Virus record (IMG/VR): IMGVR_UViG_3300031566_000026
Location: 1-63,365 of that record
Strand: one strand, 5' to 3'
DNA length: 63,365 nucleotides
Origin: a virus
Numbering within the stretch: the first letter of the stretch is position 1; every line of letters starts with the position of its first letter. The notes under the pieces are model-generated. The model ran no database searches, was not told the DNA's origin, and was given only the letters and a program-made list of their open reading frames with translations. The position numbers and the translations under genes were made by a program. Shown here piece by piece: positions 1 to 63,365 of this stretch.

Positions 1-59
1 GCCGCTCGGCCGTCGCCGGTGAGCGACGTTACGCCGAGGGCAGGGGGGCGGGGCAGGGC

Positions 60-87
60 GGCCTCAGCCTTTTCCGCCATTGAGGCC
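60..87. other. Inverted repeat downstream of the tRNA cluster
   Basis: A 7-bp inverted repeat (GGCCTCA/TGAGGCC) encloses a 14-nt loop about 45 nt beyond the last tRNA on the minus strand. It could end the tRNA transcript, but no U-tract follows it, so a terminator role is only a guess. Nothing else is recognisable in bases 1-132. Confidence 0.3.
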
Positions 88-132
88 GGTCAGGGCGGGA
101 CACCACCCCCACCTTCACCCGGCAGTGCTAAG

Positions 133-206
133 CAGGATCGACGGGACTTGAACCCGCGACCTCCGGAGTGACAGTCCGGCGCTCTAGCCATCTGAGCTAC
201 GACCCT
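133..206 (-). tRNA. tRNA-Asp(GTC)
   Basis: A full cloverleaf reads on the minus strand: a 7-bp acceptor, a D-arm starting TAGCTCAG, anticodon loop CTGTCAC (GTC) and a GGGTTCAAGTCCC T-arm. The discriminator is G, as usual for Asp. The 3' CCA is not encoded. It is the last member of the minus-strand tRNA array. Confidence 0.95.
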
Positions 207-218
207 ATGGGAGCTGGC

Positions 219-304
219 CCCCCGCCCGAGGTGTTGAACCCTGGCGCCCCGGAGTGTCAACCCGGGATACTGGCGAGGCTGTGGTCTTCCAATGCCACGC
301 GGGG
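219..304 (-). tRNA. Abnormal tRNA-Val(GAC)-like element, possibly a pseudo-tRNA
   Basis: The 3' half looks like tRNA: anticodon stem-loop CCGGG-TTGACAC-TCCGG (GAC, Val), a 5-nt variable region, a T-arm containing GGGTTCAA and a GGCGGGG acceptor strand that pairs with CCCCGCG upstream. The 5' half is wrong: roughly 11-14 extra nucleotides lie between a GGC/GCC D-type stem and the anticodon stem. It occupies a normal slot in the array between Gly and Asp. It may be a decayed tRNA or one needing unusual processing. Confidence 0.35.
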
Positions 305-310
305 GATTGA

Positions 311-383
311 AGTGCGAGACGGGCATCGAACCCGCGACCTTCAGCTTGGAAGGCTGACGCTCTGCCGATTGAGCTACTCGCAC
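311..383 (-). tRNA. tRNA-Gly(TCC)
   Basis: Acceptor GTGCGAG pairs with CTCGCAC. The D-arm begins TAGCTCAA, the anticodon loop is CTTCCAA (TCC) and the T-loop is GTTCGAT. The discriminator is T, typical of tRNA-Gly. CCA is not encoded. Confidence 0.96.
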
Positions 384-389
384 ACGGTA

Positions 390-461
390 CGGATCGGGTG
401 GGACTCGAACCCACGCATGCTTGATTAACAGTCAAGAGTTCTGCCGCTGAACTACCGATCC
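390..461 (-). tRNA. tRNA-Asn(GTT)
   Basis: Acceptor GGATCGG pairs with CCGATCC. The anticodon stem CTTGA/TCAAG holds loop CTGTTAA (GTT). The T-arm reads GTGGGTTCGAGTCCCAC and the discriminator is G, as in bacterial tRNA-Asn. CCA is not encoded. Confidence 0.96.
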
Positions 462-464
462 AAA

Positions 465-545
465 TGCACCGGGAAGGAGTCGAACCTCCACAGCCGAAGC
501 GGCGCGTTTACAGCGCGTTGTTCTCGCCACATGATCAGCCGGTGC
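465..545 (-). tRNA. tRNA-Tyr(GTA), long variable arm
   Basis: This is a class II tRNA. The acceptor is GCACCGG/CCGGTGC and the anticodon loop CTGTAAA (GTA). A CCG-CTT-CGG hairpin forms the long variable arm, and the T-arm is GGAGGTTCGACTCC. The discriminator is A. One D-stem pair appears mismatched. Confidence 0.92.
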
Positions 546-550
546 ATGTA

Positions 551-623
551 AGCTACGGGCGGGAATCGAACCCGCGACCTTCGCCTTACCATGGCGACGC
601 TCTGCCTGCTGAGCTACCGCAGC
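551..623 (-). tRNA. tRNA-Thr(GGT)
   Basis: Acceptor GCTGCGG pairs with CCGTAGC with one wobble. Anticodon stem TCGCC/GGCGA holds loop ATGGTAA (GGT). The T-arm is GCGGGTTCGATTCCCGC. CCA is not encoded. Confidence 0.95.
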
Positions 624-626
624 AAG

Positions 627-700
627 TCTGGACGGCGGGATTCGGACCCGCGACCCCCGCCACCCCAAGGCGGTGCGCTACCGGGCTGCGCCACGTCCAG
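627..700 (-). tRNA. tRNA-Pro(GGG)
   Basis: Acceptor CTGGACG pairs with CGTCCAG. The D-arm GGCGCAGCCCGGTAGCGC is typical of tRNA-Pro. The anticodon loop is TTGGGGT (GGG) in a CCGCC/GGCGG stem, and the T-loop is GTCCGAA. The discriminator is A. Confidence 0.95.
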
Positions 701-707
701 TCAAGAG

Positions 708-780
708 TGCCCCGAGCGCGACTCGAACGCGCGGCTTCTGGCTTCGGGGGCCAGCACTCTGTCCGCTGAGCTATCGGGGC
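708..780 (-). tRNA. tRNA-Arg(CCG) with C at position 33
   Basis: Acceptor GCCCCGA pairs with TCGGGGC and all arms are well formed. Anticodon stem CTGGC/GCCAG encloses the 7-nt loop CCCCGAA, giving anticodon CCG. Position 33 is then C instead of the near-universal U. The discriminator is A. Confidence 0.88.
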
Positions 781-783
781 AAA

Positions 784-857
784 CGGGACCGGAAGGAATC
801 GAACCCTCGACATCTCGCTCTGGAGGCGAGCGCTCTACCTAACTGAGCTACGGGCCC
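784..857 (-). tRNA. tRNA-Trp(CCA)
   Basis: Acceptor GGGCCCG pairs with CGGTCCC, with one wobble. Anticodon stem CTCGC/GCGAG holds loop CTCCAGA (CCA). The T-arm is GAGGGTTCGATTCCTTC and the discriminator is G, as expected for Trp. Confidence 0.94.
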
Positions 858-863
858 ATGAAG

Positions 864-937
864 TGGTCGGGGACGGAATCGGACCGCCGACGCGCGGCTC
901 TTCGGGCCGCCGCTCTACCGGGCTGAGCTACCCGACC
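864..937 (-). tRNA. tRNA-Phe(GAA) with C at position 33
   Basis: Acceptor GGTCGGG pairs with CCCGACC. The anticodon stem GCGGC/GCCGC is perfect and encloses loop CCGAAGA, so the anticodon is GAA and position 33 is C rather than U. The T-loop is GTCCGAT. It is the second tRNA of the array with C33. Confidence 0.88.
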
Positions 938-942
938 TTGTA

Positions 943-1014
943 CGCCCCCACGGGGAGTTGAACCCTCGTCCCGCAGCTTGAAAGACTGCTGTCCTGCCGT
1001 TAGACGATGGGGGC
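943..1014 (-). tRNA. tRNA-Glu(TTC)
   Basis: Acceptor GCCCCCA pairs with TGGGGGC, and the D-arm TCGTCTAACGG is typical of tRNA-Glu. The anticodon loop is CTTTCAA (TTC), the T-arm GAGGGTTCAACTCCCC and the discriminator G. Confidence 0.95.
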
Positions 1015-1021
1015 CGTGCGA

Positions 1022-1095
1022 TACCTCCAAGCGGATTCGAACCGCTGTCCTCACCTTGAGAGGGTGAAATCCTGTTCCGATTAGACGATGGAGGC
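1022..1095 (-). tRNA. tRNA-Glu(CTC)
   Basis: Acceptor GCCTCCA pairs with TGGAGGT (G1-U72 wobble). The D-arm is TCGTCTAATCGG, the anticodon loop CTCTCAA (CTC) and the T-arm AGCGGTTCGAATCCGCT. It is the first tRNA of the array in transcription order and pairs with tRNA-Glu(TTC) to cover both Glu codons. Confidence 0.93.
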
Positions 1096-1106
1096 GTTGC
1101 GGGGTC

Positions 1107-1140
1107 GGGCCGCCGCGGTCTCACCCCTGGCCGGCGGCCC
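1107..1140 (-). other. GC-rich hairpin just upstream of the tRNA array
   Basis: A perfect 9-bp inverted repeat (GGGCCGCCG/CGGCGGCCC) with a 16-nt loop ends 12 nt before the first tRNA on the minus strand. It may help separate the tRNA precursor from the leader transcript. No U-tract follows it. Confidence 0.4.
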
Positions 1141-1193
1141 GTCCCCTTCTTCCCTCAAGACCTGAGCTGTCAATCAACGGCCCCTCAAACGTC

Positions 1194-1233
1194 AAGCGCC
1201 CCGCCTCCTGCTGCTTCCGGGGGCGGGGCGCTT
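1194..1233 (-). terminator. Strong hairpin between leader ORF and tRNAs, terminator-like
   Basis: A perfect 12-bp inverted repeat (AAGCGCCCCGCC/GGCGGGGCGCTT) with a 16-nt loop lies after the small leader ORF. On the minus strand it is followed by TTGACGTTTG, only weakly U-rich, so termination would be partial at best. It could set how much transcript reaches the tRNAs. Confidence 0.4.
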
Positions 1234-1260
1234 CGTTCGCGCTTCCTGGTGCGGGTCCTC

Positions 1261-1443
1261 TCAGATCCCGCCCCCTCGGTCGCCCCGCTTACCCGTCAGT
1301 CGCTCGGCTCGCGCTTCATGCCGCCCGGCGTTCGGGTTGCGGGGCCACCGCATCGGTGTGATGACGCACGATGCGTCGGTCGTCGGCTGCCGATAATCGG
1401 CGCCCGCTGGCCTGGCGAATCGGGTTGAACTTCTCGCGTTCAT
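1261..1443 (-). CDS. Possible 60-residue leader peptide, basic
   Basis: This is a short ORF with a good ribosome site (AAGGGG, 5 nt before ATG). It lies just downstream of the best consensus promoter in the window and before the strong hairpin and tRNA array. The product is Arg-rich with no recognisable domain. A longer in-frame start at 1473 would sit at the predicted transcription start and have no ribosome site, so the internal ATG was chosen. The low-complexity composition means it could be non-coding; the promoter and ribosome-site context is the only support. Confidence 0.35.
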   Translation of the reverse strand: MNARSSTRFARPAGADYRQPTTDASCVITPMRWPRNPNAGRHEARAERLTGKRGDRGGGI

Positions 1444-1481
1444 CGTTGCCCCTTGGTGCGGCGTTTCCTGCATGAGCCTTC

Positions 1482-1510
1482 ATGATACGTTGCGCCTGCT
1501 CGAATGTAAA
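1482..1510 (-). promoter_or_regulatory. Sigma70-type promoter for the tRNA leader
   Basis: On the minus strand a TTTACA -35 box is separated by exactly 17 nt from a TATCAT -10 box. Transcription would start near 1475 and run through the small leader ORF into the tRNA array. The same TTTAC-N17-TA layout recurs at 2031-2059 and 33167-33195. Confidence 0.6.
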
Positions 1511-1969
1511 GGATCATCGCGAAAGTCGTTCGCGCGCCACGTTTTTCTTTTCCTTCTTCTGGGCATGCGGATACCGTTTAACCGTCGTGATGGACCAACA
1601 ACGCCGCTGACTGTAGATTGCCGAGAAGGAGGCGTCGTCCCGGCCGCCACTGGTCGCTGCCAGCTCCCGGGCATGGACAAGCCCGCCTAAGCATGACCTC
1701 CCGGTCGGCTGGGAGGCTCTACGGCGGCCCCCTGTAAAGGAAAAACCGGCGTCAACGACGGACCACGTCGCTCGGCAGCGTTGCGTGGATTTGGTGAGGC
1801 GCCGTTCCTTACGTCATCCCGTTGGATGCGGTCCCCTGGGCGGGGTTCCCCCGATAACGGTGTCAGAACTCGGGTCATGGGCAAAGCGAAGGCCCCCGAA
1901 CCATGCGCTCCAGGCTCCGTCAGGGGCCTCCCCGGCAGGGCCGGGACATGATACAGGGGCCTACACCAA

Positions 1970-2001
1970 AGTCTTCTAAATCTGACGGATTAAGAAGCAC
2001 T
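1970..2001 (-). other. AT-rich inverted repeat in the leader
   Basis: An imperfect inverted repeat (AGTCTTCTAAATC against GGATTAAGAAGCACT) lies about 25-55 nt downstream of the predicted start from the 2031-2059 promoter. It could act in attenuation or be a protein-binding site. No U-tract follows it on the minus strand. Confidence 0.3.
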
Positions 2002-2030
2002 CTGAGCCGTGGCCCAGGGTTGGCACCTAT

Positions 2031-2059
2031 ACGTTAAGGGTTTCTCCCCGGCGCGTAAA
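2031..2059 (-). promoter_or_regulatory. Candidate minus-strand promoter after the structural genes
   Basis: TTTACG and TAACGT are separated by 17 nt on the minus strand, matching the layout of the 33 kb candidate (TTTACG-N17-TAAACT). It sits just past the end of the last structural gene and would drive the leader and tRNA region. The -10 box is weak, which limits confidence. Confidence 0.4.
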
Positions 2060-2068
2060 GTCCCCTGC

Positions 2069-2734
2069 CTACGGCCTGGGACAGAACGCGTAGCACAGCA
2101 CGCCGCCGATCGCCGCCGGCGGCAGGGCCCGCAGCACCTTCATCCCCAGTGTGGGCTTCGCCGCCCTTCGCCATGCGTCCGTCGCCCGGACCTGGGCGGC
2201 CAGGGCCTCGTTCAGCCTGGCCACCTGCGCCGTGCTCGCCGTCCATCCGCTGTCGGCCTGGGCCCACAACCCCCGCCACGAGTCACGCTCGGCCTTCAGG
2301 GGCGCGAGGAGGGCCGTGGCCGCCCCTACCTCCCGGATCGCCGCTGCCAGGGCTCCACGGGCCGCCTCGTAGGTCTGGCGCGGCACCACCGTGGCGGTGT
2401 CGGCGAGCAGCCGTTCCAGGGAATCGGACCGAGCCGTCAGCACCACCCGCTCCGCGCGTCGGGCTTGGGCCTCGGCTGCCAACCGGCCCTCAGTGGCAGT
2501 CAGCGCCGCAGTCTGCGCCATGCTGGCCACCCGCTCGGCCAGGTAGGTCATCCGCATCTCGGCTATCACCGCCGAGTCCAATCGTACCGCTATGCGGAGA
2601 TCGTTCGCCACACGCTCGGCCTCCTCGGCCCGCCCGCGCTGCTTGGCGTTGCGCGAGTCTGCCACGAAGGCGCCGGCCAGGAACCCGCCCACCGCGCACG
2701 CCACCAGCACCCACCAGGGGACCGTGATCTTCAT
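2069..2734 (-). CDS. Membrane-anchored coiled-coil protein, candidate inner-membrane spanin
   Basis: This 221-residue protein starts with a short basic segment and a transmembrane helix (about residues 5-26). A long Ala/Glu/Arg-rich helical region (about 30-180), probably periplasmic coiled coil, follows, and the protein ends in a short hydrophobic Cys-containing tail. That layout fits an i-spanin, which links inner and outer membranes in the last step of lysis; the function is inferred from topology only. The start at 2734 follows a GGAGGG site; an upstream in-frame start would overlap the phosphoesterase gene. It is the last protein gene of the leftward operon. No lipobox-bearing outer-membrane partner is visible inside or beside it. 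Confidence 0.5.
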   Translation of the reverse strand: MKITVPWWVLVACAVGGFLAGAFVADSRNAKQRGRAEEAERVANDLRIAVRLDSAVIAEMRMTYLAERVASMAQTAALTATEGRLAAEAQARRAERVVLTARSDSLERLLADTATVVPRQTYEAARGALAAAIREVGAATALLAPLKAERDSWRGLWAQADSGWTASTAQVARLNEALAAQVRATDAWRRAAKPTLGMKVLRALPPAAIGGVLCYAFCPRP

Positions 2735-2738
2735 GCGG

Positions 2739-3818
2739 TTACCAACCCTCCGCCTTCCGGTCGAGCAAGAACACCGGGGCATACGTACTGATACCGTGCT
2801 CGGGACTGTTGAGCCACAACGATGCCACCGGCTCTTCGAAGGGCAGGTTGCAGGCGTAGGCGAACTCGTTGTACCCGATTGTGCTACCGCCCACGATCAG
2901 CCCGTGCAGGAAGTAGCTTTGGTGGAAGTGTCCCATGACCAGCACGTCCCACGGCTGCGCGGTCGCGGTGTCCCTACCACGCTTCCTGTGCGAGCCCAGC
3001 ATGAGCGGGGTGAGGAAGCCTGAGATACCAGAGCCCCCGTGGAACTGGTCCCCGTGCGTCAGGCAGTACCGCGTCCCGTAGACCGGGAAATGCAGGTCCG
3101 CCCCCGTGGCAACCTGCATCGTCACGCGCGCATCGTCCCGTAGTTCTCGGGCGACCAGCTGGTAGACCAGGCCATCGAAGCTGTCCCGCGCCTTGCCCTT
3201 GGCCCTCGGCTTCTTCGTCGTGCGCCCGTGGTTGCCCACCACCGCACCGACATGGATCTTCCCGAAGTAGTCGGCGAGCAGGCGGATCAGTGCGATGACC
3301 GGATCGAGCACGCCTATCACGCTCTCCGTCACATACTCCGTGTTCGTCTCCCGGAGTTCGTCGTGGATTTCGCCGCCGAGCAAGTCGCCGCCGAGCATGA
3401 GGTTGAAGCCATCGTACTCCACGCCGGTCAGGTAGTCGCGCGCCAGCTTGATCGCGCCATCGCCCGCCCGGTGGATGCGCTGCTCCGCGATCTTCGTATC
3501 GTAGCAGTTGACCCCGCCGATCTCCTCGGGCCGCACGCGCTCGCCCCAATGCACGTCGGTCAAGATCATGCTCGGGATGACCTTGTGGGCCCCACGCTTG
3601 CGCTTGGGCGGAACCAGCCACTTCGGGGGAGACAGGGCTGCGGCATCCAGCGCCTCGAATACCCCCAGGCGCCGACGTACCTCCGTCAACTCCTCCTCGC
3701 GGGCATGGAGCGTGACGCGCAGCGTGCGGTTGTCTCTTGCGATCTCCTGGTTCTCCGAAAATCTGGCTTCACCCTGCTCCGCCACGAAGGCGTCCAGTGA
3801 CTTCGCGTCTCCGTTCAT
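2739..3818 (-). CDS. Calcineurin-like metallophosphoesterase
   Basis: This 359-residue protein carries the metal-binding signatures of the family in order: TDVH (D88, H90), GGDLLGG (143-149), GNHGR (195-199), then THGDQFHG and GHFH in the C-terminal half. Such enzymes hydrolyse phosphodiesters or phosphomonoesters with two metal ions; phage members are often DNA-processing nucleases, but the substrate here is unknown. About 75 residues rich in charged helix precede the catalytic core. The start at 3818 follows a GGGGAGG site. It is 2 nt downstream of a small HTH-like gene, with which it may work on DNA. Confidence 0.88.
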   Translation of the reverse strand: MNGDAKSLDAFVAEQGEARFSENQEIARDNRTLRVTLHAREEELTEVRRRLGVFEALDAAALSPPKWLVPPKRKRGAHKVIPSMILTDVHWGERVRPEEIGGVNCYDTKIAEQRIHRAGDGAIKLARDYLTGVEYDGFNLMLGGDLLGGEIHDELRETNTEYVTESVIGVLDPVIALIRLLADYFGKIHVGAVVGNHGRTTKKPRAKGKARDSFDGLVYQLVARELRDDARVTMQVATGADLHFPVYGTRYCLTHGDQFHGGSGISGFLTPLMLGSHRKRGRDTATAQPWDVLVMGHFHQSYFLHGLIVGGSTIGYNEFAYACNLPFEEPVASLWLNSPEHGISTYAPVFLLDRKAEGW

Positions 3819-3820
3819 GG

Positions 3821-4066
3821 CTAGTGCCTCCCCGAGTAATGCGCGTCCAGGTCCGCATTGGTGACGGTCGCGCCCACCACCGTGATCAACCACTCAAGTT
3901 GATCAGCGCGCTTGACCTTCCGATCCGTGGCCCGCCGCAACTGGTCCCTGATGTCTTCCGCCAGATGGCACACAGGGCACTCCGCCCTCCGCCTGTCTTG
4001 CATGAAATCTACCAGAGACTTCACCGGCTGCGGTTCCGCCGTGTTTCCTGCTCCAGGCTTCGACAT
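3821..4066 (-). CDS. Small HTH-like protein upstream of the phosphoesterase
   Basis: This 81-residue protein has one CPVC pair near residue 30 and a basic helical segment that resembles a helix-turn-helix (about 35-75). The start follows AAGGGGGA. Its stop lies 2 nt before the phosphoesterase start, so the two are probably co-translated and may share a DNA-related role. The family resemblance is from memory of similar phage proteins and is not proven. Confidence 0.6.
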   Translation of the reverse strand: MSKPGAGNTAEPQPVKSLVDFMQDRRRAECPVCHLAEDIRDQLRRATDRKVKRADQLEWLITVVGATVTNADLDAHYSGRH

Positions 4067-4083
4067 AGTCGCGTTCCCCCTTG

Positions 4084-4356
4084 TTAGGTGGTACCGTCCT
4101 TACACAGGACCCGCACCTTGCGTAGCATGGCAGCCATGATCGTGGTGCCATCCCGCGCGTCACCCTCGACGTGTCCGCTAAGAAATATCTCGGAGTGGAT
4201 CGTGAGCGCCCGGGCCGTCCTCTCCCAGACCCAGCCGACCGTACGCACCCGTACAGGTGGGAGGTGCGCGCCCTTCTCGATGCTGTCCCCGGCCGCGTCC
4301 ATCCACTCAACGATGACCAGTTGACCGGGCCGCAAACGTACCGGGACGCGTTTCAT
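4084..4356 (-). CDS. Small beta-rich phage protein of unknown function
   Basis: This is a 90-residue protein whose pattern of VEWxDA, VGWV and a terminal LRKVRVL strand recalls a widespread class of small phage beta-barrel proteins with no assigned role. There are no Cys pairs or membrane segments. It lies between a membrane protein and the HTH-like gene. Confidence 0.6.
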   Translation of the reverse strand: MKRVPVRLRPGQLVIVEWMDAAGDSIEKGAHLPPVRVRTVGWVWERTARALTIHSEIFLSGHVEGDARDGTTIMAAMLRKVRVLCKDGTT

Positions 4357-4366
4357 CTCGTTGCCT

Positions 4367-4828
4367 TCACCATGTCTTCTCGCTCCAGCCGAAGTGCGGC
4401 ACCAGCCACGCGGCCACCGTCGCCCCAGCGATCACACCGAGGGCCAGGGCTGGGGAGGGGCCGAAAACGTCCGCGAAGTTGTGGCGCAGGATCAGCCCTA
4501 CCACCACGCCATCGAAGATGCCCGACCCACCGGCCAGGCCCTTCCACGATAGCACGCCCTTCGTGCCGGGCCTCGCCTGCTCGGCCACGTACCGCCGCCA
4601 TTGCGACAGTGTCTTCGCCCGGCGTGGGTCCTTGTCGTCGCGCAGGTCGATCACCCCGGCGATCTCCAGCGGCAGGAAAGCGGCGTACAGCCATGTGTAC
4701 CACGTGAGCGTGAAGGCCCCGCCCATGACGGGTGGCACCACGAACATCCCGGCCAGCCACGCCAGGTGCCACAGCGCCCACGGCCAGAGCCAGAACCCGG
4801 CCAGACTGATCCTCGCCTCGGTTGTCAT
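4367..4828 (-). CDS. Integral membrane protein in the lysis-like cluster
   Basis: The 153-residue product has hydrophobic segments at about residues 10-37, 38-62 and 125-148, with a charged loop between. Its ATG overlaps the stop of the DUF5675 gene (ATGA), so the two are translationally coupled. A holin or other lysis-associated role is possible from position, but the charged middle loop is not typical of small holins. No recognised domain. Confidence 0.6.
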   Translation of the reverse strand: MTTEARISLAGFWLWPWALWHLAWLAGMFVVPPVMGGAFTLTWYTWLYAAFLPLEIAGVIDLRDDKDPRRAKTLSQWRRYVAEQARPGTKGVLSWKGLAGGSGIFDGVVVGLILRHNFADVFGPSPALALGVIAGATVAAWLVPHFGWSEKTW

Positions 4829-5280
4829 GCGGGCTCCCGGTCAGAAAGGGTGATGCTCAGTTCCTTGCGCTCCGCCGCGTACACGACCAGCGGATACAGC
4901 CGCTCGTAGGCGGGCACCGAGCGCTGGACGGTGAACTCCTCCCCGCCGCTCATCTGCGGAGTCTCGCCCACCAGCACGCAGCCCTCCGTGTCCATGCGCG
5001 TGTTTCCGCAGTGGATCAGGATGTACTCGAAGCCCGGCACGTCGCGGATCCAGAGCATGCCGCGATGCCACTCGCCGAACCGCTTGGAGTAGCGCTGGTG
5101 GAACCCGCCCTCGGTGCGCAGCGTCACCATGTACGTGCCCGCCGGGATGCACGTCTCCCCGGGCACCTTCATGTGGCGCCGGGCGTCCTCCAGCGTCCAG
5201 CACACCGGCTCGCCGTTGAGGTACACCCGGCCCAGCGTGCTCTTCCGCCCGAGCCCCATCCGTTCTACGAATAGCTTCAT
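4825..5280 (-). CDS. DUF5675 family protein
   Basis: This 151-residue protein matches the DUF5675 pattern: a TLE segment, ETCIPAGTY (42-50), VPGF, then an IHCGN...DTEGC motif (H90, C101). The conserved His/Cys pair resembles the active site of YkuD-type L,D-transpeptidases, so a peptidoglycan role is plausible but unproven. It overlaps the genes on both sides by 4 nt, within a run of small membrane proteins that looks like a lysis cluster. Confidence 0.8.
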   Translation of the reverse strand: MKLFVERMGLGRKSTLGRVYLNGEPVCWTLEDARRHMKVPGETCIPAGTYMVTLRTEGGFHQRYSKRFGEWHRGMLWIRDVPGFEYILIHCGNTRMDTEGCVLVGETPQMSGGEEFTVQRSVPAYERLYPLVVYAAERKELSITLSDREPA

Positions 5281-5486
5281 GGGTTGTCCTCCAGCCCAGG
5301 GTTGCGGGCTTCACCCCGATTGTCGCGTAGTGCGTTGGTCAGGTGCCCGCCTCCCAACGCGACCATGCAGATTTCGCCGAACACCTTGATCGCCTCGACG
5401 GAGTCCTTCGTCACGGCCAAGTAGAAGCCTGCCCCCATCGCCAAGATGGACAGCACCAACCACCGGGAGGCGAGCCATCTGTTCAC
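5277..5486 (-). CDS. Small two-helix membrane protein, holin-like
   Basis: The gene starts with GTG, overlapping the stop of the upstream gene as GTGA. The 69-residue product has two hydrophobic segments (about 8-25 and 32-50) and a polar C-terminus. Size and topology fit a class II holin, inferred only. It is followed by DUF5675 with an ATGA overlap. Confidence 0.6.
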   Translation of the reverse strand: MNRWLASRWLVLSILAMGAGFYLAVTKDSVEAIKVFGEICMVALGGGHLTNALRDNRGEARNPGLEDNP

Positions 5487-5641
5487 AGGAGAGTCGCCAA
5501 AAGAAGGATCACGAACACGCCGATTGCTACGACGCGGAGAAGCCTCTGGTCCCGCTTGTCCTCAAGGACGTGCGCGTTCACCAGCTCCACCAGCACGCCC
5601 ACAATGACAGCAGCGCCAGCGATGACGGTGATCTGGATCAT
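5483..5641 (-). CDS. 52-residue two-helix membrane peptide
   Basis: This short gene has an AAGGAG site 7 nt before ATG and overlaps the next gene as GTGA. Two hydrophobic stretches (about residues 3-20 and 37-52) flank a charged loop. It is a second holin-like or holin-antagonist-like candidate next to the 69-residue membrane protein. Confidence 0.6.
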   Translation of the reverse strand: MIQITVIAGAAVIVGVLVELVNAHVLEDKRDQRLLRVVAIGVFVILLLATLL

Positions 5642-5696
5642 GGTGCAACTCCTTATCTGAGGAACCTCGACAGCACTACGGAGGCGAGCCAGCGGT

Positions 5697-6086
5697 TCAT
5701 GGTAGACGACTCTCCACAGTGTAGCGCCACCTCTCCAGCTCCTGGAGGCGTTGCAAGATCACGAGCTGATTGCCGATGATCGTGTTCACGGTTGTGGTCG
5801 ATGGCATGATCTGTTCCAGCCTCGATGTCCTGTCATCAATCCTGCGCGTCCAGACGAAGCCGCCGATGATCGCGGCAGCTACCAGCGTGCACAGCACCTT
5901 CATCGCGCCGCCCCACAGGCGCTTGCCGTTACCGTTACCGCTGCCGCCCTTCTTGGTGGCCTCCAGAAGTTCCCGAGTCGTCTTCGCCTCTGCCCTTACC
6001 TCTCGCAGCAGTTCCGCGATGGGATCCAGGTCTCCGGCGTGCAGGCGGGTGATCCGTTCACGCTCTGACTCGCCCATTGGAAGCAT
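5697..6086 (-). CDS. Single-pass membrane protein with flanking coiled coils
   Basis: The product (129 residues) has a charged helical N-terminus, a Gly/Asn linker, a transmembrane helix (about residues 60-80) and a C-terminal helical segment. Start choice: ATG at 6086 or 6077 are both served by GAGGGAAGG. It belongs to the lysis-like cluster; spanin or holin-accessory roles are possible. The 5' end overlaps the preceding small ORF. Confidence 0.6.
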   Translation of the reverse strand: MLPMGESERERITRLHAGDLDPIAELLREVRAEAKTTRELLEATKKGGSGNGNGKRLWGGAMKVLCTLVAAAIIGGFVWTRRIDDRTSRLEQIMPSTTTVNTIIGNQLVILQRLQELERWRYTVESRLP

Positions 6087-6198
6087 CCTTCCCTCGACGG
6101 TCGAGGCAGTAGTATGTGCGGATCTCCTGCAAGAGCGCACGCCATTCCACCACCACCTGGACCACGGCGGGCGGAACCTCCCTATCTGGCGGTGTCAT
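6058..6198 (-). CDS. Possible 46-residue protein
   Basis: A short ORF has GGAG 7 nt before its ATG and overlaps the next gene by about 29 nt. The product has a Pro-rich start and a hydrophobic-amphipathic middle (about residues 8-30). An in-frame ATG also exists at 6222. No known family. Confidence 0.4.
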   Translation of the reverse strand: MTPPDREVPPAVVQVVVEWRALLQEIRTYYCLDRRGKDASNGRVRA

Positions 6199-6225
6199 TG
6201 GCTTTCTCCGTTCGGGCACCATGGC

Positions 6226-6270
6226 TCAGACTCCGAAGATCGGGATGGGCAGGTTGAAGACGCGCAGCAT
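6226..6270 (-). CDS. Possible 14-residue hydrophobic peptide
   Basis: ATG followed by 14 codons (MLRVFNLPIPIFGV) and TGA lies between the collagen-like gene and the 46-residue ORF. It has no strong ribosome site, so translation is speculative. Its ATG lies a few bases past the previous stop, which would allow re-initiation. Confidence 0.2.
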   Translation of the reverse strand: MLRVFNLPIPIFGV

Positions 6271-6277
6271 GGTCGGG

Positions 6278-6706
6278 TCACTCGGTAGGAGGCTTCAGGT
6301 GGGGCCGCCGCGTCGTGCGACCACCCGTATGCCCGCTCGATCCCTCACCTGCCTTGGGTCCCGAAGGACCCTTCTCGCCCAACTGACTGAACGAGCCCGC
6401 AGGGCCGCTTGCCCCTGGATCACAGGGTCCGGGTCCCATCACACCCGTGGTCCCGGGGGTGCCCACCTCGCCAACCTCTCCCAACTGCCCCACAGGGCAG
6501 CCAGGGCCCGTCTGCTCCACGTAGATCGAGGCCACCGCCGGCTCGACGGGCAGTCTGATCCCCCGAGCAGCCTCGTACGCTGCCGGGTCGCCCTCCACCC
6601 CGTAGAGGGTGCCGTTGTTGAGCAGCTCCGTCAGCTTCTGGGCCGTGGTCAGGTCGGTGACCATCAAGAGCACCCGGCCCTTCAGCTTCACATGGTATAG
6701 GATCAT
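6278..6706 (-). CDS. Collagen-like small structural protein
   Basis: The 142-residue product has an ordinary N-terminal half (residues 1-65) and a C-terminal half built of Gly-X-Y triplets with Pro, Glu and Ser. Collagen-like segments in phages usually make trimeric fibres or surface appendages. The start follows GAGGAGGG. It lies between the giant fibre and the lysis-like cluster, so it is probably a tail accessory protein. Confidence 0.6.
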   Translation of the reverse strand: MILYHVKLKGRVLLMVTDLTTAQKLTELLNNGTLYGVEGDPAAYEAARGIRLPVEPAVASIYVEQTGPGCPVGQLGEVGEVGTPGTTGVMGPGPCDPGASGPAGSFSQLGEKGPSGPKAGEGSSGHTGGRTTRRPHLKPPTE

Positions 6707-6716
6707 GATGCCCTCC

Positions 6717-6965
6717 TCAGATGAGCTTCGCGTACCGCCAGTCCTGCGGGATGCGCTCCTCGAACGTTACGAGCCCAATGTGGCCCGCAGCCGTCAGCAA
6801 GGCCACCGTCTCGGCCCTGCCTTCCTCCGTGAACTCGTGGCCGAGCAGTCCGCGCCGGTCCTTCACGCCCTCGGCCTCGTACAGCACCTCCACCCGCACG
6901 CCCACGAGCGTCTGCCCCTGGTAGGCTGCCGCTACCGCCGCCGGTCCCACGATGTAGAGTCTCAC
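6717..6965 (-). CDS. Small protein downstream of the giant fibre, unknown
   Basis: This 82-residue product starts with GTG after an excellent AAGGAGG site. It looks like a small alpha/beta domain (RLYIVG start, hydrophobic core segments), with no recognised motif. The tight spacing to the 1898-residue fibre suggests a fibre chaperone or accessory subunit, by context only. Confidence 0.5.
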   Translation of the reverse strand: MRLYIVGPAAVAAAYQGQTLVGVRVEVLYEAEGVKDRRGLLGHEFTEEGRAETVALLTAAGHIGLVTFEERIPQDWRYAKLI

Positions 6966-6974
6966 GTTTCCTCC

Positions 6975-9900
6975 TTAGACCAGCAGCGGATACAGCCGCT
7001 TCAGTTGCGCGTGGGCCAGTACCACGTCAGCCGGGTCGAGCGCCCTAGCCCACTCGATCACGTCGCCGATGTCGTCATCGTGGCCGTGGCCCGTGATCGC
7101 CAGCCGGATCGCGCCCAGCGTCTGCTCCGTCAGCGTCGTCGTGCCTGCGGGGGCGCCAGTTGTGCCCTCCGCCGCACCGTCCACGTAGACCGTGAGCGTG
7201 GTCATGTCCCACGTGATCGCCACCGAGCGGTAGCCGATGCCTGGGGCGGTATTGTTGCCGCTTGAGTAGACCGTCCCGGCGTCGTTCCGCACTCCCGCCT
7301 TGAACTTCTCGTCCGTGGTCAGCGCCAGGTAGATGTAGGGCTCGATCGCACCCGGCACCGAGGCGCTCCAGATCACCCGCGTCGGCACGCCCCGGTTCGC
7401 TACGCTCGGCGCGGCCAGCGGAATCTGATACCACGTCAGGTCGTCCCAATAGCCGAAGCCGGGGTTCACGCACCACGGACGCATCGTGCGGTTCGAGCTG
7501 CTCGTCTCCCGCACCCCATAAGCGTTCATGGAGAGCGCAACCCCAGGCAGGGGGCTCTGCATATAGTTCCCGCCAGCAGTCGTGTAGACGGCCGCCGCCG
7601 CATACAACTCGCGCAGCCGGGTGCGGAACATCTGCCACAGCCCCTCGGTCGTGCCCACAGCCGCCGGGCTGGCGTATGCGCTGCTCTCGGTGAGGCTCTG
7701 CATCCACATGGAGTACGTGCCCCGGTCGGTGTACTGCCCCGGGACGTACATGTAGAGGCAGCTCGCGTCGGTCTCCAAGAGCGCCTGCATCGTGGCGAGC
7801 GACTTCTCGGCACCGGAAGAGGAGACGCACTTGGTATGGGCGGAGTTGGCCGTTGCGTTGGTGCCCGCGTAGGCGACCTGCGCCGAGGCCCATGCCACCG
7901 GCAGGGCGAGCGTTCCGCCGAATGCACCGTCAAGGGTTGTGTCCTCGGCGGTCCCGTTGACGCTCAGGCCCACCGCGTCGATGGCGCCACTGGCGGCTTG
8001 GTGGAACCGCACCGAGTACCGATCCGACAGTGCCAGCGCGACCGTCCAATAGCCCGTGACCTCACTCACGCCGTTGTGGTAAGCGATCACCAGCCGAGCG
8101 GCGGCGGCCTCATAGTAGAGGCGAATGGCCGCCGTTGCTCCCGCGCCGTTTCCAAGGTTCCAGAACGTCCGGGCAGTGCCCTGGTTCGGCAGATCGCCGA
8201 CGATCCCCTCCACGAGGTACGTCGCCGCCTGCGGGAGCGCGGAGTAAGCGTCCACGAACGAGTCGGCTGCCCTCACCTCGCTGGCGTCGAGGATGTCCTG
8301 CGGAGGGATGGCGTCGTTGAAGGCGTTGGCCCGGTAGAGGTACATCGTCCCGACGCCCGGACAGACGAAAACAAAGTTCGCGTTGGCTCCCAGAACGCCC
8401 GCGGCGTTGAACGCGACCTGGTAGTAGCCACGCCCGGCGGGCTGCACAGAAAACAGTACGCCTGCACCGACGGCTGTGGACAGCACCGGCACCCCGGCGG
8501 TCCACGTCACGGTAACGTCGTGCCGCCACGCGGGTGTGTTGGCGTCATAGAGCCTGAGTGCACTCACCGGAGCGGTTCCTGCCCGGATGTAGAAACTCAG
8601 CGCCTTAGTCGCGTCACCCGTGAAGCCGATAATTCGAGATCTCGCATCCGCGCCCAGCACCGAACCCGTCAGCAGGTAGGCCCCCGTACCACCGAGAGGG
8701 TCGCCCTGCCCGGCGGTGACGCCGCAGGTCCCCTCCTCGGTCCACGCCGCCAGATCGTCACTCGTGACGAGGTTGATGTACGCCCTTCCGAGCAGCGTCG
8801 TCCGGTACGTCACCCCGTCGTTCGCCGTCCACGAGTGGTTGTCCCGCAGGTGCCCCGCCGGGGCCGTGCGCGTCAGGTAGTCCACCCCGTCGTAGTACCT
8901 CGCCACGCCCGCCCGCGAGAACGTCTTGCGCGCCAGGTAGCGCCCGCGCCCGATCCGCTCCACGTCGCTCAGCGTCAGGTCTGCGGGGATGCGCCCGTCG
9001 TACCATTGCAGCGCGCCCGTCACCGTACCGTCCACGTCCGCGAGCTGCATGCCGGGGTGGTAGTGCGCGATGTCGGGCTGGGCCATGGCCCGCATCGTGG
9101 CGAGGGACTTCTCTGCGCCGCTCGCCGACTTCCACGAGCTGCACCCAGAGTTGGCCGTGGCGTTGGCGCCCGCGAAGGCGACCACGTTTGCGTTCCAAGC
9201 CACCGGGAGTGCGAGCGTAGCCGCGAACGCACCGTCAAGCGTCGTGTCCTCGGCGGCCCCGTTGACACTCAAGCCCACAGAGTCTATCGCGCCGCTCGCC
9301 GCCTGATGGAAGCGCACCGCGATCTGGTCAACCAGCGCCAAGGTGACGGTCCAGTATCCCGTTACCTCAGAGACGCCGTTGTGATAGGCGATCACCAGAC
9401 GGGCCGCAGCGGCCTCGTGGTAGAGCCGGATGCCTGCCGTCGCGCCGTCCCCGTTCCCGAGGTTGGCGAACGTCCTGGCCGTGCCCTGATTCGCCAGGTC
9501 ACATACCACGCCCTCATAGAGGTGCGTCGCTTCCTGTGGCGTCGTCAGGCTGAGCGGCGTCGTCAGGCTGTCCGCCGTCGTGGCCTCGCTCGCGGCTAGC
9601 ACGGACTCCGGTGGGACCAGCTCCTCGTACAGCGTGGGCCGCCACACGTAGATCGTCTCCGTGCCTGCGGCATCCCAGGAGGCCGTGCCCGTGGCGTCGC
9701 ACAGGTTCACGTAGACCAGCGAGTCCACCGTCACCTGCGAGGAGCCGAACAGCCGGAGCCTGATCCAATCGTCGGCCCGCACCACGCCGATCTTGCGCGT
9801 GTACCCGGCCAACCCCTCAGACGCCAGCAGCGCTCCGGTCGTCAGGTTGATCGCCGCTCGGTTGACCACTCCGTCTGTCGCGTTGTAGTAGGAGAGCGCC

Positions 9901-12671
9901 GCGTAGTCGTGCGTCCCGGGCTTCAGCCACACCTCGCCCGACAGCGGACCAATGGCCGTGTCCGAGGCGAAGCTGATCTCGTGTACGGCGTTCCCGATGT
10001 CAGCCGTGAGTAGGGCCGCCGTCGTGCCGCCGCCCGGATCAGCCTCAGCCACGCTCGTAATGACGATATTGGTCGGCGTCCAATCCGCCAGCGCTGCCGT
10101 CATCTTGTTCGTGTAGGCCCGCTCCAACAGCGTCACGAGGTAGTCCGCGCTGTCGTTGGCCCGCATGAAGTGCTTGTTCCGCAGCTCACCGCTCGCCGCC
10201 GCGCGCACTACCTGGTCCGCGTAGATCTGCGTGCCCGTGTCCGCCCTCGCGAACGTCGGCCTGATGATCTTCGTCGTCGGGCAGTCGGTGTCGTTGTACT
10301 GGCGGTCGTAGGTCGTCGCCCCGCCAGCCGACTCCGACAGCGTCCACCAGTGGTCGGGGTAGGGTGCTCCGCTCTGCGTGCCCCAATCGCGTTCATCGGT
10401 GGGCAAGCAGGCGTTGAGCTGCGCGATGGTGGGGACGTTGGACACCCACAGGCGCGTGTCGTCGATCAGGCCCTTGAAGTAGCCTGCCGCGTCGTTGTTC
10501 GAGCCCGCCGTCATGTTCGTCGCGCCCACGGGCGTCCACACGTAGGCAGGGATGGCAGAACCCGAGAACGCCAGCGTCACCTCTGCGGGCGTAATCAGCC
10601 GTCCACTTTCCTCTTCGAGTGATGCCAGCCCGACCTTCAGCCGATCCGCATCAGCCGCGCCCGCTCCGTCGAACAGGACCCACGCCATGTACCACGTATC
10701 GCTCGCCAGCGCCGTTGCGTATTCTGCTATGGCGGCAGCGGCCCCGTCCCACAGCGTGACCGTCAGCTTTGCGGTGGCTCCGATGCTGATCTGGTACTGC
10801 TTCTTCGAGTCGTCGGCCACGTCCCAACGCGCCTCAATGACCTGAGCCGCCGCTGGGGCCATCGTGCTCGTCTTGAAATACACCACCTTGGCGAAGGCCA
10901 CGGCACCATTGAGCGCCTTGACCTCGCCGAACGAAACGGTGTCGTTCACGCCGTCGAAGTACCGCGCACCGTTCCGCGTCCACCGCTCGAAGGCACCTTT
11001 GCCGTGGCGCCCGTCGTCCACGTAGGCAGGGGTCCCGGTCCAGGTCGCCGTGAGGCCCGCGATCATCTCCGTTCCGTTCCCGTCGAAGGGCCACCAGTAG
11101 GTGAGGCCCGCGGGGTTGGGCTCGTTGATGAGGTCGGCTGCGGCCTCGGCGGCGGTCAGAGCCTTGCCGTTCCAGATGCGGATGTCGTCGAGCTTGCCGT
11201 CGAAGGTGACAGAACCAATTGCTGCCCCCACCGTATATCCAAGGGCCGACCCTCGAAGTGCCACGGGAATGACCCCCGTGACGGTGGGTGCGGCCGTGGC
11301 CACGGCACCGTACCGCCCCGTGACGGAATCGTAGGTGGCGTAGTAAAGTGCGAGCGTGCCGGCGTTGTAGGTAACGATGCCCTTGTACCGCGCTCCGGCG
11401 GACTGCGGCACCGCAAATATGACGTAGTTCGCCGCGTCGTTCCCGGCGTCGGACACATAGACGCGGATTCCGGTCGCGGTGACCCGTGCTACCAAGAACT
11501 GATTGTCGGCAGTATCCCATCTTCCGACGATGACTGGACTCACGGCCACCTCGTCCGACTCCCACGCGATGCCCCAGGAGGCTGCCGTGAGTCCATCGGC
11601 CCCTGCCCCTGGGTCCGCCGTCGTCAGGTAGTTGCCCGACGAGATGTCCACGCGCCCCGTGGCCGTGCCCGCCAGCATGTCGGTTGCCGCGCTGTACGTC
11701 TCCGCCTGGATCGCCGTGCCCGCCGCGTTGCCCCCGACGTGCAGCACGAGGTTCTTGCCGTGCCGCGCCATCCAGCCGTCGTCACCGGCCAGTGCCATTC
11801 CGGCCCCGGCGTTGAAGCGGTCGGTGATTGGGTTCGCGGAGCCGCCGTTGTCGGTGATGAGGAGATTGACCGCGCCCTCAACATGGACCGAGGACCCGTA
11901 CTGCGCCCCGACCTGAGCCGAGTAGCTGCCGGCGGTCAGCGGGTCCGGGATCATCTCCACGTCCGTCTCCAGCACCGTATCGCCGTTCGTGTCGGCGTAG
12001 GCCGTCAGCACTCCACCGCAGAAACGCACGCCCCAGAAGGTCGGAGTACCAGCCACGAACGGCACGACCAGCGCCACCGCGTAGGTGTCCACCCCGTTCA
12101 CGAGGTAGCAGGTCAGTTGCGTACCTGCGTTCTTGGTGAACATGACGCGGGAGCCCACCCCAAGGTACAGGTCGAGCAGGCAATGCTGGTGCCCGTCGTC
12201 GTAGTCCCAATCGGGGATGAACCACGCCGACATAGTCCAGTTGTTCGGTGGGAACGTGGCCGGCACTGCCCACCGAAGGTTGCAGCCCACGTCCACCTGC
12301 ACGCCATATTCGGCTGCAAGATTCGTTACCCCAGCCAGCGAGCGCGCATCGAACACGTCCGAGCCGTCGTGGATCTTCACCGCGGCCATCACGGTGAACG
12401 GCGCCGCCAGGCTGACGGGCGCGTCGGCGATCTCCACCCGGTCGTCCCCGCCGAACGTCAGCGCCCGGGGCCACGCGGTCCACGTCGGGTCGGCCGCGTC
12501 CGCGCCGACGCCGGAACCCAGGATGCCGTCCACGCCGAGCGCACGGCTCTCGGCCAGGTCACCGTCAGCCGTCTCTACGGGGATGTAGTGGCGGATGATG
12601 TCGGCGTCGTAGGGTAGCGTCATCCGCGTCTTGCGGTGCGGGTGCCAGGGGCTGCGGAGTGAGGTCAGCAT
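6975..12671 (-). CDS. Giant LamG/concanavalin-type tail fibre protein
   Basis: At 1898 residues this is the largest product. It is made of repeated jelly-roll-like segments with patterns such as LTFGGDDRVEI, YFDGVNDTVSF and WWPFDG, typical of LamG/concanavalin A-like domains that bind glycans. Two segments of about 400 residues (roughly 815-1225 and 1260-1650) are clear duplicates. No protease or lyase motif is visible. Its place at the end of the tail genes suggests host recognition. The start at 12671 has AAGG 9 nt upstream; a later ATG at 12623 lacks a ribosome site. Confidence 0.82.
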   Translation of the reverse strand: MLTSLRSPWHPHRKTRMTLPYDADIIRHYIPVETADGDLAESRALGVDGILGSGVGADAADPTWTAWPRALTFGGDDRVEIADAPVSLAAPFTVMAAVKIHDGSDVFDARSLAGVTNLAAEYGVQVDVGCNLRWAVPATFPPNNWTMSAWFIPDWDYDDGHQHCLLDLYLGVGSRVMFTKNAGTQLTCYLVNGVDTYAVALVVPFVAGTPTFWGVRFCGGVLTAYADTNGDTVLETDVEMIPDPLTAGSYSAQVGAQYGSSVHVEGAVNLLITDNGGSANPITDRFNAGAGMALAGDDGWMARHGKNLVLHVGGNAAGTAIQAETYSAATDMLAGTATGRVDISSGNYLTTADPGAGADGLTAASWGIAWESDEVAVSPVIVGRWDTADNQFLVARVTATGIRVYVSDAGNDAANYVIFAVPQSAGARYKGIVTYNAGTLALYYATYDSVTGRYGAVATAAPTVTGVIPVALRGSALGYTVGAAIGSVTFDGKLDDIRIWNGKALTAAEAAADLINEPNPAGLTYWWPFDGNGTEMIAGLTATWTGTPAYVDDGRHGKGAFERWTRNGARYFDGVNDTVSFGEVKALNGAVAFAKVVYFKTSTMAPAAAQVIEARWDVADDSKKQYQISIGATAKLTVTLWDGAAAAIAEYATALASDTWYMAWVLFDGAGAADADRLKVGLASLEEESGRLITPAEVTLAFSGSAIPAYVWTPVGATNMTAGSNNDAAGYFKGLIDDTRLWVSNVPTIAQLNACLPTDERDWGTQSGAPYPDHWWTLSESAGGATTYDRQYNDTDCPTTKIIRPTFARADTGTQIYADQVVRAAASGELRNKHFMRANDSADYLVTLLERAYTNKMTAALADWTPTNIVITSVAEADPGGGTTAALLTADIGNAVHEISFASDTAIGPLSGEVWLKPGTHDYAALSYYNATDGVVNRAAINLTTGALLASEGLAGYTRKIGVVRADDWIRLRLFGSSQVTVDSLVYVNLCDATGTASWDAAGTETIYVWRPTLYEELVPPESVLAASEATTADSLTTPLSLTTPQEATHLYEGVVCDLANQGTARTFANLGNGDGATAGIRLYHEAAAARLVIAYHNGVSEVTGYWTVTLALVDQIAVRFHQAASGAIDSVGLSVNGAAEDTTLDGAFAATLALPVAWNANVVAFAGANATANSGCSSWKSASGAEKSLATMRAMAQPDIAHYHPGMQLADVDGTVTGALQWYDGRIPADLTLSDVERIGRGRYLARKTFSRAGVARYYDGVDYLTRTAPAGHLRDNHSWTANDGVTYRTTLLGRAYINLVTSDDLAAWTEEGTCGVTAGQGDPLGGTGAYLLTGSVLGADARSRIIGFTGDATKALSFYIRAGTAPVSALRLYDANTPAWRHDVTVTWTAGVPVLSTAVGAGVLFSVQPAGRGYYQVAFNAAGVLGANANFVFVCPGVGTMYLYRANAFNDAIPPQDILDASEVRAADSFVDAYSALPQAATYLVEGIVGDLPNQGTARTFWNLGNGAGATAAIRLYYEAAAARLVIAYHNGVSEVTGYWTVALALSDRYSVRFHQAASGAIDAVGLSVNGTAEDTTLDGAFGGTLALPVAWASAQVAYAGTNATANSAHTKCVSSSGAEKSLATMQALLETDASCLYMYVPGQYTDRGTYSMWMQSLTESSAYASPAAVGTTEGLWQMFRTRLRELYAAAAVYTTAGGNYMQSPLPGVALSMNAYGVRETSSSNRTMRPWCVNPGFGYWDDLTWYQIPLAAPSVANRGVPTRVIWSASVPGAIEPYIYLALTTDEKFKAGVRNDAGTVYSSGNNTAPGIGYRSVAITWDMTTLTVYVDGAAEGTTGAPAGTTTLTEQTLGAIRLAITGHGHDDDIGDVIEWARALDPADVVLAHAQLKRLYPLLV
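7787..8231 (-). repeat. Second copy of the fibre-internal duplication (core)
   Basis: This segment encodes the better conserved core of the second large repeat in the fibre. It matches 9090-9536 closely in protein (for example AARLVIAYHNGVSEVTGYWT in both) but less in DNA, so the duplication is not recent. The weaker match extends to about 8890. Confidence 0.85.
9090..9536 (-). repeat. First copy of the fibre-internal duplication (core)
   Basis: This is the partner of 7787-8231. Shared landmarks include NQGTARTF, YHNGVSEVTGYWT and EDTTLDGAF. Substitutions are mostly at third codon positions, which implies selection on both copies. The weaker match extends to about 10230. Confidence 0.85.
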
Positions 12672-12675
12672 GGGT

Positions 12676-13155
12676 CTATGCCTTGAACGTGATTGCGATG
12701 TCGTCCAGCGTGGCGTCCGTCACCGCCGGGGCCACCACCGTCAGCCAGTCGCCGGCCACCAGCGCTACCGCCGCGCCTGTTGTCACGAACGTGGCCGTAG
12801 TGGCACCCAGCGCGAACGTGATCGTGCCCACCGGGGCGCCGTTGAGGTTGACCGTGAACACGGCCGCCCCCGTGGCAGCCGTCAGCGCCTTGGCCTCCGA
12901 GCCCGCGAAGTCGTCGGCCAACGTGAGCGCCCGCACCGCCACGAACTTCAGCACCACCTCAGAGCCCATCGGTCGGCCCGGGAAGAAGCCCGTGATGTCG
13001 TAGGCTACCAGCGTCGCGGCGATCTCCGCCAGCAGGTCCGTGAAGATCGAGTCGGGGAAATTGCGCAGCCCCGTGTCCGCGTTGATGTCGTTGTACCCAC
13101 GCCCGTCCGTGCCGATGAACATGGCGGCGGTGTAGGTGTGCCCGTTGAGCACCAT
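12676..13155 (-). CDS. Tail protein with a beta-rich C-terminal domain
   Basis: The product has 159 residues. The C-terminal half (about 70-159) has the pattern GTITFA...ATFVTT...AGDWL...AP...DATL, seen in small beta-sandwich modules of tail proteins. The start is 2 nt after the upstream stop; a longer open frame continues upstream but only overlaps that gene. The exact role is unknown; the context is tail tip or fibre attachment. Confidence 0.6.
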   Translation of the reverse strand: MVLNGHTYTAAMFIGTDGRGYNDINADTGLRNFPDSIFTDLLAEIAATLVAYDITGFFPGRPMGSEVVLKFVAVRALTLADDFAGSEAKALTAATGAAVFTVNLNGAPVGTITFALGATTATFVTTGAAVALVAGDWLTVVAPAVTDATLDDIAITFKA

Positions 13156-13157
13156 GG

Positions 13158-14018
13158 TCAGAAGTCCTCGGTCAAAGAGTATGCCTGCCCCATCCACGCC
13201 CAATACGGCTCCTCGAGCGCCGACAACTCGCGCAACGTGGCCGGGAACGAGCGCCGGTGCAGGTGGTAGGTGTCCGCCGGGTTGTAGAGGAAGAAGAACT
13301 GCTCGTCGAGCCCGTGGCGGCGCGTGATCTCGAACAGGTACACGAGCGCCTCGTCCGCCGGCACCACCTCCAGCCGGAAGTTGAGCGCGCGCCGCTCGGG
13401 CCGCGTCAGGAAGAACCGTCGCCCTCCTGGCATCTCGCTCACCACCGTGCCGGTCATCCAGCCCAGCGTCAGGCCGGTGCTGAAGTTGACGGTAGGCGGA
13501 TACCCTGAACCGACCCACGCGCGCCCCATGTCCACGTACCCTGCCGCGTTGGTCGTGTCGTCGATCTCCACACGCACGTACCGCCCCAGCGTATCCGCGG
13601 GCACCACAAGGATGTAGTCCTGCCGATAACCGGCCAGCCGATCCGTCTCCGCCAACTTGCCGTCCCAGAACCCGGGCGCACCAAAGAGCAGTACGCCGTC
13701 GGGATAGATCAGCGGGTATGCCGTCAGCCACCCGGAATCGTAGGTGGTGGTGGCGAAGTTGCTCACCGTCGAGACGCGCACCCGGATCAGCGCAGCCAGC
13801 GTCATGGAGTGCTTCAGCACGGCCACCACCCGGATGGGATAGCCGGTCAGCAGGTCGGCGTCGAACTTCGTGGACCCCACCGTCGCGTCCGTCGAGCGCG
13901 CCACCTGGTCGAGGTACCGCGTCTTCAGGTTGTTGAGCGGCAACGTGGCAACGTAGGACCCGTTCGACAGCGTCGCACCGTCGAGGAAGTTCGGGTAGCT
14001 GAACATGCAGTTGCTCAT
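13158..14018 (-). CDS. Tail-associated structural protein
   Basis: This 286-residue protein has a beta-rich N-terminal part (residues 1-185), probably a sandwich domain, and a C-terminal part rich in aromatic residues. No catalytic motif is visible. It sits between two small tail genes upstream of the fibre. Similar arrangements around tail-tip genes suggest a baseplate or fibre-connector role. Confidence 0.55.
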   Translation of the reverse strand: MSNCMFSYPNFLDGATLSNGSYVATLPLNNLKTRYLDQVARSTDATVGSTKFDADLLTGYPIRVVAVLKHSMTLAALIRVRVSTVSNFATTTYDSGWLTAYPLIYPDGVLLFGAPGFWDGKLAETDRLAGYRQDYILVVPADTLGRYVRVEIDDTTNAAGYVDMGRAWVGSGYPPTVNFSTGLTLGWMTGTVVSEMPGGRRFFLTRPERRALNFRLEVVPADEALVYLFEITRRHGLDEQFFFLYNPADTYHLHRRSFPATLRELSALEEPYWAWMGQAYSLTEDF

Positions 14019-14025
14019 CGCGCTC

Positions 14026-14382
14026 TCACCCCCAACACGTCAGCGTAACTGACTCGTTCGCCGCGTCCGTCATGATCCCAAGCACCAGGAAGTTCTTGCC
14101 CGCCGTCAGCCCGTACCGCGAGTGCTCCAGCTTGATCGTGTCCCCCAGGTCGATGGCCGCCGTCGTGGCCGTCAACGCAATGACCAACTCCAACCTGTCG
14201 CGCTTCACCCCACGCACCGTCTGCCGCCGCGTAGCCTCAGTCAGCCCATCAGCCGCCGTGGTCAGGCACGACTCCTCCACGGTCTGCGGGGCCAGTCGGT
14301 GCGTCACAAGCACGGCCAGGTCCTCCGCGATGGCCTCACGCCATTCAGCCGAAAGGAACGCCACACGGGCCGGGGTCGGCAT
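14026..14382 (-). CDS. Small tail-tip protein
   Basis: This 118-residue protein has a helical N-terminus and a beta-rich C-terminus ending in LTCWG. The ending resembles small tail proteins that close the end of tail-tip complexes, but no firm family is recognised. It lies between the glycosyltransferase fusion and the 286-residue tail protein. Confidence 0.5.
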   Translation of the reverse strand: MPTPARVAFLSAEWREAIAEDLAVLVTHRLAPQTVEESCLTTAADGLTEATRRQTVRGVKRDRLELVIALTATTAAIDLGDTIKLEHSRYGLTAGKNFLVLGIMTDAANESVTLTCWG

Positions 14383-14388
14383 ACTACG

Positions 14389-16116
14389 CTACGCCTCCTT
14401 CCTGTTCCATACGCCCATGATGTACTGGTCCCGCGCGTAGGGACCCTGCTTCCACGTGCCTGACATCTCGTGCTCCAGCGTCCAGTCCGCAAATGCGTCG
14501 CGGAAATCTTCCGCCTGGAAGCGGTGCAGGTGAAGCTCGTCCGTCTTCACCTCCAGCCACTCGAAGAGCCGTACCTTCAGGCCCCACCGCTTTGCGTTCT
14601 CCATGATGAGCCGCGGGTCCTGCGTGTGCTGGAGGCAGTTGTAGATCCATACCTCGTCGAAGGGCTCGCCGTCGTACTCCCAGGTCTCCGCTGGCGTGAT
14701 GGCTCGCGTGATGCCGCGAGCCGCGTACAACTCTTCGTCCTCAAGCCGGAACGTCAGCGGATCAAGCGCCACGGACCCCTCTGCCACATCGTACAGCAGC
14801 ATGAGCGACTCCGGCCCGCACCCGATGTCGAGGATGCGCCGTCCTTCCGCCGCCTCCCAGGTGATGCCCATGATGGCCGCGTACTGCTGCCGCTTCTGGC
14901 GCTCATAGGGTCGGCAACCCATGGCCAAGTGGAAATCTCGCTCCTTGCGCTGGGCCGCCATCCATGCGCCCTCTGCGGCGGCCTCCTTCTTTGCCGTCAC
15001 CACGGCGGGCCCGAACACGCTGCGTGCCGTGTAGAACCCGCGCCCCTTCAGGTCCGCGATCATGTCGAATGCCCGCTGGTAGCGCTCCGCGATGGGCTGG
15101 AATCCGTAGAGCCCTTGGGCCCGCCGCTGGATGTAGGTGCGGTCCAACGTAGGGGCCAACTCCAGCGCCGCGAGCCAATCGCCGAGCGTGTGGCAGCGGA
15201 ACCCCGTCACCCGGTCCTCGATCGTCTCGGTGAACGCCCCATATGACACGCTAAGAACCGGCGTGCCACCGCTCAGCATCGCCTCCACCGCCACGCCACC
15301 GAACGGCTCCGTGAACACCGTGGGCATTACGCATGCCCGCGCGTTCGCCAGGTATTCGCTGCGATCACGACCGGTGAGCGGGGGCTGGTACGTGAGGTTT
15401 GGCGTCTTAGGCGAGAGGTACGGGGCTGGGTCACCCTGGCCGCACAGCACGAACTCCAGGTCAGGCCGCTGCCGTGCCAGCTCCACTATCGTGGGCACGC
15501 CCTTCACATCGCCGATGCGCCCCAGGAACACGACGCGCCCCATATCGGGCTTCGGCACTGCTTGCCAATCGTCTATGTCGAAGTAGTTGGGGATCACCCA
15601 CTCGTAATTACAGCCCGAGCGGTTGGCGCGCCCCTGGTGCCAGTGCATCCATGCGTAGCTTTCGAAGATCTTGTACGGAGCGGGATACAGCGTCGGGTAG
15701 CCAATGCCACTCTCCACCAACGTGAACCCCTGCCCGTTGACCGCTTCGCCGTGCCCCCAGCCGAACGGCAGCAGCACCAGATCCATCGGCCCCACCCGAG
15801 CGGCCAGCTCCTTGCGCAGGCGCGCATTGAACTCCTTGTAGAGCGGGTTGCCCGCGTCGGCATCATCACCGACGAACTTCGCCGCGTCCGTCCCATCGTG
15901 CCCGCGCAGCGCGTTCTGCTCCTCGCGCGTCATGATGTCCACATGCAGCGAGGCAGCCGTGTCGGCCCCCTCAACTCCGTAGTGGATGACCTCGAACGGA
16001 GCGCCGGGTAGCGTCGCCATCATGGCAGGGAACTTGATGATTTTGCCTGTAAATGCGCAGTGGGAGAAACTGTTATTAGAAATGGTGTGCGCGAGCGCTA
16101 AAAGGTGCAATATCAT
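14389..16116 (-). CDS. GT4-type glycosyltransferase fused to a SAM-dependent methyltransferase
   Basis: The 575-residue product has two enzymes in one chain. Residues about 1-350 look like a GT-B family 4 glycosyltransferase: VVFLGRIGDVKG, a VLCGQGDP turn and the nucleotide-sugar site EPFGGVAVEAM. After a helical linker (about 350-425), a class I methyltransferase follows, with the SAM loop ILDIGCGPE. It probably makes or decorates a sugar on a virion or host surface component, or on DNA; the target is unknown. The start at 16116 has GGAGGG 4 nt upstream and overlaps the endonuclease stop (ATGA). Confidence 0.85.
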   Translation of the reverse strand: MILHLLALAHTISNNSFSHCAFTGKIIKFPAMMATLPGAPFEVIHYGVEGADTAASLHVDIMTREEQNALRGHDGTDAAKFVGDDADAGNPLYKEFNARLRKELAARVGPMDLVLLPFGWGHGEAVNGQGFTLVESGIGYPTLYPAPYKIFESYAWMHWHQGRANRSGCNYEWVIPNYFDIDDWQAVPKPDMGRVVFLGRIGDVKGVPTIVELARQRPDLEFVLCGQGDPAPYLSPKTPNLTYQPPLTGRDRSEYLANARACVMPTVFTEPFGGVAVEAMLSGGTPVLSVSYGAFTETIEDRVTGFRCHTLGDWLAALELAPTLDRTYIQRRAQGLYGFQPIAERYQRAFDMIADLKGRGFYTARSVFGPAVVTAKKEAAAEGAWMAAQRKERDFHLAMGCRPYERQKRQQYAAIMGITWEAAEGRRILDIGCGPESLMLLYDVAEGSVALDPLTFRLEDEELYAARGITRAITPAETWEYDGEPFDEVWIYNCLQHTQDPRLIMENAKRWGLKVRLFEWLEVKTDELHLHRFQAEDFRDAFADWTLEHEMSGTWKQGPYARDQYIMGVWNRKEA

Positions 16117-16862
16117 ACGACCCTCCATCCTTTGTGGTGTGGACGTTTTCCATTCACCACGAGATTCATCGCCGATGGAATGAGGTCATGTTTACCGCAG
16201 AACGATGAGAGCGAAATATCCACACTGTGTCTGATACCATTCGGATCTATGAGCATCGGAAATGGTTTCCCTTTCCGCAATTTTGCCGAATGCGAAGTGC
16301 GATACCGCTCCGTTTGGTGCCCAAGTCTATTATTTAACAATGTGCATTTCCTATGTTCGCCCTCCCATGCCCGATGGCCCCATTCGATCGTCCGCTCCCG
16401 TTCTACCGGATTCATAAAGCGCGCTATCGCCTTCTCGCTGAGCAATCTTTTTGTCTCAGGAGTATGGGTGTTGCCTTTAAAGTTCACTATCCCCCCCGCT
16501 GCGAGGAATGCCTTCCTATACCGCGAGAGTTTTGCTTTTGCTTCTTCGCTCATCGGAGAATATGTACCACCAGCCCGATGATTATAGCCATTCGGCGCTA
16601 TCGTATTCTCAGTCATGATCCGGCGTTCTTCGGCGGCATTGACTTCTGCGGTAGACCCAAACGGTCCTTCAATAACAACAAAGTCAAATGCTTCCTCACC
16701 GTATTTGTTGAATGATCTTTGCAGAGATAAAGAATGATGCCTTCCCCTGCGCAAACTAGAAAGATGCGTGTACCAACGTTGGCGGACATCAGCAGCCTGC
16801 CCGATATACTGCTTGCCATTGATCATGTTGCGAATGCTGTACAGATGCAGCGTGGTCACCAT
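16113..16862 (-). CDS. GIY-YIG homing endonuclease with NUMOD repeats
   Basis: The 249-residue product has an N-terminal GIY-YIG nuclease (LYSIRN...KQYIGQ, then RW...H, and a catalytic Glu near residue 80). Short NUMOD-type DNA-binding motifs follow (SEEAKAKLS; PETKRLLSEKA) and a C-terminal helical module (SSFCGKHDLIPSAMNLVV). Such enzymes cut DNA lacking their own gene and spread by repair. The gene is clearly more AT-rich than its neighbours, a sign of recent transfer. It is inserted between tail genes and overlaps the next gene by ATGA. The start follows GGAGG closely, with only 2 nt spacing. Confidence 0.85.
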   Translation of the reverse strand: MVTTLHLYSIRNMINGKQYIGQAADVRQRWYTHLSSLRRGRHHSLSLQRSFNKYGEEAFDFVVIEGPFGSTAEVNAAEERRIMTENTIAPNGYNHRAGGTYSPMSEEAKAKLSRYRKAFLAAGGIVNFKGNTHTPETKRLLSEKAIARFMNPVERERTIEWGHRAWEGEHRKCTLLNNRLGHQTERYRTSHSAKLRKGKPFPMLIDPNGIRHSVDISLSSFCGKHDLIPSAMNLVVNGKRPHHKGWRVV

Positions 16863-16957
16863 GGCCTCCACGGGCAGGATTCCCCATCGATCCCGGAGAC
16901 GCAGGTCGGCGGGTTGTAGAAGAACTCGCAGAGCCACATCAACAGTACGGCAAACAT
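16856..16957 (-). CDS. Possible 33-residue peptide before the GIY-YIG gene
   Basis: A short ORF has GGAG 6-7 nt before its ATG and ends 6 nt inside the endonuclease start region. The product has a hydrophobic N-terminus (FAVLLMWLCEFF) and two further Cys. It may be the truncated remnant of a gene interrupted by the endonuclease insertion, or a true membrane peptide. Confidence 0.4.
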   Translation of the reverse strand: MFAVLLMWLCEFFYNPPTCVSGIDGESCPWRPW

Positions 16958-16969
16958 CCGCTTCTCCGC

Positions 16970-17119
16970 CTAGTTGTTCTGGGGGGGCTGTTCGTCACCG
17001 CCGCCGCCACCACCGCCTCGGATGGAGGTGAACGGCTTCCGCCGCAGCGACTTGACGAGGACCCACCCGCAGGAGATCAACACGACCACGGCGACCAGAA
17101 TGCCAATCCACTTGCTCAT
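16970..17119 (-). CDS. Small membrane protein with poly-Gly tail
   Basis: This 49-residue product starts after a strong AGGAGG site. One transmembrane helix (about residues 4-24, with Cys) is followed by a basic segment, seven Gly and a polar end. No known family. It sits between the collagen-like tail protein and the endonuclease insertion. Confidence 0.6.
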   Translation of the reverse strand: MSKWIGILVAVVVLISCGWVLVKSLRRKPFTSIRGGGGGGGDEQPPQNN

Positions 17120-17130
17120 AACGCCTCCTC

Positions 17131-19797
17131 TTACCAGGAACCTGGATACCACACGATTGCACCACTCATGAACGCCAGCACGTCTCCATCATTGGGGCTG
17201 TTCTCGGGAGTGATGGAACCCGCCGGACCCGTCGCCCCCGTCGCCCCCTGATCTCCGCCGTCACCTGTACTTCCTGTTACGCCGGTGATTCCTGTTACGC
17301 CAGTGACCCCGAGACCTCCAGTCTCGCCAATCGGTCCCGAGATCCCCGTCGCTCCGGTCACACCTGCGCCCCCCTGCGATCCCTCGACACCGGTAGCACC
17401 TGTTGGCCCTGTTACACCTGTCACTCCAGTAACGCCGACAGGACCCGCCTCGCCAGTTTCTCCAATCGCACCTGAGATGCCCGTTGCCCCAGTCACTCCC
17501 TGGCCACCGGCTGCACCTGCCTCACCTGTGGCACCAGTCACTCCAGTCACCCCTGTAACACCCGTGACGCCCGGTGTGCCCGTCTCTCCGATCGGCCCTG
17601 AAATGCCGGTAGCGCCAGTAACCCCTGCATTTCCTTGAGAACCTTCAACCCCTGTCGCGCCAGTAGGGCCAGTGACGCCCGCAGAACCCGTCACGCCTGT
17701 GGGACCGGTCACCCCGGTCGCACCCGGGTTCCCGGTCTCTCCAATCGGCCCGGAGATGCCCGTCGCTCCGGTTACGCCTGCACCACCCTGAGAGCCCTCT
17801 ACCCCCGTGGCTCCCGTGGGGCCCGTAACGCCCACCCCCGTTACACCCGTTACACCCGTGGGACCAGGGACGGTACTAGTCTCCCCAATGGGACCTGAAA
17901 TGCCCGTGGCTCCTGTTACGCCCGCATTCCCTTGCGAGCCTTCTACCCCCGTCGCCCCTGTAGGCCCTGTGATACCAGTTGGACCCGTCACTCCTGTTGG
18001 GCCCGTCACACCCGTCACACCCGGGTTCCCCGTCTCCCCGATGGGGCCCGAAATACCGGTAGCTCCGGTTGCGCCTGCATTCCCCTGTGACCCTTCAACA
18101 CCAGTGGCACCCGTGGGACCCGTCGCGCCCACCCCTCCATCCGCGATCAGGTCCCACTCAGCAGGATAATCCGGGGGAAAGTGGTTTGTATTCTCCGCGG
18201 TGCAGTAGAAGCTGGCGAAGCTCAGGTCAATCCGCTGTACGGCCACCCCGTCATTCGGGACGTACGTCACAATAGCCGACCAGTCCCCCTTCCAACTCAC
18301 CCCCACCGCGCCGGTTGGTCCCACCGCGCCGGTTGGTCCCACCGCGCCGGTTGGTCCGGTTATGCCTGTAATGCCCGTGATACCCGTGACGCCGGTCACC
18401 CCCGTCACACCGCTAACTCCCGTGATCCCGGTGATCCCCGTCGGTCCAGTTATGCCCGTCGGCCCCGTAGCGCCCGTAGGCCCAACAACACCCGTGGGAC
18501 CCGTCACCCCCGTGATCCCTGTCGGCCCGGTAATGCCTGTGATTCCCGTGATCCCCGTGATTCCGGTAATGCCAGTGATTCCAGTGACGCCCGTCACGCC
18601 GTCCAGCACGTAGGTGCTCTGGATCGTGTAGTTCCGCGCGTACTGCACGATGGTCCGGTAGCTGGGCAGTCCGTACCCGTCGTCGCGCGTCAGCGGGATG
18701 CGCTTCAAGGGCTGGCGCAGATCGTACTCCGTGATCGTGGCCACCGACGCCACCGCCGGAGCCCCGAGCTGCTTCAGCCGGAACACGCCCAGCCGGTCAG
18801 CGCCCCACCAGCACCACCCGCTGTTCACGATCGCATCGAGCACCTCCATGTACGAGACCTCTTCGTCAAGCCAGATCCCGCATTCGTACGGAGCCGCGAT
18901 GTCCAGCGCCGTCACGTCCGCCGCCGACCACGCGCCTGCGCCGAATCCTGCCCGCGTGAACAGCACGACGGAGAGCTGGGCGATGGTGCGGTTCGCCACC
19001 GCAGCACCCTGCGCCGCGTCGCACGTGATGATGCCCACGGGCGAGGAGCCGATGCGGAAGTACCCGCCCGCCAGATAGACCTTATAGCAGCCCGCAGAGG
19101 GGGCCTGAAGGTCGTCGAGCAGGTCGGCCTCCGTAGCGTACGCCGCCTCGGGCGTCAGCGCCTCGGCGCGGTCGTAGACCCCGGAGATGGCTGCCAGCGC
19201 CTCGGCCGACACCTGATAGATCAGTTTCGCCGTGTTCACGATGGGCGGCGCGATGTTCGTCACTAGCCCGAACAGCAGCGGCTTCGGCTTGCCCTTCAGG
19301 TCGCCTTCGACGCCCTCCAGCCCATCAGGCAGTACGTTGTCGCCCGCGTACTTCGTGCCCTGGACCGGCTTATCCAGCTTGAACTGTTCATCCCTCAGCC
19401 GGATCACCACCCTGTCCAAGTCCACGTCGGGCTGCTCCATCGACCCGATGAACACGACGGTGAAGTCCGTCGGGTAGACGGTCGCCGCCGTGATCGCAGC
19501 GATCTGCCGCACGATGATGCTGCGCCCCGAGAACCCGTAGGCTAGCATGTAGTCGAGCGCCCCATCTTCGTTCTTCAGCACGAGATCGCCAACCCCGGCG
19601 ACGCTGTGCCCACCGAATGTCACCCCAGCCTTCAGCACATTGCGCTGCACGTCGAGCGCCTGCGACAGCCGGTCGTCAATGAACGTGCTGATCGGCGTGT
19701 CCGTGGGCCGCGTCTTGAACGGGTGCGTGCTGAAGTACAGCGCCACCTCCGCTGCCGTGCCAGGGTTGTACGGGGTCATCTCAGCGACGTAGATCAT
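17131..19797 (-). CDS. Tail-tip protein with collagen-like fibre
   Basis: The product has 888 residues. Residues 1-398 form a globular structural domain of the kind found at the end of siphovirus tails. Gly-X-Thr/Val triplets ([10 protein letters not shown] type) follow at about 399-498 and 557-866. A 55-residue insert (about 499-556) resembles a CBM5/12-like carbohydrate-binding fold (W...Y..ND.V...FYC...P...W.L). The collagen part should form a trimeric rod. Its ATG overlaps the tape measure stop. Repeat length probably varies between isolates. Confidence 0.78.
17222..18122 (-). repeat. Tandem repeats encoding collagen-like segments
   Basis: The DNA is an array of 9-bp Gly-X-Thr coding units grouped into longer units of about 45 codons that repeat [20 protein letters not shown] and VTGVTGPTG. 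Third positions vary among copies, so the repeat is maintained at protein level. It is coding, with no spacers, and is not a CRISPR array. Confidence 0.9.
18315..18600 (-). repeat. Second block of collagen-coding 9-bp repeats
   Basis: These Gly-Ile-Thr/Gly-Pro-Thr repeats lie on the N-terminal side of the carbohydrate-binding-like insert. They include three near-identical 18-bp units encoding GPTGAV at 18308-18358. Confidence 0.85.
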
Positions 19798-22700
19798 TCT
19801 GCGAGCCCCCGCTTCACGGTCGTGCCCACACCAGATACCGCGGTCTCCACTGCCCCCAGACGCTCAATAACCGAGTTGAACCCGGCCTGGAGTACGCGCA
19901 CGCTGGTCCGTACCTCACTAGCCACCGTATCCACGCCAAAGTTGATGTTCCCCAGCCACGTGTTTGTCGTTTGCTGCGCCGTATATTGCGCCGTAAGTAT
20001 GGGAAGTGTCGCATTGAACTCATCGGCCCAGGCAGCCAACTGGTCATCGCGGAACTTGTTGATGGCATCGATCTGCAACTGCGCAAGTTCAAGAGCCAGT
20101 TCCCGATCCTTGGTCAGTTGGTCAATCTGCTCCTGCTTGAACGTCTCCAGCCGCTCGACTTCCTCCTTGGCGATCTCCCACGCGGCATCGTAGACGGCCT
20201 GTGCATCCTTCGTGGCCTGGGCCGCAGCGGCGTTCAATGCCTCGATCTGCGCTGCGGCGCTGATGGCTACCTGCTCGCGGGCGGAAACCAACTCGTCGAT
20301 CTGGGTGCGCAGCGATGCGGTATGTGTCTGAAGTTCGACAAGTACGCTTTCCTCCGCGCCCAACTTACCGGCGAACTGTTCACGTACCGCCGCTACGATC
20401 TGCTGCACCCGGGCGAAGTCCGTTGCATAGCCCAGGTTTGAGGCATTCACGGCGCGCGATGCAGTCAGCAGATTGCGCGCCGCCTCAGGCAGTCCTGCCC
20501 CCGCCTCCACGTTACCACCCATCGCCGCTGCCGCCATGTCCTCGAACTGGCGGCGCGCCTCGGCAAGTTGCTGGATAGGGGACAGCGGGCTGTATTCGCT
20601 CAGCACTATCGCGTTGGCGAACTCATCCAGTGCCTCCACGACGCGACGCGTCTCTTCGACCAACTGCTGCTGTGCATGAAGTTGGTCCTCGGCCACGCGC
20701 AACTGATCCTGTGCCACCCGGATCTGCGTATCGTAGGCGGCCTGCTGGGCTGCCGCGCCCGCCTGGATCGCGGATGTCTGAGCCGCCAGAGCCTGCCCAC
20801 GCACCAGTGCGTCGCGCTCCAGTCCCTGCACCACGTCGAGGAACCCGAGCATGATGGGGTTGTCCCGGAACTGCGCGCGTTCGGCCTGATGCTGCCAACC
20901 CATCTCTAGGATGTCGGCCTCACCGCCGCGCCCCGTAACCCTCAACCCCCGGGCCATCACGCTCCGGGCGAAGTCGCGCGCGGCGATCTCACGCTCGATG
21001 GCCGCGATCTGCTCGTCGATGGCCTTCACCTGAGCTGCGGTCGCTTCCTCAATCGCCTTGATCTGATTGTTCGTCGCTACGTCAAGCTCGAACACCCGCC
21101 GCTCGAAGTCCTGTACGGCCAGCATGAGGTCCTGGGTAGCCTGCGGTAGATCCTCCATGCCGATGCGCTCACGCCGTTGCGTGAACGCCAGCGAAGCACG
21201 TGCAGCTGCATCGCTCTGACCCGTGGCCGCGAACCCGCGTACTATCAGGTCCTCCACAATCACGCGCCGAGACTCGGCCAACGCATCGTCAAATGCCTTC
21301 AGCGCGGCGATCGTCTCATCGTTGATGACGCCCGTGAACTCAGTAAGTTGTGCGGTCGTGATAAATCCGGCCTCTGCCAACTTCGTAAGTTCCGCGATCT
21401 CCTTCGCCGCCGCCGCCTCCCGGCGAATACGCATGGCCTCCCTATCGTCACCTCGCAGCGTAGCAGCGCGGGCGGCGAAGTCGGGCACGACCTGTTCCTG
21501 AATATACTTCCGCGCTTCCTCTATCACGTCCCCGAGAACTTTGTACAGCTTTTCCCACTCCTCCGCCGACAGTTTCCAGATGTTCTCGATCTCCATCCCA
21601 TACCGCTTCGCGACTTCTATGATCGTCGCGACACTCGGCCCGCCCGTCAGGTCCGCAGGCTGCTGACCGGTCATGAATCCGGCCATCTGCCACACGGCAC
21701 GAGCGTCCTGCACCTGGGCTACCGACATCCCAGCCAGTTGTCGGCCGTAGTCGTCAAGTGACTTCGCGACGCGGTCGAGGGCCTGCGTATTCGCCTCCTG
21801 GGCACGGCGCAGCTCTTCGGCCTGTCTTCCTGCGTCGTCGTCCCCACCGAATAGCTCCCCCAAAAGGGCGTTGACGCTCATCCCTATAATCCCGGGTAGT
21901 GCACCTCCCGTTCCTGCGCCGACGAAGTCCATCGCGTCAAACGCCTCGCCCGCTTTGTCGGCTGCGAGCTTCGCGGCCCGCCCCATCACGAAGAACTGCG
22001 CCACTACCTGGCCGATATCGCCGGCCAGGCCACCCAACTGCTGGCCCATTGCCTCAAGGGCCATGCCGACGACGTCAAACTGTCCCGTCGCCTTGTCACT
22101 GAAGTCCTCTATTTCGAAGTTGATCCGCGCGATCACCTCAGCCACCTGCCTTGCCCGTTCCGCAGCCTCGGGCATGCCGGCGGCCATAGCCTGGGCGGCG
22201 GCGGCAACGCCCGCCTCCGTAATGGCCAGCTCACGTACTGCCTTCGCCCCTTCTTGCGTGGCGACTAGCAGCGCCTTACGCGCCTCCAGCTCCTTGTCGA
22301 GCGAGATCAGCGTGCCGGCCGCTCCGCTTATCCCCTCCATGGTGGTCTCGAGCGGCTTGATCAGCTCGCCCATCTTGCGCTTCTGCTCTTCCAGGTCCAC
22401 GAGCGCGCGCTTCTGGGCGTAGATCGCCGCCGTCATGCCCTGCAGCGCCTTCGCCTGCGCTGCCGACACCCCCTCGGCTGCCTTGGCCAGCGCCTCCTTC
22501 TCCTCGTACCGAAGGTTCAGCAGCGCCATCTCGTGCTCTGTCGAGCCGAACGCCTTGACCAGCGCCGTCTGCTTCTCAAGCTCTAGGCCAAGCTCCTTCT
22601 GTGCCTCCTTGGCTGCCTCCGCCTGGGCGGCAGCCGCCGCAGCGGCCTTCTCCTGGGCGTCGATCCGCTCCCAATACGCCTTGTTCGCCGCATCGAAGGC

Positions 22701-23798
22701 AGCGGTCTCCGCCTCTGTCATGCCGGCGGTCTTGAGCACCTTCGCCAGATACTTGTCCAGCGCCGCGTTGGCCGCCACGGCAGCCAGCACCAAGATCGTG
22801 ATCCAGCCGCCCAGCGCAGCCCACGCCCCCTTGGCCGCTACCGTGAGCGCCTCCAGGGAGAACGTGGTAGTCCCCGCCGCTGCCGCCGTCGCCTTGAGCG
22901 CCAGGTTATACCGCACCAGTGCTGCCGTGCCCATGGACACGCCCTTGCCCACCATGACGGCCATCAGGGCTGCAATGGCAAAGCTGATTTCCTTGGCCCA
23001 GAACCCCACGAGCTTCAGTACCTCGGCGTACGCGAACACCGCCTTGGTGTACGCCGGCTGGAACGCCTCTGAGACCTTGACCTTCGCGTCCTCCAAATAC
23101 CGCTTCGTGCTCTGGATCTGCTTGCCGGCCGTCTCCATCGCGGCCTCGTACGATCCGGCGATGCGCCCGCCAGCCTCCATCACCGCGTTCACCCGCGCCT
23201 GCGTCTTCTCCTGCTCCGTCAGTGCGTCGGCGTTCTTGTTCAGCGTCTTGGCTGCCTTGGCGTAGGCGCTCTCGAAGTTCACCATGATGCCGATGGTGCG
23301 CAGGATCCGTGTGTTCGCCGTCTGTACGCCGTACACCAGGTTGGCGAACGCCTCCGAGCTGTTCATGTTGCCGATCACGGCGGCGTCCTGCGCCACGCGC
23401 GCCAACTTAGTGGCGTTGCTCAGTTCCATCTCGGCCTGCACCATGCGGGCGATGTTGCTCCGGGCCTCGATCATGCTGATGCCGGTCTTGCGCAGGTCGC
23501 TCTCCAGGGCGCGCATCTCCGTGGCGCTCTTGTTCACGTTCCGCCCCAGCCGGTCCACTACCACGCCGAGCGTCTCGTACCGGGCGCCGAGCGTCAGCAC
23601 TTCCTTCGCCATCTGCACCGCCTTGTACGCCCCAAATGCCAACCCCAGCGTGGCGGCCGTCTTCGTCAGCGTGGCCATCGCACTATCGGTACGCTTGGAG
23701 GCCCCCTCGACACCCGTGAGAGCTTGCTCCGCTGCACGCCCCTGCGTCACCACCTTCGTGGCGTCGAGGTCCATCCCGATGGTGACGATGTCGGCCAT
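19794..23798 (-). CDS. Tail tape measure protein
   Basis: The 1334-residue product is long, Ala/Glu/Lys-rich and mostly helical. It has an N-terminal domain typical of tape measures ([15 protein letters not shown]) and hydrophobic segments at about 55-65 and 275-345 and near 620-650. It sets tail length and probably passes into the host envelope at DNA entry. It lies directly after the overlapping chaperone genes, the standard siphovirus order. A rough length near 0.15 nm per residue would give a tail of about 200 nm, an inference. No lysozyme or peptidase motif is visible. Confidence 0.9.
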
Positions 23799-23801
23799 GG
23801 C

Positions 23802-24233
23802 TCAGTTCTCGTCCTTGACGAAGACGGGCACCACCCCAGGCTTCCGCTTCGGCCACTCGCGCTGTGGCGGGGGCTCCGCATCCGCCGCCGTCGCCTCTGT
23901 CTTCTTCTTCTCCACGCTGCTCGCTGACAGTGCCGTGTCGATGGCCAGCAAGGCCGCTACCTCACTCGGCGTGAGCCGCACGTTTCGCAGTACGGCCCAC
24001 GCCGCGATGGCCTCGTACGTCAGCGGCGCCAGCCCGCTCATGCCGATCCCGCTGCGCCCGTGAAGCTCCAGCGCCCACCGCCACAGGTACTCCACGCAGT
24101 CGGGATACTCCGGAGGGGTCAAGCGGGCGATGGCTGCCTCGTTCCCGCCGCGGGCCGACGCCTCCCAGTGGTCGCGCTGGGGCGTACCGTCAGGCGCCGC
24201 CCGGTTCAGCTCGGCCACGTGGGAGGCGAGCAT
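23802..24233 (-). CDS. Tail assembly chaperone, second frame (GT-like)
   Basis: This 143-residue frame begins at an ATG 2 nt after the upstream stop, but it stays open upstream through the T5 run at 24259-24263 in the -1 frame. That makes it a likely C-terminal extension of the first chaperone by programmed frameshift, as lambda G/GT. The C-terminal third is acidic/basic and Pro-rich. Independent translation from 24233 is also possible. Confidence 0.7.
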   Translation of the reverse strand: MLASHVAELNRAAPDGTPQRDHWEASARGGNEAAIARLTPPEYPDCVEYLWRWALELHGRSGIGMSGLAPLTYEAIAAWAVLRNVRLTPSEVAALLAIDTALSASSVEKKKTEATAADAEPPPQREWPKRKPGVVPVFVKDEN

Positions 24234-24235
24234 GA

Positions 24236-24646
24236 TCAGGTCTCCGACCGCGGCTTGGAAAAATCCGCGTGCCCCGAGACGGCCGCCTCCACCTGGCTCA
24301 GGATGTGCGGCGCGCGCAGCAGCTTGCGCACATTCTCCGGCGTGCACTCAGCCAGCGTCTCGCCGATCGTCCAGCCGGACCACCGCGTCACCGCGGCGGA
24401 TGCCCGGAAGATCCGGTTGTAGAGGATGTCGGCCGGCTGCAACCGCTGCGAGCGCTGGTGCAGCATGCGCCGCTGCGTGGCCGTGTCCGCGTCCATCACC
24501 CGCTTCGACTCCTCGCCCACGACCGTGATGGTGCAGGGCGTCTTGCCGTCCGGCGCCAGGTACGGCTCGCCGTTCTTCTGGTAGATCGGGACGTCGACCT
24601 CCTGCTCGTCGAGCGCGATCACCGCTTCCATCTTCCCGATGTCCAT
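24236..24646 (-). CDS. Tail assembly chaperone, first frame (G-like)
   Basis: The 136-residue product lies between the tail tube and tape measure genes, the usual chaperone slot. The start at 24646 has GGAG 8 nt upstream; an earlier ATG at 24661 is less well placed. Near the 3' end, codons GAT TTT TCC contain a five-T run from which a -1 shift would enter the overlapping frame. The chaperone would bind the tape measure during tail assembly. Confidence 0.7.
   Translation of the reverse strand: MDIGKMEAVIALDEQEVDVPIYQKNGEPYLAPDGKTPCTITVVGEESKRVMDADTATQRRMLHQRSQRLQPADILYNRIFRASAAVTRWSGWTIGETLAECTPENVRKLLRAPHILSQVEAAVSGHADFSKPRSET
24259..24263 (-). promoter_or_regulatory. Candidate -1 ribosomal frameshift site
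   Basis: Five consecutive T on the minus strand (codons GAT TTT TCC) lie 21 nt before the end of the first chaperone frame. A -1 slip of the TTT-decoding tRNA reads TTC CAA next and joins the second frame. It is not a perfect X-XXY-YYZ heptamer, so the exact site is uncertain. Confidence 0.45.
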
Positions 24647-24795
24647 GTGCGTGCTCCTCATGGTTCGGCTCAGCCCCCCGACCCTGGCACGCTCCTGGAC
24701 CGTCCTACTGTCCAGGCAGGGCCGGAGGGACAAAGCCTGTGTTCCGCTACCTCTCACTCAGCGCCCGGAGGGCGTGCGCCCCAGGGGTCCTTCGC

Positions 24796-26277
24796 CTACG
24801 CGCCGCTCGAAACGATCTTGACCGGCGTGGCTTCCAGCGTCGAAGTGGCCACCGAGCTGCCGATCAGCAGCGACCGGGTCTCGATCTGCGCTCCGTCGCC
24901 GCCCAGCGGTGCGTCCACCCCACCGATCTTCACGCGCGGCAGGTACAGGCTCACGCACGGCTTCGGCGCCGTCACAGGCTCTTCGAGCTTGATAGCGATG
25001 GAGAACTCCTCCTCCGCGTCGTAGTCGATCAGGTTCTGGAAGTCGCTGCGCAGGCCAGTGATGCTGCCCGACATGCTCAGGTCGTTATCGAAGATGTCCG
25101 GGCTCGTCAGGTTGCCGATCGTCGGCTCGCCCTTCGCCGCGATCGTGAAGTCCAGGTCCATGCCAGTGAACGTGGTCACCGCCACGCCATCCTTCAGGAT
25201 CACCGAGTCGTCCGCCACCACCGAGATGCCCGTGGTGACACCCGGCAGCGTGAACCACGGCGAGGTGCCGACGAGCAGCAGCGTGCGGTCCATGCCCAGG
25301 AACGTCCACGTGATGGTCGCGTGCGCGCCGGGCTTGAACGAGAACTTCACACCGACCAGTCGGCAGCCGAGGAACAGCTCCGTCAGGTCCATGTCCTCGT
25401 TGTACTGCTCGATCGTGTGAGACACGCGCACGGGCGTGGTGGGCAGGACGAGCTTCTTCAGCCGGCTCAGCGTGCAGGCCACGTCCGCGACCTGGATGGT
25501 CAGCGGGGTACCCACGACGGTCAGCGTGTTCGCCGCCACCGTGGCCACGCGCAGGTTGATGTCGTTGTTCAGCACGTTGCTCATCCCCGCCAGCCGGATG
25601 ATGTCGCCAACGTAGATCACGCCGACGAACGAAGTCGTCCCAACCGAGACGATCGTGTTGGTGGCCGTGATCTCCAGCGACTCGTGGGTCGGCGTGCCCG
25701 CTCCTGCATACGTCAGCACCTTGTTCAGCCGGGTGATCGTGCAGGCGATGTCCGCGCCTTCAACGGTCAGCGGCGTGCCGGCAATCGTGAGCACGTTGGC
25801 CGCCACAGCCGTGATGAGCAACTGAATGCCGTTGTTCGCCTCACTGGTCATGTTCGACAGCACGATCACGTCACCCACGTAGAACACGTCGACGAAGCTG
25901 TCCGTGCCGACCTGCGTCAGCGTGCTTGCGTCGGTCACCTCCAACGACAGGTGCGCAGCGGTGTTGTCGTAGGTCTTCGTGATGTCCGTGGACCAGACCG
26001 TGCGCAGCAGCGCAGCGAGCAGCATGTCGATGGCGCCGCCCACGCTCCACTCCGAGTTGAGCGAGCCGTCCACGGTCTTGAACCCAAGCCGCGGCATGGG
26101 CCGGATCATCGCGTCGTTGCGCTCAGCGCTCTGGATGTTGGCGCGGTTCAGCTTCAGTCCGGGGCTGTCTACCGTCCGCAGCACGCAAGCGCCGAATTCG
26201 GTCGCGGCCACGCCCGGGGTTGCGGCGACCTCGCGCTTGATCGCCACCAGGTAATTAGAACCTGTCTGGAAAGCCAT
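24796..26277 (-). CDS. Major tail tube protein with two inserted beta domains
   Basis: This 493-residue protein has the N- and C-terminal halves of a phage tail tube subunit (MAFQTGSNYLVAIKREVAATPG start; FSIAIKLEEPV near the end). Between them (about 105-275) lie two consecutive beta modules of about 85 residues sharing a FVxVxYVGDxIxLxxM pattern. The inserts probably decorate the outside of the tail. A strong AGGAGGGAG site precedes ATG. The next gene carries a related module. Confidence 0.82.
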   Translation of the reverse strand: MAFQTGSNYLVAIKREVAATPGVAATEFGACVLRTVDSPGLKLNRANIQSAERNDAMIRPMPRLGFKTVDGSLNSEWSVGGAIDMLLAALLRTVWSTDITKTYDNTAAHLSLEVTDASTLTQVGTDSFVDVFYVGDVIVLSNMTSEANNGIQLLITAVAANVLTIAGTPLTVEGADIACTITRLNKVLTYAGAGTPTHESLEITATNTIVSVGTTSFVGVIYVGDIIRLAGMSNVLNNDINLRVATVAANTLTVVGTPLTIQVADVACTLSRLKKLVLPTTPVRVSHTIEQYNEDMDLTELFLGCRLVGVKFSFKPGAHATITWTFLGMDRTLLLVGTSPWFTLPGVTTGISVVADDSVILKDGVAVTTFTGMDLDFTIAAKGEPTIGNLTSPDIFDNDLSMSGSITGLRSDFQNLIDYDAEEEFSIAIKLEEPVTAPKPCVSLYLPRVKIGGVDAPLGGDGAQIETRSLLIGSSVATSTLEATPVKIVSSGA

Positions 26278-26296
26278 GTGAGTCTCCCTCCTGCGT

Positions 26297-26965
26297 TCAG
26301 GAGTTGATGGTGGTCATGCGCAGGGGGATGGTCACAGGTACCGTGGCCCACCCCGACTTGCGTTGGATCGACTGGCCCCGGTATGGGGCCGGATCACCCC
26401 TGACCCGCAGCACGTCGCCGTTGGCTAGGGTCATCGTTGAATGCGGCTTGAACAACTTCAGCAGCGCGTCCGTGTATGCGTTCACCGCGTCCGTCCCCAC
26501 GCCCTCGGGCACGTTCACGCGCACGATGTAGAGCGGCGTCAGCTCCAGCCAGCCCAGCGCCTTGCCGAGCGTGATCTGCACCGCAGGGCCGGGCACCAGC
26601 TCCTCCTCTACGTAGGGACTGCCTGTGGTGGGCGCGAACGCCTCGTTCTCCCACTCGCGCCCAGCCGGCAGTCCGACCGTCAGCGTCTTGCCGGCGGCTG
26701 CCACCTCTACGCCAAGCGTGCGCGTCACGGTCAGCGTGAGCGCCGAGACGGCCTTCACCACGGCCACGCCGTTGTTGCCGGCCACGGTCATCCCAGCGGC
26801 CACGATCTCCATGCCCGCGTAGAACCCATCGGTCAGGAAGGAGCCCGCTGCGCGCACGTATGCCGTTGTGGTCGCGCTCATGTTGATGGCACCAGTCGTC
26901 GCGACCGAGAGCGTGATGAGCTGCGCCCGAAGCGCCCGCTGCACCTGGAGGTAGCTGACGCTCAT
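26297..26965 (-). CDS. Tail terminator-like protein with inserted beta module
   Basis: The 222-residue product occupies the tail terminator slot and has the usual helical start (YLQVQRALRAQL) and a C-terminal domain with LxVRGDPAP. Inserted at about residues 22-75 is a module like those in the tail tube (SFLTDGFYAGMEIVAAGM). The ATG overlaps the upstream stop (ATGA), which rules out the longer open frame upstream. Confidence 0.65.
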   Translation of the reverse strand: MSVSYLQVQRALRAQLITLSVATTGAINMSATTTAYVRAAGSFLTDGFYAGMEIVAAGMTVAGNNGVAVVKAVSALTLTVTRTLGVEVAAAGKTLTVGLPAGREWENEAFAPTTGSPYVEEELVPGPAVQITLGKALGWLELTPLYIVRVNVPEGVGTDAVNAYTDALLKLFKPHSTMTLANGDVLRVRGDPAPYRGQSIQRKSGWATVPVTIPLRMTTINS

Positions 26966-27336
26966 GGTCCACCGCCCTTCAGTACCTCGGCCACGCTTGC
27001 ATCCACCAGTCGTTGGAACCCCGTGCGCGTCAGCGCCCGAGAGTGGAACCCGCCCACCACAGAGCGTAGCGTCAGCTTGCCGTACGGCCCGATGCCCTCC
27101 TCGATGGCCGGCGCGTATTCCAGCCCGGAGGCCGAACGCGCATGCCACTCCTCGGGGAACGTCAGTTGCCAGGACCGGCGCAAGTCGCCCGTCTGCTGCG
27201 GCTGCCCAGGCGAGGCCGTTACGTCAGACCCAAACACCAACGACTCCTGCATCTTTTCGGCTACACGCACGAATAGGCGCCGCTGCCGCTGGTGGATCAT
27301 CGCCACCACATCCGCGATCGGAGGATTGATGCTCAT
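26962..27336 (-). CDS. HK97 gp10-like neck / tail-completion protein
   Basis: This 124-residue product has a TGDLRRSW segment and a YAPAIEEG segment near the middle, both typical of gp10-like neck proteins of siphoviruses. It lies between head-tail stopper and tail terminator genes, with 4-nt overlaps on both sides. Confidence 0.75.
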   Translation of the reverse strand: MSINPPIADVVAMIHQRQRRLFVRVAEKMQESLVFGSDVTASPGQPQQTGDLRRSWQLTFPEEWHARSASGLEYAPAIEEGIGPYGKLTLRSVVGGFHSRALTRTGFQRLVDASVAEVLKGGGP

Positions 27337-27689
27337 GCCGCTACCACCACCCTACCGAGCAGCAGGGTGCCTCCAGGTGCGATGCCCTTCGTGTGCTTGA
27401 CCGTGTACGTGGTCCCGTCCCACGCTACCGTCATCCCAAGCGTAGGCAGCGAGTACCCGGCGTCGGGCGCGAGCAGCAACGTTACCGCAGCCGCACCGAT
27501 CAGCTTCAGCGCCTCGTACAGCTTCTCGCTGCCTGGCGTGGCGATCGCGTAACCCGGAACCGTCGTTACCGACACCGTGCTGCCTCCCGTCGCGTGGTCA
27601 ACCGTGGTCGTCAGCCCGGTGAACGTCACCCGGGCCCCAGCCCTCTGTACCTGCCTGTACGCCCGCGCTCGCGTGGCAGCGTAGCCCAT
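27333..27689 (-). CDS. Head-tail stopper-like protein
   Basis: This is a 118-residue beta-rich protein in the stopper position (TVAWDGTTYTVKHTKGIAPGG region). It overlaps the gp10-like gene as ATGA. The function comes from gene order and size; no catalytic motif. Confidence 0.6.
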   Translation of the reverse strand: MGYAATRARAYRQVQRAGARVTFTGLTTTVDHATGGSTVSVTTVPGYAIATPGSEKLYEALKLIGAAAVTLLLAPDAGYSLPTLGMTVAWDGTTYTVKHTKGIAPGGTLLLGRVVVAA

Positions 27690-27693
27690 CGCC

Positions 27694-28278
27694 CTAGCAC
27701 CGCATCAGCGTCAAGCCCGTCTTGCTGGGCTCCAGAAGCGCAGCGATCCGAGCCATCACTCGCGGGTACCGCACCAGGCCAGTGGCCCGCTGCGACTGCC
27801 CCACAAATACCGTCTCCAGCACGTCCGTCACGCTGGACTTGATGTTCGTGTCCGGGTCCAGCCCCGCTACGTCCTCAGTCCCGGCGCGCAGGAACTCCAG
27901 CGCCAACTCGATCTGCGCTTCCTTCACCCGCCCGGGTACGATGGTCGTCAGGTAGTAGACGATTGTGCTGAATGGCTCCTCCAGGTCCCGGTACCCGCTC
28001 ACGAGCAGCCCCTCGTTGTCCGGGTCGTCCGGGTCCGGCACGTAGTCGCGCGGCCAGCTGAGCGCCTGCGTTGTGTTCACGCGACGCCCCTTCCAGACGC
28101 CCAGGTTGCTCAGCTCGCGGCATGCTTCCAGCAATGCCGTGTTCTGGTCATCAGCCGACGCCCCGGTGAAGGCCGTGGCGTTCAGCCTCGCCGATAGGTA
28201 CAGCGTGGCCTCTGCAAGCGTGGCGAACGTGTTCGCGTCCGCCGCCCCAACCGTCGGGACCAATGCCGGAGGTGCCAT
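27694..28278 (-). CDS. Head-tail connector (DnaT-like phage adaptor family)
   Basis: The 194-residue product has the helical pattern of phage adaptor proteins sometimes annotated as DnaT-like (ADANTFATLAEATLYLSAR; ALSWPRDYVPD; then VKEAQIELAL). It would attach below the portal ring. It comes right after the small head gene and before the stopper. Confidence 0.75.
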   Translation of the reverse strand: MAPPALVPTVGAADANTFATLAEATLYLSARLNATAFTGASADDQNTALLEACRELSNLGVWKGRRVNTTQALSWPRDYVPDPDDPDNEGLLVSGYRDLEEPFSTIVYYLTTIVPGRVKEAQIELALEFLRAGTEDVAGLDPDTNIKSSVTDVLETVFVGQSQRATGLVRYPRVMARIAALLEPSKTGLTLMRC

Positions 28279-28290
28279 CCATCAGCCTCC

Positions 28291-28656
28291 CTATTCCTTG
28301 GGGAACTTCCGCGGCCGACCTGGCCCGCGCTTCACTCCTGGTGCCGGGATCTCGATGGGGTGGGCCTCTGTGGCCGCCCCCAACACCAGCGGAACCGCTA
28401 CCTCCCCGGTGCTCAGGGGATGGACCTTCGCACTGCCCACAGGCGTGCCCTGGGGCTCTGGTACGCTTTCGGCGACCACCACTGGCGCCCCCTCCTCGCT
28501 GGCAGGGGGCGTCAGGGTGTACTCGCCGTGCGCGACCATCCCTCGGGCGTCTACGGGCCACCGTTCGATCGCTTCACCTGTAACGACATGGTACAACGTC
28601 ACCTTGCCGGTCGGGTTCGCGCCGAATATCAGCGTCTTGCCGAAGACGTCCGCCAT
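28291..28656 (-). CDS. Small head-region protein with AT-hook-like C-terminus
   Basis: The 121-residue product has a short beta-rich N-terminal part and a Pro/Ala/Val-rich linker, and ends in RGPGRPRKF, which contains the GRP core of AT-hook motifs. Binding to DNA or to a partner is possible. It lies between the cement protein and connector genes. Confidence 0.5.
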   Translation of the reverse strand: MADVFGKTLIFGANPTGKVTLYHVVTGEAIERWPVDARGMVAHGEYTLTPPASEEGAPVVVAESVPEPQGTPVGSAKVHPLSTGEVAVPLVLGAATEAHPIEIPAPGVKRGPGRPRKFPKE

Positions 28657-28660
28657 GGTA

Positions 28661-29110
28661 CTACGCCTTCAGCGCGCAGTGCGCCGTGTACGTGATGCCC
28701 GTGTTCGTGCCGGTGATGATGTTGTAGAGCCGCAGGTACTGATACGCGGTACCGTTCTGCTCGTTGGTGAACGCGATCTCGTAGTGGCCGACCACGTCCA
28801 GGGCCGCCCCGTCCCCGCGGGTCGTGTGCCCACCGGCAGAGCCGACGGACAACTGGCCGAGGTTCTGGATCGCCGCGCCGAACGTGGAGCTGCTCGAGCC
28901 CTGGACTACGATGTCGTCCAGCTCGTCGTTGTCGCCAACGTCCATCACGGTGATGTCCACCATCACCCGCCCGTCGATGCGGACTGCCGCGCCGAGGTTG
29001 ATGATCTTGGCGGCTGCCCCGACTTCTGCGGGCGCGGACGCGGCGCACAGCACCCCGTCGCTCATCAGCATCGCATAGTCGAAGGTTGCGTCCTTCATGT
29101 TCCTGGTCAT
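28661..29110 (-). CDS. Capsid cement/decoration protein, Bbp16-like
   Basis: This 149-residue product has the pattern of Bbp16-type capsid proteins: an N-terminal tag (MKDATFDYA), then IINLG and VMVDITVMD strands and a SSSSTFGAA turn. These proteins usually coat HK97-fold capsids. An in-frame ATG at 29098 is an alternative start. It lies after a hairpin that separates it from the larger capsid accessory gene. Confidence 0.65.
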   Translation of the reverse strand: MTRNMKDATFDYAMLMSDGVLCAASAPAEVGAAAKIINLGAAVRIDGRVMVDITVMDVGDNDELDDIVVQGSSSSTFGAAIQNLGQLSVGSAGGHTTRGDGAALDVVGHYEIAFTNEQNGTAYQYLRLYNIITGTNTGITYTAHCALKA

Positions 29111-29190
29111 GGCCTGCGTCCTCCGTCAGAAGTAAGTGCGAGGACCCACCCCGCGTCTGGCACGTCTCCGTGTCACCGTGCTTGTCCTGC

Positions 29191-29219
29191 CCGGGGGCGA
29201 GCGCAATGCCCGCCCCCGG
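29191..29219 (-). terminator. Strong hairpin between two capsid accessory genes
   Basis: A 9-bp GC-only stem (CCGGGGGCG/CGCCCCCGG) with an 11-nt loop lies 11 nt after a stop codon on the minus strand. No U-tract follows in the direction of transcription, so it may reduce read-through or protect mRNA ends rather than terminate fully. Confidence 0.45.
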
Positions 29220-29229
29220 TTTCCTAGCC

Positions 29230-30669
29230 TTACGTCAGTACTGCCGGAGGTGCAGCCGTGACCGGCAGGTCGTAGAAGTTGAACGCCGCCGCATTCGCGG
29301 CACCTGCGCCAACAGCGATGTTCGAGGTGTTCGCTGTCCAAGCGACACCAGCGTTGCACTGGACGGTGAGGTACCCGAGCTGCGTGTTGAGGGCGGTCAC
29401 GGCAGGAAGCGCCGCGATGGCCGCAGCCTCGTCCGCGTAGTTCTGATCCGCAGCCGGGCTCACGGTCGAAACCACACCGGGGTCCGTCGTCTGGATCAGC
29501 CAGATGCCCCACCACGATCCGCCGTTCGGGGTGACGTTGATCGTGTCAGCCGCCGAGAAGGCGATGGGGTCTTCCGCCACCTTGGAATAGTGCAGGCCCG
29601 CGCGCCGGAAGATCGTGGTGGTTGTGGTCTGGAACGATGTGGTCGGCGCACCCGATACCAAGAGGGTTGCGATGGTCGCCATCCCATCCGCGATGTAGCT
29701 GCGGATGCCGTTGAGCCACGTCAGCAGCGCAGCGGCGAAGTTTGTGCTCTGGATCACCGGCGTGAGCACCTGCACGTACACGTCCAGCGCTCCAGCCGTA
29801 CCGGCTGCCGTGATGGTCGCCCGCACGTTTTCAGCCGCAGGGATGCGGATGAGCCGCGACGCGCGATCACCGATGATCCACGCACCGGCCATGAAGTCGT
29901 CCACCACGCTGTTGATGACGTTCGTGGTGCCGATGTCGATGTCCGGCCCGCCCGCAGCGGCCTCCGTGGCCACCACGGTCACCAGCGCCAGCCGCTCGTG
30001 CGTGGCGTCGGCTGCCAGGATCTCCAGCGGCGACCCGGCGGCATGGTCCACCGCCACCGCTGCCACCGTGTTGTAGCCCAGCGCAACGGCGGGTATCGTT
30101 CTGCCGATGACCGCATTGTCCGCGATAATCGGGGCCGTCACGCACTTGGCCTGCAGCTCGTTCGTGCCGATGTCGTACCCGCCCTGGCGCACGGTCCACA
30201 TGATCTGCCCGAGGGTCGCCGACTTCACCGCGATGCGCCCAACGATCTGGATAATCGAGTCCGCCGCAGTCGGAGCCGTCAGCGTCCAGCCGCCTGCCGT
30301 CTCGGACAGGTAGACGGGATCGTCTACCGTGCCCGCGTTGGTGTTCAGCGTCGCCACGCTCAGCCCGCTTGTGTAGGCGAGCCCCGTTGCCCCGGCCAGC
30401 AGGGCATTCGGCAGGTAGAACAACGCGGCAGCACTGTCCACGTTGGCGTCGGCCAGGGCGACTTCACTTACCCCGCCCGTTACCCCGGTCACGTAGACCA
30501 GCGCGTCGCGCGCCATGTCCACGCCCGTGTTGTTCACTACTACAGTGGCCTCGCCAGCGCCGCCGGGGCCAACAAGGACCCCCTGCTGCACCTCCACGTC
30601 CACGTCCTGGCGAGCCCGTCGTCCGGTCCCGGTATCCACCCACCCGGGGAACGTCACAGTCTGCGTCAT
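29230..30669 (-). CDS. Large capsid-associated decoration / head-fibre-like protein
   Basis: The 479-residue product is Ala/Val/Thr-rich and beta-rich. The N-terminal part (about 20-170) resembles capsid decoration modules (LVYVTGVTGG; LFYLPNALLAGATGLAYTSG). The rest has no recognised fold or enzyme motif. It is encoded just after the major capsid gene and the inserted endonuclease, with a strong AAAGGAG site. Virion localisation is inferred. Confidence 0.6.
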   Translation of the reverse strand: MTQTVTFPGWVDTGTGRRARQDVDVEVQQGVLVGPGGAGEATVVVNNTGVDMARDALVYVTGVTGGVSEVALADANVDSAAALFYLPNALLAGATGLAYTSGLSVATLNTNAGTVDDPVYLSETAGGWTLTAPTAADSIIQIVGRIAVKSATLGQIMWTVRQGGYDIGTNELQAKCVTAPIIADNAVIGRTIPAVALGYNTVAAVAVDHAAGSPLEILAADATHERLALVTVVATEAAAGGPDIDIGTTNVINSVVDDFMAGAWIIGDRASRLIRIPAAENVRATITAAGTAGALDVYVQVLTPVIQSTNFAAALLTWLNGIRSYIADGMATIATLLVSGAPTTSFQTTTTTIFRRAGLHYSKVAEDPIAFSAADTINVTPNGGSWWGIWLIQTTDPGVVSTVSPAADQNYADEAAAIAALPAVTALNTQLGYLTVQCNAGVAWTANTSNIAVGAGAANAAAFNFYDLPVTAAPPAVLT

Positions 30670-30681
30670 GGGAATCTCCTT

Positions 30682-31185
30682 TCAGCCAGTGTTTGAAATG
30701 GGTCCGCGCCGGTTCAGAACACTCAACCGACGCTTGATGTCTTCGCGTTCGATGACCACGTCAGGATCAAGTGCTGGCGCTCCGCCCCGGATGTGCAGAT
30801 AGGGCTTCTGCGTGCGCCCGATCCCCCGGAACTCAAGCGCCAGCCGTGCCTGATCCCGCTTGATGACCAGATACGGAAGCACGGCCCGCAGTACTACCTC
30901 TGCCTGATGGCCATAGACCACCCAATCGTACCGGGTCGCCCACTTCCCCGGGTTCGTGTTCCGGCTCATCTGTCGCCCACTGCCGAACGTGTCGATCAGC
31001 CAAACCATGAGCGCTTCGCTCGTGTTGGTGACCGACATGCGCAGCGCGTGCGACACGTTCCGGGAGTTCGGGGCCTTGGTGGAGGTGATGTTGATAGAAC
31101 CTTCACCATCAATAATCCCCGCCAGATACGCCAAGAGCGCGGGATCATCCGGTAAGACCGTGCGAGGCAACCGCGGGCCGCCCAT
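30682..31185 (-). CDS. Free-standing LAGLIDADG homing endonuclease
   Basis: The 167-residue product has one LAGLIDADG-type motif (YLAGIIDGEGSI, about residues 19-31) and a basic C-terminal half. A single motif implies a homodimer that cuts a near-palindromic site. It begins 2 nt after the major capsid protein stop; the choice of ATG at 31185 keeps it clear of the capsid gene. It is probably a selfish element targeting capsid genes that lack it. Confidence 0.82.
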   Translation of the reverse strand: MGGPRLPRTVLPDDPALLAYLAGIIDGEGSINITSTKAPNSRNVSHALRMSVTNTSEALMVWLIDTFGSGRQMSRNTNPGKWATRYDWVVYGHQAEVVLRAVLPYLVIKRDQARLALEFRGIGRTQKPYLHIRGGAPALDPDVVIEREDIKRRLSVLNRRGPISNTG

Positions 31186-31187
31186 GT

Positions 31188-32132
31188 TCAAACCACCACT
31201 GCGGCATTGCTGATTCCGCCGAGGCGCGCAGCGGCGCGGCCGTGCTCGATGCACAGCCCGGCGAACCACTCGACCCGCGTGCGGAACAGCGGGCTGTCGT
31301 CCAGCTCCCCGAGGTCACGCACGTCCATGATGCCGTTCTGGATGCCGGTCACCAGGCCATCGCCGAACCCGACGCAGTAGATCGACGTCGAGGTGGCACC
31401 GCCCGGCGTCCCGAGGATGTCGCCTTCCTCGTCGAACAGCAGCGGCTCGGTGCCGCCGTTGTCGCTGTACGCCACGAGGATCGGGATGTCGTTGTACCGG
31501 GTCACCCGACGGCCGAACGCGTCCAGGTCGTAGGTGATGTATCCGCCCACCGTCGCCAGGCGTGCGGCGGCGCTCAGGCGCCGGCGGATCGTCCGGTTCA
31601 TGATGAGGGCGGAAGGCTGCGTCACCGCGTCGACCAGCTCGTCCAGCTTGGCGAGTGAGAGCGCATCGCCAGCGTCCGTGGTGCCAGCAGCGATGAGCTG
31701 CGTGCCGGTCAGCCGCGCCTGCAGCCCGTCGAACTCGCGCGGCTGCGTGGCGCTGTCGCCCTTGATGATGACGCGCGTCAGCTCAGCAGCCAGCGCCTTC
31801 ACCTTCATCTCCTCATGTGCGGCCCGCACCGCGGAGCCGCCCGTGCGCATGATGAAGGTGTCCACATCCAGGTCGCCGCCGCAGATCCTCAGCGACTCGA
31901 CCAGCGGGTTGATCGTACCGGTGCTCGCCGTGTAGCTCTCGTTCACGCCCCGGAACGCGACGGCGGGCAGCGAGCCCTCTCGGTTGTAGGCGTAGGCGTT
32001 GCCCGCGATGTCCTTCATGGGCAGCGCCATCAGAATATCGGAAGCCCGTGCGAACATGCTGATGACGGAGGCGCGAATAGTCTCGCCCCCATTGGCCATG
32101 AGCTTCGCGGCCTCTACCAAGGTGAGTGACAT
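31188..32132 (-). CDS. Major capsid protein, HK97 fold
   Basis: The 314-residue product matches the GP7/Bbp17-type group of major capsid proteins: an N-terminal helix (LTLVEAAKLMANG), an E-loop region (about 50-75) and a P-domain/A-domain with LIMNRTIRRRL and a C-terminal RVEWFAGLCIEH segment. There is no N-terminal delta domain or protease, so assembly relies on the separate scaffold gene upstream. The start follows a long structured intergenic region. Confidence 0.85.
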   Translation of the reverse strand: MSLTLVEAAKLMANGGETIRASVISMFARASDILMALPMKDIAGNAYAYNREGSLPAVAFRGVNESYTASTGTINPLVESLRICGGDLDVDTFIMRTGGSAVRAAHEEMKVKALAAELTRVIIKGDSATQPREFDGLQARLTGTQLIAAGTTDAGDALSLAKLDELVDAVTQPSALIMNRTIRRRLSAAARLATVGGYITYDLDAFGRRVTRYNDIPILVAYSDNGGTEPLLFDEEGDILGTPGGATSTSIYCVGFGDGLVTGIQNGIMDVRDLGELDDSPLFRTRVEWFAGLCIEHGRAAARLGGISNAAVVV

Positions 32133-32204
32133 TGTCGTGCCCTCGTGGTCAGATGGTTAGCCTTGATGGCCTCCACCCTCTCGGGCCCGACAACGTGCGG
32201 TGAA

Positions 32205-32292
32205 ACCGAGGGGATTCGGCCCTTCCTGTTCACCAACCCCGCGCGCTCGGAGGATCCCCCTCTGGCACTCAGGTTGGGCCGAATCCCTCGGT
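32205..32292 (-). other. Long inverted repeat upstream of the capsid gene
   Basis: ACCGAGGGGATTCGGCCC (32205-32222) is repeated inverted at 32276-32292 with one bulged base and a 53-nt loop. The stem ends 73 nt before the capsid ATG on the minus strand. It may act in mRNA stability or expression control. The whole 272-nt gap between scaffold and capsid genes is rich in such structures. Confidence 0.6.
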
Positions 32293-32316
32293 CCACTACC
32301 GTCACTCGCCCTGTCA

Positions 32317-32335
32317 CCGCGGTATCCCACCGCGG
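32317..32335 (-). other. Short perfect hairpin in the scaffold-capsid gap
   Basis: CCGCGGT/ACCGCGG forms a 7-bp stem with a 5-nt loop. Two further inverted repeats (GAGCGAT/ATCGCTC and CGGCC/GGCCG) follow toward the scaffold gene. No U-tract is present. Confidence 0.45.
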
Positions 32336-32404
32336 GAGCGATTCTATCGGCGATCGCTCGACTGCTGCCGTTACCCGGCCAGGATCCCCCCGGCCGCCCT
32401 GTCC

Positions 32405-33115
32405 CTACTGGTGTGCCGCTGCCCGCGCAGCCGTCGCGGCTGCCGCAGGGTTCCTCAGCACGTCATCCACCGTGGTGCCGCCCACCGGCTTGCCGTCAGC
32501 CGTGTACGCCCCACCCGTCCCGCCGCCCGCTGCCATCGAGCCCCGGAAGAACTCCGGGAACCGCTTCTTCAGCTCCGTCCTGGCGAACTGGTCGATCGTC
32601 ATGCCCGGGTGGTTCACCAGCTTCGGCTTCCCGTCCTCGGTCAGATCGTACTCGTGCGACGTCAGGATGAACAGCGCATCCACCCGCTCATGCCGAACCT
32701 CGGCATCGAGCAACTGCTTCTTGACCTTGGTGTCCAGCTTCAGCACCCGGTTCTCTTGATGGACTCCCTTCAGCGCGTCGATCTCCGCCTGCTTGCGCTC
32801 CAGCTCTTCGGCGCTCTCGGCCTGGAGGTCCTTGCGCACCTGGGAGCGCAACTCCTTCAGCGCCGCCTCCGTGATGCCTGCCGTCTTGGCCGTGAGCTGG
32901 TCAGCCAACTCCTTCGCCAACTTCTCCGCGGCCTTGCGCTTGTCCTCTTCCGTCTTGGTGGCCGCGCGTTCCTTCTCGATGGCAGCGCGCAGTTCCTTGT
33001 GATCGTCTGCTGCTACCGCCGCCGCCTTCGTCACTACCTTGCCTTCCTTCTCCTCATACAACTCCCGGAACGGCTCCGGTACGTCCTCGAGCTTCGCGAA
33101 TTCTGGCAGTGCCAT
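32405..33115 (-). CDS. Capsid scaffold protein (GP20-like)
   Basis: This 236-residue product is highly charged and helical over residues 1-125 (coiled coil), with a C-terminal domain containing HPGMTIDQF and a Gly/Ala-rich tail, the typical layout of scaffold proteins of the GP20 group. It would direct capsid assembly and leave before DNA packaging. It starts after GAGGAG and lies 51 nt downstream of a candidate promoter. Confidence 0.8.
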   Translation of the reverse strand: MALPEFAKLEDVPEPFRELYEEKEGKVVTKAAAVAADDHKELRAAIEKERAATKTEEDKRKAAEKLAKELADQLTAKTAGITEAALKELRSQVRKDLQAESAEELERKQAEIDALKGVHQENRVLKLDTKVKKQLLDAEVRHERVDALFILTSHEYDLTEDGKPKLVNHPGMTIDQFARTELKKRFPEFFRGSMAAGGGTGGAYTADGKPVGGTTVDDVLRNPAAAATAARAAAHQ

Positions 33116-33166
33116 CGGTCTCTCCTCAAATGCGGCTCGCGCGTGCGACGCGCCTCAACTGAGCCT

Positions 33167-33195
33167 AGTTTAACCCTATACCCTTCAAGCGTAAA
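33167..33195 (-). promoter_or_regulatory. Candidate promoter for the capsid operon
   Basis: TTTACG and TAAACT are spaced by 17 nt on the minus strand in one of the few non-coding gaps of the structural region. The start would fall near 33160, 45 nt before the scaffold ATG. The -35 box and spacing match the candidate at 2031-2059. Confidence 0.55.
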
Positions 33196-33207
33196 GACTT
33201 TGATGCT

Positions 33208-33405
33208 TCAACTACTTGCTCCCGTGGTGGGAGCCCCAGGTTCGGCTTCACTTACCGGCTCGAATCTGATGCCACTATCTCCCGGGTACGGTTCCGTGTG
33301 GTCGTGCTCACCCGTAATGATCTGTTCGGGGATTCCGTCCGGAAACGCTTCGCACTCCGACAGGCCCAGGTAGTGCTTGCATGAAGGGCACTGATAACTG
33401 GTCAT
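33208..33405 (-). CDS. Small rubredoxin-like zinc-ribbon protein
   Basis: The 65-residue product starts with CPSC, then a second Cys near residue 18 and CEAFPDGIP, followed by an acidic tail with DSGIRFEP. This pattern is common in small proteins next to phage head genes. Its function is unknown. It overlaps the head morphogenesis gene by ATGA. Confidence 0.7.
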   Translation of the reverse strand: MTSYQCPSCKHYLGLSECEAFPDGIPEQIITGEHDHTEPYPGDSGIRFEPVSEAEPGAPTTGASS

Positions 33406-35216
33406 TTTCCGAGCCCCCTCGTTACCTCCATGAACGCCTCCAGGATCTTCGCCGGTATCTCCGACTGCCTACCTTCGGCCACGAGCGCGCCCACCTCAGC
33501 AAACAACTCGGTTGCGCTACTCGCACCGTACTCCGACACAGCGTATGCCTCCAGTGACCCGGCACCCGTCCCACGCTTCGCCAGCGCCGTCCTCCATTCG
33601 TTTTCAAGCCGGTACCGGAAATAGACGGTGTGGCTTACTTCATGGGCTACGGTCGAACGGAACGGAACGCTCGACCCTTCGCCAACTGTCCACCGGGTAG
33701 CGACCCGCAACGAAGCTAGTTTCTTCTCGTTAAAGGGGCGAATGGCGAACCTCTTGGGATCTGCCAGGTTCGCTTCGGCTTTCTTGAGCGCAGCCGCGTG
33801 ACTGAGGCCGTAAGTCACCTTCGCCTGCGCGTGCTCCTTCGCGAGGTTCCGCACGTAGGTCTTCTGCAATGCAACGGCGGTATCTCCGTTTCTCCTATCT
33901 ATCGCAATAGCCCAAGCCCGCCGCTGTCTTTTTGTGGTCTTGAACCCGATCTCATTCACTACATGGCCATACGGCACCGCCGCATTGTGGGCGCCTTCCA
34001 TGAGGGCCTGTAGGTCTTCCAACTTCACCGCCGCCACTAGGTCCGGGTCAAGGTCTCGGATGAATGTCCGGGAGAACGCCACGGCTTCTTCCTTTGTGGC
34101 GAACTTCGGCACTCTGCCGCTCACCGGACGCGACTCCTCAACGACTGCCTCTTCCACGGGCGGTATATGTGGCTGTACAGGAACGGCGGGCGGAGCGACC
34201 GGGGGCACCGGGGCCTGTCCCTGGACGGAACGCGGGCCCTGGCCAGCGCCGAACCGCTCGCCCGTCGCGTCCTCGAATAGGATTTCAAAACAGCGGCACC
34301 CAAATTCGCTTTCACCTACCACCATTTCACCGGAACTATAGAGTTCGTCGAAACGCCGCACCTCGCCGTCCCATTCCACATGCTCGTCCCGCACCTTGCC
34401 GTCCCTCATGCTCACGCGCTGCTTCCACAGGTTCGCCCGGTCCACTACGCCCTTGCCTATCGCGTCCTCCCAGGCCAGCCGCTGCCCTGCCCTCTGTGCG
34501 TCGTTCGCCAGCGTGCGTGCCTGTGTGTTGGCGTTGAACGCGACCATCTTACGGCGGTACGCGTCCCCCATCGTCTTGATCTGTGCCTCGCTCAGCCCCT
34601 TGCCACCTGGACCTAGTAGGCGGTTCAGCGTCGCGTCGTAGCGCTTGTCCCTCAGTGCGCGGGAGAGCGCCGTTCGGTCTCCGGCCCGAAGCATCTCCTC
34701 GAAGTGCCTGACCGCCTGCTCCTGGTTCGGGGCCAGCCCGATGCTGTCGCGTAGGGTCTTGGCGATCGCCTTCGAGCCCTTGCCTGCCTCCATCCCGGCC
34801 TTCACCACCTGGCGCATGGTGGCCGCGGCGTCCTTCGTGAGTTGGTCCGTCGCCCGGGACTTCATCGTCACCATCGCAGCGGCGATGCGCGGGTTCGACA
34901 GGTCGATGCCCAGCTTCACCGCCGCTCGTGCGTCGCGGGGCAGCTCCACTGCATACTGCCGTGCGCTCCGTAGCGTGATGTCCTGCGCTCCGGTGCCTAC
35001 GCCCGTCAGTGCCTGCTTGAACCATGGCTCATGTGTCAGGGCCGACGCCACTCGCTCAGCCGATGCCCCGCTCTTCAGTAGCGCCCCGATCTCCGCGTCC
35101 GTCATGCTGGTGCGCATGATCTCGTACGCACGCAGGATACGCCCAGCCATCGCGGGCTTGAACGTGGCCGCGTAGCGCTCCAGGCGTGCGAGCAGGAGGT
35201 CGGTGGCGGTACTCAT
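33402..35216 (-). CDS. Mu F-like head morphogenesis protein with C-terminal HExxH domain
   Basis: The 604-residue product has a long helical N-terminal region and a Mu gpF-type minor head domain (about 225-315: D...VRDEH...DG...CRC). A Pro-rich linker (about 325-365) follows. The C-terminal part (about 370-604) carries HEVSH at 525-529 with a downstream ATELFAE segment, the pattern of a zinc metallopeptidase. The fused domain could process head proteins or travel with DNA into the host. The start at 35216 is well placed. Confidence 0.82.
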   Translation of the reverse strand: MSTATDLLLARLERYAATFKPAMAGRILRAYEIMRTSMTDAEIGALLKSGASAERVASALTHEPWFKQALTGVGTGAQDITLRSARQYAVELPRDARAAVKLGIDLSNPRIAAAMVTMKSRATDQLTKDAAATMRQVVKAGMEAGKGSKAIAKTLRDSIGLAPNQEQAVRHFEEMLRAGDRTALSRALRDKRYDATLNRLLGPGGKGLSEAQIKTMGDAYRRKMVAFNANTQARTLANDAQRAGQRLAWEDAIGKGVVDRANLWKQRVSMRDGKVRDEHVEWDGEVRRFDELYSSGEMVVGESEFGCRCFEILFEDATGERFGAGQGPRSVQGQAPVPPVAPPAVPVQPHIPPVEEAVVEESRPVSGRVPKFATKEEAVAFSRTFIRDLDPDLVAAVKLEDLQALMEGAHNAAVPYGHVVNEIGFKTTKRQRRAWAIAIDRRNGDTAVALQKTYVRNLAKEHAQAKVTYGLSHAAALKKAEANLADPKRFAIRPFNEKKLASLRVATRWTVGEGSSVPFRSTVAHEVSHTVYFRYRLENEWRTALAKRGTGAGSLEAYAVSEYGASSATELFAEVGALVAEGRQSEIPAKILEAFMEVTRGLGK

Positions 35217-35217
35217 G

Positions 35218-35502
35218 CTACAGGGTCCTCGCCCCCCAGATGATCACGCTGTCTCCGGCCTGTAGGATTGGGGCACCCGGTGCCATTTCTGATCGCGGCG
35301 ATCGCGCCATGAACCGCATACCACACTTGGGGCATGGGGTGCTGTACCATCTGTGATATACCCTGACCCGCACTTCGGCCGGGACCTCATGGCCACATCT
35401 CATGCACTTGAAGGCAAGGGCGTTCCCTTTAGGATACAGGACACCCCTCGACCGGGTGCGTCGCCAACCTAGCGATCTGAGAATGCGTCTGAAAATGTTC
35501 AT
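35218..35502 (-). CDS. Small zinc-ribbon protein
   Basis: The 94-residue product has a basic N-terminus and two CxxC pairs (KCMRC and PCPKC) about 25 residues apart, forming a zinc ribbon. The start follows GGGAGG and a 16-nt sequence shared with the next upstream gene. Its function is unknown. Confidence 0.65.
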   Translation of the reverse strand: MNIFRRILRSLGWRRTRSRGVLYPKGNALAFKCMRCGHEVPAEVRVRVYHRWYSTPCPKCGMRFMARSPRSEMAPGAPILQAGDSVIIWGARTL

Positions 35503-35535
35503 GATTCCTCCCGTGCAAGAGGTGGCACTGCTCAT

Positions 35536-35982
35536 TCAGGACACGGAGGCAGCGAAGGCGATGGCCATACGTTTGGCGTCGTTCAGAGTGAGCGCCTTGA
35601 ATCCCACCGGCAACACGTTGTCGTCAGGGTGATCCTTCAGGTACTCGTCCGTCCACCCAGACGTGGCGCACAGATCGCCCTCTTCCACCACGTCACCGAT
35701 CCCAAACCCGAAGATCGCCCGGTGCGACCATCCGTACCACTTCTGCTCCCGTTCGCTGAAGCCGACCGAACAGGTGTTACTCGTGCCCGTGCGTAGTTCG
35801 GGTCGGATGCCCCGCAAGACACAGAGTCGGTGGGCGTCCCTCAGCGTTCCGATGTACGCCCCATCCGGCGTTGTCGCCCACCGCATCGGCGTCCAATGGT
35901 CACCCTCACCACGCCGCCACTTCCCAGTATGGGCGTCGTAGCCAGCCTTGTAATGCGTGGTGCGTTCGATTTCCTGTTCCAT
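35536..35982 (-). CDS. Protein of unknown function with aromatic motif
   Basis: This 148-residue protein has a WYGWSHRAIFGFGIGD segment in the middle, a pattern seen in uncharacterised phage proteins. It contains two Cys and a helical C-terminus. The start follows GGGAGG and the repeated leader. Confidence 0.55.
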   Translation of the reverse strand: MEQEIERTTHYKAGYDAHTGKWRRGEGDHWTPMRWATTPDGAYIGTLRDAHRLCVLRGIRPELRTGTSNTCSVGFSEREQKWYGWSHRAIFGFGIGDVVEEGDLCATSGWTDEYLKDHPDDNVLPVGFKALTLNDAKRMAIAFAASVS

Positions 35983-36017
35983 GATGCTTTCCTCCCGTGC
36001 AAGAGAAGATCCTACAC

Positions 36018-36242
36018 TCATCCTAGATGCTTCAATTCGACTTCGTTCCCCTCGAAGAGCGGGGCCCAGCCCCTACCGTCGGAGGACCAGCGGAACCCGC
36101 GCAGCGCCCAATTCAGGACCGGCACACAGGCGCGGGCAGGGAGCCCCAACCAGACTAGTGGAGGCAGACACTTCGTCGCCAGCCGCCAGCGCCAGCCGAT
36201 CTTGAGCCGGATGGTGATCGTGAGATTGTCGATGTTCGCCAT
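36018..36242 (-). CDS. Small protein with hydrophobic centre, unknown
   Basis: This is a 74-residue product. After a beta-like start (NLTITIRLKIGW) there is a moderately hydrophobic Pro-rich segment (about 25-45). The start at 36242 has GGAGG 8 nt upstream; ATG at 36248 is an alternative. Confidence 0.45.
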   Translation of the reverse strand: MANIDNLTITIRLKIGWRWRLATKCLPPLVWLGLPARACVPVLNWALRGFRWSSDGRGWAPLFEGNEVELKHLG

Positions 36243-36244
36243 CG

Positions 36245-36505
36245 TCATTCCTCCTTGCACCTATTGGCTGCGCTCCACGCCTCAGTTTCTGCGGCAGCAT
36301 CCCGATAGTCCTGTTCCCGCTCCATCAGTTCCGCATACTCGCCCACGTCATGCCCGGCCTCGTGGTAGTACTTCATGGCGATGGCGTAGTGTTGGCCGTC
36401 GTCCAGGTATACGTCGCCTTCCTTCGGCGTAGTGAGGGCGGCGCAGACAGCAATGAGCACGTACTTCCCGTCAGCACCTCGAACCCTACGCAGGCGCATC
36501 GCCAT
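36245..36505 (-). CDS. Small phage protein, unknown
   Basis: The 86-residue product has a beta-rich N-terminal half with YLDDGQHYAIA and a charged helical C-terminal half. The pattern is familiar from uncharacterised phage proteins. A good AGGAGGG site precedes it. Confidence 0.5.
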   Translation of the reverse strand: MAMRLRRVRGADGKYVLIAVCAALTTPKEGDVYLDDGQHYAIAMKYYHEAGHDVGEYAELMEREQDYRDAAAETEAWSAANRCKEE

Positions 36506-36507
36506 CG

Positions 36508-36735
36508 CTATCCCTCCTCAGGTGCCCAGCAGAACGTCGCCGGTGGCTCGCCCTGCGCTACGTACGCCCCCACCCGCTCGTATCCGTCTGAGGGCTCGCC
36601 AGGGCCCGGTACGGGGCCCAACGGCTGAAGGAATGCCGCCGGCGTCATGCGCGTCAGTATGATGGTCCGCACCGTGTCGTCCAGGTTCGCGCGGTCACCG
36701 TCGAATGGGCCGCCGCCCGTCAGTTCTACGATCAT
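36508..36735 (-). CDS. Small GGPFDG-type phage protein, unknown
   Basis: The 75-residue product begins with LTGGGPFDGD, a motif common at the start of small phage proteins with no known role. A second gene of this type lies at 49712. It follows the portal gene by 4 nt. Confidence 0.5.
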   Translation of the reverse strand: MIVELTGGGPFDGDRANLDDTVRTIILTRMTPAAFLQPLGPVPGPGEPSDGYERVGAYVAQGEPPATFCWAPEEG

Positions 36736-36739
36736 CGTC

Positions 36740-38431
36740 CTAGTTCCCCCCGGTCAGATCGATGCCTTCCTCCTCATCGGCCACTGCTTGCTTCTGTCCG
36801 GGTGGCAGGGTGGGCGGGCGTGCTGCCTGTGCAGATGCCAGCTTGGCAGCGATCTCCGCCTTCGCGGCCATGGCACCCAGGATCTCCATCTCCAGCGCGT
36901 CGATGTCCGTGTCAGGCGGCAACCGGCCGCCTGCCTTCCATGCCTCCAGCAGCACCCGGGGCGGCACGTCCGCGTTCTTCACGGCCTGTACCCACACGCT
37001 CATGACGCCCGCTTCCATGGCGATGGCATCGTAGTCGCGGTTGATCCTCAGCTCAGGTACCCCGTCCTTCGGGATGTCCATGTACCAGCCGTGGATCTCG
37101 AAGGCGTAGTTCGCGCAGTCCTCGATGCCCTGCGAGGCAGTCGCCAGCGTTGAGTTTTCTGCCGTGGCGTCCAGTCGCTTCGCCTCTGCCGTCTCTGCTG
37201 TGCGTTTGTCCCGTGCCAGGAAGCTCATGCCCAGCGCGGCCATCGCCTCCATCTTCTCCTCGCAGCCGGCGATCAGTGGCTCGAATGCCTCGACCGGCGG
37301 GGCCACGTACTTGAACTCGGCCGGCGCCTCCCCGTCCGCGCTCAGGTGGACGACGACCAGAGGCCCGAAGCGCATCCTGCCGGGCACCATCCCCGGGTTG
37401 CCCGCCGCGTCCACGCCCTTCTCCTCATCCAAATTCCCGAGTAGTGAGGGCTGAGGGAAGGCGGCCAGCTCACGGTAGAACCGTAGATTCGACGCCTGCT
37501 GCCAGTGGCCCAGGTTCGCCCATGCCACGCCTAGCAGCGGGATGCTGGCTACCAGTGGGTCGCCCTCGGGCTTGCCCACCGTGGCCACTGCTACAGGCAG
37601 GAACGGCATCGCCAGCCCCTTCACGCTCCGGTACGCCCCCCGGTCTGTCACGCGGAATTGTTCCGGGGTCGCTGGGTTCGGCACCGTCGCCTCCCAGACC
37701 TCCCACAGTGCCTGTGGCTCGGCGGGTGTGCCGTCCATGTTTGGCTGTGCGCCCTCGGGTACCGCCAGGAAGATCCGGCGCCAACGTGTCTTCTTCTCGA
37801 TGCCGAAGGTGCCGGCCGCCGTTACGCTCGGCTCTGCCAATACGATCTGCGTCAACGTCTGCCGGTTGTTTACCGTATCGTAGCGCCACGACAGTATGTT
37901 CTCTCTGGGATAGCTGGCCCACCGCGGCCTCAGTCCCAGCCGCTCGTCCATGTCAGCTGTGACCTGGACAGGCTTGCCCTTCTCGTTCACCGGCGGCTTC
38001 GGATGGTCAACTACGATCACCCCGGTGCCGTCCCGGATCGTCGCCTCGGCGAATCGCTTCAGGAATACGTCGCCCTTGGTGCCCGCTCCGTCGATGTTGT
38101 CCCAGTGCTCTTCGATGCGCGCGGCTCCCTGGTTCCAAGTGATCTCGGGTGGCCGACTGAATAGCATCCCCACTGCGGCGCTCAATGTTCGGCCCAGCCC
38201 CTCGAAGACCTGCTCACAGCGCGACCGGATCTTGTAGACGTCCTCGTCCTCGTCCGCCCATATCCGGATATACAGTCGCGCCTTTCGCCACATGCGGCGG
38301 GTGCCGGCCAGCAGGTCCTCCATCAACGTCAGGTCCAGTAGCCGGTCCGTCAACTCGGGTCGGACGTACGTGGGTAGGTTGGTCGAGACTTTGGTGTCTG
38401 CCGATGCGGCTGTTGTCGGGATGGTGGCCAT
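36740..38431 (-). CDS. Portal protein, DUF4055-type
   Basis: The 563-residue product matches DUF4055-type portals: an N-terminal helical region, then GMLFSRPPEITW, DGTGVIVVDHP and ENILSWRY strands, and a helical C-terminal crown. It forms the ring through which DNA enters the head. The start at 38431 follows GAGGGG; upstream in-frame codons overlap another gene. It sits between terminase and capsid genes as usual. Confidence 0.85.
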   Translation of the reverse strand: MATIPTTAASADTKVSTNLPTYVRPELTDRLLDLTLMEDLLAGTRRMWRKARLYIRIWADEDEDVYKIRSRCEQVFEGLGRTLSAAVGMLFSRPPEITWNQGAARIEEHWDNIDGAGTKGDVFLKRFAEATIRDGTGVIVVDHPKPPVNEKGKPVQVTADMDERLGLRPRWASYPRENILSWRYDTVNNRQTLTQIVLAEPSVTAAGTFGIEKKTRWRRIFLAVPEGAQPNMDGTPAEPQALWEVWEATVPNPATPEQFRVTDRGAYRSVKGLAMPFLPVAVATVGKPEGDPLVASIPLLGVAWANLGHWQQASNLRFYRELAAFPQPSLLGNLDEEKGVDAAGNPGMVPGRMRFGPLVVVHLSADGEAPAEFKYVAPPVEAFEPLIAGCEEKMEAMAALGMSFLARDKRTAETAEAKRLDATAENSTLATASQGIEDCANYAFEIHGWYMDIPKDGVPELRINRDYDAIAMEAGVMSVWVQAVKNADVPPRVLLEAWKAGGRLPPDTDIDALEMEILGAMAAKAEIAAKLASAQAARPPTLPPGQKQAVADEEEGIDLTGGN

Positions 38432-38442
38432 GCGGTTCCCCT

Positions 38443-38502
38443 CTATACGTAGATGCTTGCTTGCTCTGCCCTGACCATATGGATGCGGGAGGCGTAGCTC
38501 AT
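38443..38502 (-). CDS. Possible 19-residue peptide before the portal gene
   Basis: An ATG overlaps the upstream stop as ATGA and is followed by 19 codons and TAG, filling the gap to the portal ribosome site. It may serve only to keep ribosomes moving to the portal start. Confidence 0.25.
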   Translation of the reverse strand: MSYASRIHMVRAEQASIYV

Positions 38503-38723
38503 GTAGCCACCGTTGGCCGGTCGACGGGCACCGGCTCACCATTCCGCGTCACCCCGATGAATGCCACGCCAGGCGCGCCAGTGAACAGCGCCAGGAGCGC
38601 GTCGCCTGCCACGACGTCCACGGCCGAGCCGTTCCAAAGGAGGATCCGGCCGTCGTCGGCCGTCCACTCGACGGGACGAAGCACGCCACCGTAGATCCAG
38701 CGGTTCGGGTGGGAGATTCTCAT
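38499..38723 (-). CDS. Small beta-rich protein, unknown
   Basis: The 74-residue product has several short strands with a Gly-rich centre and no motif. Its ATG shares a base with the upstream stop (TAATG). Its function is unknown. Confidence 0.5.
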   Translation of the reverse strand: MRISHPNRWIYGGVLRPVEWTADDGRILLWNGSAVDVVAGDALLALFTGAPGVAFIGVTRNGEPVPVDRPTVAT

Positions 38724-39190
38724 TACGTCACGCGCTCCTTGCCCCTACAGCGCCCTCGGTGGAACGCCGGCTTGCCACACCGGCACGTCAACGTCTTGCC
38801 TTCAGCCTCCAGCGCACGACGCACCACGTATACGCTCTGACGTGATACCCCAACCTCTCTCATGATGGCTGAGGCAGGCGTACCCCGCAGGATGGCTGCC
38901 CGCACCTCGGCCCGGCACGCGCGCGGCGCGGGCTTGGATGCTGGCGCGATCTTCGGTTGCGCAGTGGAGCGAACGAACGGCAGGCCGAATGCAGTATGGA
39001 CCCCGCGCCCGCATGCCCGGCATGGGCCCGGCGTCTCGACCAGGTGCCCGTTGCCGTCCGTCTCAATGCGTAGCCTGATCTTCGAGCCGCACCGCACGCA
39101 GTAGCCGCCCGTCTCATCGTAGGCCGCTCCGGAGCCACCACCGAAGTCGAGCCCGGCCAGGATGGCGGGGTCAGTAGTCCGGCTCTTCAT
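38723..39190 (-). CDS. Zinc-ribbon plus HTH DNA-binding protein
   Basis: The 155-residue product has an N-terminal zinc ribbon (CVRC and CRAC). A helix-turn-helix of the resolvase type follows (about 95-130: GTPASAIMREVGVSRQSVY), then a C-terminal CRCG...RC knuckle. It is probably a sequence-specific regulator or packaging-related DNA-binding protein, encoded between terminase and portal genes. Its start overlaps the preceding gene by 20 nt. Confidence 0.65.
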   Translation of the reverse strand: MKSRTTDPAILAGLDFGGGSGAAYDETGGYCVRCGSKIRLRIETDGNGHLVETPGPCRACGRGVHTAFGLPFVRSTAQPKIAPASKPAPRACRAEVRAAILRGTPASAIMREVGVSRQSVYVVRRALEAEGKTLTCRCGKPAFHRGRCRGKERVT

Positions 39191-39392
39191 TGACGTCCAG
39201 GACGTGCTTCACCGCGAGACCGTCAGCTACCGCCCGCGCCAGGGCCGCGCCGGCTGCGTCCTTGCATTCCAGGATGTAGCGGCTGGCGTTCGTGGGCTGC
39301 GGAACCTCCATCACCACGATGTTGACGTCTGCCACCTGCTCGGGCTCCCTGCCCGGGGCGGGCGCCATCGTCACCTTCAGGTTGAGGATCAT
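39171..39392 (-). CDS. Small protein, unknown
   Basis: The 73-residue product has two beta-like segments, then a helical Ala-rich stretch. A GAGGAGGG site precedes ATG. No family is recognised. Confidence 0.45.
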   Translation of the reverse strand: MILNLKVTMAPAPGREPEQVADVNIVVMEVPQPTNASRYILECKDAAGAALARAVADGLAVKHVLDVNEEPDY

Positions 39393-39425
39393 GGCCTGGC
39401 CCTCCTCTTACTTCGTGTACCGCTC

Positions 39426-40013
39426 CTACAGCGCCCACCCGCAGTTGGGGCAGACGCGACAGGACGGCTCCGGCTTCGGGGCGCCGGTTACCTCCTGTAC
39501 CGCTTCCTGCACGATCTCGTTCGTGACCTTGCCGCCGGCCGCTTTCTTTACGGCCATCTTCCATGCCTTGCGCTGCTGCTTCGGCTCAAGCGGCGTCAGC
39601 GGCCGGATGACTTTCTCCTGCGTGGGCAAAGCGGAACCCCGGGTTCCACTTCCTAGGTTTCCTACTACTGCCGCAGCGATTATCTGCCGGTTTGCATGCT
39701 GCTTTGTCATGCCAAACTCATCGTTCACGAATGCGTCCCACGACCGGTGCGTCTGTCGGTACAGTCGTCTATCCCGTATCTCCGTCAGTGCGGCGGCAAC
39801 GTCGAAGAACGTGCGGAGCCCAGACCGCACGCGATCCTTCAGGACCTCCAACTCGGCCATCTCTGGGGGCGTGAGTGGCGCAAGTTCGGCCACCTGGTCA
39901 GCGACCGCGGCAGCCTTCCCGCCTACCTTCGCCGCCTTCTGTGCCCGTGCCCACTGCGCCTCGCGCGCCGCCCTCATCGCCGCTACCTTACCGCCTCCGT
40001 CTTGGTGACTCAT
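39426..40013 (-). CDS. Putative DNA-binding protein with ParB-like HTH segment
   Basis: The 195-residue product has a central HTH-like part (about 75-115: SWDAFVNDEFGMTKQHANRQI) of a type seen in phage ParB- or KilA-like proteins. A basic linker and a C-terminal CPNC close the chain. The start at 40013 is fixed by an ATGA overlap with the 36-residue peptide gene. It could act in packaging or regulation. Confidence 0.55.
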   Translation of the reverse strand: MSHQDGGGKVAAMRAAREAQWARAQKAAKVGGKAAAVADQVAELAPLTPPEMAELEVLKDRVRSGLRTFFDVAAALTEIRDRRLYRQTHRSWDAFVNDEFGMTKQHANRQIIAAAVVGNLGSGTRGSALPTQEKVIRPLTPLEPKQQRKAWKMAVKKAAGGKVTNEIVQEAVQEVTGAPKPEPSCRVCPNCGWAL

Positions 40014-40120
40014 CCGAAGATCCACCTGAGTACGAGGAAAACTACGCCCAGGTCAAGGGTGATACGTACCCAGCGCGGAAGGCGTCCCCATAGGTCCCAC
40101 GGATCCTTGTCTTGGCTCAT
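40010..40120 (-). CDS. 36-residue membrane peptide
   Basis: The ORF lies between the terminase stop and the next gene, with GAGGG before ATG and an ATGA overlap at its end. The C-terminal half is a hydrophobic helix (about residues 20-36), the N-terminal half polar. The coupling on both sides suggests it is translated. Confidence 0.55.
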   Translation of the reverse strand: MSQDKDPWDLWGRLPRWVRITLDLGVVFLVLRWIFG

Positions 40121-40123
40121 CCC

Positions 40124-42613
40124 TCAGATCCTCACGTGCGAGAACCGGATCGTTGGCGCTGCGGGGCGGAGTACTCGGAACTCCTCCCAACAAAGATAAT
40201 CGTTTGCATCCAGAATATGATCTAGTCCGCTCGCCTTGTCACGGATGCTCGTGCCCTCCTTATACGTCAGCCCACCAAGCGCTCGGATCAGCGCCTTGGC
40301 CCGGGGATGGATGCGGATGCGCCGGCGTGTGCCCTGGCAGAGCATCGCCTGCGTGTTGTTCACTCGGTCCACGACCAGTGGCGCCGCTTTAGGCGCTCGT
40401 ACGTCAAAGCCCGCGCGCTGTAGGATGGTGAAGTCCGTCATCCCTACCGGGGAGCTACTGTGCCGGGCCCGCCCGCTCGGGTCAGGGCAGATCACGATCT
40501 TCCGGCCCGGGTAGCGCCGCCTCAGCTCGCCGGCTACCTCCTCCGTGTTCGATGTCTGGATCTCCAGCGCATCCAGGATGTGCAGCTCGTCGGCCACCTT
40601 CACCCCGATCACGCTGGCCATCGGGTTCACGTTGAAATCCTGCCCGACGAAGATCTCGGCGCCCGTGTCCACCACGCTCGCATCCACGTTACCGGCGGGG
40701 AACGGTGCCTTGCTGAAGCTGCTGTAGACCAGCCCCTCCACATCGTCCAGTAGCTCACCGTGGATCTCCTGCCGGCCCAGGCGCGTCCCCTCGTAGGCCG
40801 CCAGCGTCTGCGTGAACCACTCCGGCGCCAGGTTGGCCCGGTTCTCGTAGCTGCTGCCCGTCACCACTACGGTGGTCGGCTGCTCCTCGATCTCCGAAAG
40901 GATCGGCACGGGCCGGGGCGTCGTGCTGATGAATATACGCGGGCGATCAGCCGAGACCTCGCGCATCCCGAACTGGAGATTTTCCCAGACCTCCCGACAA
41001 TTTTTGTACTTGGCATACTCATCCAGCCATGCCGTATCGCCTGAGAACCCACGCAGTCCGTCCGGCTCTTCCGAGCTGAAGACCGTCGCCCACGAGCCGT
41101 TCGGCCAGGTGATGCGCCGCTTCGAGGGCTCATACTTCGGCCAGGGACCGTTCGGGGCGTCCAGGCACCAGAGCGGCGGGTTGCGTAGCACGCCCGCAGG
41201 CCCCTCGATCATGTAGTCTCGGGCGTCGGCCGGGGTCTTCGCCACAAAGGCCATCCACCGCCCTGGCTCCTGCTCTGCCCGCTCGTGTACCCAACCGGCC
41301 CCGGTCGCCGTATTGTGCGTCGGGACCATACCCAGACCAGCCAGATAGAGGTGCGAGCGCGAATCCACGGCAAGGCACCGCACTGGCTCGCTAGGGACTG
41401 GATCCACCGCCACGATGTACCGATGCGTCGTCCTGTTCCGCTGCGCCGTCTCACACCGCACGCGCTCGGCCTTCCGCCGGAGTCGAAACACCTGAGTCCT
41501 TGGCGTCCATTTCACGCGCCACTTCGGCCCCACTATTCTACCATAGATTGTGGCCACACCTTCCGCCTTCACCGGCTTGTGCCCGAGCGATACAGCCAAC
41601 TCCACTACTGCATCCGCGAGCACTTCCTTCGTGGATGTAAACTCGACATTTCCCCCAGGGGCGATGAACCCGTCCGTATCCAGGAGGCCCGCCAACAGAG
41701 CCGCGCGCTGTTCGATCGAACCCCTGAGGTAGGCAGCAGGTACATGCTTATTCTTGAGGACGCCAAGGGTACGTAGAGCGCTGTGAAGGGACCCATTCGC
41801 CATCATCGCCCCTGTCACCGCATCCCGCTTGGCTGGCTTTCCACCCAACGGATAGGTCGCGCAGAACGCACCCGGTTTACGGCACGGCTTCCCACTTAAA
41901 GCCACTCCGGAGGCAGCCAACATGCCAAGAAGTTCATTGGCGTCCGTATCACCTACCGTGACCGCCCCTTTTGCGCTAGACCCGTCCCCGAGCCAGACGC
42001 CCAATACGTAGGGGTCCACTGGCAGCGGCGCGACGGGAAGATCGAGTGGCGCCGCTAGAGGGATACTGTGATTCCGCTCCCGGGCATTCGCCATCAGGGT
42101 GGAGCGGATCTCCTCCGTCGTACGAGTGCCCGGAGCAGAACGCGGGTGTACGGCGCGGCCCATGGCCTTCCTATACCGCTTGTCCCATGTCAGCCAACGG
42201 TGGTCGGCGTCTGCCACGACCTCCGAGCCGTCGTCAAACCGCACCACATAGCAGGGGCGCCCGACCTGGACCTCCGTGGCGAACGTCACCCGGCATGGAC
42301 GCCCGCCCTCGTCGAATAGTCGGTCGCCTACCCGAACCTCGCCCATCGTGGTCCAGCCATCAGGGGTAGGCAGCGGGGTGTCAAGCGCTAGGGCTTTCCC
42401 GAATCCGCGACCCGTCCTCAAAACCCAAGTCAGCCAGTCGCCCGGAGGCGGTAGCTGCTTGGGCCGGGCCCAGAAGTGCCAGTCGTGCTCAACGACCCGA
42501 AGCTCTGTCCCCGTTAGTGTGCCCAGGAACGCTCGCCATTCCGACTCCGGTAGGCTGGCCAGCAATTCGGCTTGCGATCCCGGAAATACGGTTGGTGATG
42601 CGGTTGCGGACAA
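40124..42613 (-). CDS. terL: Terminase large subunit with in-frame intein
   Basis: The precursor is 829 residues; about 361 of these are an intein. The extein has the ATPase P-loop GRGFGK/TATG, split by the intein between Lys and Thr. It also has Walker B (TAWLDEY), the coupling segment ISTTPRP and an RNase H-like nuclease with GQDFNVNP and ILDAND. It cuts and pumps DNA into the head. The likely start is TTG at 42613 with GAGGAGG 6 nt upstream; TTG at 42619 is too close to that site. The 5' end overlaps the small subunit gene by 125 nt. Confidence 0.93.
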   Translation of the reverse strand: MSATASPTVFPGSQAELLASLPESEWRAFLGTLTGTELRVVEHDWHFWARPKQLPPPGDWLTWVLRTGRGFGKALALDTPLPTPDGWTTMGEVRVGDRLFDEGGRPCRVTFATEVQVGRPCYVVRFDDGSEVVADADHRWLTWDKRYRKAMGRAVHPRSAPGTRTTEEIRSTLMANARERNHSIPLAAPLDLPVAPLPVDPYVLGVWLGDGSSAKGAVTVGDTDANELLGMLAASGVALSGKPCRKPGAFCATYPLGGKPAKRDAVTGAMMANGSLHSALRTLGVLKNKHVPAAYLRGSIEQRAALLAGLLDTDGFIAPGGNVEFTSTKEVLADAVVELAVSLGHKPVKAEGVATIYGRIVGPKWRVKWTPRTQVFRLRRKAERVRCETAQRNRTTHRYIVAVDPVPSEPVRCLAVDSRSHLYLAGLGMVPTHNTATGAGWVHERAEQEPGRWMAFVAKTPADARDYMIEGPAGVLRNPPLWCLDAPNGPWPKYEPSKRRITWPNGSWATVFSSEEPDGLRGFSGDTAWLDEYAKYKNCREVWENLQFGMREVSADRPRIFISTTPRPVPILSEIEEQPTTVVVTGSSYENRANLAPEWFTQTLAAYEGTRLGRQEIHGELLDDVEGLVYSSFSKAPFPAGNVDASVVDTGAEIFVGQDFNVNPMASVIGVKVADELHILDALEIQTSNTEEVAGELRRRYPGRKIVICPDPSGRARHSSSPVGMTDFTILQRAGFDVRAPKAAPLVVDRVNNTQAMLCQGTRRRIRIHPRAKALIRALGGLTYKEGTSIRDKASGLDHILDANDYLCWEEFRVLRPAAPTIRFSHVRI
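41312..42394 (-). mobile_element. Class 3-type intein with LAGLIDADG endonuclease in TerL
   Basis: Between the P-loop Lys and Thr lie 361 residues that begin with Ala instead of Cys or Ser and end VPTHN before Thr. Block B has Trp (DADHRW), block F has Cys (PVRCLAVDS) and the +1 residue is Thr: the WCT triplet of class 3 inteins, which splice through the block F Cys. The centre holds two LAGLIDADG motifs (VLGVWLGDG and LLAGLLDTDG). Insertion in the ATP site means the motor is inactive until splicing. Confidence 0.9.
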
Positions 42614-42992
42614 CGACAACCTCCTCTACCTGGATGGGGCCACCGTCTGCACCTGTGATCTCATGTACGCTCGTCTCGCGCCAGCCGGCCTGCGTCTTCA
42701 GATAGAAGCACATCGCCCCAAGGTTGCCACTGCGCGCCGCCTGGAGTAGCGAGCCGGCTATGGTAGTGATCGCCTTTGCGCGTCCCTCTTTATACGCTAA
42801 GGAGATTCGTGGGTCCCTTCCCATAGCTGCGTGAAATGTCGGCACGGTGATGCCGAAGTAATCCGCCACCTGGGTCTGGTTCAGTACAGCCGCCAACGTG
42901 GCGATCTCCTGGATCTGCTTATCCGTGGGCGCCCAGGGCTTCGGACCCCGCTTTGCCCCGTTCCCCTTCTTGCCGTTTGACCCGTTAGCCAT
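42489..42992 (-). CDS. terS: Terminase small subunit (HTH)
   Basis: The 167-residue product has a basic Gly/Lys-rich start, an HTH (about 25-65: QIQEIATLAAVLNQTQVADYF...) and helices typical of small terminases that recognise pac/cos DNA. The C-terminal third overlaps the large-subunit gene. Its start overlaps the ParB-methyltransferase stop by 8 nt. Confidence 0.8.
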   Translation of the reverse strand: MANGSNGKKGNGAKRGPKPWAPTDKQIQEIATLAAVLNQTQVADYFGITVPTFHAAMGRDPRISLAYKEGRAKAITTIAGSLLQAARSGNLGAMCFYLKTQAGWRETSVHEITGADGGPIQVEEVVVVRNRITNRISGIASRIAGQPTGVGMASVPGHTNGDRASGR

Positions 42993-44220
42993 GCTTCACC
43001 TTCCTCGGCTCCAGCCCCATTGCCGCCATCCGCTCAAGAATAACGGCGCAATAGCCCTCGCTTATCTCAATGCCGTAGCAGACGCGGCGCTCGTTCTCGG
43101 TTGCGACCATCGTGGTGCCCGAGCCGAGGAATGGATCAAACACGACTGCGCCGACCGAGGCGATTCGGCGGGTAATATCGGCCACTACAGAGAGCGGCTT
43201 GACGGAACCGTGCCACCCTGCATCTGCCCCCAGCTCACCAGATACTTCCGGGAGGTAGTAGCAGTCATGAACGTAGGGGTGCGCGTCCTGCCACGCGCCG
43301 TTGCCAACCTCAGATACCAGGATGGATTCTGAAGTCAGAATCCATCCTCGCCACGGGAACGTGCATTGCGCTGCCTTGTAGAGCCACAACATCCGGTGGA
43401 ACTGATGCCCCGCCGCCCTTATCGCATCTAGCCAGACGGGGAACGTCCGCGTGCCCTGAAAGGCCACGACAATGGCGTTTTCCACTGGCAGGTTTGCAAC
43501 GGCACCGCGCACTGTCCCATCCAGCAACTCAGGGGCGTCGTTTATGACTCCGGGCTGGCTGATTCCGTAGGGCGGATCGGTAAGCACGGCTTCCGCACTC
43601 TCGCCCCCCATCAGCCGCCCCACGTCCCCCGCGCTCGTCGAGTCCCCGCACATGACCCGATGTGACTTGCCCGGCACCGCCTTGCTCGGGATCTCCCACA
43701 CCTGGCCGCGCTCGGTGCCCCACTTCTTCTGAAGCTCGGCGGCACGATCTACCTGTGCGCCGGGGTCCTCGGGCTTGTCCATCTCGCGGCCGAGGTCGGC
43801 AAGCAGCTCATCCAGCGCGTCCGCGTCATAGCCCGTGCCTTCAAGCGAGCCCGCATCGGCCAGGATCTCTTGCAGCAACGCCACCAGTTGCTCGGGATCG
43901 TCTATGCCGAGCCGGGTGGTGCGGTTGTCAGCCAGGAGGATGCGGAGCGCCGTCGCGTCGTCCACGTCCACCCAAGCCACCGGCACGTCCTTGGCGCCCA
44001 TCTGCTGCGCTACCATGAGGCGATGATTTCCCACCAGCACGCGTCCGGTAGACCGCTGTGCCACGATGGTCCCGTAGAAGCCGTTGACCGCTACGCTCTC
44101 ATGGATCGCCCCGAGGTCGCCCTGGTTCACGTTGCGCGGGTGGAGCGTCAGGTCCGCGACCGGCACAAGTTCCACGGCCTCATTGAGTACCCGCATTCCG
44201 TTCGCCTTGGGCTTCGCCAT
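42985..44220 (-). CDS. ParB-like domain fused to an N6/N4 DNA methyltransferase
   Basis: The 411-residue product has an N-terminal ParB/Srx-type domain (about 15-125: LHPRNVNQGD and VLVGNHRLM). A DNA methyltransferase follows, with DPPYG near residue 218 and the SAM site FDPFLGSGTT near residue 373 (beta-type order). It modifies adenine N6 or cytosine N4; the site is unknown. It is encoded directly before the terminase genes, so it may mark DNA for protection or packaging. Confidence 0.9.
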   Translation of the reverse strand: MAKPKANGMRVLNEAVELVPVADLTLHPRNVNQGDLGAIHESVAVNGFYGTIVAQRSTGRVLVGNHRLMVAQQMGAKDVPVAWVDVDDATALRILLADNRTTRLGIDDPEQLVALLQEILADAGSLEGTGYDADALDELLADLGREMDKPEDPGAQVDRAAELQKKWGTERGQVWEIPSKAVPGKSHRVMCGDSTSAGDVGRLMGGESAEAVLTDPPYGISQPGVINDAPELLDGTVRGAVANLPVENAIVVAFQGTRTFPVWLDAIRAAGHQFHRMLWLYKAAQCTFPWRGWILTSESILVSEVGNGAWQDAHPYVHDCYYLPEVSGELGADAGWHGSVKPLSVVADITRRIASVGAVVFDPFLGSGTTMVATENERRVCYGIEISEGYCAVILERMAAMGLEPRKVKHG

Positions 44221-44232
44221 GATGAAGTCAAG

Positions 44233-45957
44233 CTAACCCGTTTGGGCTGCTGGCGTTAGGGTCATGTCGGATAGTTCAGCTTCAGCGACCATGATTCTGT
44301 AGGCGATCCAGTTCACGACCGATACCGTAACTGCATTCCCACAGAACCTGTACCTCGGCCCGTCAGCCATGTCGCAGCGGGTGCCGTCCTCGCGGGTGCC
44401 GTAGGCGGTCCAGCCTGGCGGAAAACTTTGGAGTGCCTCGCACTCGCCGGGGGTCAATCGGCGAGGGATGGCCCCCTCCATGACCTTCGGCTGGTGGTGT
44501 CCTCCGTGGGTGTTGCTCGAATGCGCCAGCGTCGGCACGGCTGCACCAGGGGGCACGATTTGATCCTGTTGGGCGCCCCCCTGAAACGCCACCACACACG
44601 GCGGTTGTCCCATCTCGAAGCCCGTGCCCAACTTGAGGGTGGGCGATAGATCATCCATAACCAGCGGGGAGGAGTCCTGTGTCACCACAATCGGCGTCCC
44701 CCGTCCCGTCCCGTCCTCGCTGGCGTCGAAGCCTTCGGCACGGAGGGTGTGGGCGAGGACCGCACCGCAGCCCATACCGGCCCGCCCCCCGCTCGGCGTA
44801 AGGATGGCGTTGGCTAGACCGTCGGTGCCTAGTTCCGCCTGCGGTGTCCCGTCGCGCCCACGGATCGCTAGGCTCTGGGCGACTAGCTGGTTCGTGCCGT
44901 TGTCGTCGCTCACGGCAAGGGGGCCTAGTCCCTCTCGGTAGAAGCCGTCGCCCGTTGCTTGAGCGCCGACGCCAGCGCCTCCGGCAGTTCCTTCCTCCGC
45001 TTCTCGGCTCGGCGCAGGATGCCCATACAAGCCTTCGGAGAGAGCAAGTATTTCGGCGGCACGTTCGCCTCTATAATCTGCGACAATGAACACGCGGCGC
45101 CGTCTCTGGGCCACGCCGAAGAATTGGCTGTCCAGGACTCGCCACGCGATGTCCAACGCCCCGACGTTTGCCAGTTCAGCGAGAACGACAGCAAAATCGT
45201 TTCCGCCGTTTGACGAGAGCAGTCCCGGGACGTTCTCGAAAAGAGCGAAGGTTGGACCGACTCCGGCATCTTGAAGCTCCTTGATGATCCGCATGGCCTC
45301 AAAGAACAGCGACGACCGCTTGCCCTCAATCAGTCCAGCCCGACGACCGGCCACCGACAGGTCTTGGCAGGGCCAGCCGCCGCAGATCACATCGACCGGC
45401 TCGACAAGTAGCGTTGCGCCGCATCCACAAAGGCGGCGTCCTCGATGATCGGAAGGTGGATGTTGCACCCGTGGCAGAGCAGCCCCCTCACCTCCCCCGT
45501 CACGTGGCAGTGATCCACCACCCACCGCCTCGGCACCTTCCCGCAGATCGCACAGACCCCGCTTTGCCGTTCCTTCATCTCGGCAACCTGCTGCGGAGTC
45601 AGCCCGTACCTCCCGGCCAACTGCCACTTGTGGCGCTGTTCCGGCGTCCCGGCCTTCCTCGTCCCCGCAACCCGGTTCGCGTGGTCGTATGCCAACTGGC
45701 ACTTCTTGCACCACGCTTGGAGCCCGTCCCCCATGTCCGACTTCCGGTAGAACTCGCTTCGCGGTTTTGTCTCCGCACACCTCGCACACCGCTTTGACAT
45801 CATGCACGTCCTCCCAGTGGGGAACATCCGGCCAATGCCTCCTCAGCACCGCCCGGCATTGCGGGTCCAACTCCACGCTCCACGCTGGCGTTAGCCCGGC
45901 ACGTTCTAGGGCTAGGTCGAAGCCACCAACGCCGGCGAACAGGGAGCCGAACCGCAT
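44233..45957 (-). CDS. C5-cytosine DNA methyltransferase carrying a nested HNH gene
   Basis: The 574-residue frame has the conserved motifs: I (FGSLFAGVGGFDLALE), IV (ICGGWPCQDLS, Cys197), VI (FENV), VIII (QRRRR), IX (RRLTPGECEALQ) and X (RFCGNAV). Between VHDV (residue 54) and VEPVDV (186) lies an abnormal stretch of about 130 residues, low-complexity in this frame, which coincides with an HNH endonuclease gene in another frame. The methyltransferase frame stays open throughout. Whether the protein tolerates this insert is unknown. Paired with the glycosyltransferase near 62 kb it could begin a 5-methylcytosine hypermodification route. Confidence 0.85.
   Translation of the reverse strand: MRFGSLFAGVGGFDLALERAGLTPAWSVELDPQCRAVLRRHWPDVPHWEDVHDVKAVCEVCGDKTAKRVLPEVGHGGRAPSVVQEVPVGIRPREPGCGDEEGRDAGTAPQVAVGREVRADSAAGCRDEGTAKRGLCDLREGAEAVGGGSLPRDGGGEGAALPRVQHPPSDHRGRRLCGCGATLLVEPVDVICGGWPCQDLSVAGRRAGLIEGKRSSLFFEAMRIIKELQDAGVGPTFALFENVPGLLSSNGGNDFAVVLAELANVGALDIAWRVLDSQFFGVAQRRRRVFIVADYRGERAAEILALSEGLYGHPAPSREAEEGTAGGAGVGAQATGDGFYREGLGPLAVSDDNGTNQLVAQSLAIRGRDGTPQAELGTDGLANAILTPSGGRAGMGCGAVLAHTLRAEGFDASEDGTGRGTPIVVTQDSSPLVMDDLSPTLKLGTGFEMGQPPCVVAFQGGAQQDQIVPPGAAVPTLAHSSNTHGGHHQPKVMEGAIPRRLTPGECEALQSFPPGWTAYGTREDGTRCDMADGPRYRFCGNAVTVSVVNWIAYRIMVAEAELSDMTLTPAAQTG
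45387..45803 (-). CDS. HNH endonuclease (endonuclease VII-like) nested in the C5-methyltransferase
   Basis: The product has 138 residues. An N-terminal zinc ribbon (CARC...CKKC) is followed by an endonuclease VII-type HNH domain: CAICG, VVDHCHVTG, VRGLLCHGCN. The ribosome site GGGAGG is formed by the methyltransferase codons for WED. The stop TGA lies inside codons for its VDVI motif. The gene is therefore inserted in another frame inside an intact methyltransferase ORF, like a homing endonuclease that keeps its host frame open. Confidence 0.88.
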   Translation of the reverse strand: MMSKRCARCAETKPRSEFYRKSDMGDGLQAWCKKCQLAYDHANRVAGTRKAGTPEQRHKWQLAGRYGLTPQQVAEMKERQSGVCAICGKVPRRWVVDHCHVTGEVRGLLCHGCNIHLPIIEDAAFVDAAQRYLSSRSM

Positions 45958-45958
45958 C

Positions 45959-46204
45959 TCAGTCCTTGATCTCGCCCGTGCTCTTGTCCAGCCCGGTGAA
46001 CATGTCTTCCGGCTCGTCACCGATCGCCACCTTGCAGCGATCCAGCGTCTCGATCGCTGTGTCGGCCGTGAAGGTCGAGAGACCAAGGTTCTCCATCTTG
46101 CTGCGCACCTTCTCCAGGTCCTCGCGGCGGCCGGCGATGGCGCGGCGCACCTCCTGCAATTCCTCCAGGTCGAAGCGAACGTTCACGCCAGTGCTTTCCG
46201 TCAT
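45959..46204 (-). CDS. Small charged helical protein
   Basis: The 81-residue product is mainly one long charged helix (about 8-45) and a C-terminal segment with TADTAIETLDRC. Similar unassigned proteins are common in phages. It ends 1 nt before the methyltransferase ATG. Confidence 0.5.
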   Translation of the reverse strand: MTESTGVNVRFDLEELQEVRRAIAGRREDLEKVRSKMENLGLSTFTADTAIETLDRCKVAIGDEPEDMFTGLDKSTGEIKD

Positions 46205-46237
46205 GGGAGGCGAACTCCTCGTGGGTAATGGGGTTGT

Positions 46238-46663
46238 TCAGTCATAGAGGCCCGCCGCTATCGCCCGGACCATGAACTGCCGACACAACTCGCTGTGGGC
46301 GTAGGCGAAGCGTTCCTCGTCTTGGTTCACTGAGTCGTCGTCTTCCAGCCTCTGCCAATTGAAATGCGTCCGTCGTCCCCAAGCTACAGCAGCATGCAGC
46401 ATCTCGTGCGTCACGATGCCCATGACCAGGGCCGCCCGATACATGTTCACCTCAGCGATGCAAGGGTCACGGCGCATCCTTCGATCACAGTTCACCTTCC
46501 AACTACTGCGCTCCTGGCAGTAGCCTTGCCGCTTGTCCCACGTCCCGCCGCCGAAGCGCGCGTCGGTGGTGCGCCAGTATTCCCGCATCGCCTTCTTCGT
46601 GCGGTGGACGTTCACCCTCACGTAGAGCGTGCGGCCCGGTTCCGGGTAGAGACGAAACGTCAC
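46238..46663 (-). CDS. Putative zinc metallopeptidase
   Basis: The 141-residue product has THEMLHA (HExxH zinc site) near residue 86 and a downstream DEERFAYAHSELCRQF helix that may supply the third ligand. It resembles SprT-like or other small zinc peptidases of phages. The GTG start at 46663 overlaps the upstream stop as GTGA. The target is unknown. Confidence 0.6.
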   Translation of the reverse strand: MTFRLYPEPGRTLYVRVNVHRTKKAMREYWRTTDARFGGGTWDKRQGYCQERSSWKVNCDRRMRRDPCIAEVNMYRAALVMGIVTHEMLHAAVAWGRRTHFNWQRLEDDDSVNQDEERFAYAHSELCRQFMVRAIAAGLYD

Positions 46664-46842
46664 CACGTTGCGGGCTCGTGCTCCACGACCGCCGTAAACG
46701 AGCGCAGCGGCCCCTTGCCTTTGGAGCGTTTGCACTTCTCACAGCGGAGCAGCCAGTAGCGGAGCGGCTTCTCTGTGGGCGGGTGGCGGTGCGTGTAGGT
46801 GTGACCGCAGGAGCCGACGTAGCGGGTGGCGATGAGGGTCAT
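46660..46842 (-). CDS. Small zinc-binding protein
   Basis: The 60-residue product has CGHTYTHRH and CEKCKR, a likely zinc ribbon. It overlaps both neighbours by 4 nt. Unknown role. Confidence 0.55.
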   Translation of the reverse strand: MTLIATRYVGSCGHTYTHRHPPTEKPLRYWLLRCEKCKRSKGKGPLRSFTAVVEHEPATW

Positions 46843-47078
46843 GGAGCCGGCACTCCTCGTTGGTCACTCCCACACGTCGGGCAGGGATACGACTTCCCAC
46901 CCTCAACCGCCCGGTGCGCGGACATGGGCACCCCAGCCGCACCGGGGCGCAGGACACCGAACCCGAAGCAGTCCGGACAGTTGTCGTAGTGCCGGACGTC
47001 GCAGGTTGTGCAGACGCGCAGGGGTTGGCCGTCATGGCCCATGCCCGGGGCATTGGCGCGTGCGGTCTCGATGTTCAT
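46839..47078 (-). CDS. Small protein with three CxxC pairs
   Basis: The 79-residue product has CTTC, CPDC and CPTC, so it probably binds zinc. The start is preceded by the AGGAGGATCCG leader that recurs in this area. Unknown role. Confidence 0.55.
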   Translation of the reverse strand: MNIETARANAPGMGHDGQPLRVCTTCDVRHYDNCPDCFGFGVLRPGAAGVPMSAHRAVEGGKSYPCPTCGSDQRGVPAP

Positions 47079-47120
47079 CGGATCCTCCTGGGCATGAGCA
47101 TACGGCGTGTCGACCCCCTC

Positions 47121-47423
47121 TCAGTCATATCGACTCACCCGCGCGGCCAGTTTATGTGCCTCTCGGATGCGGTCAGCGGTGGGCCACCGCCACCGCCACA
47201 CATTTAGGAGAAAACGGCGGTCGGGGTGTCGCTCCAGGGCCCCCAACCGGAATGCTAGGCGATGGAATGCCCGGCGTATGCCCATCACGTTGTGCGCAAT
47301 CCAACCACCGGGCTCCCATGGGGCGACGGAGAGAAAGAAGTACTCGACAAAGAACGGACCAGGGATTGAGGGCGGGCGCCGGATATAGGAACGTAACTCC
47401 GCGCACTTACGATTCTCGATCAT
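47121..47423 (-). CDS. Basic/aromatic protein of unknown function
   Basis: This 100-residue protein is rich in Arg, Trp and Phe, with a moderately hydrophobic middle (about 22-45). It overlaps the upstream gene as ATGA, with GGAGGATCCG before ATG. No family is recognised. Confidence 0.45.
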   Translation of the reverse strand: MIENRKCAELRSYIRRPPSIPGPFFVEYFFLSVAPWEPGGWIAHNVMGIRRAFHRLAFRLGALERHPDRRFLLNVWRWRWPTADRIREAHKLAARVSRYD

Positions 47424-47590
47424 CGGATCCTCCGGCATCGCTCGTGGAACACCAGGGGCGGCTCCCGTATCATCGAGGCTGAATCGTACCAGAACTCCTC
47501 GCCCACGAGGATCGGCTTGCCGCAGACCTTGCAACTGTTGTCATCGCCGTGGTACTTGTCGAGTGCCTTCGTCCAGACGGGGATGCTCAT
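47420..47590 (-). CDS. Small zinc-binding protein
   Basis: The 56-residue product has CKVCG near residue 20 and a later HERC, a zinc-ribbon-like arrangement. The start follows GGAGGATTCG. Unknown role. Confidence 0.5.
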   Translation of the reverse strand: MSIPVWTKALDKYHGDDNSCKVCGKPILVGEEFWYDSASMIREPPLVFHERCRRIR

Positions 47591-47606
47591 CGAATCCTCC
47601 GAGGAG

Positions 47607-47726
47607 TTACCTCTCCAGCCATTTCCTGTACTCATCGTTGGCCTTGGCCTTTTCGTATACTAAAACCCCCATGCACACGAGGGCGACGACAAACAGCGCC
47701 AGCGCTACCCAATCACCGAGCGTCAT
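47607..47726 (-). CDS. 39-residue single-pass membrane protein
   Basis: A short gene has GGAGGATCAG before ATG and an ATGA overlap with the upstream stop. One transmembrane helix (about residues 4-24) is followed by a charged tail. Unknown role. Confidence 0.55.
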   Translation of the reverse strand: MTLGDWVALALFVVALVCMGVLVYEKAKANDEYRKWLER

Positions 47727-48184
47727 CTGATCCTCCGGGGCCACCAATCGGGGTGGGGCGTGAGGTCCTCACCGTCCAGCATGTCCGCAGAGAACGTGAC
47801 GCCCATGGGCTCGGGGTTCCGCTTCACCCCAGCCACATACGTCTTGCCCTCCCGGGTCACCCACAGCCGCTTCCAGCCGCTGTCTAGGTCGTTCACGCCC
47901 ATGCGGCACTCGAAGGGGGCCGTGGCGCTGTAGGTGGGGCGGTACACGTTCTTGCTGTTCCCCACGGAGAGCATTGAAGGCGAGTCGAGGTAGAACGTCG
48001 CCCCGGCGAACTCCACCACCCAGGACTCGTCCGTTGGCCCGGTCGGGCCGGTTCGCGAGGCGGGGTCCTCACCCGGCATGAAGTCGTGTGCAAACCCGAG
48101 CGGCACTCCTGGCTTCAGTCGCTCCAGTAGCGCAGGAGTGAACGACAAGACCGCCAGTGCCTTCAGAAAGTCGGTGCGTCTCAT
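47723..48184 (-). CDS. Protein with twin-arginine-like leader (1 of 3)
   Basis: The 153-residue product begins MRRTDFLKALAVLSF, close to the Tat signal pattern RRxFLK plus a hydrophobic stretch, then a separate mature domain with beta-rich character (GATFYLDSPSMLSVG). The next two genes upstream carry the same kind of leader. AAAGGAG precedes ATG, which overlaps the upstream stop (TGATG). Export by the host Tat pathway is an inference. Confidence 0.6.
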   Translation of the reverse strand: MRRTDFLKALAVLSFTPALLERLKPGVPLGFAHDFMPGEDPASRTGPTGPTDESWVVEFAGATFYLDSPSMLSVGNSKNVYRPTYSATAPFECRMGVNDLDSGWKRLWVTREGKTYVAGVKRNPEPMGVTFSADMLDGEDLTPHPDWWPRRIR

Positions 48185-48375
48185 CAAAACTCCTTTGGCG
48201 GCCTTATCCACCCCAACTTGCTGTGCCACACGTCACCTTCTTCACCACAGATACGCAGATCCTGCTTGCCCTTCAACTTGGGTAGCACATCGGCTGCGTA
48301 GCCTGGACGCTCCTCCAGCACCGCCGGGGCAAATGGCACGAGCGCCAGTGCTTTGACGAAGTCCGCGCGCCTCAT
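48184..48375 (-). CDS. Short protein with twin-arginine-like leader (2 of 3)
   Basis: The 63-residue product begins MRRADFVKALALVPF, nearly the same leader as the neighbours, followed by only about 40 further residues with one Cys. It may be a shortened relative. It is coupled to both neighbours (ATGA and TGATG overlaps). Confidence 0.55.
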   Translation of the reverse strand: MRRADFVKALALVPFAPAVLEERPGYAADVLPKLKGKQDLRICGEEGDVWHSKLGWIRPPKEF

Positions 48376-48848
48376 ATCGTTCTCCTCCCATCCCGAGCCG
48401 CGAAGCGCAGCGCGAATGCGTCCAGCGTGTAGTCCCCGTCCGCCCGGGGCCGGAGCATGATGAGCCCGCGCTCGTTGCCCTCGTAGGGACCCCATCTGAG
48501 CGCAAATCTCGCTTCGGGCACCGTCTTGAACACGACGCACTCCTCCATCCGCACACGGTAGAGCCGCGCCAACTCGGGGGCGGAGACGTAGTTCATCCCG
48601 CCCCAATCGCTGAAGATGTCCGGCGTGGTTCGCGATCCAATCACTCGCACCGGCACCCACCCGGGGCATAGCCCGTAGCGGATCGTTTGCCGGAGGATGG
48701 TGGATTCCCCGGCGGTGGGAACCGTCGCGAAGTCTGTCTCCTGCCTGAAGGCTACCAATACGTTCTGAGGGGCAGGCTTCAACTTCGCCAGCACGCCCGG
48801 CACGAAGGGCAGCGCCAGTAACGCCTTGAAGAACGTGGACCGCTTCAT
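48372..48848 (-). CDS. Protein with twin-arginine-like leader (3 of 3)
   Basis: The 158-residue product begins MKRSTFFKALLALPF and has a distinct mature domain with alternating beta strands (about 30-150). The shared leader with different mature parts suggests a common targeting route. ATGA overlaps on both sides. Confidence 0.58.
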   Translation of the reverse strand: MKRSTFFKALLALPFVPGVLAKLKPAPQNVLVAFRQETDFATVPTAGESTILRQTIRYGLCPGWVPVRVIGSRTTPDIFSDWGGMNYVSAPELARLYRVRMEECVVFKTVPEARFALRWGPYEGNERGLIMLRPRADGDYTLDAFALRFAARDGRRTI

Positions 48849-49216
48849 GGCGTCTCCTCGTCATCCGGGGGCCAGCCGAAGGCCGCCTCGTTCTCATCCC
48901 AGTCTGGCTCCCGGGGCGGTAGCAGAGCCTCGATGCGATTGGCTCGGTCGAAGTGACGCGCGGCCCTGGCGATGCAGGCAAGGCACAGGCCTTCATTGCC
49001 ACCCTCCCGCGCCAGCACCACAGCGTCGTGGTAGGCTTGCCGCTCGTCCCGCACATCCTCCTCCGTGAACCCGAACTCCTGGCCGAAGAGGCAAAGCGCG
49101 GCGACCCCATGCGGGTCCAGCGTCACGCCAACAGGTTCATCACCGTCAAGGACGGGGAATCCGCCCAACGCTACCCGCGCGTCCGCCCATTCCTGGTCCG
49201 TCAACGCGGGCTTCAT
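48845..49216 (-). CDS. Acidic protein of unknown function
   Basis: The 123-residue product is acidic, with a helical middle (CLACIARAARHFDRANRI) and a Pro/Asp-rich C-terminus. It is coupled to both neighbours by ATGA overlaps. No family is recognised. Confidence 0.5.
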   Translation of the reverse strand: MKPALTDQEWADARVALGGFPVLDGDEPVGVTLDPHGVAALCLFGQEFGFTEEDVRDERQAYHDAVVLAREGGNEGLCLACIARAARHFDRANRIEALLPPREPDWDENEAAFGWPPDDEETP

Positions 49217-49422
49217 GCGTCACCCGACCTAGGCCCGAACCCCGGGAGCCCGGCCGGTGGAGTAGTCGCGTCGGGGCTCACCGCCATGAAGCCAAGCACT
49301 CGCGCCTCGTTCTGCGCCAGCTCCGGCGAAAGGCCCGCCTCGGTCAGGGCCAGGTACGCCTTCGCGTAGGCGGTGGCGTAGGCCTTCACGTTCTCCAGGA
49401 TTGCTCGAGTCACGTCGTTCAT
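49213..49422 (-). CDS. Small helical protein, unknown
   Basis: The 69-residue product is a single long helix (about 1-45) followed by a Pro-rich tail. It overlaps both neighbours. Confidence 0.5.
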   Translation of the reverse strand: MNDVTRAILENVKAYATAYAKAYLALTEAGLSPELAQNEARVLGFMAVSPDATTPPAGLPGFGPRSGDA

Positions 49423-49694
49423 GACGAACCGACCTTGGCACGGTACATCGCCATCTCGTACCCGGCCGGCGGTGCCACCTTGCCGGAACCGATGGAGCCC
49501 AGCGCCCGACGGCCGAGCATGAACTGCCGCTTCACCGCTCGCTTCTGCTTCGAGCGCGCCCGCTTCGGGACGGCCGAGCGCCGCTTCTCAACCTTCACGG
49601 GCTTCAGCGGCCACACGTCCCGCCACCGCGATGGCTTGCCTCGATGTTCGGCTGCTCGCTCTTCCTTCGTGCCCCTGCACCGTGCCTCACCCAT
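49419..49694 (-). CDS. Very basic small protein
   Basis: The 91-residue product is rich in Arg and Lys, especially about 30-60, as in nucleic-acid-binding proteins. GGAGG precedes ATG. No domain is recognised. Confidence 0.5.
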   Translation of the reverse strand: MGEARCRGTKEERAAEHRGKPSRWRDVWPLKPVKVEKRRSAVPKRARSKQKRAVKRQFMLGRRALGSIGSGKVAPPAGYEMAMYRAKVGSS

Positions 49695-49711
49695 GATCTC
49701 GCCTCCTGTGC

Positions 49712-49915
49712 CTACGAGGATGTTGCAGCATCGGAGCCTAACTGTCCAGCCTCGAGGCGGTAGTGGTGCTGTCCCGAGTCGTCGGTCATGAAACGGTAGT
49801 ACCACTCGCCGTTGAGCAACACGCGGTGGCTGTAGCCATCGGGTGCCGGGAACCCCTCCTGCGTCTCCTGACTCGTGCCGTCCAACGGGCCGCCGTGGAA
49901 GACCATCGTGCTCAC
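49712..49915 (-). CDS. Small GGPLDG-type phage protein
   Basis: The 67-residue product starts with GTG that overlaps the upstream stop (GTGA). FHGGPLDG near the N-terminus places it with the gene at 36508 in a class of small phage proteins of unknown role. ATG at 49906 is an alternative start. Confidence 0.5.
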   Translation of the reverse strand: MSTMVFHGGPLDGTSQETQEGFPAPDGYSHRVLLNGEWYYRFMTDDSGQHHYRLEAGQLGSDAATSS

Positions 49916-50166
49916 GACTTCTTCCTCCAGTCCTGCGCTTGTGGGCACGTCGCGAAGTGCGACAGCCAGGTGTCGACGATCACCATCTTGCCCTCGTCGT
50001 TCCGCACGTACCGCTTCTCAGGTGGATGGTCCAGCGGCACTCGGGCACCCTTGAACGTCACCTCCCACACGATGGCCCGCCCGCAACTGTGGCAGGCCTG
50101 AATGTCCAGTGGCCGGTTCGTGTATTGCGTTCTGAACGCACCTCCACCCGGCATGTCCTTGGTCAT
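49912..50166 (-). CDS. Small protein with CxxC pair
   Basis: The 84-residue product has CHSC near residue 25 and a later CPQ, with a WEVTFKGARVPLDHP segment. It resembles small zinc-binding phage proteins. It is coupled to both neighbours. Confidence 0.5.
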   Translation of the reverse strand: MTKDMPGGGAFRTQYTNRPLDIQACHSCGRAIVWEVTFKGARVPLDHPPEKRYVRNDEGKMVIVDTWLSHFATCPQAQDWRKKS

Positions 50167-50483
50167 GGCACCACCTCCCATATGGTTGCGTTGCTGCCGC
50201 TCCGGGTCGGCTTCTGGTGGCCGCTGTCCCGGACCAGCCCCCGGAGCACCAGCTCCCGCCGGCGGGCACTCGCTGTCTGGTGACGCAGCGTGAACATCTC
50301 CTCGATCTCGTCGTCCGTCGCACCACCGACGCGGGTCAGGAACTCGTAGATCATGCGCCGGATCGACTTCGCACCGCCGGCCGCATCCTCGGCTGCAGCC
50401 TCCGACGTCTCGGAACCTTTGACGGCTGGCAGCTTGCCAGCATACGGGTTCTGGACGAACAGGTCGGGTAGGTAGGTTCTCAC
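50163..50483 (-). CDS. Winged-helix-type DNA-binding protein
   Basis: The 106-residue product has a winged-helix pattern (about 38-100: IYEFLTRVGGATDDEIEE, then ARRRELVLRGLV). It starts with GTG after GGAGGAGAA. It is a probable transcription regulator in the accessory block. Confidence 0.65.
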   Translation of the reverse strand: MRTYLPDLFVQNPYAGKLPAVKGSETSEAAAEDAAGGAKSIRRMIYEFLTRVGGATDDEIEEMFTLRHQTASARRRELVLRGLVRDSGHQKPTRSGSNATIWEVVP

Positions 50484-50926
50484 GGCTTCTCCTCCCTGGG
50501 GGCCACACCAAGAACACGAACCTGCTCCATGATTTCGACCGCTTGCTCATCGTACCACTTCTTCCACCTCTCCCAATGAGCCGCTTCTTCGCTGGGGGCC
50601 ACACCGATACTGCGCTTCACGTCGAGCATCGTGCAGAGAAACGCTACGCCGTACTCTCCGTCGTCTCCCGGGGCCGTCGCCATGTTCGACATCCGCTGGT
50701 AGAGGTCGTTCCAGCGTTCGCGCCACACGTCTCGCGGCTCCTGCGTGCGGGAGCGGAGAGCGCGGCGGACCTTGTAGATGATGCCAGCAGCTTGGTTGTA
50801 ATCATCCGACGAGAGATTGCAGATGGCGTCCTCTAAGTCGTTCACCAGCGCCTCCACGTCCTCCCGTGGTGCGGCGGGCGGCTCGCCCGGGATCAGACTG
50901 CGGCACGTTGGACACACGTAACTCAT
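50480..50926 (-). CDS. Zinc-binding, W/L-rich protein of the shared-module group
   Basis: The 148-residue product starts with CPTC and contains a VRRALRSRTQEP segment. This recurs in varied form in genes at 51701, 56498 and 58217. A helical Trp-rich middle follows. AAGGAG precedes ATG. Unknown role. Confidence 0.5.
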   Translation of the reverse strand: MSYVCPTCRSLIPGEPPAAPREDVEALVNDLEDAICNLSSDDYNQAAGIIYKVRRALRSRTQEPRDVWRERWNDLYQRMSNMATAPGDDGEYGVAFLCTMLDVKRSIGVAPSEEAAHWERWKKWYDEQAVEIMEQVRVLGVAPREEKP

Positions 50927-51318
50927 GGTTTCTCCTTGGGCACCCCGCCCTGGCTCTCGGGGGTGGGCGCGGCACGAACGACTCGCAAGAACAGGCCACG
51001 CTCTTTCGCCTTCGCGATCATGTCACGGGTGCCCGCGCTCTTGCCGTCCCAAATCGCTATCAGGGCGTCGGCCTTGTCGGCCATCGCTGTGTTGCGGATC
51101 GGGCCGGCGGCGCGACCGTGGCGGTTCCAGTCGGCGGGGTATCGTTCTACCGGCAACCCCCTGTCTTGTGCGGCCCTCTCGCCTGCGCGGTCTATCCCGG
51201 CGGCCCCGCCAGACAGCACGACGGTCACGGGCCACGGGGTGTCAGCAAGCGTTTCCACGACAAGCCGCAGCGCTCGGAATTCCTTAATGCTCCGCGAGCC
51301 CGCGATGATCGTTCTCAC
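50923..51318 (-). CDS. SLOG-superfamily protein (DUF2493-like)
   Basis: The 131-residue product has the Rossmann-like pattern of DUF2493/SLOG proteins: IIAGSRS at the N-terminus, VLSGGAAGIDRAGE, PADW and AAGPIRNTAM, and LIAIWDG. SLOG domains bind nucleotides or nucleotide-derived signals. The GTG start overlaps the RyR gene stop as GTGA, so the two are coupled. Confidence 0.85.
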   Translation of the reverse strand: MRTIIAGSRSIKEFRALRLVVETLADTPWPVTVVLSGGAAGIDRAGERAAQDRGLPVERYPADWNRHGRAAGPIRNTAMADKADALIAIWDGKSAGTRDMIAKAKERGLFLRVVRAAPTPESQGGVPKEKP

Positions 51319-51704
51319 TTCTTCGTCTCCTCTGTGGGCGCGGCATCGTAGATCCACTGGCGAGCGATCTCGCAGAGGGCCACGAATACCGCGTCCTTGT
51401 CGCGCTCTAGCTGCCCGAGGGCCGCATAGGGAACGAGGTCGGGGTGGATGCGCTTTTCCCGATCGTATGTCTCTCCGTGAGTCCAGCCCATCGCCAGGTA
51501 GGCTTGCATCCACGAACCGTGCAATTCCTCTGGCGAAGCGGATCGCTGCGGCCCGCATTGGCGCTCGATGACGGCTACGAATTGCGCCCTGAAGTCATCC
51601 TCGCGCTCAACCCACAGCACAGGTACTATGGGTGCGCCTGCGGCTTCGGCGGCCAACCTGGCGGCATCGTACACGAATCTCGCCCTGCGTTCGCTGATGC
51701 TCAT
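51315..51704 (-). CDS. RyR-domain protein
   Basis: The 129-residue product carries a RyR domain (about 55-115: HGSWMQAYLAMGWTHG...HPDLVPYAAL...ERDKD). The domain is named after ryanodine receptors and also occurs in phages and bacterial conflict systems, where ligand binding is suspected. GGAGG precedes ATG. It is coupled to the SLOG gene. Confidence 0.85.
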   Translation of the reverse strand: MSISERRARFVYDAARLAAEAAGAPIVPVLWVEREDDFRAQFVAVIERQCGPQRSASPEELHGSWMQAYLAMGWTHGETYDREKRIHPDLVPYAALGQLERDKDAVFVALCEIARQWIYDAAPTEETKK

Positions 51705-52549
51705 TCCGGCTCCTCCTCCCTGGGGGCCACGGGTGCAGAGGACTTGGCTTCGCACTGGTCTGGTCCGCGCTCGGCGTTTCGGATGTACCTGAGAGCGGTT
51801 TCGTGGCGCGACTCGTCGGGGAACTTGGACGCCACCGCGTACAGCAACTCGTGGTACTTTGCCGCCACCGGCTCGGGCTCCACGGGACGGGAGCGGAGCG
51901 CGGCGACAATTGCACTTTCAAGCCACCCAACCCGCTCGGGGCCTTCAATGCCAACGTTTTCGGATTCACACATTGGACAGCGGTACGTTTCCTCTGTGCT
52001 GTCAACAACGTGGAACCGCTCGCATTCGCGGCAAAAGAAGGCCCCGATGTTCCCGTAGAGGGTGTGGAGGTCTACTCCGTCGGCGTGATGTCCACGTAGT
52101 ACGCCTTCCCCGCCTCGAAGAAGCCCGCCAGGGCCTTGTTGGCCACGTTGAACTTCATCTCGCCCCACGGCGTGTAAATCGAGAACGCCCGATCCTCCTT
52201 CGTCAGCGCCTCGTCGTACTGCGTGATCATCTCGATCACCGCTCCGTTCCCGCTGGCCGGATCGCCCTCCACCTTCTGCACCGTGAACTTGCACCGTGCC
52301 GTCTTGATCATTCCCCACCTCGCTCTCTGTTGCCACCAGTTCAGGGTCGGTGGCTTCACCGTTTCTCAGCGCCTCCACGTCCTGCCCGTGGGGCGAGGGG
52401 GCACGACGCTCGCGAACACGGCGCTCACCGGGGCAGTCCTCGACCAGTTCGTCGCAGCGCGAGCAGACCGTCACGGCCTGCTTGGCGCGCCCGATAGCCC
52501 ACACTTCGAGCGTCGTCGGCCCTCCACATTTCGGGCAGTTACCCATCAT
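51701..52549 (-). CDS. Long zinc-ribbon ORF with a second gene nested in another frame
   Basis: The 282-residue frame has zinc ribbons at both ends: CPKC...CSRC near the N-terminus and CREC...CPMC at about 178-200. The middle (about 80-160) is low-complexity and coincides with a conserved gene in another frame (52072-52311). The C-terminal part includes VAALRSRPVEPEPV, shared with nearby genes. It may be one protein or two genes whose second start is not visible; no ATG, GTG or TTG serves the second part. Confidence 0.45.
   Translation of the reverse strand: MMGNCPKCGGPTTLEVWAIGRAKQAVTVCSRCDELVEDCPGERRVRERRAPSPHGQDVEALRNGEATDPELVATESEVGNDQDGTVQVHGAEGGGRSGQRERSGDRDDHAVRRGADEGGSGVLDLHAVGRDEVQRGQQGPGGLLRGGEGVLRGHHADGVDLHTLYGNIGAFFCRECERFHVVDSTEETYRCPMCESENVGIEGPERVGWLESAIVAALRSRPVEPEPVAAKYHELLYAVASKFPDESRHETALRYIRNAERGPDQCEAKSSAPVAPREEEPE
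52072..52311 (-). CDS. Conserved small phage protein nested in a longer ORF
   Basis: The 79-residue product (RCKFTVQKVEGD start; YYVDITPTE end) matches a common class of small phage proteins with a beta-sandwich pattern and unknown role. GAGGTGGGG precedes ATG. It lies inside the 51701-52549 frame. Confidence 0.7.
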   Translation of the reverse strand: MIKTARCKFTVQKVEGDPASGNGAVIEMITQYDEALTKEDRAFSIYTPWGEMKFNVANKALAGFFEAGKAYYVDITPTE

Positions 52550-52573
52550 CTCGCTCCTCCTCGCTGGATGCGC

Positions 52574-53143
52574 TCACGGATGGCACGCGGGGCACTTGGG
52601 GTACGGCTCGCACTTGCCGGAGTGTCCGGCGGCGAGGCGGCAGGGCTGGCGCGCGTCACCGTTCACGGTCAGGCGATTGGGGCACCGCTCCGGCTCCTGG
52701 GCCTCGGGGGGCACGGCGAGCGCACCACACACGTCAGCCACCATCATGGCGAAGTTGGCCACGTCGGCGGCCTCATGGGCGATGTCGTCAGGCCCCAGCT
52801 TGTGAACGGCGACCCCTAACTCCGCGACCTCGCGGAACAGGCAAGCCATGAGCCTGTCCGCAGGGGCCGCTTTCCATCCCGCCATGCCCTTCTCGGCGTC
52901 GTTGGCTCGCAGCCGTTCCTCCATGAGCGTGGCGAATGCCCGCACCTCGGGTCGCCACGCCACCGGCTCCCCCACGGGCTCGGCACGACGGAGCATCTTG
53001 TATCCCTCGCTCTCCTTCACGATCAGGTCGGTGATCCGCTTCCCGCGCGTCGCGACCGTCAGGGGCGCCTCGCCGTTAAAGGTCAGCACGTCGGCGACGA
53101 TCACGGCAACAGCCTCCTTGATCCTCTCGCGCTCACTCGTCAT
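52574..53143 (-). CDS. MazG-like protein with C-terminal zinc ribbon
   Basis: The 189-residue product has a helical core with EVAELGVAV and HEAADVANFAMMVAD (about 107-135), the pattern of MazG-type all-alpha nucleotide pyrophosphohydrolases, though some acidic residues are not in the classical spacing. Cys pairs near the C-terminus may bind zinc. GGAGGGG precedes ATG. It could trim nucleotide pools or alarmone precursors. Confidence 0.6.
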   Translation of the reverse strand: MTSERERIKEAVAVIVADVLTFNGEAPLTVATRGKRITDLIVKESEGYKMLRRAEPVGEPVAWRPEVRAFATLMEERLRANDAEKGMAGWKAAPADRLMACLFREVAELGVAVHKLGPDDIAHEAADVANFAMMVADVCGALAVPPEAQEPERCPNRLTVNGDARQPCRLAAGHSGKCEPYPKCPACHP

Positions 53144-53172
53144 GGTCCCCTCCGTTGCATTGCTAAGGCTTT

Positions 53173-54396
53173 TCATGCGGCCCCCAGGTCTAGGACTTCC
53201 TGGGAACAACGACGCGCCGCGATCTCACAGTACCGTTCTTCGATCTCAATCCCGATGGCCTTCCGGCCGAGGTTCTTCGCGGCTACCAGCGTGGTGCCGC
53301 TGCCCATGAAGGGGTCGAGCACCGTTCCACCCGTGGGGGTGGCGGTGAGCCGACAGAGCCACGCCATGAGGTCGGACGGCTTCACGGTCGGGTGGCTGTT
53401 GCCCTCGCCCCGGTCGGAGCGTGAGGCTTTCGCGGTGTAGAAGAAGCGGGAGGCGCCGCCGGAGTCTGCGGGGCCGTGCCAGGCCGTCCGCACCATCTGC
53501 GTAGTGTACGAATCTTGGGCGTATGCGTTCGTGGACCCGCGCGCGGATCCTGGGTCGCGCGTGCCCCGGTTTTCCCCACAGGGGCTCTGCTCATCCAGCA
53601 GCCGCGCCGCGTCCTCGTCTAGCACGAGGTTCGCGGGCCAGCGACCAGTGGGGGTCCGTCCATCATGCCACGAGGTCGGCTTGTGCCCGCCGGCATAACC
53701 CGGCGTCCCGGTGCTCATTCCTGACCTGCTCACCTCCGCGTCGGTCATCATCCCAATCCTGCACCCGTCCACGTTGAGCCCCGCCACGCCATGCGCCAGC
53801 GCGTTCTCAGCGAACGTCCCGGCCAGCGGCTTCATGGCGAGGACGATGATTTCCCATGAGGGCTTCAGCGCCGTGCCCCAGCCATGCCAGAGGCGAGCGG
53901 CGTCGGTGGCGGGGGCGGTAATCGGAATGTCGCCGGGACGAAAACCCATTCCCTCGCCGTCAGTGCGATCATTCGCGCCAAACGTCTCGCGATCAGGAGT
54001 GCAACCGGTTATCCGCTTAACGCCAACCTGTTCCCGAACCGCCCCCGCCGCCTTGTCCAGCGACTTCGAGATGTCGAGCGACTTCGGGAACCCCGACCCG
54101 TAGAGCCACATGAGGCAGTCGCGGATCTCAAGCCCCGCGTCCTCCATCGCCACCATGAGCCGGTGATGCGTGCGCGTCCCACCGAACGCCAGGCACATAG
54201 CGCCGGGCAGGAGCGCGTCCGCGATCAGCCGCCAGAAGTGTTCACCCGGTACGCCGTGGTCCCAATCCTTGCCCATGAAGCCCAGGCCGTAGGGCGGATC
54301 GGTGATGCACGTCTCCACGGGGGCGAGCGTCGGGAGAACCTCCCGGCAGTCCCCGTGGAAAATCGTCACCGAGCCGTCCGAGTAGTAGGGCGTCAT
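53173..54396 (-). CDS. N4/N6 DNA methyltransferase
   Basis: The 407-residue product has DPPYG near residue 34 and the SAM motif [10 protein letters not shown] near residue 370 (beta-type order), with a long target-recognition middle. The ATG overlaps the upstream stop (ATGA), which supports this start over a GTG 36 nt earlier. It is the third DNA methyltransferase in the window, probably for protection against host restriction. Confidence 0.9.
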
Positions 54397-54905
54397 GGCT
54401 TGGCACGTATCAACAATCGTGCGGGCCTCCACGAGGATACCGCTCCCTTTGTGATGTCCGTTCGGAATCGGTAGTTTCTTCCGTGCGTCGTGTCCGACCC
54501 TACGTACCGGGCGAATCCATCCACGACTTCCTCATGGCGGCGGGCCTCGCGTGATTCACAGGCAGGAGAGTCGCTGCCGATCTCCAGAGCCTTGGGGCTC
54601 GAACCACCCAAGGTTGACATCTCTCCGGTGCCTTTCGGCTGTCCGGTACCAGGGTGCGCGCTCGTACCCGCCGCCAGTTCTTCGCCATCGCCGTAGAAGT
54701 GCCCCCACCACGAATCGAAATACTCACGGTTAGGCTCGCCGCTGCCCTGAAAGATGAGCGCCGCCTGCCACGTCTCCCATGCGAGTCCCTCGATTCTCTC
54801 GGTGGGCCATTCCTCTCGGGGTGAACCATGAAGTGGGCAAACAGGGGAGACGCGAATGCACACGGCCTCATCCCACTGACACAGACAGCCATCGTCTTCG
54901 GGCAT
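54393..54905 (-). CDS. Cys-rich protein containing the 143-bp repeat
   Basis: The 170-residue product has [10 protein letters not shown] near the N-terminus and a segment ([18 protein letters not shown]) encoded by a 143-bp DNA repeat also present at 56262-56404. Its start overlaps the upstream stop as TGATG. Unknown role. Confidence 0.5.
54533..54675. repeat. 143-bp dispersed repeat, copy 1
   Basis: This matches 56262-56404 without gaps, with about 13 differences by hand count. Both copies encode the same peptide segment in the same frame of two otherwise different genes. The high DNA identity suggests recent duplication or gene conversion. Confidence 0.85.
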
Positions 54906-55423
54906 CACAGCTTTCTCTCCTTGAGTGCAGCGGCGAGGAAAGGCTTGGCCCTCTGCGACCAATCTGCCCAGTCGTCAATCATCGCATTCAGCCTGGCGTT
55001 CTCTTGCGTCAGGCGTCTGATCTCCTTCATGGCCGCACCGTTCGCCTCGAAAACTTCCCCTTCCTGTTCTCCCACAACACCTCCTTGGCTCTCAAGGGGG
55101 AGCCAAGTACGACCAGTTAATGCGTCGTCATGCAACCCTTCGTGTCCCCTCGGCAGACAGCAACGGGTCGCACCGTCAGGACCTACCGCGCCACACTGGA
55201 CGTATGCAGGTGCTTCCTTGCTCTTGGTCCTAGCACGTTTGCCCTCGAACGGGCGGTAGATCGTGTTGTTGTCGGGCTCGCGGAGAAGTTCACGGACGGC
55301 ATCAATCCTATCCGCGAACTGGCGGCACCCGACTGCGGTAAGGCCGTCGGCGTTCTCTGCTCCGTAGTATATCTCGTGGGCGATGTCCCTGAGTGCTAAC
55401 CGAGCATCATCATTTGCGCTCAT
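54905..55423 (-). CDS. Helical protein of the shared-module group
   Basis: The 172-residue product ends in a helical segment (DDWADWSQRAKPFLAAAL) that is related to the end of the gene at 56055 (DDWNEWAARARPVLASLL). Two Cys occur mid-chain (RCCLPRGHEG). GGGGAGG precedes ATG. Confidence 0.5.
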   Translation of the reverse strand: MSANDDARLALRDIAHEIYYGAENADGLTAVGCRQFADRIDAVRELLREPDNNTIYRPFEGKRARTKSKEAPAYVQCGAVGPDGATRCCLPRGHEGLHDDALTGRTWLPLESQGGVVGEQEGEVFEANGAAMKEIRRLTQENARLNAMIDDWADWSQRAKPFLAAALKERKL

Positions 55424-55536
55424 TAGGTACCTCCCCTTGACCGGCGGGCATGGTCTGTTCCATTGACGTATCCCCAAAAGCAGCCGAGTGCGAAAACCAC
55501 AACGCACACAAGAAAGAACCGCTGTTCAATGCTCAT
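55423..55536 (-). CDS. 37-residue membrane peptide
   Basis: A short gene has GAGGGAAG before ATG, ending as TAATG at the next gene. One transmembrane helix (about residues 6-24, with two Cys) is followed by a basic tail. Unknown role. Confidence 0.55.
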   Translation of the reverse strand: MSIEQRFFLVCVVVFALGCFWGYVNGTDHARRSRGGT

Positions 55537-55798
55537 CTTCCCTCGTCGGCGTAAGGTTGGCGGCGCGGATCGCATGGCGACGCCGAGCGGCGAACTCCTC
55601 CTCCTCTGTGACACGCGCCACGAAAAACAACTGCGTCTCCCCGTCCGGGTACTCGCCGTGCTTGGACCTGTACCACCTTGCCCACTCCTTTCGGCGTTGA
55701 GACACTGCCTCGTGAACCCCAGGCGACTCGTATTCGACTTGGCAGCCGCCCGTGCCGCATAAGAAGTGGGGCACCGACCCCGGGGGTGGCTCGTTCAT
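55526..55798 (-). CDS. Small protein, unknown
   Basis: The 90-residue product has two Cys near the N-terminus and an acidic run (EEEE) near residue 72. It overlaps the membrane peptide by 11 nt and the upstream gene by ATGA. No family is recognised. Confidence 0.5.
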   Translation of the reverse strand: MNEPPPGSVPHFLCGTGGCQVEYESPGVHEAVSQRRKEWARWYRSKHGEYPDGETQLFFVARVTEEEEFAARRRHAIRAANLTPTREDEH

Positions 55799-56058
55799 GG
55801 ATTCTCTTCCTCGCTAGAGGTTGCACACAGATCAGCGATACCTTTCTGCATACAGCGCAAGGCTACGGATTCCGCCTTTGCGACTGCCACCTCAAACGTG
55901 TTGAATCGCTGCTTGAGCCGTTTGTCGCCAACACAGGCGACATAGGGGGGATCGTCCGATCCCTTCGGGCGGGTATTGTCCCAACTCACAGATAGGCGGG
56001 TTCCACCGTCCAGGGTGCGCCTCCACGTCGCGTACCTGCCCTCGATCCATTCGCTCAT
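55795..56058 (-). CDS. Small protein, unknown
   Basis: The 87-residue product has a beta-rich N-terminal half (YATWRRTLDGGTRLSVSW) and a helical C-terminal half. ATGA overlaps both neighbours. No family is recognised. Confidence 0.5.
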   Translation of the reverse strand: MSEWIEGRYATWRRTLDGGTRLSVSWDNTRPKGSDDPPYVACVGDKRLKQRFNTFEVAVAKAESVALRCMQKGIADLCATSSEEENP

Positions 56059-56582
56059 GGCTTTTTTTCCAGGAGGGAAGCCAAAACCGGCCTGGCTCGT
56101 GCCGCCCACTCGTTCCAGTCGTCTACCAATTCCCTGAGTTCTGCGGCCTTGTGTAGCATGGCAACCACCTTGTCCGTGGCAAAGACGCGGCAACCGTTAG
56201 CTGTTTCTTCTAGCCGCACGCAAGACACCTTGTCGGCCATCTCCCGGTACTCCGCTGCGGAATGGCGGCGGGCCTCCCGTGATCCACAGGTAGGAGACTT
56301 GCTGCCGATCTCCAGAGCTTCGGGGCTCGGACCACCCAAAGTTGACATCTCTCCGGTGCCTTTCGGCTGTCCGGTGCCAGGGTGCGCGGTTGCACCCGCC
56401 GCCATCTTCTCGCTCATCTCTTCCCTCCTTCGGGCTTCAAAGACGGCCGTGATCGGCCCCATGCCGCAGTAAGGACAAGCCCCATCCTCCGGTGCCGCTA
56501 TGCGCTCGAACTCGCACTTACATTGCTCGCAGGTGAAGTGCTTCCTTCGGGCTCCACGGGAGGCACGGGCTGATAGCCACAA
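56055..56582 (-). CDS. Zinc-ribbon protein containing the 143-bp repeat
   Basis: The 175-residue product has CEQC and CPYC near the N-terminus (zinc ribbon), then the repeat-encoded [18 protein letters not shown] segment, then a helical end. The start is uncertain: TTG at 56582 keeps the ribbon; ATG at 56417 has GGAGGGAAGAG before it but loses the ribbon. It overlaps the upstream gene by about 85 nt in the longer form. Confidence 0.5.
   Translation of the reverse strand: MWLSARASRGARRKHFTCEQCKCEFERIAAPEDGACPYCGMGPITAVFEARRREEMSEKMAAGATAHPGTGQPKGTGEMSTLGGPSPEALEIGSKSPTCGSREARRHSAAEYREMADKVSCVRLEETANGCRVFATDKVVAMLHKAAELRELVDDWNEWAARARPVLASLLEKKP
56262..56404. repeat. 143-bp dispersed repeat, copy 2
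   Basis: Partner of 54533-54675. It lies in a different gene but in the same reading frame relative to the repeat. Confidence 0.85.
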
Positions 56583-57061
56583 GTGCAGTCACCGTGATTG
56601 CCCATGTCCGGGTGGTCGGCGAAGCACGGACAGTCCTCGGCGTGCCATTCGGGCTCACCCGTGAGCGGCCACGTCTTGCGCGGCTCCCGGCTGGCTTCCG
56701 GGGGTGAGGCGGCGAGCGCAGCACGATGCAGTGAGCCCCACGCCATGTACAGTGCGGCTGCGCGGCATTCGTCGCCCTCGTCTCGCAGTTCCGTCGCCAC
56801 GTCGTAGAGCGAGGTCAGTGCCATGCTCACTTCCGGCTCCCGCTCCACGCTCCCGGCGAGGGCGGCACGAACCTCATCCAGCAGGTTCGCCATCGCCATG
56901 ATCCCGGCGCACGCCACCACTTCGCCCGTGATTGGCCTGTCGGGCAATAGCTTGGCCGCCTTGCGGGTGGCGTCGGCAAGCTCACCCATCTTGCGGGCGA
57001 GGTATTCGGTTCGCGTCTCCCGCTCTCTCTCGCTCCCCGTGGGGAGCCCGTCAGTCGTCAC
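56498..57061 (-). CDS. Mosaic protein with shared helical N-terminal module and Cys-rich tail
   Basis: The 187-residue product begins with a helical module (about 15-65) closely related to that at the start of the gene at 58217 (EVVACAGIMAMANLL against EVVACAGIMGMANWL). A C-terminal Cys-rich part follows (CPCF...CTCG). The GTG start at 57061 overlaps the upstream stop as GTGA. Confidence 0.55.
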   Translation of the reverse strand: MTTDGLPTGSERERETRTEYLARKMGELADATRKAAKLLPDRPITGEVVACAGIMAMANLLDEVRAALAGSVEREPEVSMALTSLYDVATELRDEGDECRAAALYMAWGSLHRAALAASPPEASREPRKTWPLTGEPEWHAEDCPCFADHPDMGNHGDCTCGYQPVPPVEPEGSTSPASNVSASSSA

Positions 57062-57519
57062 CTTGTCCACGTGTATGGCTCCGGTTCGTGGTCGTGATAG
57101 ATAACCCCGTAACTCGTGCCGATCATCCCGGCTTCGTCCTTCGCCCACCGTAGGAGGTCCATACCATTCCGCTCGGCCTCCTCTCGCGTGTCTCCACAGA
57201 ACACAGCCAACCGCCACGGGCCATTGTCATCGCGGAACTCGCCGCAATAGCCGTCCGCGTCGTTGCCCCACACGTAGCGGTGGAGCTGTTCGGGGATGCG
57301 AAGCGGGACCCAGAACTCGTAGCACTCCTTGGCGTAGCGGCGCGGAACCAGATGCGGACGCAACCCGCGCTCCCACGCGGTCGAAAAGACCCATTGCCAG
57401 AAGTAGTACCACACCCTCCCGTACCACCGGGTATCCGCCCATCCCTCGCCCCAGAAGGCGTACTCGATGGCGAACCGCCACGGATGCACAGGACCGGGGA
57501 GCCCGCTGGGGGTGGTCAT
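57058..57519 (-). CDS. Aromatic-rich protein, unknown
   Basis: The 153-residue product is rich in Trp and Tyr (YGRVWYYFWQWVF near residue 33), with two Cys and an alpha/beta C-terminal half. No membrane segment is certain. It is coupled to both neighbours. Confidence 0.5.
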   Translation of the reverse strand: MTTPSGLPGPVHPWRFAIEYAFWGEGWADTRWYGRVWYYFWQWVFSTAWERGLRPHLVPRRYAKECYEFWVPLRIPEQLHRYVWGNDADGYCGEFRDDNGPWRLAVFCGDTREEAERNGMDLLRWAKDEAGMIGTSYGVIYHDHEPEPYTWTR

Positions 57520-58037
57520 GTGGCCGCATCCTTGTCCTTGGCGATGAACTCAACGCCGGACACAAGGCCCGTCTGCGGCGTGAACACGAACGAAGGCGCC
57601 CACCCCGAGCGGCAGAACGCATCGGCCTGTTCGCGGGTGAGCGGCCCCTTGCCCCAGAAGTCCTGGTGCGCGCTCAGCCACTCGGCCAACGCTTCAAGGC
57701 TGGGCATCGGCGGGGACAGCGGCGTGCCCTCGCTCACCGTCTCGTAGTACTGGTAGTGGGTCGCCTCGCCGTCCTTCCACTCGGGGCGGTGATACTCCGG
57801 GCGCGGCGGCCCACCTTCGTCCTCCAGAAACTCGGCCCGCTTCTCCGGCGTGTCGCACGCCTGCCAGCGTGTCTGCCAGTCGGCCATCTCTGAAGCAAAG
57901 TCGCTGTCATGCAGTGGGCGGTACTCACCTTCGCTGGTGCCATACCCATTACTGAGACTCCAGCGCGGAACCGCGTCGTACTTCGTGTAGCGTGGGTGCT
58001 CCCACCCTTCCGGTACTCTTCGGATCTCTCGTCCCAT
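57516..58037 (-). CDS. Conserved phage protein (GREIRRVPEGWEHP type)
   Basis: The 173-residue product begins GREIRRVPEGWEHPR, a start seen in a family of uncharacterised phage proteins, and continues with aromatic and acidic segments. GGGGGAGGAG precedes ATG. Its function is unknown. Confidence 0.65.
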   Translation of the reverse strand: MGREIRRVPEGWEHPRYTKYDAVPRWSLSNGYGTSEGEYRPLHDSDFASEMADWQTRWQACDTPEKRAEFLEDEGGPPRPEYHRPEWKDGEATHYQYYETVSEGTPLSPPMPSLEALAEWLSAHQDFWGKGPLTREQADAFCRSGWAPSFVFTPQTGLVSGVEFIAKDKDAAT

Positions 58038-58053
58038 CGTCGTTCTCCTCCCC

Positions 58054-58197
58054 CTACCGGGGGCGCGTGGGGTCAGAATAGCCTGTCCACTTCCCCTGCT
58101 TTTCGCGCGCCTTCTGCTGGCATTGGGGGCACGCTGACTGATCTCCTGCGTAGTGGCCGTAAACCTTGTACGGCTCGCCACAAATCGGGCACTTCAC
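58054..58197 (-). CDS. 47-residue zinc-ribbon protein
   Basis: The product has CPIC and CPQC about 20 residues apart, with a basic tail. The GTG start is inferred because no ATG fits. Unknown role. Confidence 0.5.
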   Translation of the reverse strand: MKCPICGEPYKVYGHYAGDQSACPQCQQKAREKQGKWTGYSDPTRPR

Positions 58198-58216
58198 CGT
58201 TCGCTCGCGTCCATCC

Positions 58217-59092
58217 TCACTCCTCCCTCGCGGCACGCAGCCGCCGTGCGATCTCACGCAGTAGGTAGCCGGGGGTGCAGAGTTGCAGGGGACCGAGGTA
58301 GCGTTGAAGGTCTGGCTGCCCGTCGAACCATTCGGCCCACGCCTCCAGGGCTTCCGGGGTGGGCTCGCCCCCACCACCCGGGGCACGCTCAGGCGTACCC
58401 GACTCACGGCACACAGTAGGCGTACCGCTAGGTGATGCCCCCTGCTCCACGGGAGGGGGTAGGGGCTGAATGTTGTCCCAGGTCGGAATGAGATGACCGA
58501 CTGGCTCCTGGGCCTCGGGGGCAGAGTAGTCGGCGCAAAAGCAGAACCGATCATCCACACCATGCCCGAGCCTGCCGGGCCTCCCGCTCACGGAGCAGAG
58601 CGTTCCGTCCTCGTCCAGCATCATCGGCGTGTCACCACGAGCGCATCCGGGGCACGGCCTCTTGCTGCGCGGGTCCACGGAGTCGGCTTTCGCATCCTGC
58701 CAGCCGCGCACGTAGTCCTCGTTGTCCCAATCGTCCTCGGGCGGCTCCTGGGCCTCAGGGGCAGCGGGAGGGGCGGGAACGAGTGCCTGCTTTTCCCAGG
58801 TGCGCCCAGCACTGTGCCCCGTAGTCGAGAACCAGGGCTCACAATCAGTAGTCTCCCACTTCCCAAGCCGTCCTCCAGTCGTTTCCCTCCAACGCCACAG
58901 CACCGGCTCCTCCACGGGCTCGGAGCGGAGCAGGGCGGCAACATCCTCTAGCCAGTTCGCCATGCCCATGATCCCGGCGCACGCCACCACCTCGGCAGAC
59001 ACGGGGGCGTCAGGCAGTCGCTTTGCAGCCTCGCGCACGGCTTCCGCCAGGGACAGCAAGCGCTTGATGTGACGCTCGTGCTCAGTCTTCAT
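58217..59092 (-). CDS. Mosaic protein with shared helical N-terminal module
   Basis: The 291-residue product starts with the same helical module as the gene at 56498 (about 5-60, including AALLRSEPVEEP). A Trp/Pro-rich middle with repeated PEAQEP linkers, a Cys-containing segment (CPGC...CFC) and a C-terminal helical part follow. It looks assembled from pieces shared with neighbours. Unknown role. Confidence 0.55.
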   Translation of the reverse strand: MKTEHERHIKRLLSLAEAVREAAKRLPDAPVSAEVVACAGIMGMANWLEDVAALLRSEPVEEPVLWRWRETTGGRLGKWETTDCEPWFSTTGHSAGRTWEKQALVPAPPAAPEAQEPPEDDWDNEDYVRGWQDAKADSVDPRSKRPCPGCARGDTPMMLDEDGTLCSVSGRPGRLGHGVDDRFCFCADYSAPEAQEPVGHLIPTWDNIQPLPPPVEQGASPSGTPTVCRESGTPERAPGGGGEPTPEALEAWAEWFDGQPDLQRYLGPLQLCTPGYLLREIARRLRAAREE

Positions 59093-59331
59093 GGCACCTC
59101 CGCCGTGAACTTGGTCCTGACGCAGTGGACTTCACCAGCGCGATGTCGCTTATTCCACTCGCTGGGGTCGCCCATGTGGTCCTTCCACGCCCCGATACTA
59201 CCCGCTAGGGAGGGGCGAGCCGTGAACGGCAGCGAGCACCATTCACCGCCGTTACGGAACCACACGCACCAGTTCCACTCAGTCCCTTTCATGGTCCCCT
59301 CCCTCGCCGCTCCCCCGTCAGGCTTTGTCAT
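59089..59331 (-). CDS. Small Trp-rich protein
   Basis: The 80-residue product overlaps both neighbours as ATGA. An internal ATG at 59292 has GGGAGGGG and may be the real start. Three Trp/Cys-rich segments; no family recognised. Confidence 0.5.
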   Translation of the reverse strand: MTKPDGGAAREGTMKGTEWNWCVWFRNGGEWCSLPFTARPSLAGSIGAWKDHMGDPSEWNKRHRAGEVHCVRTKFTAEVP

Positions 59332-59648
59332 CGATAATACTCCTCCCTGATCTCCTCGAACTCAGCATCCAGGATGGCACGTTCGATTGCGCCCCACCGG
59401 ATATAGAATTGGCCACCCTGAGCAAGTACGTAGCGCGGATCATCATTGGCGGTGGCGAGCAGGACCGTGTTGACACGCTTCTTTAGCTCCTCCACCGGGA
59501 CGACCACCATGCTCCCGTCGCCGGGGACCAGGAGGACATCGGCACCGAGCATCAGCTTACAGAAGTCATCCTGTGCGCGAACCGTAACTACGTGGCCAAG
59601 GGGTCCACTTTCTTCGCAGACGACCCAGCCCTTCACGATGCTGCTCAT
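59328..59648 (-). CDS. Beta-rich protein, unknown
   Basis: The 106-residue product has alternating hydrophobic strands and a helical C-terminus (AIERAILDAEFEEIREE). ATGA overlaps both neighbours. Unknown role. Confidence 0.5.
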   Translation of the reverse strand: MSSIVKGWVVCEESGPLGHVVTVRAQDDFCKLMLGADVLLVPGDGSMVVVPVEELKKRVNTVLLATANDDPRYVLAQGGQFYIRWGAIERAILDAEFEEIREEYYR

Positions 59649-59935
59649 TTGCCCTCCAGTATCAGAAGCACGGGATATCTAGCGCGCCCGGCCCAATCAT
59701 GGGGGCCGATTGTGCCCGTCTCTACCACGTACTGCGGGTGGACGTGCTCGCTTCCGCTTGGCAACCCGATGCCCTCCACGCACTCCGCCTTCTCCATGTC
59801 GGCCAAGACGGCGGCGAGATCGTCACGCACCCACTTTTCTAGGCACGGGCCATCGGGATAGGACGTGGCATTTACGCTATTCGCTAGCGCATCCTGCATC
59901 GCTTCCTTGACTCTCTCCCACAGGTTCATGGTCAT
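59645..59935 (-). CDS. Small helical protein, unknown
   Basis: The 96-residue product has an N-terminal helix (about 3-22), one Cys-Leu segment and a short C-terminal strand. ATGA overlaps both neighbours. Confidence 0.5.
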   Translation of the reverse strand: MTMNLWERVKEAMQDALANSVNATSYPDGPCLEKWVRDDLAAVLADMEKAECVEGIGLPSGSEHVHPQYVVETGTIGPHDWAGRARYPVLLILEGK

Positions 59936-60360
59936 TTACCCTCCCCAGCCTGCTCACCACGTCCATCCGTCATCACGCCGATCAGCTTCGCGCACTTCCC
60001 GCATAGGTGGGCCCGCGCGTCGGACGGCAGCGCCACCAGGCCGATCTTGCTGTAGTGGAACCCCGTGATCTCGTCCTTCGACCGGCAGGCGGGCGTCCAG
60101 CCACTCCGCGCCAGGTGGTACTTGCCGCGCCGGCCGTGCAGCACCACCAAATCTTCCGTCTCTATGTTCCCGCGCCACGTGAACGTCACCCGCCCGCGAA
60201 GCATCTCCTCCAGTTCCACCCTCTCGGACGTGTAGCCCAGGAAGCAGCGCGCCCAGCCCTCCTCTGTGTCGAACTCCATCACGCCTTTCAGCGGATGCCC
60301 GTCCAGGAATACGTCCTTCACGTGGTTGCCCGGGAACTCATCGGGCCGCAGGCGGGGCAT
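59932..60360 (-). CDS. Protein of unknown function with CxxC
   Basis: The 142-residue product has beta strands in the N-terminal half (VTFTWRGNIETEDLVVL) and CGKC near residue 120. It may bind zinc. No family is recognised. Confidence 0.5.
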   Translation of the reverse strand: MPRLRPDEFPGNHVKDVFLDGHPLKGVMEFDTEEGWARCFLGYTSERVELEEMLRGRVTFTWRGNIETEDLVVLHGRRGKYHLARSGWTPACRSKDEITGFHYSKIGLVALPSDARAHLCGKCAKLIGVMTDGRGEQAGEGK

Positions 60361-60585
60361 CTAGTCGCCTTCCTTCGGCCGATAGAGTGCCGCCATGTGG
60401 ACGCGTTGTTCCCACTCGGAGATACGTTTCTGCGGCGGCCCACAACCGGGCTGTTGTTCGGGTCCGGCCTTCTGCCCCCGTTCCCGCCAGCGATCCGCTA
60501 CGTCCCACCAGCCCAACACGATGAACGGCAGCAGCGCCAGGATCGCCACCACGATCAGCGCGTAGATCAGCCAAGTCAGCATCAT
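60361..60585 (-). CDS. Single-pass membrane protein
   Basis: The 74-residue product has a strong N-terminal transmembrane helix (about residues 4-26) and a polar C-terminal part. Its ATG overlaps the upstream stop. Unknown role; it lies close to the transglycosylase gene. Confidence 0.55.
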   Translation of the reverse strand: MMLTWLIYALIVVAILALLPFIVLGWWDVADRWRERGQKAGPEQQPGCGPPQKRISEWEQRVHMAALYRPKEGD

Positions 60586-60965
60586 CCGCCCTCCTTCTGG
60601 TGCGCAGGGTCACCGTACTTTGCCTTCAGGCGCGCGTATTCCTCACGGTCGGATTTCTCTGTCCGAGCTGCGTGTTCGGCCGCCTCCGATGCTTCTGCCC
60701 TCAAGGCGTCCCCCTCAGTGCAAATACCAAACGGGATCAGGCGCCGAATAGCCCAGGAAGAGTGGACATCCGGCGGGATAAAGACACCCGGGTTCCTCGG
60801 GTCAGCCCCTACCTCTCCCCACATAAAGGTGAACGTACCGTCAGTGAAGGTGATGGCGGCGACTTGTCGCGCGCCCTGATAGTCTGACAGTGGAGCGAAG
60901 GGTAGCGGACCGATCACGGCTTCTACGGTCTTCCCAACAAAGTCTGCTCCCACGTATGTCCTCAT
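60582..60965 (-). CDS. Protein of unknown function
   Basis: The 127-residue product has a beta-rich N-terminal part with QVAAITFTDGTFTFMWG and a charged helical C-terminus (about 90-120). No family is recognised. Confidence 0.5.
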   Translation of the reverse strand: MRTYVGADFVGKTVEAVIGPLPFAPLSDYQGARQVAAITFTDGTFTFMWGEVGADPRNPGVFIPPDVHSSWAIRRLIPFGICTEGDALRAEASEAAEHAARTEKSDREEYARLKAKYGDPAHQKEGG

Positions 60966-60974
60966 TCCCCCTCC

Positions 60975-61598
60975 TCAGTCGTTGACCCGCGCGAGTACCC
61001 GCTGCGCGTATAGCTCGCAGCCTGGCTTGCTCACACACCCGCTGTATCCGTCCAGTGCCTGCTCCAGCGCACGCCGCAGAGCACGCCCGAAGTACAGCCG
61101 GTAGATATCGGCTCCATAACACACGCTGACGGGGCCAGCGGTCAGATCGTCCGATCCGCACGCCACGCGGTGCCGACCGCCAGCTACGGCGTGGAAAGGC
61201 ATGACCTGCATCCAGCCGACAGCGCCGGCATAGCTCGTGGTGTCGGGGACCAGCCACGGGTTCTCCTCCTGCATGATGCTGGCGAACAGGCGCGGCCTCA
61301 TATCCCGCTTCTCACCTTCCAGCACCAAGGCCCACGCAGCTACCCGTGCCATCCAGGGGTCCCGCACCCGGCCAGTCTTCAGCAGCGCGTACTCGAGCGG
61401 GAAGACGTCACGCACGTACTTGCGGATCACCTCGTCGCCTGTGTCCTGGAGCACCTGCGCCCTCCGCTTCATCGCCGCAACCTGCACCATCGGGTCAGGC
61501 TCCACGCGCTCCCGTCCCCACAGTTGAGGCGTAGGCGGAGCCAGGTAAACCGCTCCGGCCACTAGCGCCGCAGCCAGGATCGTTCGGATGATCGTCAT
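60975..61598 (-). CDS. Lytic transglycosylase with signal/anchor sequence
   Basis: The 207-residue product has an N-terminal hydrophobic segment (about 5-20, signal peptide or anchor). A transglycosylase SLT-like domain follows: FASIMQEENP with the likely catalytic Glu111 or 112, and AGAVGWMQVMP (125-134). It cleaves peptidoglycan glycan strands. It lies far from the 2-7 kb lysis-like cluster, so it may act in entry or as a separate exported lysin. Confidence 0.85.
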   Translation of the reverse strand: MTIIRTILAAALVAGAVYLAPPTPQLWGRERVEPDPMVQVAAMKRRAQVLQDTGDEVIRKYVRDVFPLEYALLKTGRVRDPWMARVAAWALVLEGEKRDMRPRLFASIMQEENPWLVPDTTSYAGAVGWMQVMPFHAVAGGRHRVACGSDDLTAGPVSVCYGADIYRLYFGRALRRALEQALDGYSGCVSKPGCELYAQRVLARVND

Positions 61599-61909
61599 GG
61601 AACCTCCAGGAATGCGTCCACGCCATCGAATACCGGAATGCCCAGATTCCGGGCCTGCTCCACCTCCAGGTCCGCGCCCGCCGATTCCCCCGGCATGCGC
61701 ACGAGGGCGTCACAGGCTCGGATCCATTCCATGTCCAGGCGCATCCAGTCCTCCCAAGGGTGGGGCGATACCGTGTGCCACAGGTGCGAAAGATGGGGCA
61801 GGTACGGTAGGTGCCCGGCGTCGAAGATCCGGTCGGCCGCGTGGATGGCGTTGCGGACGTTCACCACCACGTCGCCCTTCGTGTAGGGCCCGGCGATGTA
61901 GACTCTCAT
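61595..61909 (-). CDS. DUF4406-like protein (nucleoside deoxyribosyltransferase-like fold)
   Basis: The 104-residue product has the pattern of DUF4406/nucleoside 2-deoxyribosyltransferase-like proteins: MRVYIAGPYTKGD, GHLPYLPHLSH, CDALVRMPGESAGADLEVEQARNLG. Such proteins bind nucleosides or nucleotides. ATGA overlaps both neighbours. It may take part in base or nucleotide metabolism. Confidence 0.8.
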   Translation of the reverse strand: MRVYIAGPYTKGDVVVNVRNAIHAADRIFDAGHLPYLPHLSHLWHTVSPHPWEDWMRLDMEWIRACDALVRMPGESAGADLEVEQARNLGIPVFDGVDAFLEVP

Positions 61910-62226
61910 ATCTTCGTCTCTTTCGGTTTCTTCACCAGTTCTGCCCTTAGGATTTGGGCGCTCATCGCCGCGCTGTTCACGCAGGCGGCCTTCCGGCAGC
62001 ACAGTACCGTCTTCGTGCGCTCCATCTCGCGCTCCAGGTCGTAGGCGTCCAGTGGCCCGCCGCACTCGCACGTCAGCGCCACCCCGGCTGCGTTCTTCGC
62101 GTCACGCGCCACCAGCCGCATCCGGGCCCGTGCCTTCATCGTGCTCGGCTTCCAGGCCACCGGGCCAGGGTAGAAGGCGTCCCCTCCGGCGCCTGCCAGC
62201 TTGCCCAAGTTACCTCCGCGCTTCAT
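61906..62226 (-). CDS. Basic protein with Cys-rich segment
   Basis: The 106-residue product has a basic N-terminal half and CECGG followed by CCRKAAC near residues 55-85, probably zinc-binding. AAGGAGG precedes ATG. It lies directly after the glycosyltransferase, with an ATGA overlap. Confidence 0.5.
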   Translation of the reverse strand: MKRGGNLGKLAGAGGDAFYPGPVAWKPSTMKARARMRLVARDAKNAAGVALTCECGGPLDAYDLEREMERTKTVLCCRKAACVNSAAMSAQILRAELVKKPKETKI

Positions 62227-63281
62227 ATATCGTCCTCCTTGCTTTTTACCGGCCGCAGGGCGTTTCGCTTGAAGGGAGAATAATCGACGAGGTGCTGGTC
62301 CCGGCCCCACCGCTCCGTCACCGTCGTCACGTCCGGATGCTGCGTAACGAGGGACTCCGCCATCTGCCGCCGTCCATCCTCACGGTACAGCTCCTCCGTG
62401 TTTCCTCCTCCCATCGTCATTGTCGGCATCTTCTTACAGCTCCACGCATTGAAGAGCGCCGTACACCACCCAGCCTTGAGGGCGCGTAGGCTAAGGTCCG
62501 TATCCTCGTTATACCGCCCGCGCCAGCGGAACGGTAGCGCGTTAAGGATCAGAATGCAGGAGTAGATCCGCGTGTTCAGCCGGAAAGGCGGCTGCTTCTC
62601 TCGGCGAAGGACGAAGAACTCATAATTGGGACCCGCCATTGCCACGTTCTCGTAGCGGTCCGCGAAGTCCTCTATCGGGGTAAGCGGATTCTCATCAATA
62701 ACCTTCACCTTCAGGTTCCGGTTCAGGCGATAGAACCCGTCGATGTTGTCATCGAGGATCCAGTGCCGCTTCGCCCCCGTCCCGAGCGCGTGCTCCCAGA
62801 CCCAGTTACGAGCCGGAATGGAGCCCTGCCCCAGGTTTGAGAACGGGAGAGTCAGGACCTGCTCCGACGCGATGACCGCGGCATACTGCTCCCGCTCTTG
62901 CGGCTCGATGACGACATGGTAGGGGATCCCGAGACGTTCCAACGCCTTCACGGTTAGGCGCGATTCCCAGCGCCCCTTCGAGATCACGTAGACTGGGTAT
63001 CGGTTCGGGGGCACGACGCACGGCGGCGCGTTCCTCACGCTCTGCTGCAGGTACTCCATCGTCGGGTACCAGATGGATTTCCTCCGCGCCGGATCCTCAC
63101 CGACGAGGAGGAGAAATGCCCGCCGGTCCTCCTCATTCCGGAACTGCACGGTGATCGAGTCTGCCGGAGTCTTATCCTCTGAGATGAACTCCGGCATCCC
63201 GATCCAATGGGGCTTCCACCAGTCCAGGGCTTCGAGATCGAAGAGCGTGCTTTGTCCGTCTTCGTTCCGTTCATCGTCCAC
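62223..63281 (-). CDS. TET-associated-type glycosyltransferase for modified DNA bases
   Basis: The 352-residue product matches the TET-associated glycosyltransferase family: VYVISKGRW, PYHVVIEPQE, IPARNWVWEHA, the HWILDDNIDGF acceptor/metal region, and RGRYNEDTDLSLR plus TMGGGNTEELY in the C-terminal half. Family members are encoded in phages beside TET/JBP oxygenases and attach sugars to oxidised 5-methylcytosine. The GTG start at 63281 follows GGAGGAG. The partner oxygenase would be expected upstream, beyond the window. Confidence 0.88.
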   Translation of the reverse strand: MDDERNEDGQSTLFDLEALDWWKPHWIGMPEFISEDKTPADSITVQFRNEEDRRAFLLLVGEDPARRKSIWYPTMEYLQQSVRNAPPCVVPPNRYPVYVISKGRWESRLTVKALERLGIPYHVVIEPQEREQYAAVIASEQVLTLPFSNLGQGSIPARNWVWEHALGTGAKRHWILDDNIDGFYRLNRNLKVKVIDENPLTPIEDFADRYENVAMAGPNYEFFVLRREKQPPFRLNTRIYSCILILNALPFRWRGRYNEDTDLSLRALKAGWCTALFNAWSCKKMPTMTMGGGNTEELYREDGRRQMAESLVTQHPDVTTVTERWGRDQHLVDYSPFKRNALRPVKSKEDDI

Positions 63282-63365
63282 CGGGCGTCTCCTCCACCAG
63301 ACCGCGCAGGAAGTTGGCCGCATCGCGTCTGTGCTCCGGATCGTTCCACCACAGGTTGACGCCGG
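63271..63365 (-). CDS. C-terminal end of an upstream gene (partial)
   Basis: The last 30 codons of an open frame (ending NFLRGLVEETPGGR) run off the right edge and overlap the glycosyltransferase start by 11 nt. It cannot be assigned; a DNA-modification gene is possible from position only. Confidence 0.55.
   Translation of the reverse strand, partial: GVNLWWNDPEHRRDAANFLRGLVEETPGGR

What the first reader, a model, noticed from the sequence alone, without database searches (positions are those of the whole stretch)
62223..63281. Likely cytosine hypermodification route: C5-methyltransferase plus TET-associated glycosyltransferase
The protein at 62-63 kb looks like the glycosyltransferases that cap oxidised 5-methylcytosine in phages, and the same operon encodes a C5-methyltransferase. 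A TET/JBP oxygenase should link them and would lie beyond the right edge. The methyltransferase of this phage also carries the HNH insert, so its activity matters for the route.
Basis: partly seen in the sequence, partly recalled or inferred. Interest (0 to 1): 0.8.

Follow-up and report, generated by a model that had tools for sequence, protein, structure and literature searches.

The report
Phage DNA sugar-transferase without TET partner

Summary
In detail: 62223-63281 (-) is an intact GT-A glycosyltransferase of Pfam PF20691 (TAGT; E 5e-42), and an HNH-interrupted C5-methyltransferase lies about 16 kb away. The proposed C5-MTase -> TET -> TAGT route does not hold. No Tet_JBP gene is in the window, in 93 viral contigs carrying close relatives (3.4 Mb), in 6 cultured phages, or in 16 whole bacterial genomes; the same search finds TET in true TET-TAGT phages. 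dCMP-hydroxymethylase relatives are also missing (0 of 73 contigs). What does accompany this GT is a ~56-residue domain without a Pfam, PHROG or NCBIfam model ("MPEF domain"; 143 of 147 loci), often with a ParB_N domain, UDG-like domains, family A DNA polymerase (fused in at least three contigs), or a place just before the terminase genes. A related ParB|TAGT|terminase cassette is in about 885 of 5,426 complete E. coli genomes. Best reading: a DNA-directed GT acting at replication or packaging by a TET-independent route with unknown acceptor; a protein acceptor is not excluded.

The parts
62223..63281 (-). MPEF-TAGT glycosyltransferase, 352 aa (GTG start; 366 aa if the ATG at 63323 is used)
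   Evidence: PF20691 E 5e-42; phrog_842 E 3.3e-38; start, SD and overlap read directly; AF2 pLDDT 87.5, pTM 0.85; GT-A fold, Z about 14 to GT2-type enzymes and GalNAc-Ts
63051..63218 (-). MPEF domain (residues 36-91 of the 366-aa form), no Pfam/PHROG/NCBIfam model
   Evidence: Local HMM; present in 143 of 147 relatives as a fused domain or separate ORF; no family model matched
62253..62999 (-). GT-A catalytic domain (residues 109-357)
   Evidence: PF20691 residues 109-306; conserved block to about residue 357
62745..62753 (-). DDN donor-sugar/metal motif (D191-D192-N193)
   Evidence: Invariant in 47 of 47 relatives
62502..62510 (-). N-E-D motif (272-274), expected catalytic base/acceptor loop
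   Evidence: Invariant in 47 of 47
63289..63295 (-). Shine-Dalgarno GGAGGAG, 7 nt before the GTG
   Evidence: Read from sequence
63271..63363 (-). C-terminal end of the upstream gene (GVNLWWNDPEHRRDAANFLRGLVEETPGGR*), UDG-superfamily-like; overlaps the GT start by 11 nt
   Evidence: HMM of UDG-like partners: E 1.7e-5 among 1,484 window segments, score 24.2 against a best of 7.4 in 5,000 shuffles; the partner domains are PF03167 UDG
44233..45957 (-). C5-cytosine methyltransferase (ATG at 45957; open frame to 46086), interrupted by an HNH ORF
   Evidence: PF00145 in three stretches, total E 1.4e-48
45387..45803 (-). Endonuclease VII-type HNH ORF embedded in the C5-MTase, other frame, 138 aa
   Evidence: PF02945 E 3.4e-16; no Rfam intron in 43000-63365
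42985..44220 (-). N4/N6 DNA methyltransferase with a ParB_N-like N-terminus, directly before the terminase genes
   Evidence: PF01555 E 4e-13; weak PF02195 (E 0.015, below its cut-off); local ParB HMM hit

Best explanation
The gene encodes an active nucleotide-sugar-dependent GT-A glycosyltransferase of a distinct TAGT clade, defined by an N-terminal MPEF domain. It most likely adds a sugar to phage DNA during replication or just before packaging, masking it from host nucleases. MPEF and a partner (here probably the UDG-like protein encoded immediately upstream and translationally coupled; in other phages a ParB_N protein or a fused DNA polymerase) probably direct it to DNA. It works without TET and, in most relatives, without a recognisable pyrimidine hydroxymethylase. 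Shown: family, fold, intact catalytic motifs, MPEF partnership, absence of TET, UDG-like upstream remnant. Inferred: DNA as acceptor, targeting role of MPEF/UDG/ParB, masking function. Unknown: acceptor atom and sugar.
For: Family, motifs and fold. MPEF accompanies the GT in 143 of 147 loci, including loci found with GT-only patterns; three of the four exceptions are cut off at a contig end. Fusions to DNA-acting domains: GT-UDG-exo-PolA (L019), MPEF-GT-exo-PolA (L023), MPEF-GT-PolA (L075), MPEF-GT-UDG (L009, L017, L018). ParB_N-MPEF|GT in 42 loci and all three in one ORF in 6; ParB_N fold supported by modest Foldseek matches. The GT sits before TerS/TerL or near replication genes. T-even TAGT is reported to glucosylate already glucosylated hmC in DNA (PMC13216743). 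ParB|TET|TerL and ParB-MTase|TerS|TerL occupy the same genomic slot. UDG-like remnant upstream in the window and a UDG-like gene next to the GT in close relative L005.
Against: No enzyme that would supply a hydroxylated base is found as a recurrent partner, so DNA as acceptor rests on family, fusions and position only. UDG-superfamily domains also occur in phage family A polymerases without any GT. The window is a fragment, so other partners may lie outside it.
Confidence: 0.6

Rival explanations
1. The GT modifies a protein (for example its ParB/UDG partner, the polymerase, the terminase or a host protein) and not DNA.
For: No base-hydroxylating enzyme is a recurrent partner. Fold neighbours include many protein O-GalNAc/GlcNAc transferases, although that reflects the GT-A fold in general. 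RefSeq names some E. coli relatives 'GREB1-related'; from my own knowledge, GREB1 is a eukaryotic relative reported to glycosylate a protein.
Against: Fusions to DNA polymerase and UDG-like domains and the pairing with ParB_N fit DNA at least as well; T-even members act on DNA.
Confidence: 0.2
2. T-even-like route: a phage dCMP (or dUMP) hydroxymethylase makes the hydroxymethyl base in the nucleotide pool and the GT glycosylates it in DNA.
For: T6 TAGT lies next to gene 42. Aeh1, POP12, Kuja and henriette 12B8, which carry MPEF-type GTs, have thymidylate-synthase-family genes.
Against: No PF00303 in the window, in 73 viral contigs totalling 3.1 Mb, or in Vibrio phages 1.124.O and 1.076.O; the control T6 gp42 was detected.
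Confidence: 0.08
3. One reading: C5-MTase makes 5mC, a TET beyond the right edge oxidises it, the GT caps 5hmC.
For: PF20691 carries the TET name; a C5-MTase is in the window; true TET-TAGT pairs exist.
Against: 0 of 93 contigs, 6 cultured phages and 16 whole genomes with this GT clade have TET; the adjacent upstream gene is UDG-like; the C5-MTase is HNH-interrupted, 16 kb away, and found in only 5 of 50 relatives.
Confidence: 0.05
4. The GT acts on surface polysaccharide (host-surface conversion).
For: GT2-like GT-A fold; a few loci have a nucleotide-sugar epimerase, a GT9-like protein or FkbM methyltransferases nearby.
Against: The neighbourhood is replication or packaging, with fusions to DNA polymerase, UDG and ParB.
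Confidence: 0.04

Closest known systems
TAGT (PF20691), T-even beta-glucosyl-HMC-alpha-glucosyltransferase (T6 YP_010067197)
   Same: Same Pfam family and GT-A fold (PMC13216743)
   Different: T6 enzyme has no MPEF domain and matches the clade HMM at only 14 bits; it lies beside gene 42, and no hydroxymethylase is found here
TET-TAGT operons (Nonlabens phage P12024L gp26-gp27, Synechococcus phage S-CBWM1 gp9-gp10)
   Same: PF20691 glycosyltransferase
   Different: There the GT is next to Tet_JBP and has no MPEF; here MPEF is present and TET absent
ParB|TAGT|TerS|TerL cassette of E. coli, Salmonella, Lactobacillus and haloarchaeal viruses (YnaK-type)
   Same: TAGT-family GT without TET, paired with a ParB_N protein before the terminase genes
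   Different: Those GTs lack MPEF and form a separate clade; in the window the neighbour is UDG-like, and the ParB_N domain is fused to a methyltransferase elsewhere
Solitary TAGT homologues of PMC13216743 (288 of 753 phage genomes)
   Same: TAGT without alpha- or beta-GT, function undefined
   Different: That paper's passages read here mention no MPEF, ParB, UDG or polymerase partners; alpha-/beta-GT were not searched for here

Membership tests
TAGT family (PF20691) | Profile match above the gathering score | tested here: met
   144.6 bits against 27.5
TAGT family (PF20691) | GT-A fold with DDx metal motif and ED catalytic motif | tested here: met
   AF2 model and PDB comparison; DDN and NED invariant
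TET-TAGT cytosine hypermodification route | Tet_JBP oxygenase in the same phage, next to the GT | tested here: not met
   None in the window; adjacent gene UDG-like; none in 93 contigs, 6 phages, 16 genomes of the clade. The part of this genome beyond the right edge was not available
TET-TAGT cytosine hypermodification route | Functional C5-cytosine methyltransferase | tested here: inconclusive
   Gene present with N- and C-terminal blocks but split by an HNH ORF
TET-TAGT cytosine hypermodification route | 5-glycosyloxymethylcytosine in virion DNA | not testable with these tools
   Needs nucleoside mass spectrometry
T-even hmC glucosylation route | dCMP hydroxymethylase (PF00303) | tested here: not met
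   None in the window or in 73 contigs of the clade
T-even hmC glucosylation route | alpha- or beta-glucosyltransferase providing the first sugar | not tested
   PF11440/PF09198 were not searched
MPEF-TAGT clade (defined here) | MPEF domain with the GT | tested here: met
   Residues 36-91, and 143 of 147 relatives; the window lies in a 100/99-supported clade with L004, L005 and L007
ParB|TAGT|terminase cassette | ParB_N gene directly upstream and terminase directly downstream of the GT | tested here: not met
   Upstream gene is UDG-like; terminase is 20 kb away with a ParB_N-MTase before it

The most novel reading that the evidence does not exclude
MPEF-TAGT enzymes glycosylate DNA without any prior oxidation or hydroxymethylation of the base, for example on an exocyclic amine or another unmodified position, with MPEF and a ParB_N or UDG-like partner presenting the base. 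This would be a one-enzyme DNA glycosylation system widespread in phages and prophages, including a related ParB|TAGT form in E. coli.
Probability: 0.22. Interest if true: 0.88.

Novelty: new variant of a known kind. Interest (0 to 1): 0.6.

Why it matters
The family name and database labels (TET-associated; beta-glucosyl-HMC-alpha-glucosyltransferase) predict a chemistry that this branch does not have the genes for. If these enzymes act on DNA, there is an unrecognised route to glycosylated phage DNA, encoded by a compact cassette that is common in phages and prophages. A related cassette is present in about 16% of complete E. coli genomes, including the laboratory strain W, so it can be tested directly. 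It bears on how phages evade restriction and CRISPR systems, and on glycosylase-type defences that recognise sugar-decorated DNA.

Tried and rejected
TET sought in the window, relatives, cultured phages and whole genomes: absent; one 13-bit match with a stop inside in a 334-kb contig was discarded. alone had no ringing control; the controls cover it. Thymidylate-synthase-type hydroxymethylase: absent. Search for a universal third partner by clustering neighbours and scanning the nearest genes: none beyond MPEF/ParB; radical SAM (9 loci), FkbM, epimerase and clamp occur only in subsets. Group I intron to explain the HNH insert: no Rfam match. Extending the right edge by an exact 27-base match in viral contigs: no hit. 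P12024L GT as query for TET-linked TAGTs in IMG/VR: only 3 loci. PDB profile search with the GT alignment: no sequence match. Deep branches of the GT tree (P12024L, S-CBWM1, T6) are saturated and not used. MPEF alone was not folded separately; it had no family model match. Literature searches for ParB plus glycosyltransferase and YnaK gave no description of the pairing in the open-access library.

Full report
1. The observation. The window is a 63,365-base linear virus record with most genes on the minus strand, so its right edge lies upstream (5') of the gene in question. The ORF at 62223-63281 starts with GTG, 7 nt after a GGAGGAG ribosome-binding site, and its first 11 nt overlap the end of another ORF. 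It matches PF20691 TAGT with E 5e-42 and phrog_842 with E 3.3e-38. The DDN (191-193), NED (272-274), R341 and H344 positions are invariant in 47 relatives and present here, so the enzyme looks intact. AlphaFold2 gives pLDDT 87.5 and pTM 0.85, and the PDB comparison is with GT-A enzymes of the GT2, cellulose/hyaluronan-synthase and GalNAc-transferase type (Z about 14). The C5-methyltransferase is also real. It is interrupted by an endonuclease-VII-type HNH ORF in another frame (45387-45803). It lies about 16 kb from the GT, and a shared operon is not demonstrated.

2. No TET. Tet_JBP (PF12851) is absent from the window, from 50 viral contigs with the closest relatives, from 43 further contigs and 6 cultured phages carrying the same GT type, and from 16 whole bacterial genomes with such prophages; the 93 contigs total 3.36 Mb. 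The method works: it finds TET in Nonlabens phage P12024L, Synechococcus phage S-CBWM1 and Pelagibacter phage HTVC112P, and the model matches all five phage TET proteins tested. In P12024L and S-CBWM1 a TAGT is truly adjacent to TET. Those two TAGTs lack the MPEF domain and are remote from the window protein (22% identity; 3.5 bits to the clade HMM). 'TET-associated' is therefore the right description of another branch of the family, not of this one.

3. No nucleotide-level hydroxymethylase either. PF00303 is absent from the window and from 73 contigs (3.1 Mb), while T6 gene 42 is found as control; in T6 the TAGT sits next to gene 42. The smaller cultured phages Vibrio 1.124.O and 1.076.O lack it too. 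Four larger phages with MPEF-type GTs do have PF00303 genes, so for them the T-even route remains possible. C5-MTases are present in only 5 of 50 contigs.

4. What does accompany the GT. The N-terminal ~56 residues (W...W..MPEF...VHF.nEeD...Fa.LvGq....tKSiWYP) match no Pfam, PHROG or NCBIfam model. In 147 viral loci this MPEF domain occurs with the GT in 143: as a separate ORF (65), at the C-terminus of a ParB_N protein (42), fused to the GT (30), or with all three in one ORF (6). Nearly half of these loci were found with patterns from the GT domain alone, so the association is not a search artefact; three of the four exceptions are truncated at a contig end. The ParB_N assignment is supported by modest Foldseek matches to ParB/Noc structures.

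5. Links to DNA. The GT is fused to family A DNA polymerase in L019 (GT-UDG-exo-Pol), L023 and L075, and to UDG-superfamily domains in L009, L017 and L018. Its neighbours are terminase and portal genes (a TerL-like family in 59 of 153 loci) or replication genes such as the sliding clamp and polymerase. In the window itself, the slot before the terminase is held by a ParB_N-like/N4-N6 methyltransferase. In Pelagibacter phage HTVC112P and Microbacterium phage Terij a ParB|TET pair stands near the terminase. Different DNA-modifying enzymes thus appear to share one place and one kind of ParB partner.

6. The gene at the right edge. The ORF that overlaps the GT start ends in GVNLWWNDPEHRRDAANFLRGLVEETPGGR. 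This matches the C-terminus of the UDG-like partner domains found next to or fused with the GT in other phages: E 1.7e-5 among 1,484 window segments, score 24.2 against a best of 7.4 in 5,000 shuffles. The complete versions score as PF03167 UDG (weakly in some), and close relative L005 also has one beside its GT.

7. A wider TET-free cassette. The ParB_N part of the Erwinia prophage is about 70% identical in DNA to E. coli ynaK. In E. coli W-type prophages the gene after ParB is a TAGT (PF20691 E 3.6e-34, no MPEF), followed by TerS and TerL; 885 of 5,426 complete E. coli genomes carry at least 80% of the pair. The same order ParB|TAGT is in Salmonella phage SPF_0923, Lactobacillus phage phi jlb1 and haloarchaeal virus HHTV-2, none of which has TET or PF00303.

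8. Mechanism. Shown: family, fold, intact motifs, constant MPEF partner, no TET, UDG-like neighbour. Inferred: the enzyme takes a sugar from a nucleotide sugar and adds it to phage DNA at replication or packaging, aided by MPEF and a DNA-binding partner, probably as protection against host nucleases. Not known: sugar and acceptor. Because no dedicated hydroxylating enzyme recurs, either an unrecognised enzyme supplies the acceptor, or the GT acts on an unmodified DNA position, or the acceptor is a protein.

9. Relation to known work. PMC13216743 (2026) reports solitary TAGT homologues in 288 of 753 phage genomes and suggests novel transferases. I found no open-access paper describing the MPEF domain or the ParB/UDG/polymerase linkages, but many journals are not held.

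Noticed in passing
L218:4028-5741 (E. coli, record NZ_CP026085.1); 885 of 5,426 complete E. coli genomes: ParB/YnaK followed by a TAGT glycosyltransferase, then TerS and TerL; annotated hypothetical or 'GREB1-related'. K-12 MG1655 keeps only a ynaK remnant.
   Followed up: partly
L164:4375-6597 (Pelagibacter phage HTVC112P) and L168:1-1580 (Microbacterium phage Terij): ParB_N|TET (|FkbM methyltransferase) upstream of the terminase: a TET without GT in the slot where other phages have ParB|TAGT.
   Followed up: partly
window 40124-42619 (-): Large terminase with an internal LAGLIDADG/Hom_end segment (PF14528 E 4.7e-5), probably an intein or homing insert.
   Followed up: no
window 45387-45803 (-): Endonuclease VII-type HNH ORF nested in another frame inside the C5-MTase, between the parts of the methylase profile; the methylase frame stays open through it and no intron was found.
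   Followed up: partly
window 132-1095 (-): Array of 11 tRNA genes at the left end.
   Followed up: no
window 61595-62071 (-): DUF4406 / nucleoside 2-deoxyribosyltransferase-like gene directly downstream of the GT; a similar gene lies downstream of the GT in L051.
   Followed up: no
window 53173-54432 (-): Second N4/N6 methyltransferase (PF01555), 59% identical over 155 residues to one in L012/L013, contigs that also carry the GT and a C5-MTase.
   Followed up: no
L012, L018 and others, about 1.4 kb upstream of the GT: Radical SAM/SPASM protein in 9 loci, with other small methyltransferases; may act on the base or the sugar.
   Followed up: no
L006, L020, L024, L036, L094, L095, L113: Two tandem MPEF-type GTs in one locus, suggesting a second sugar or different specificities.
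   Followed up: no
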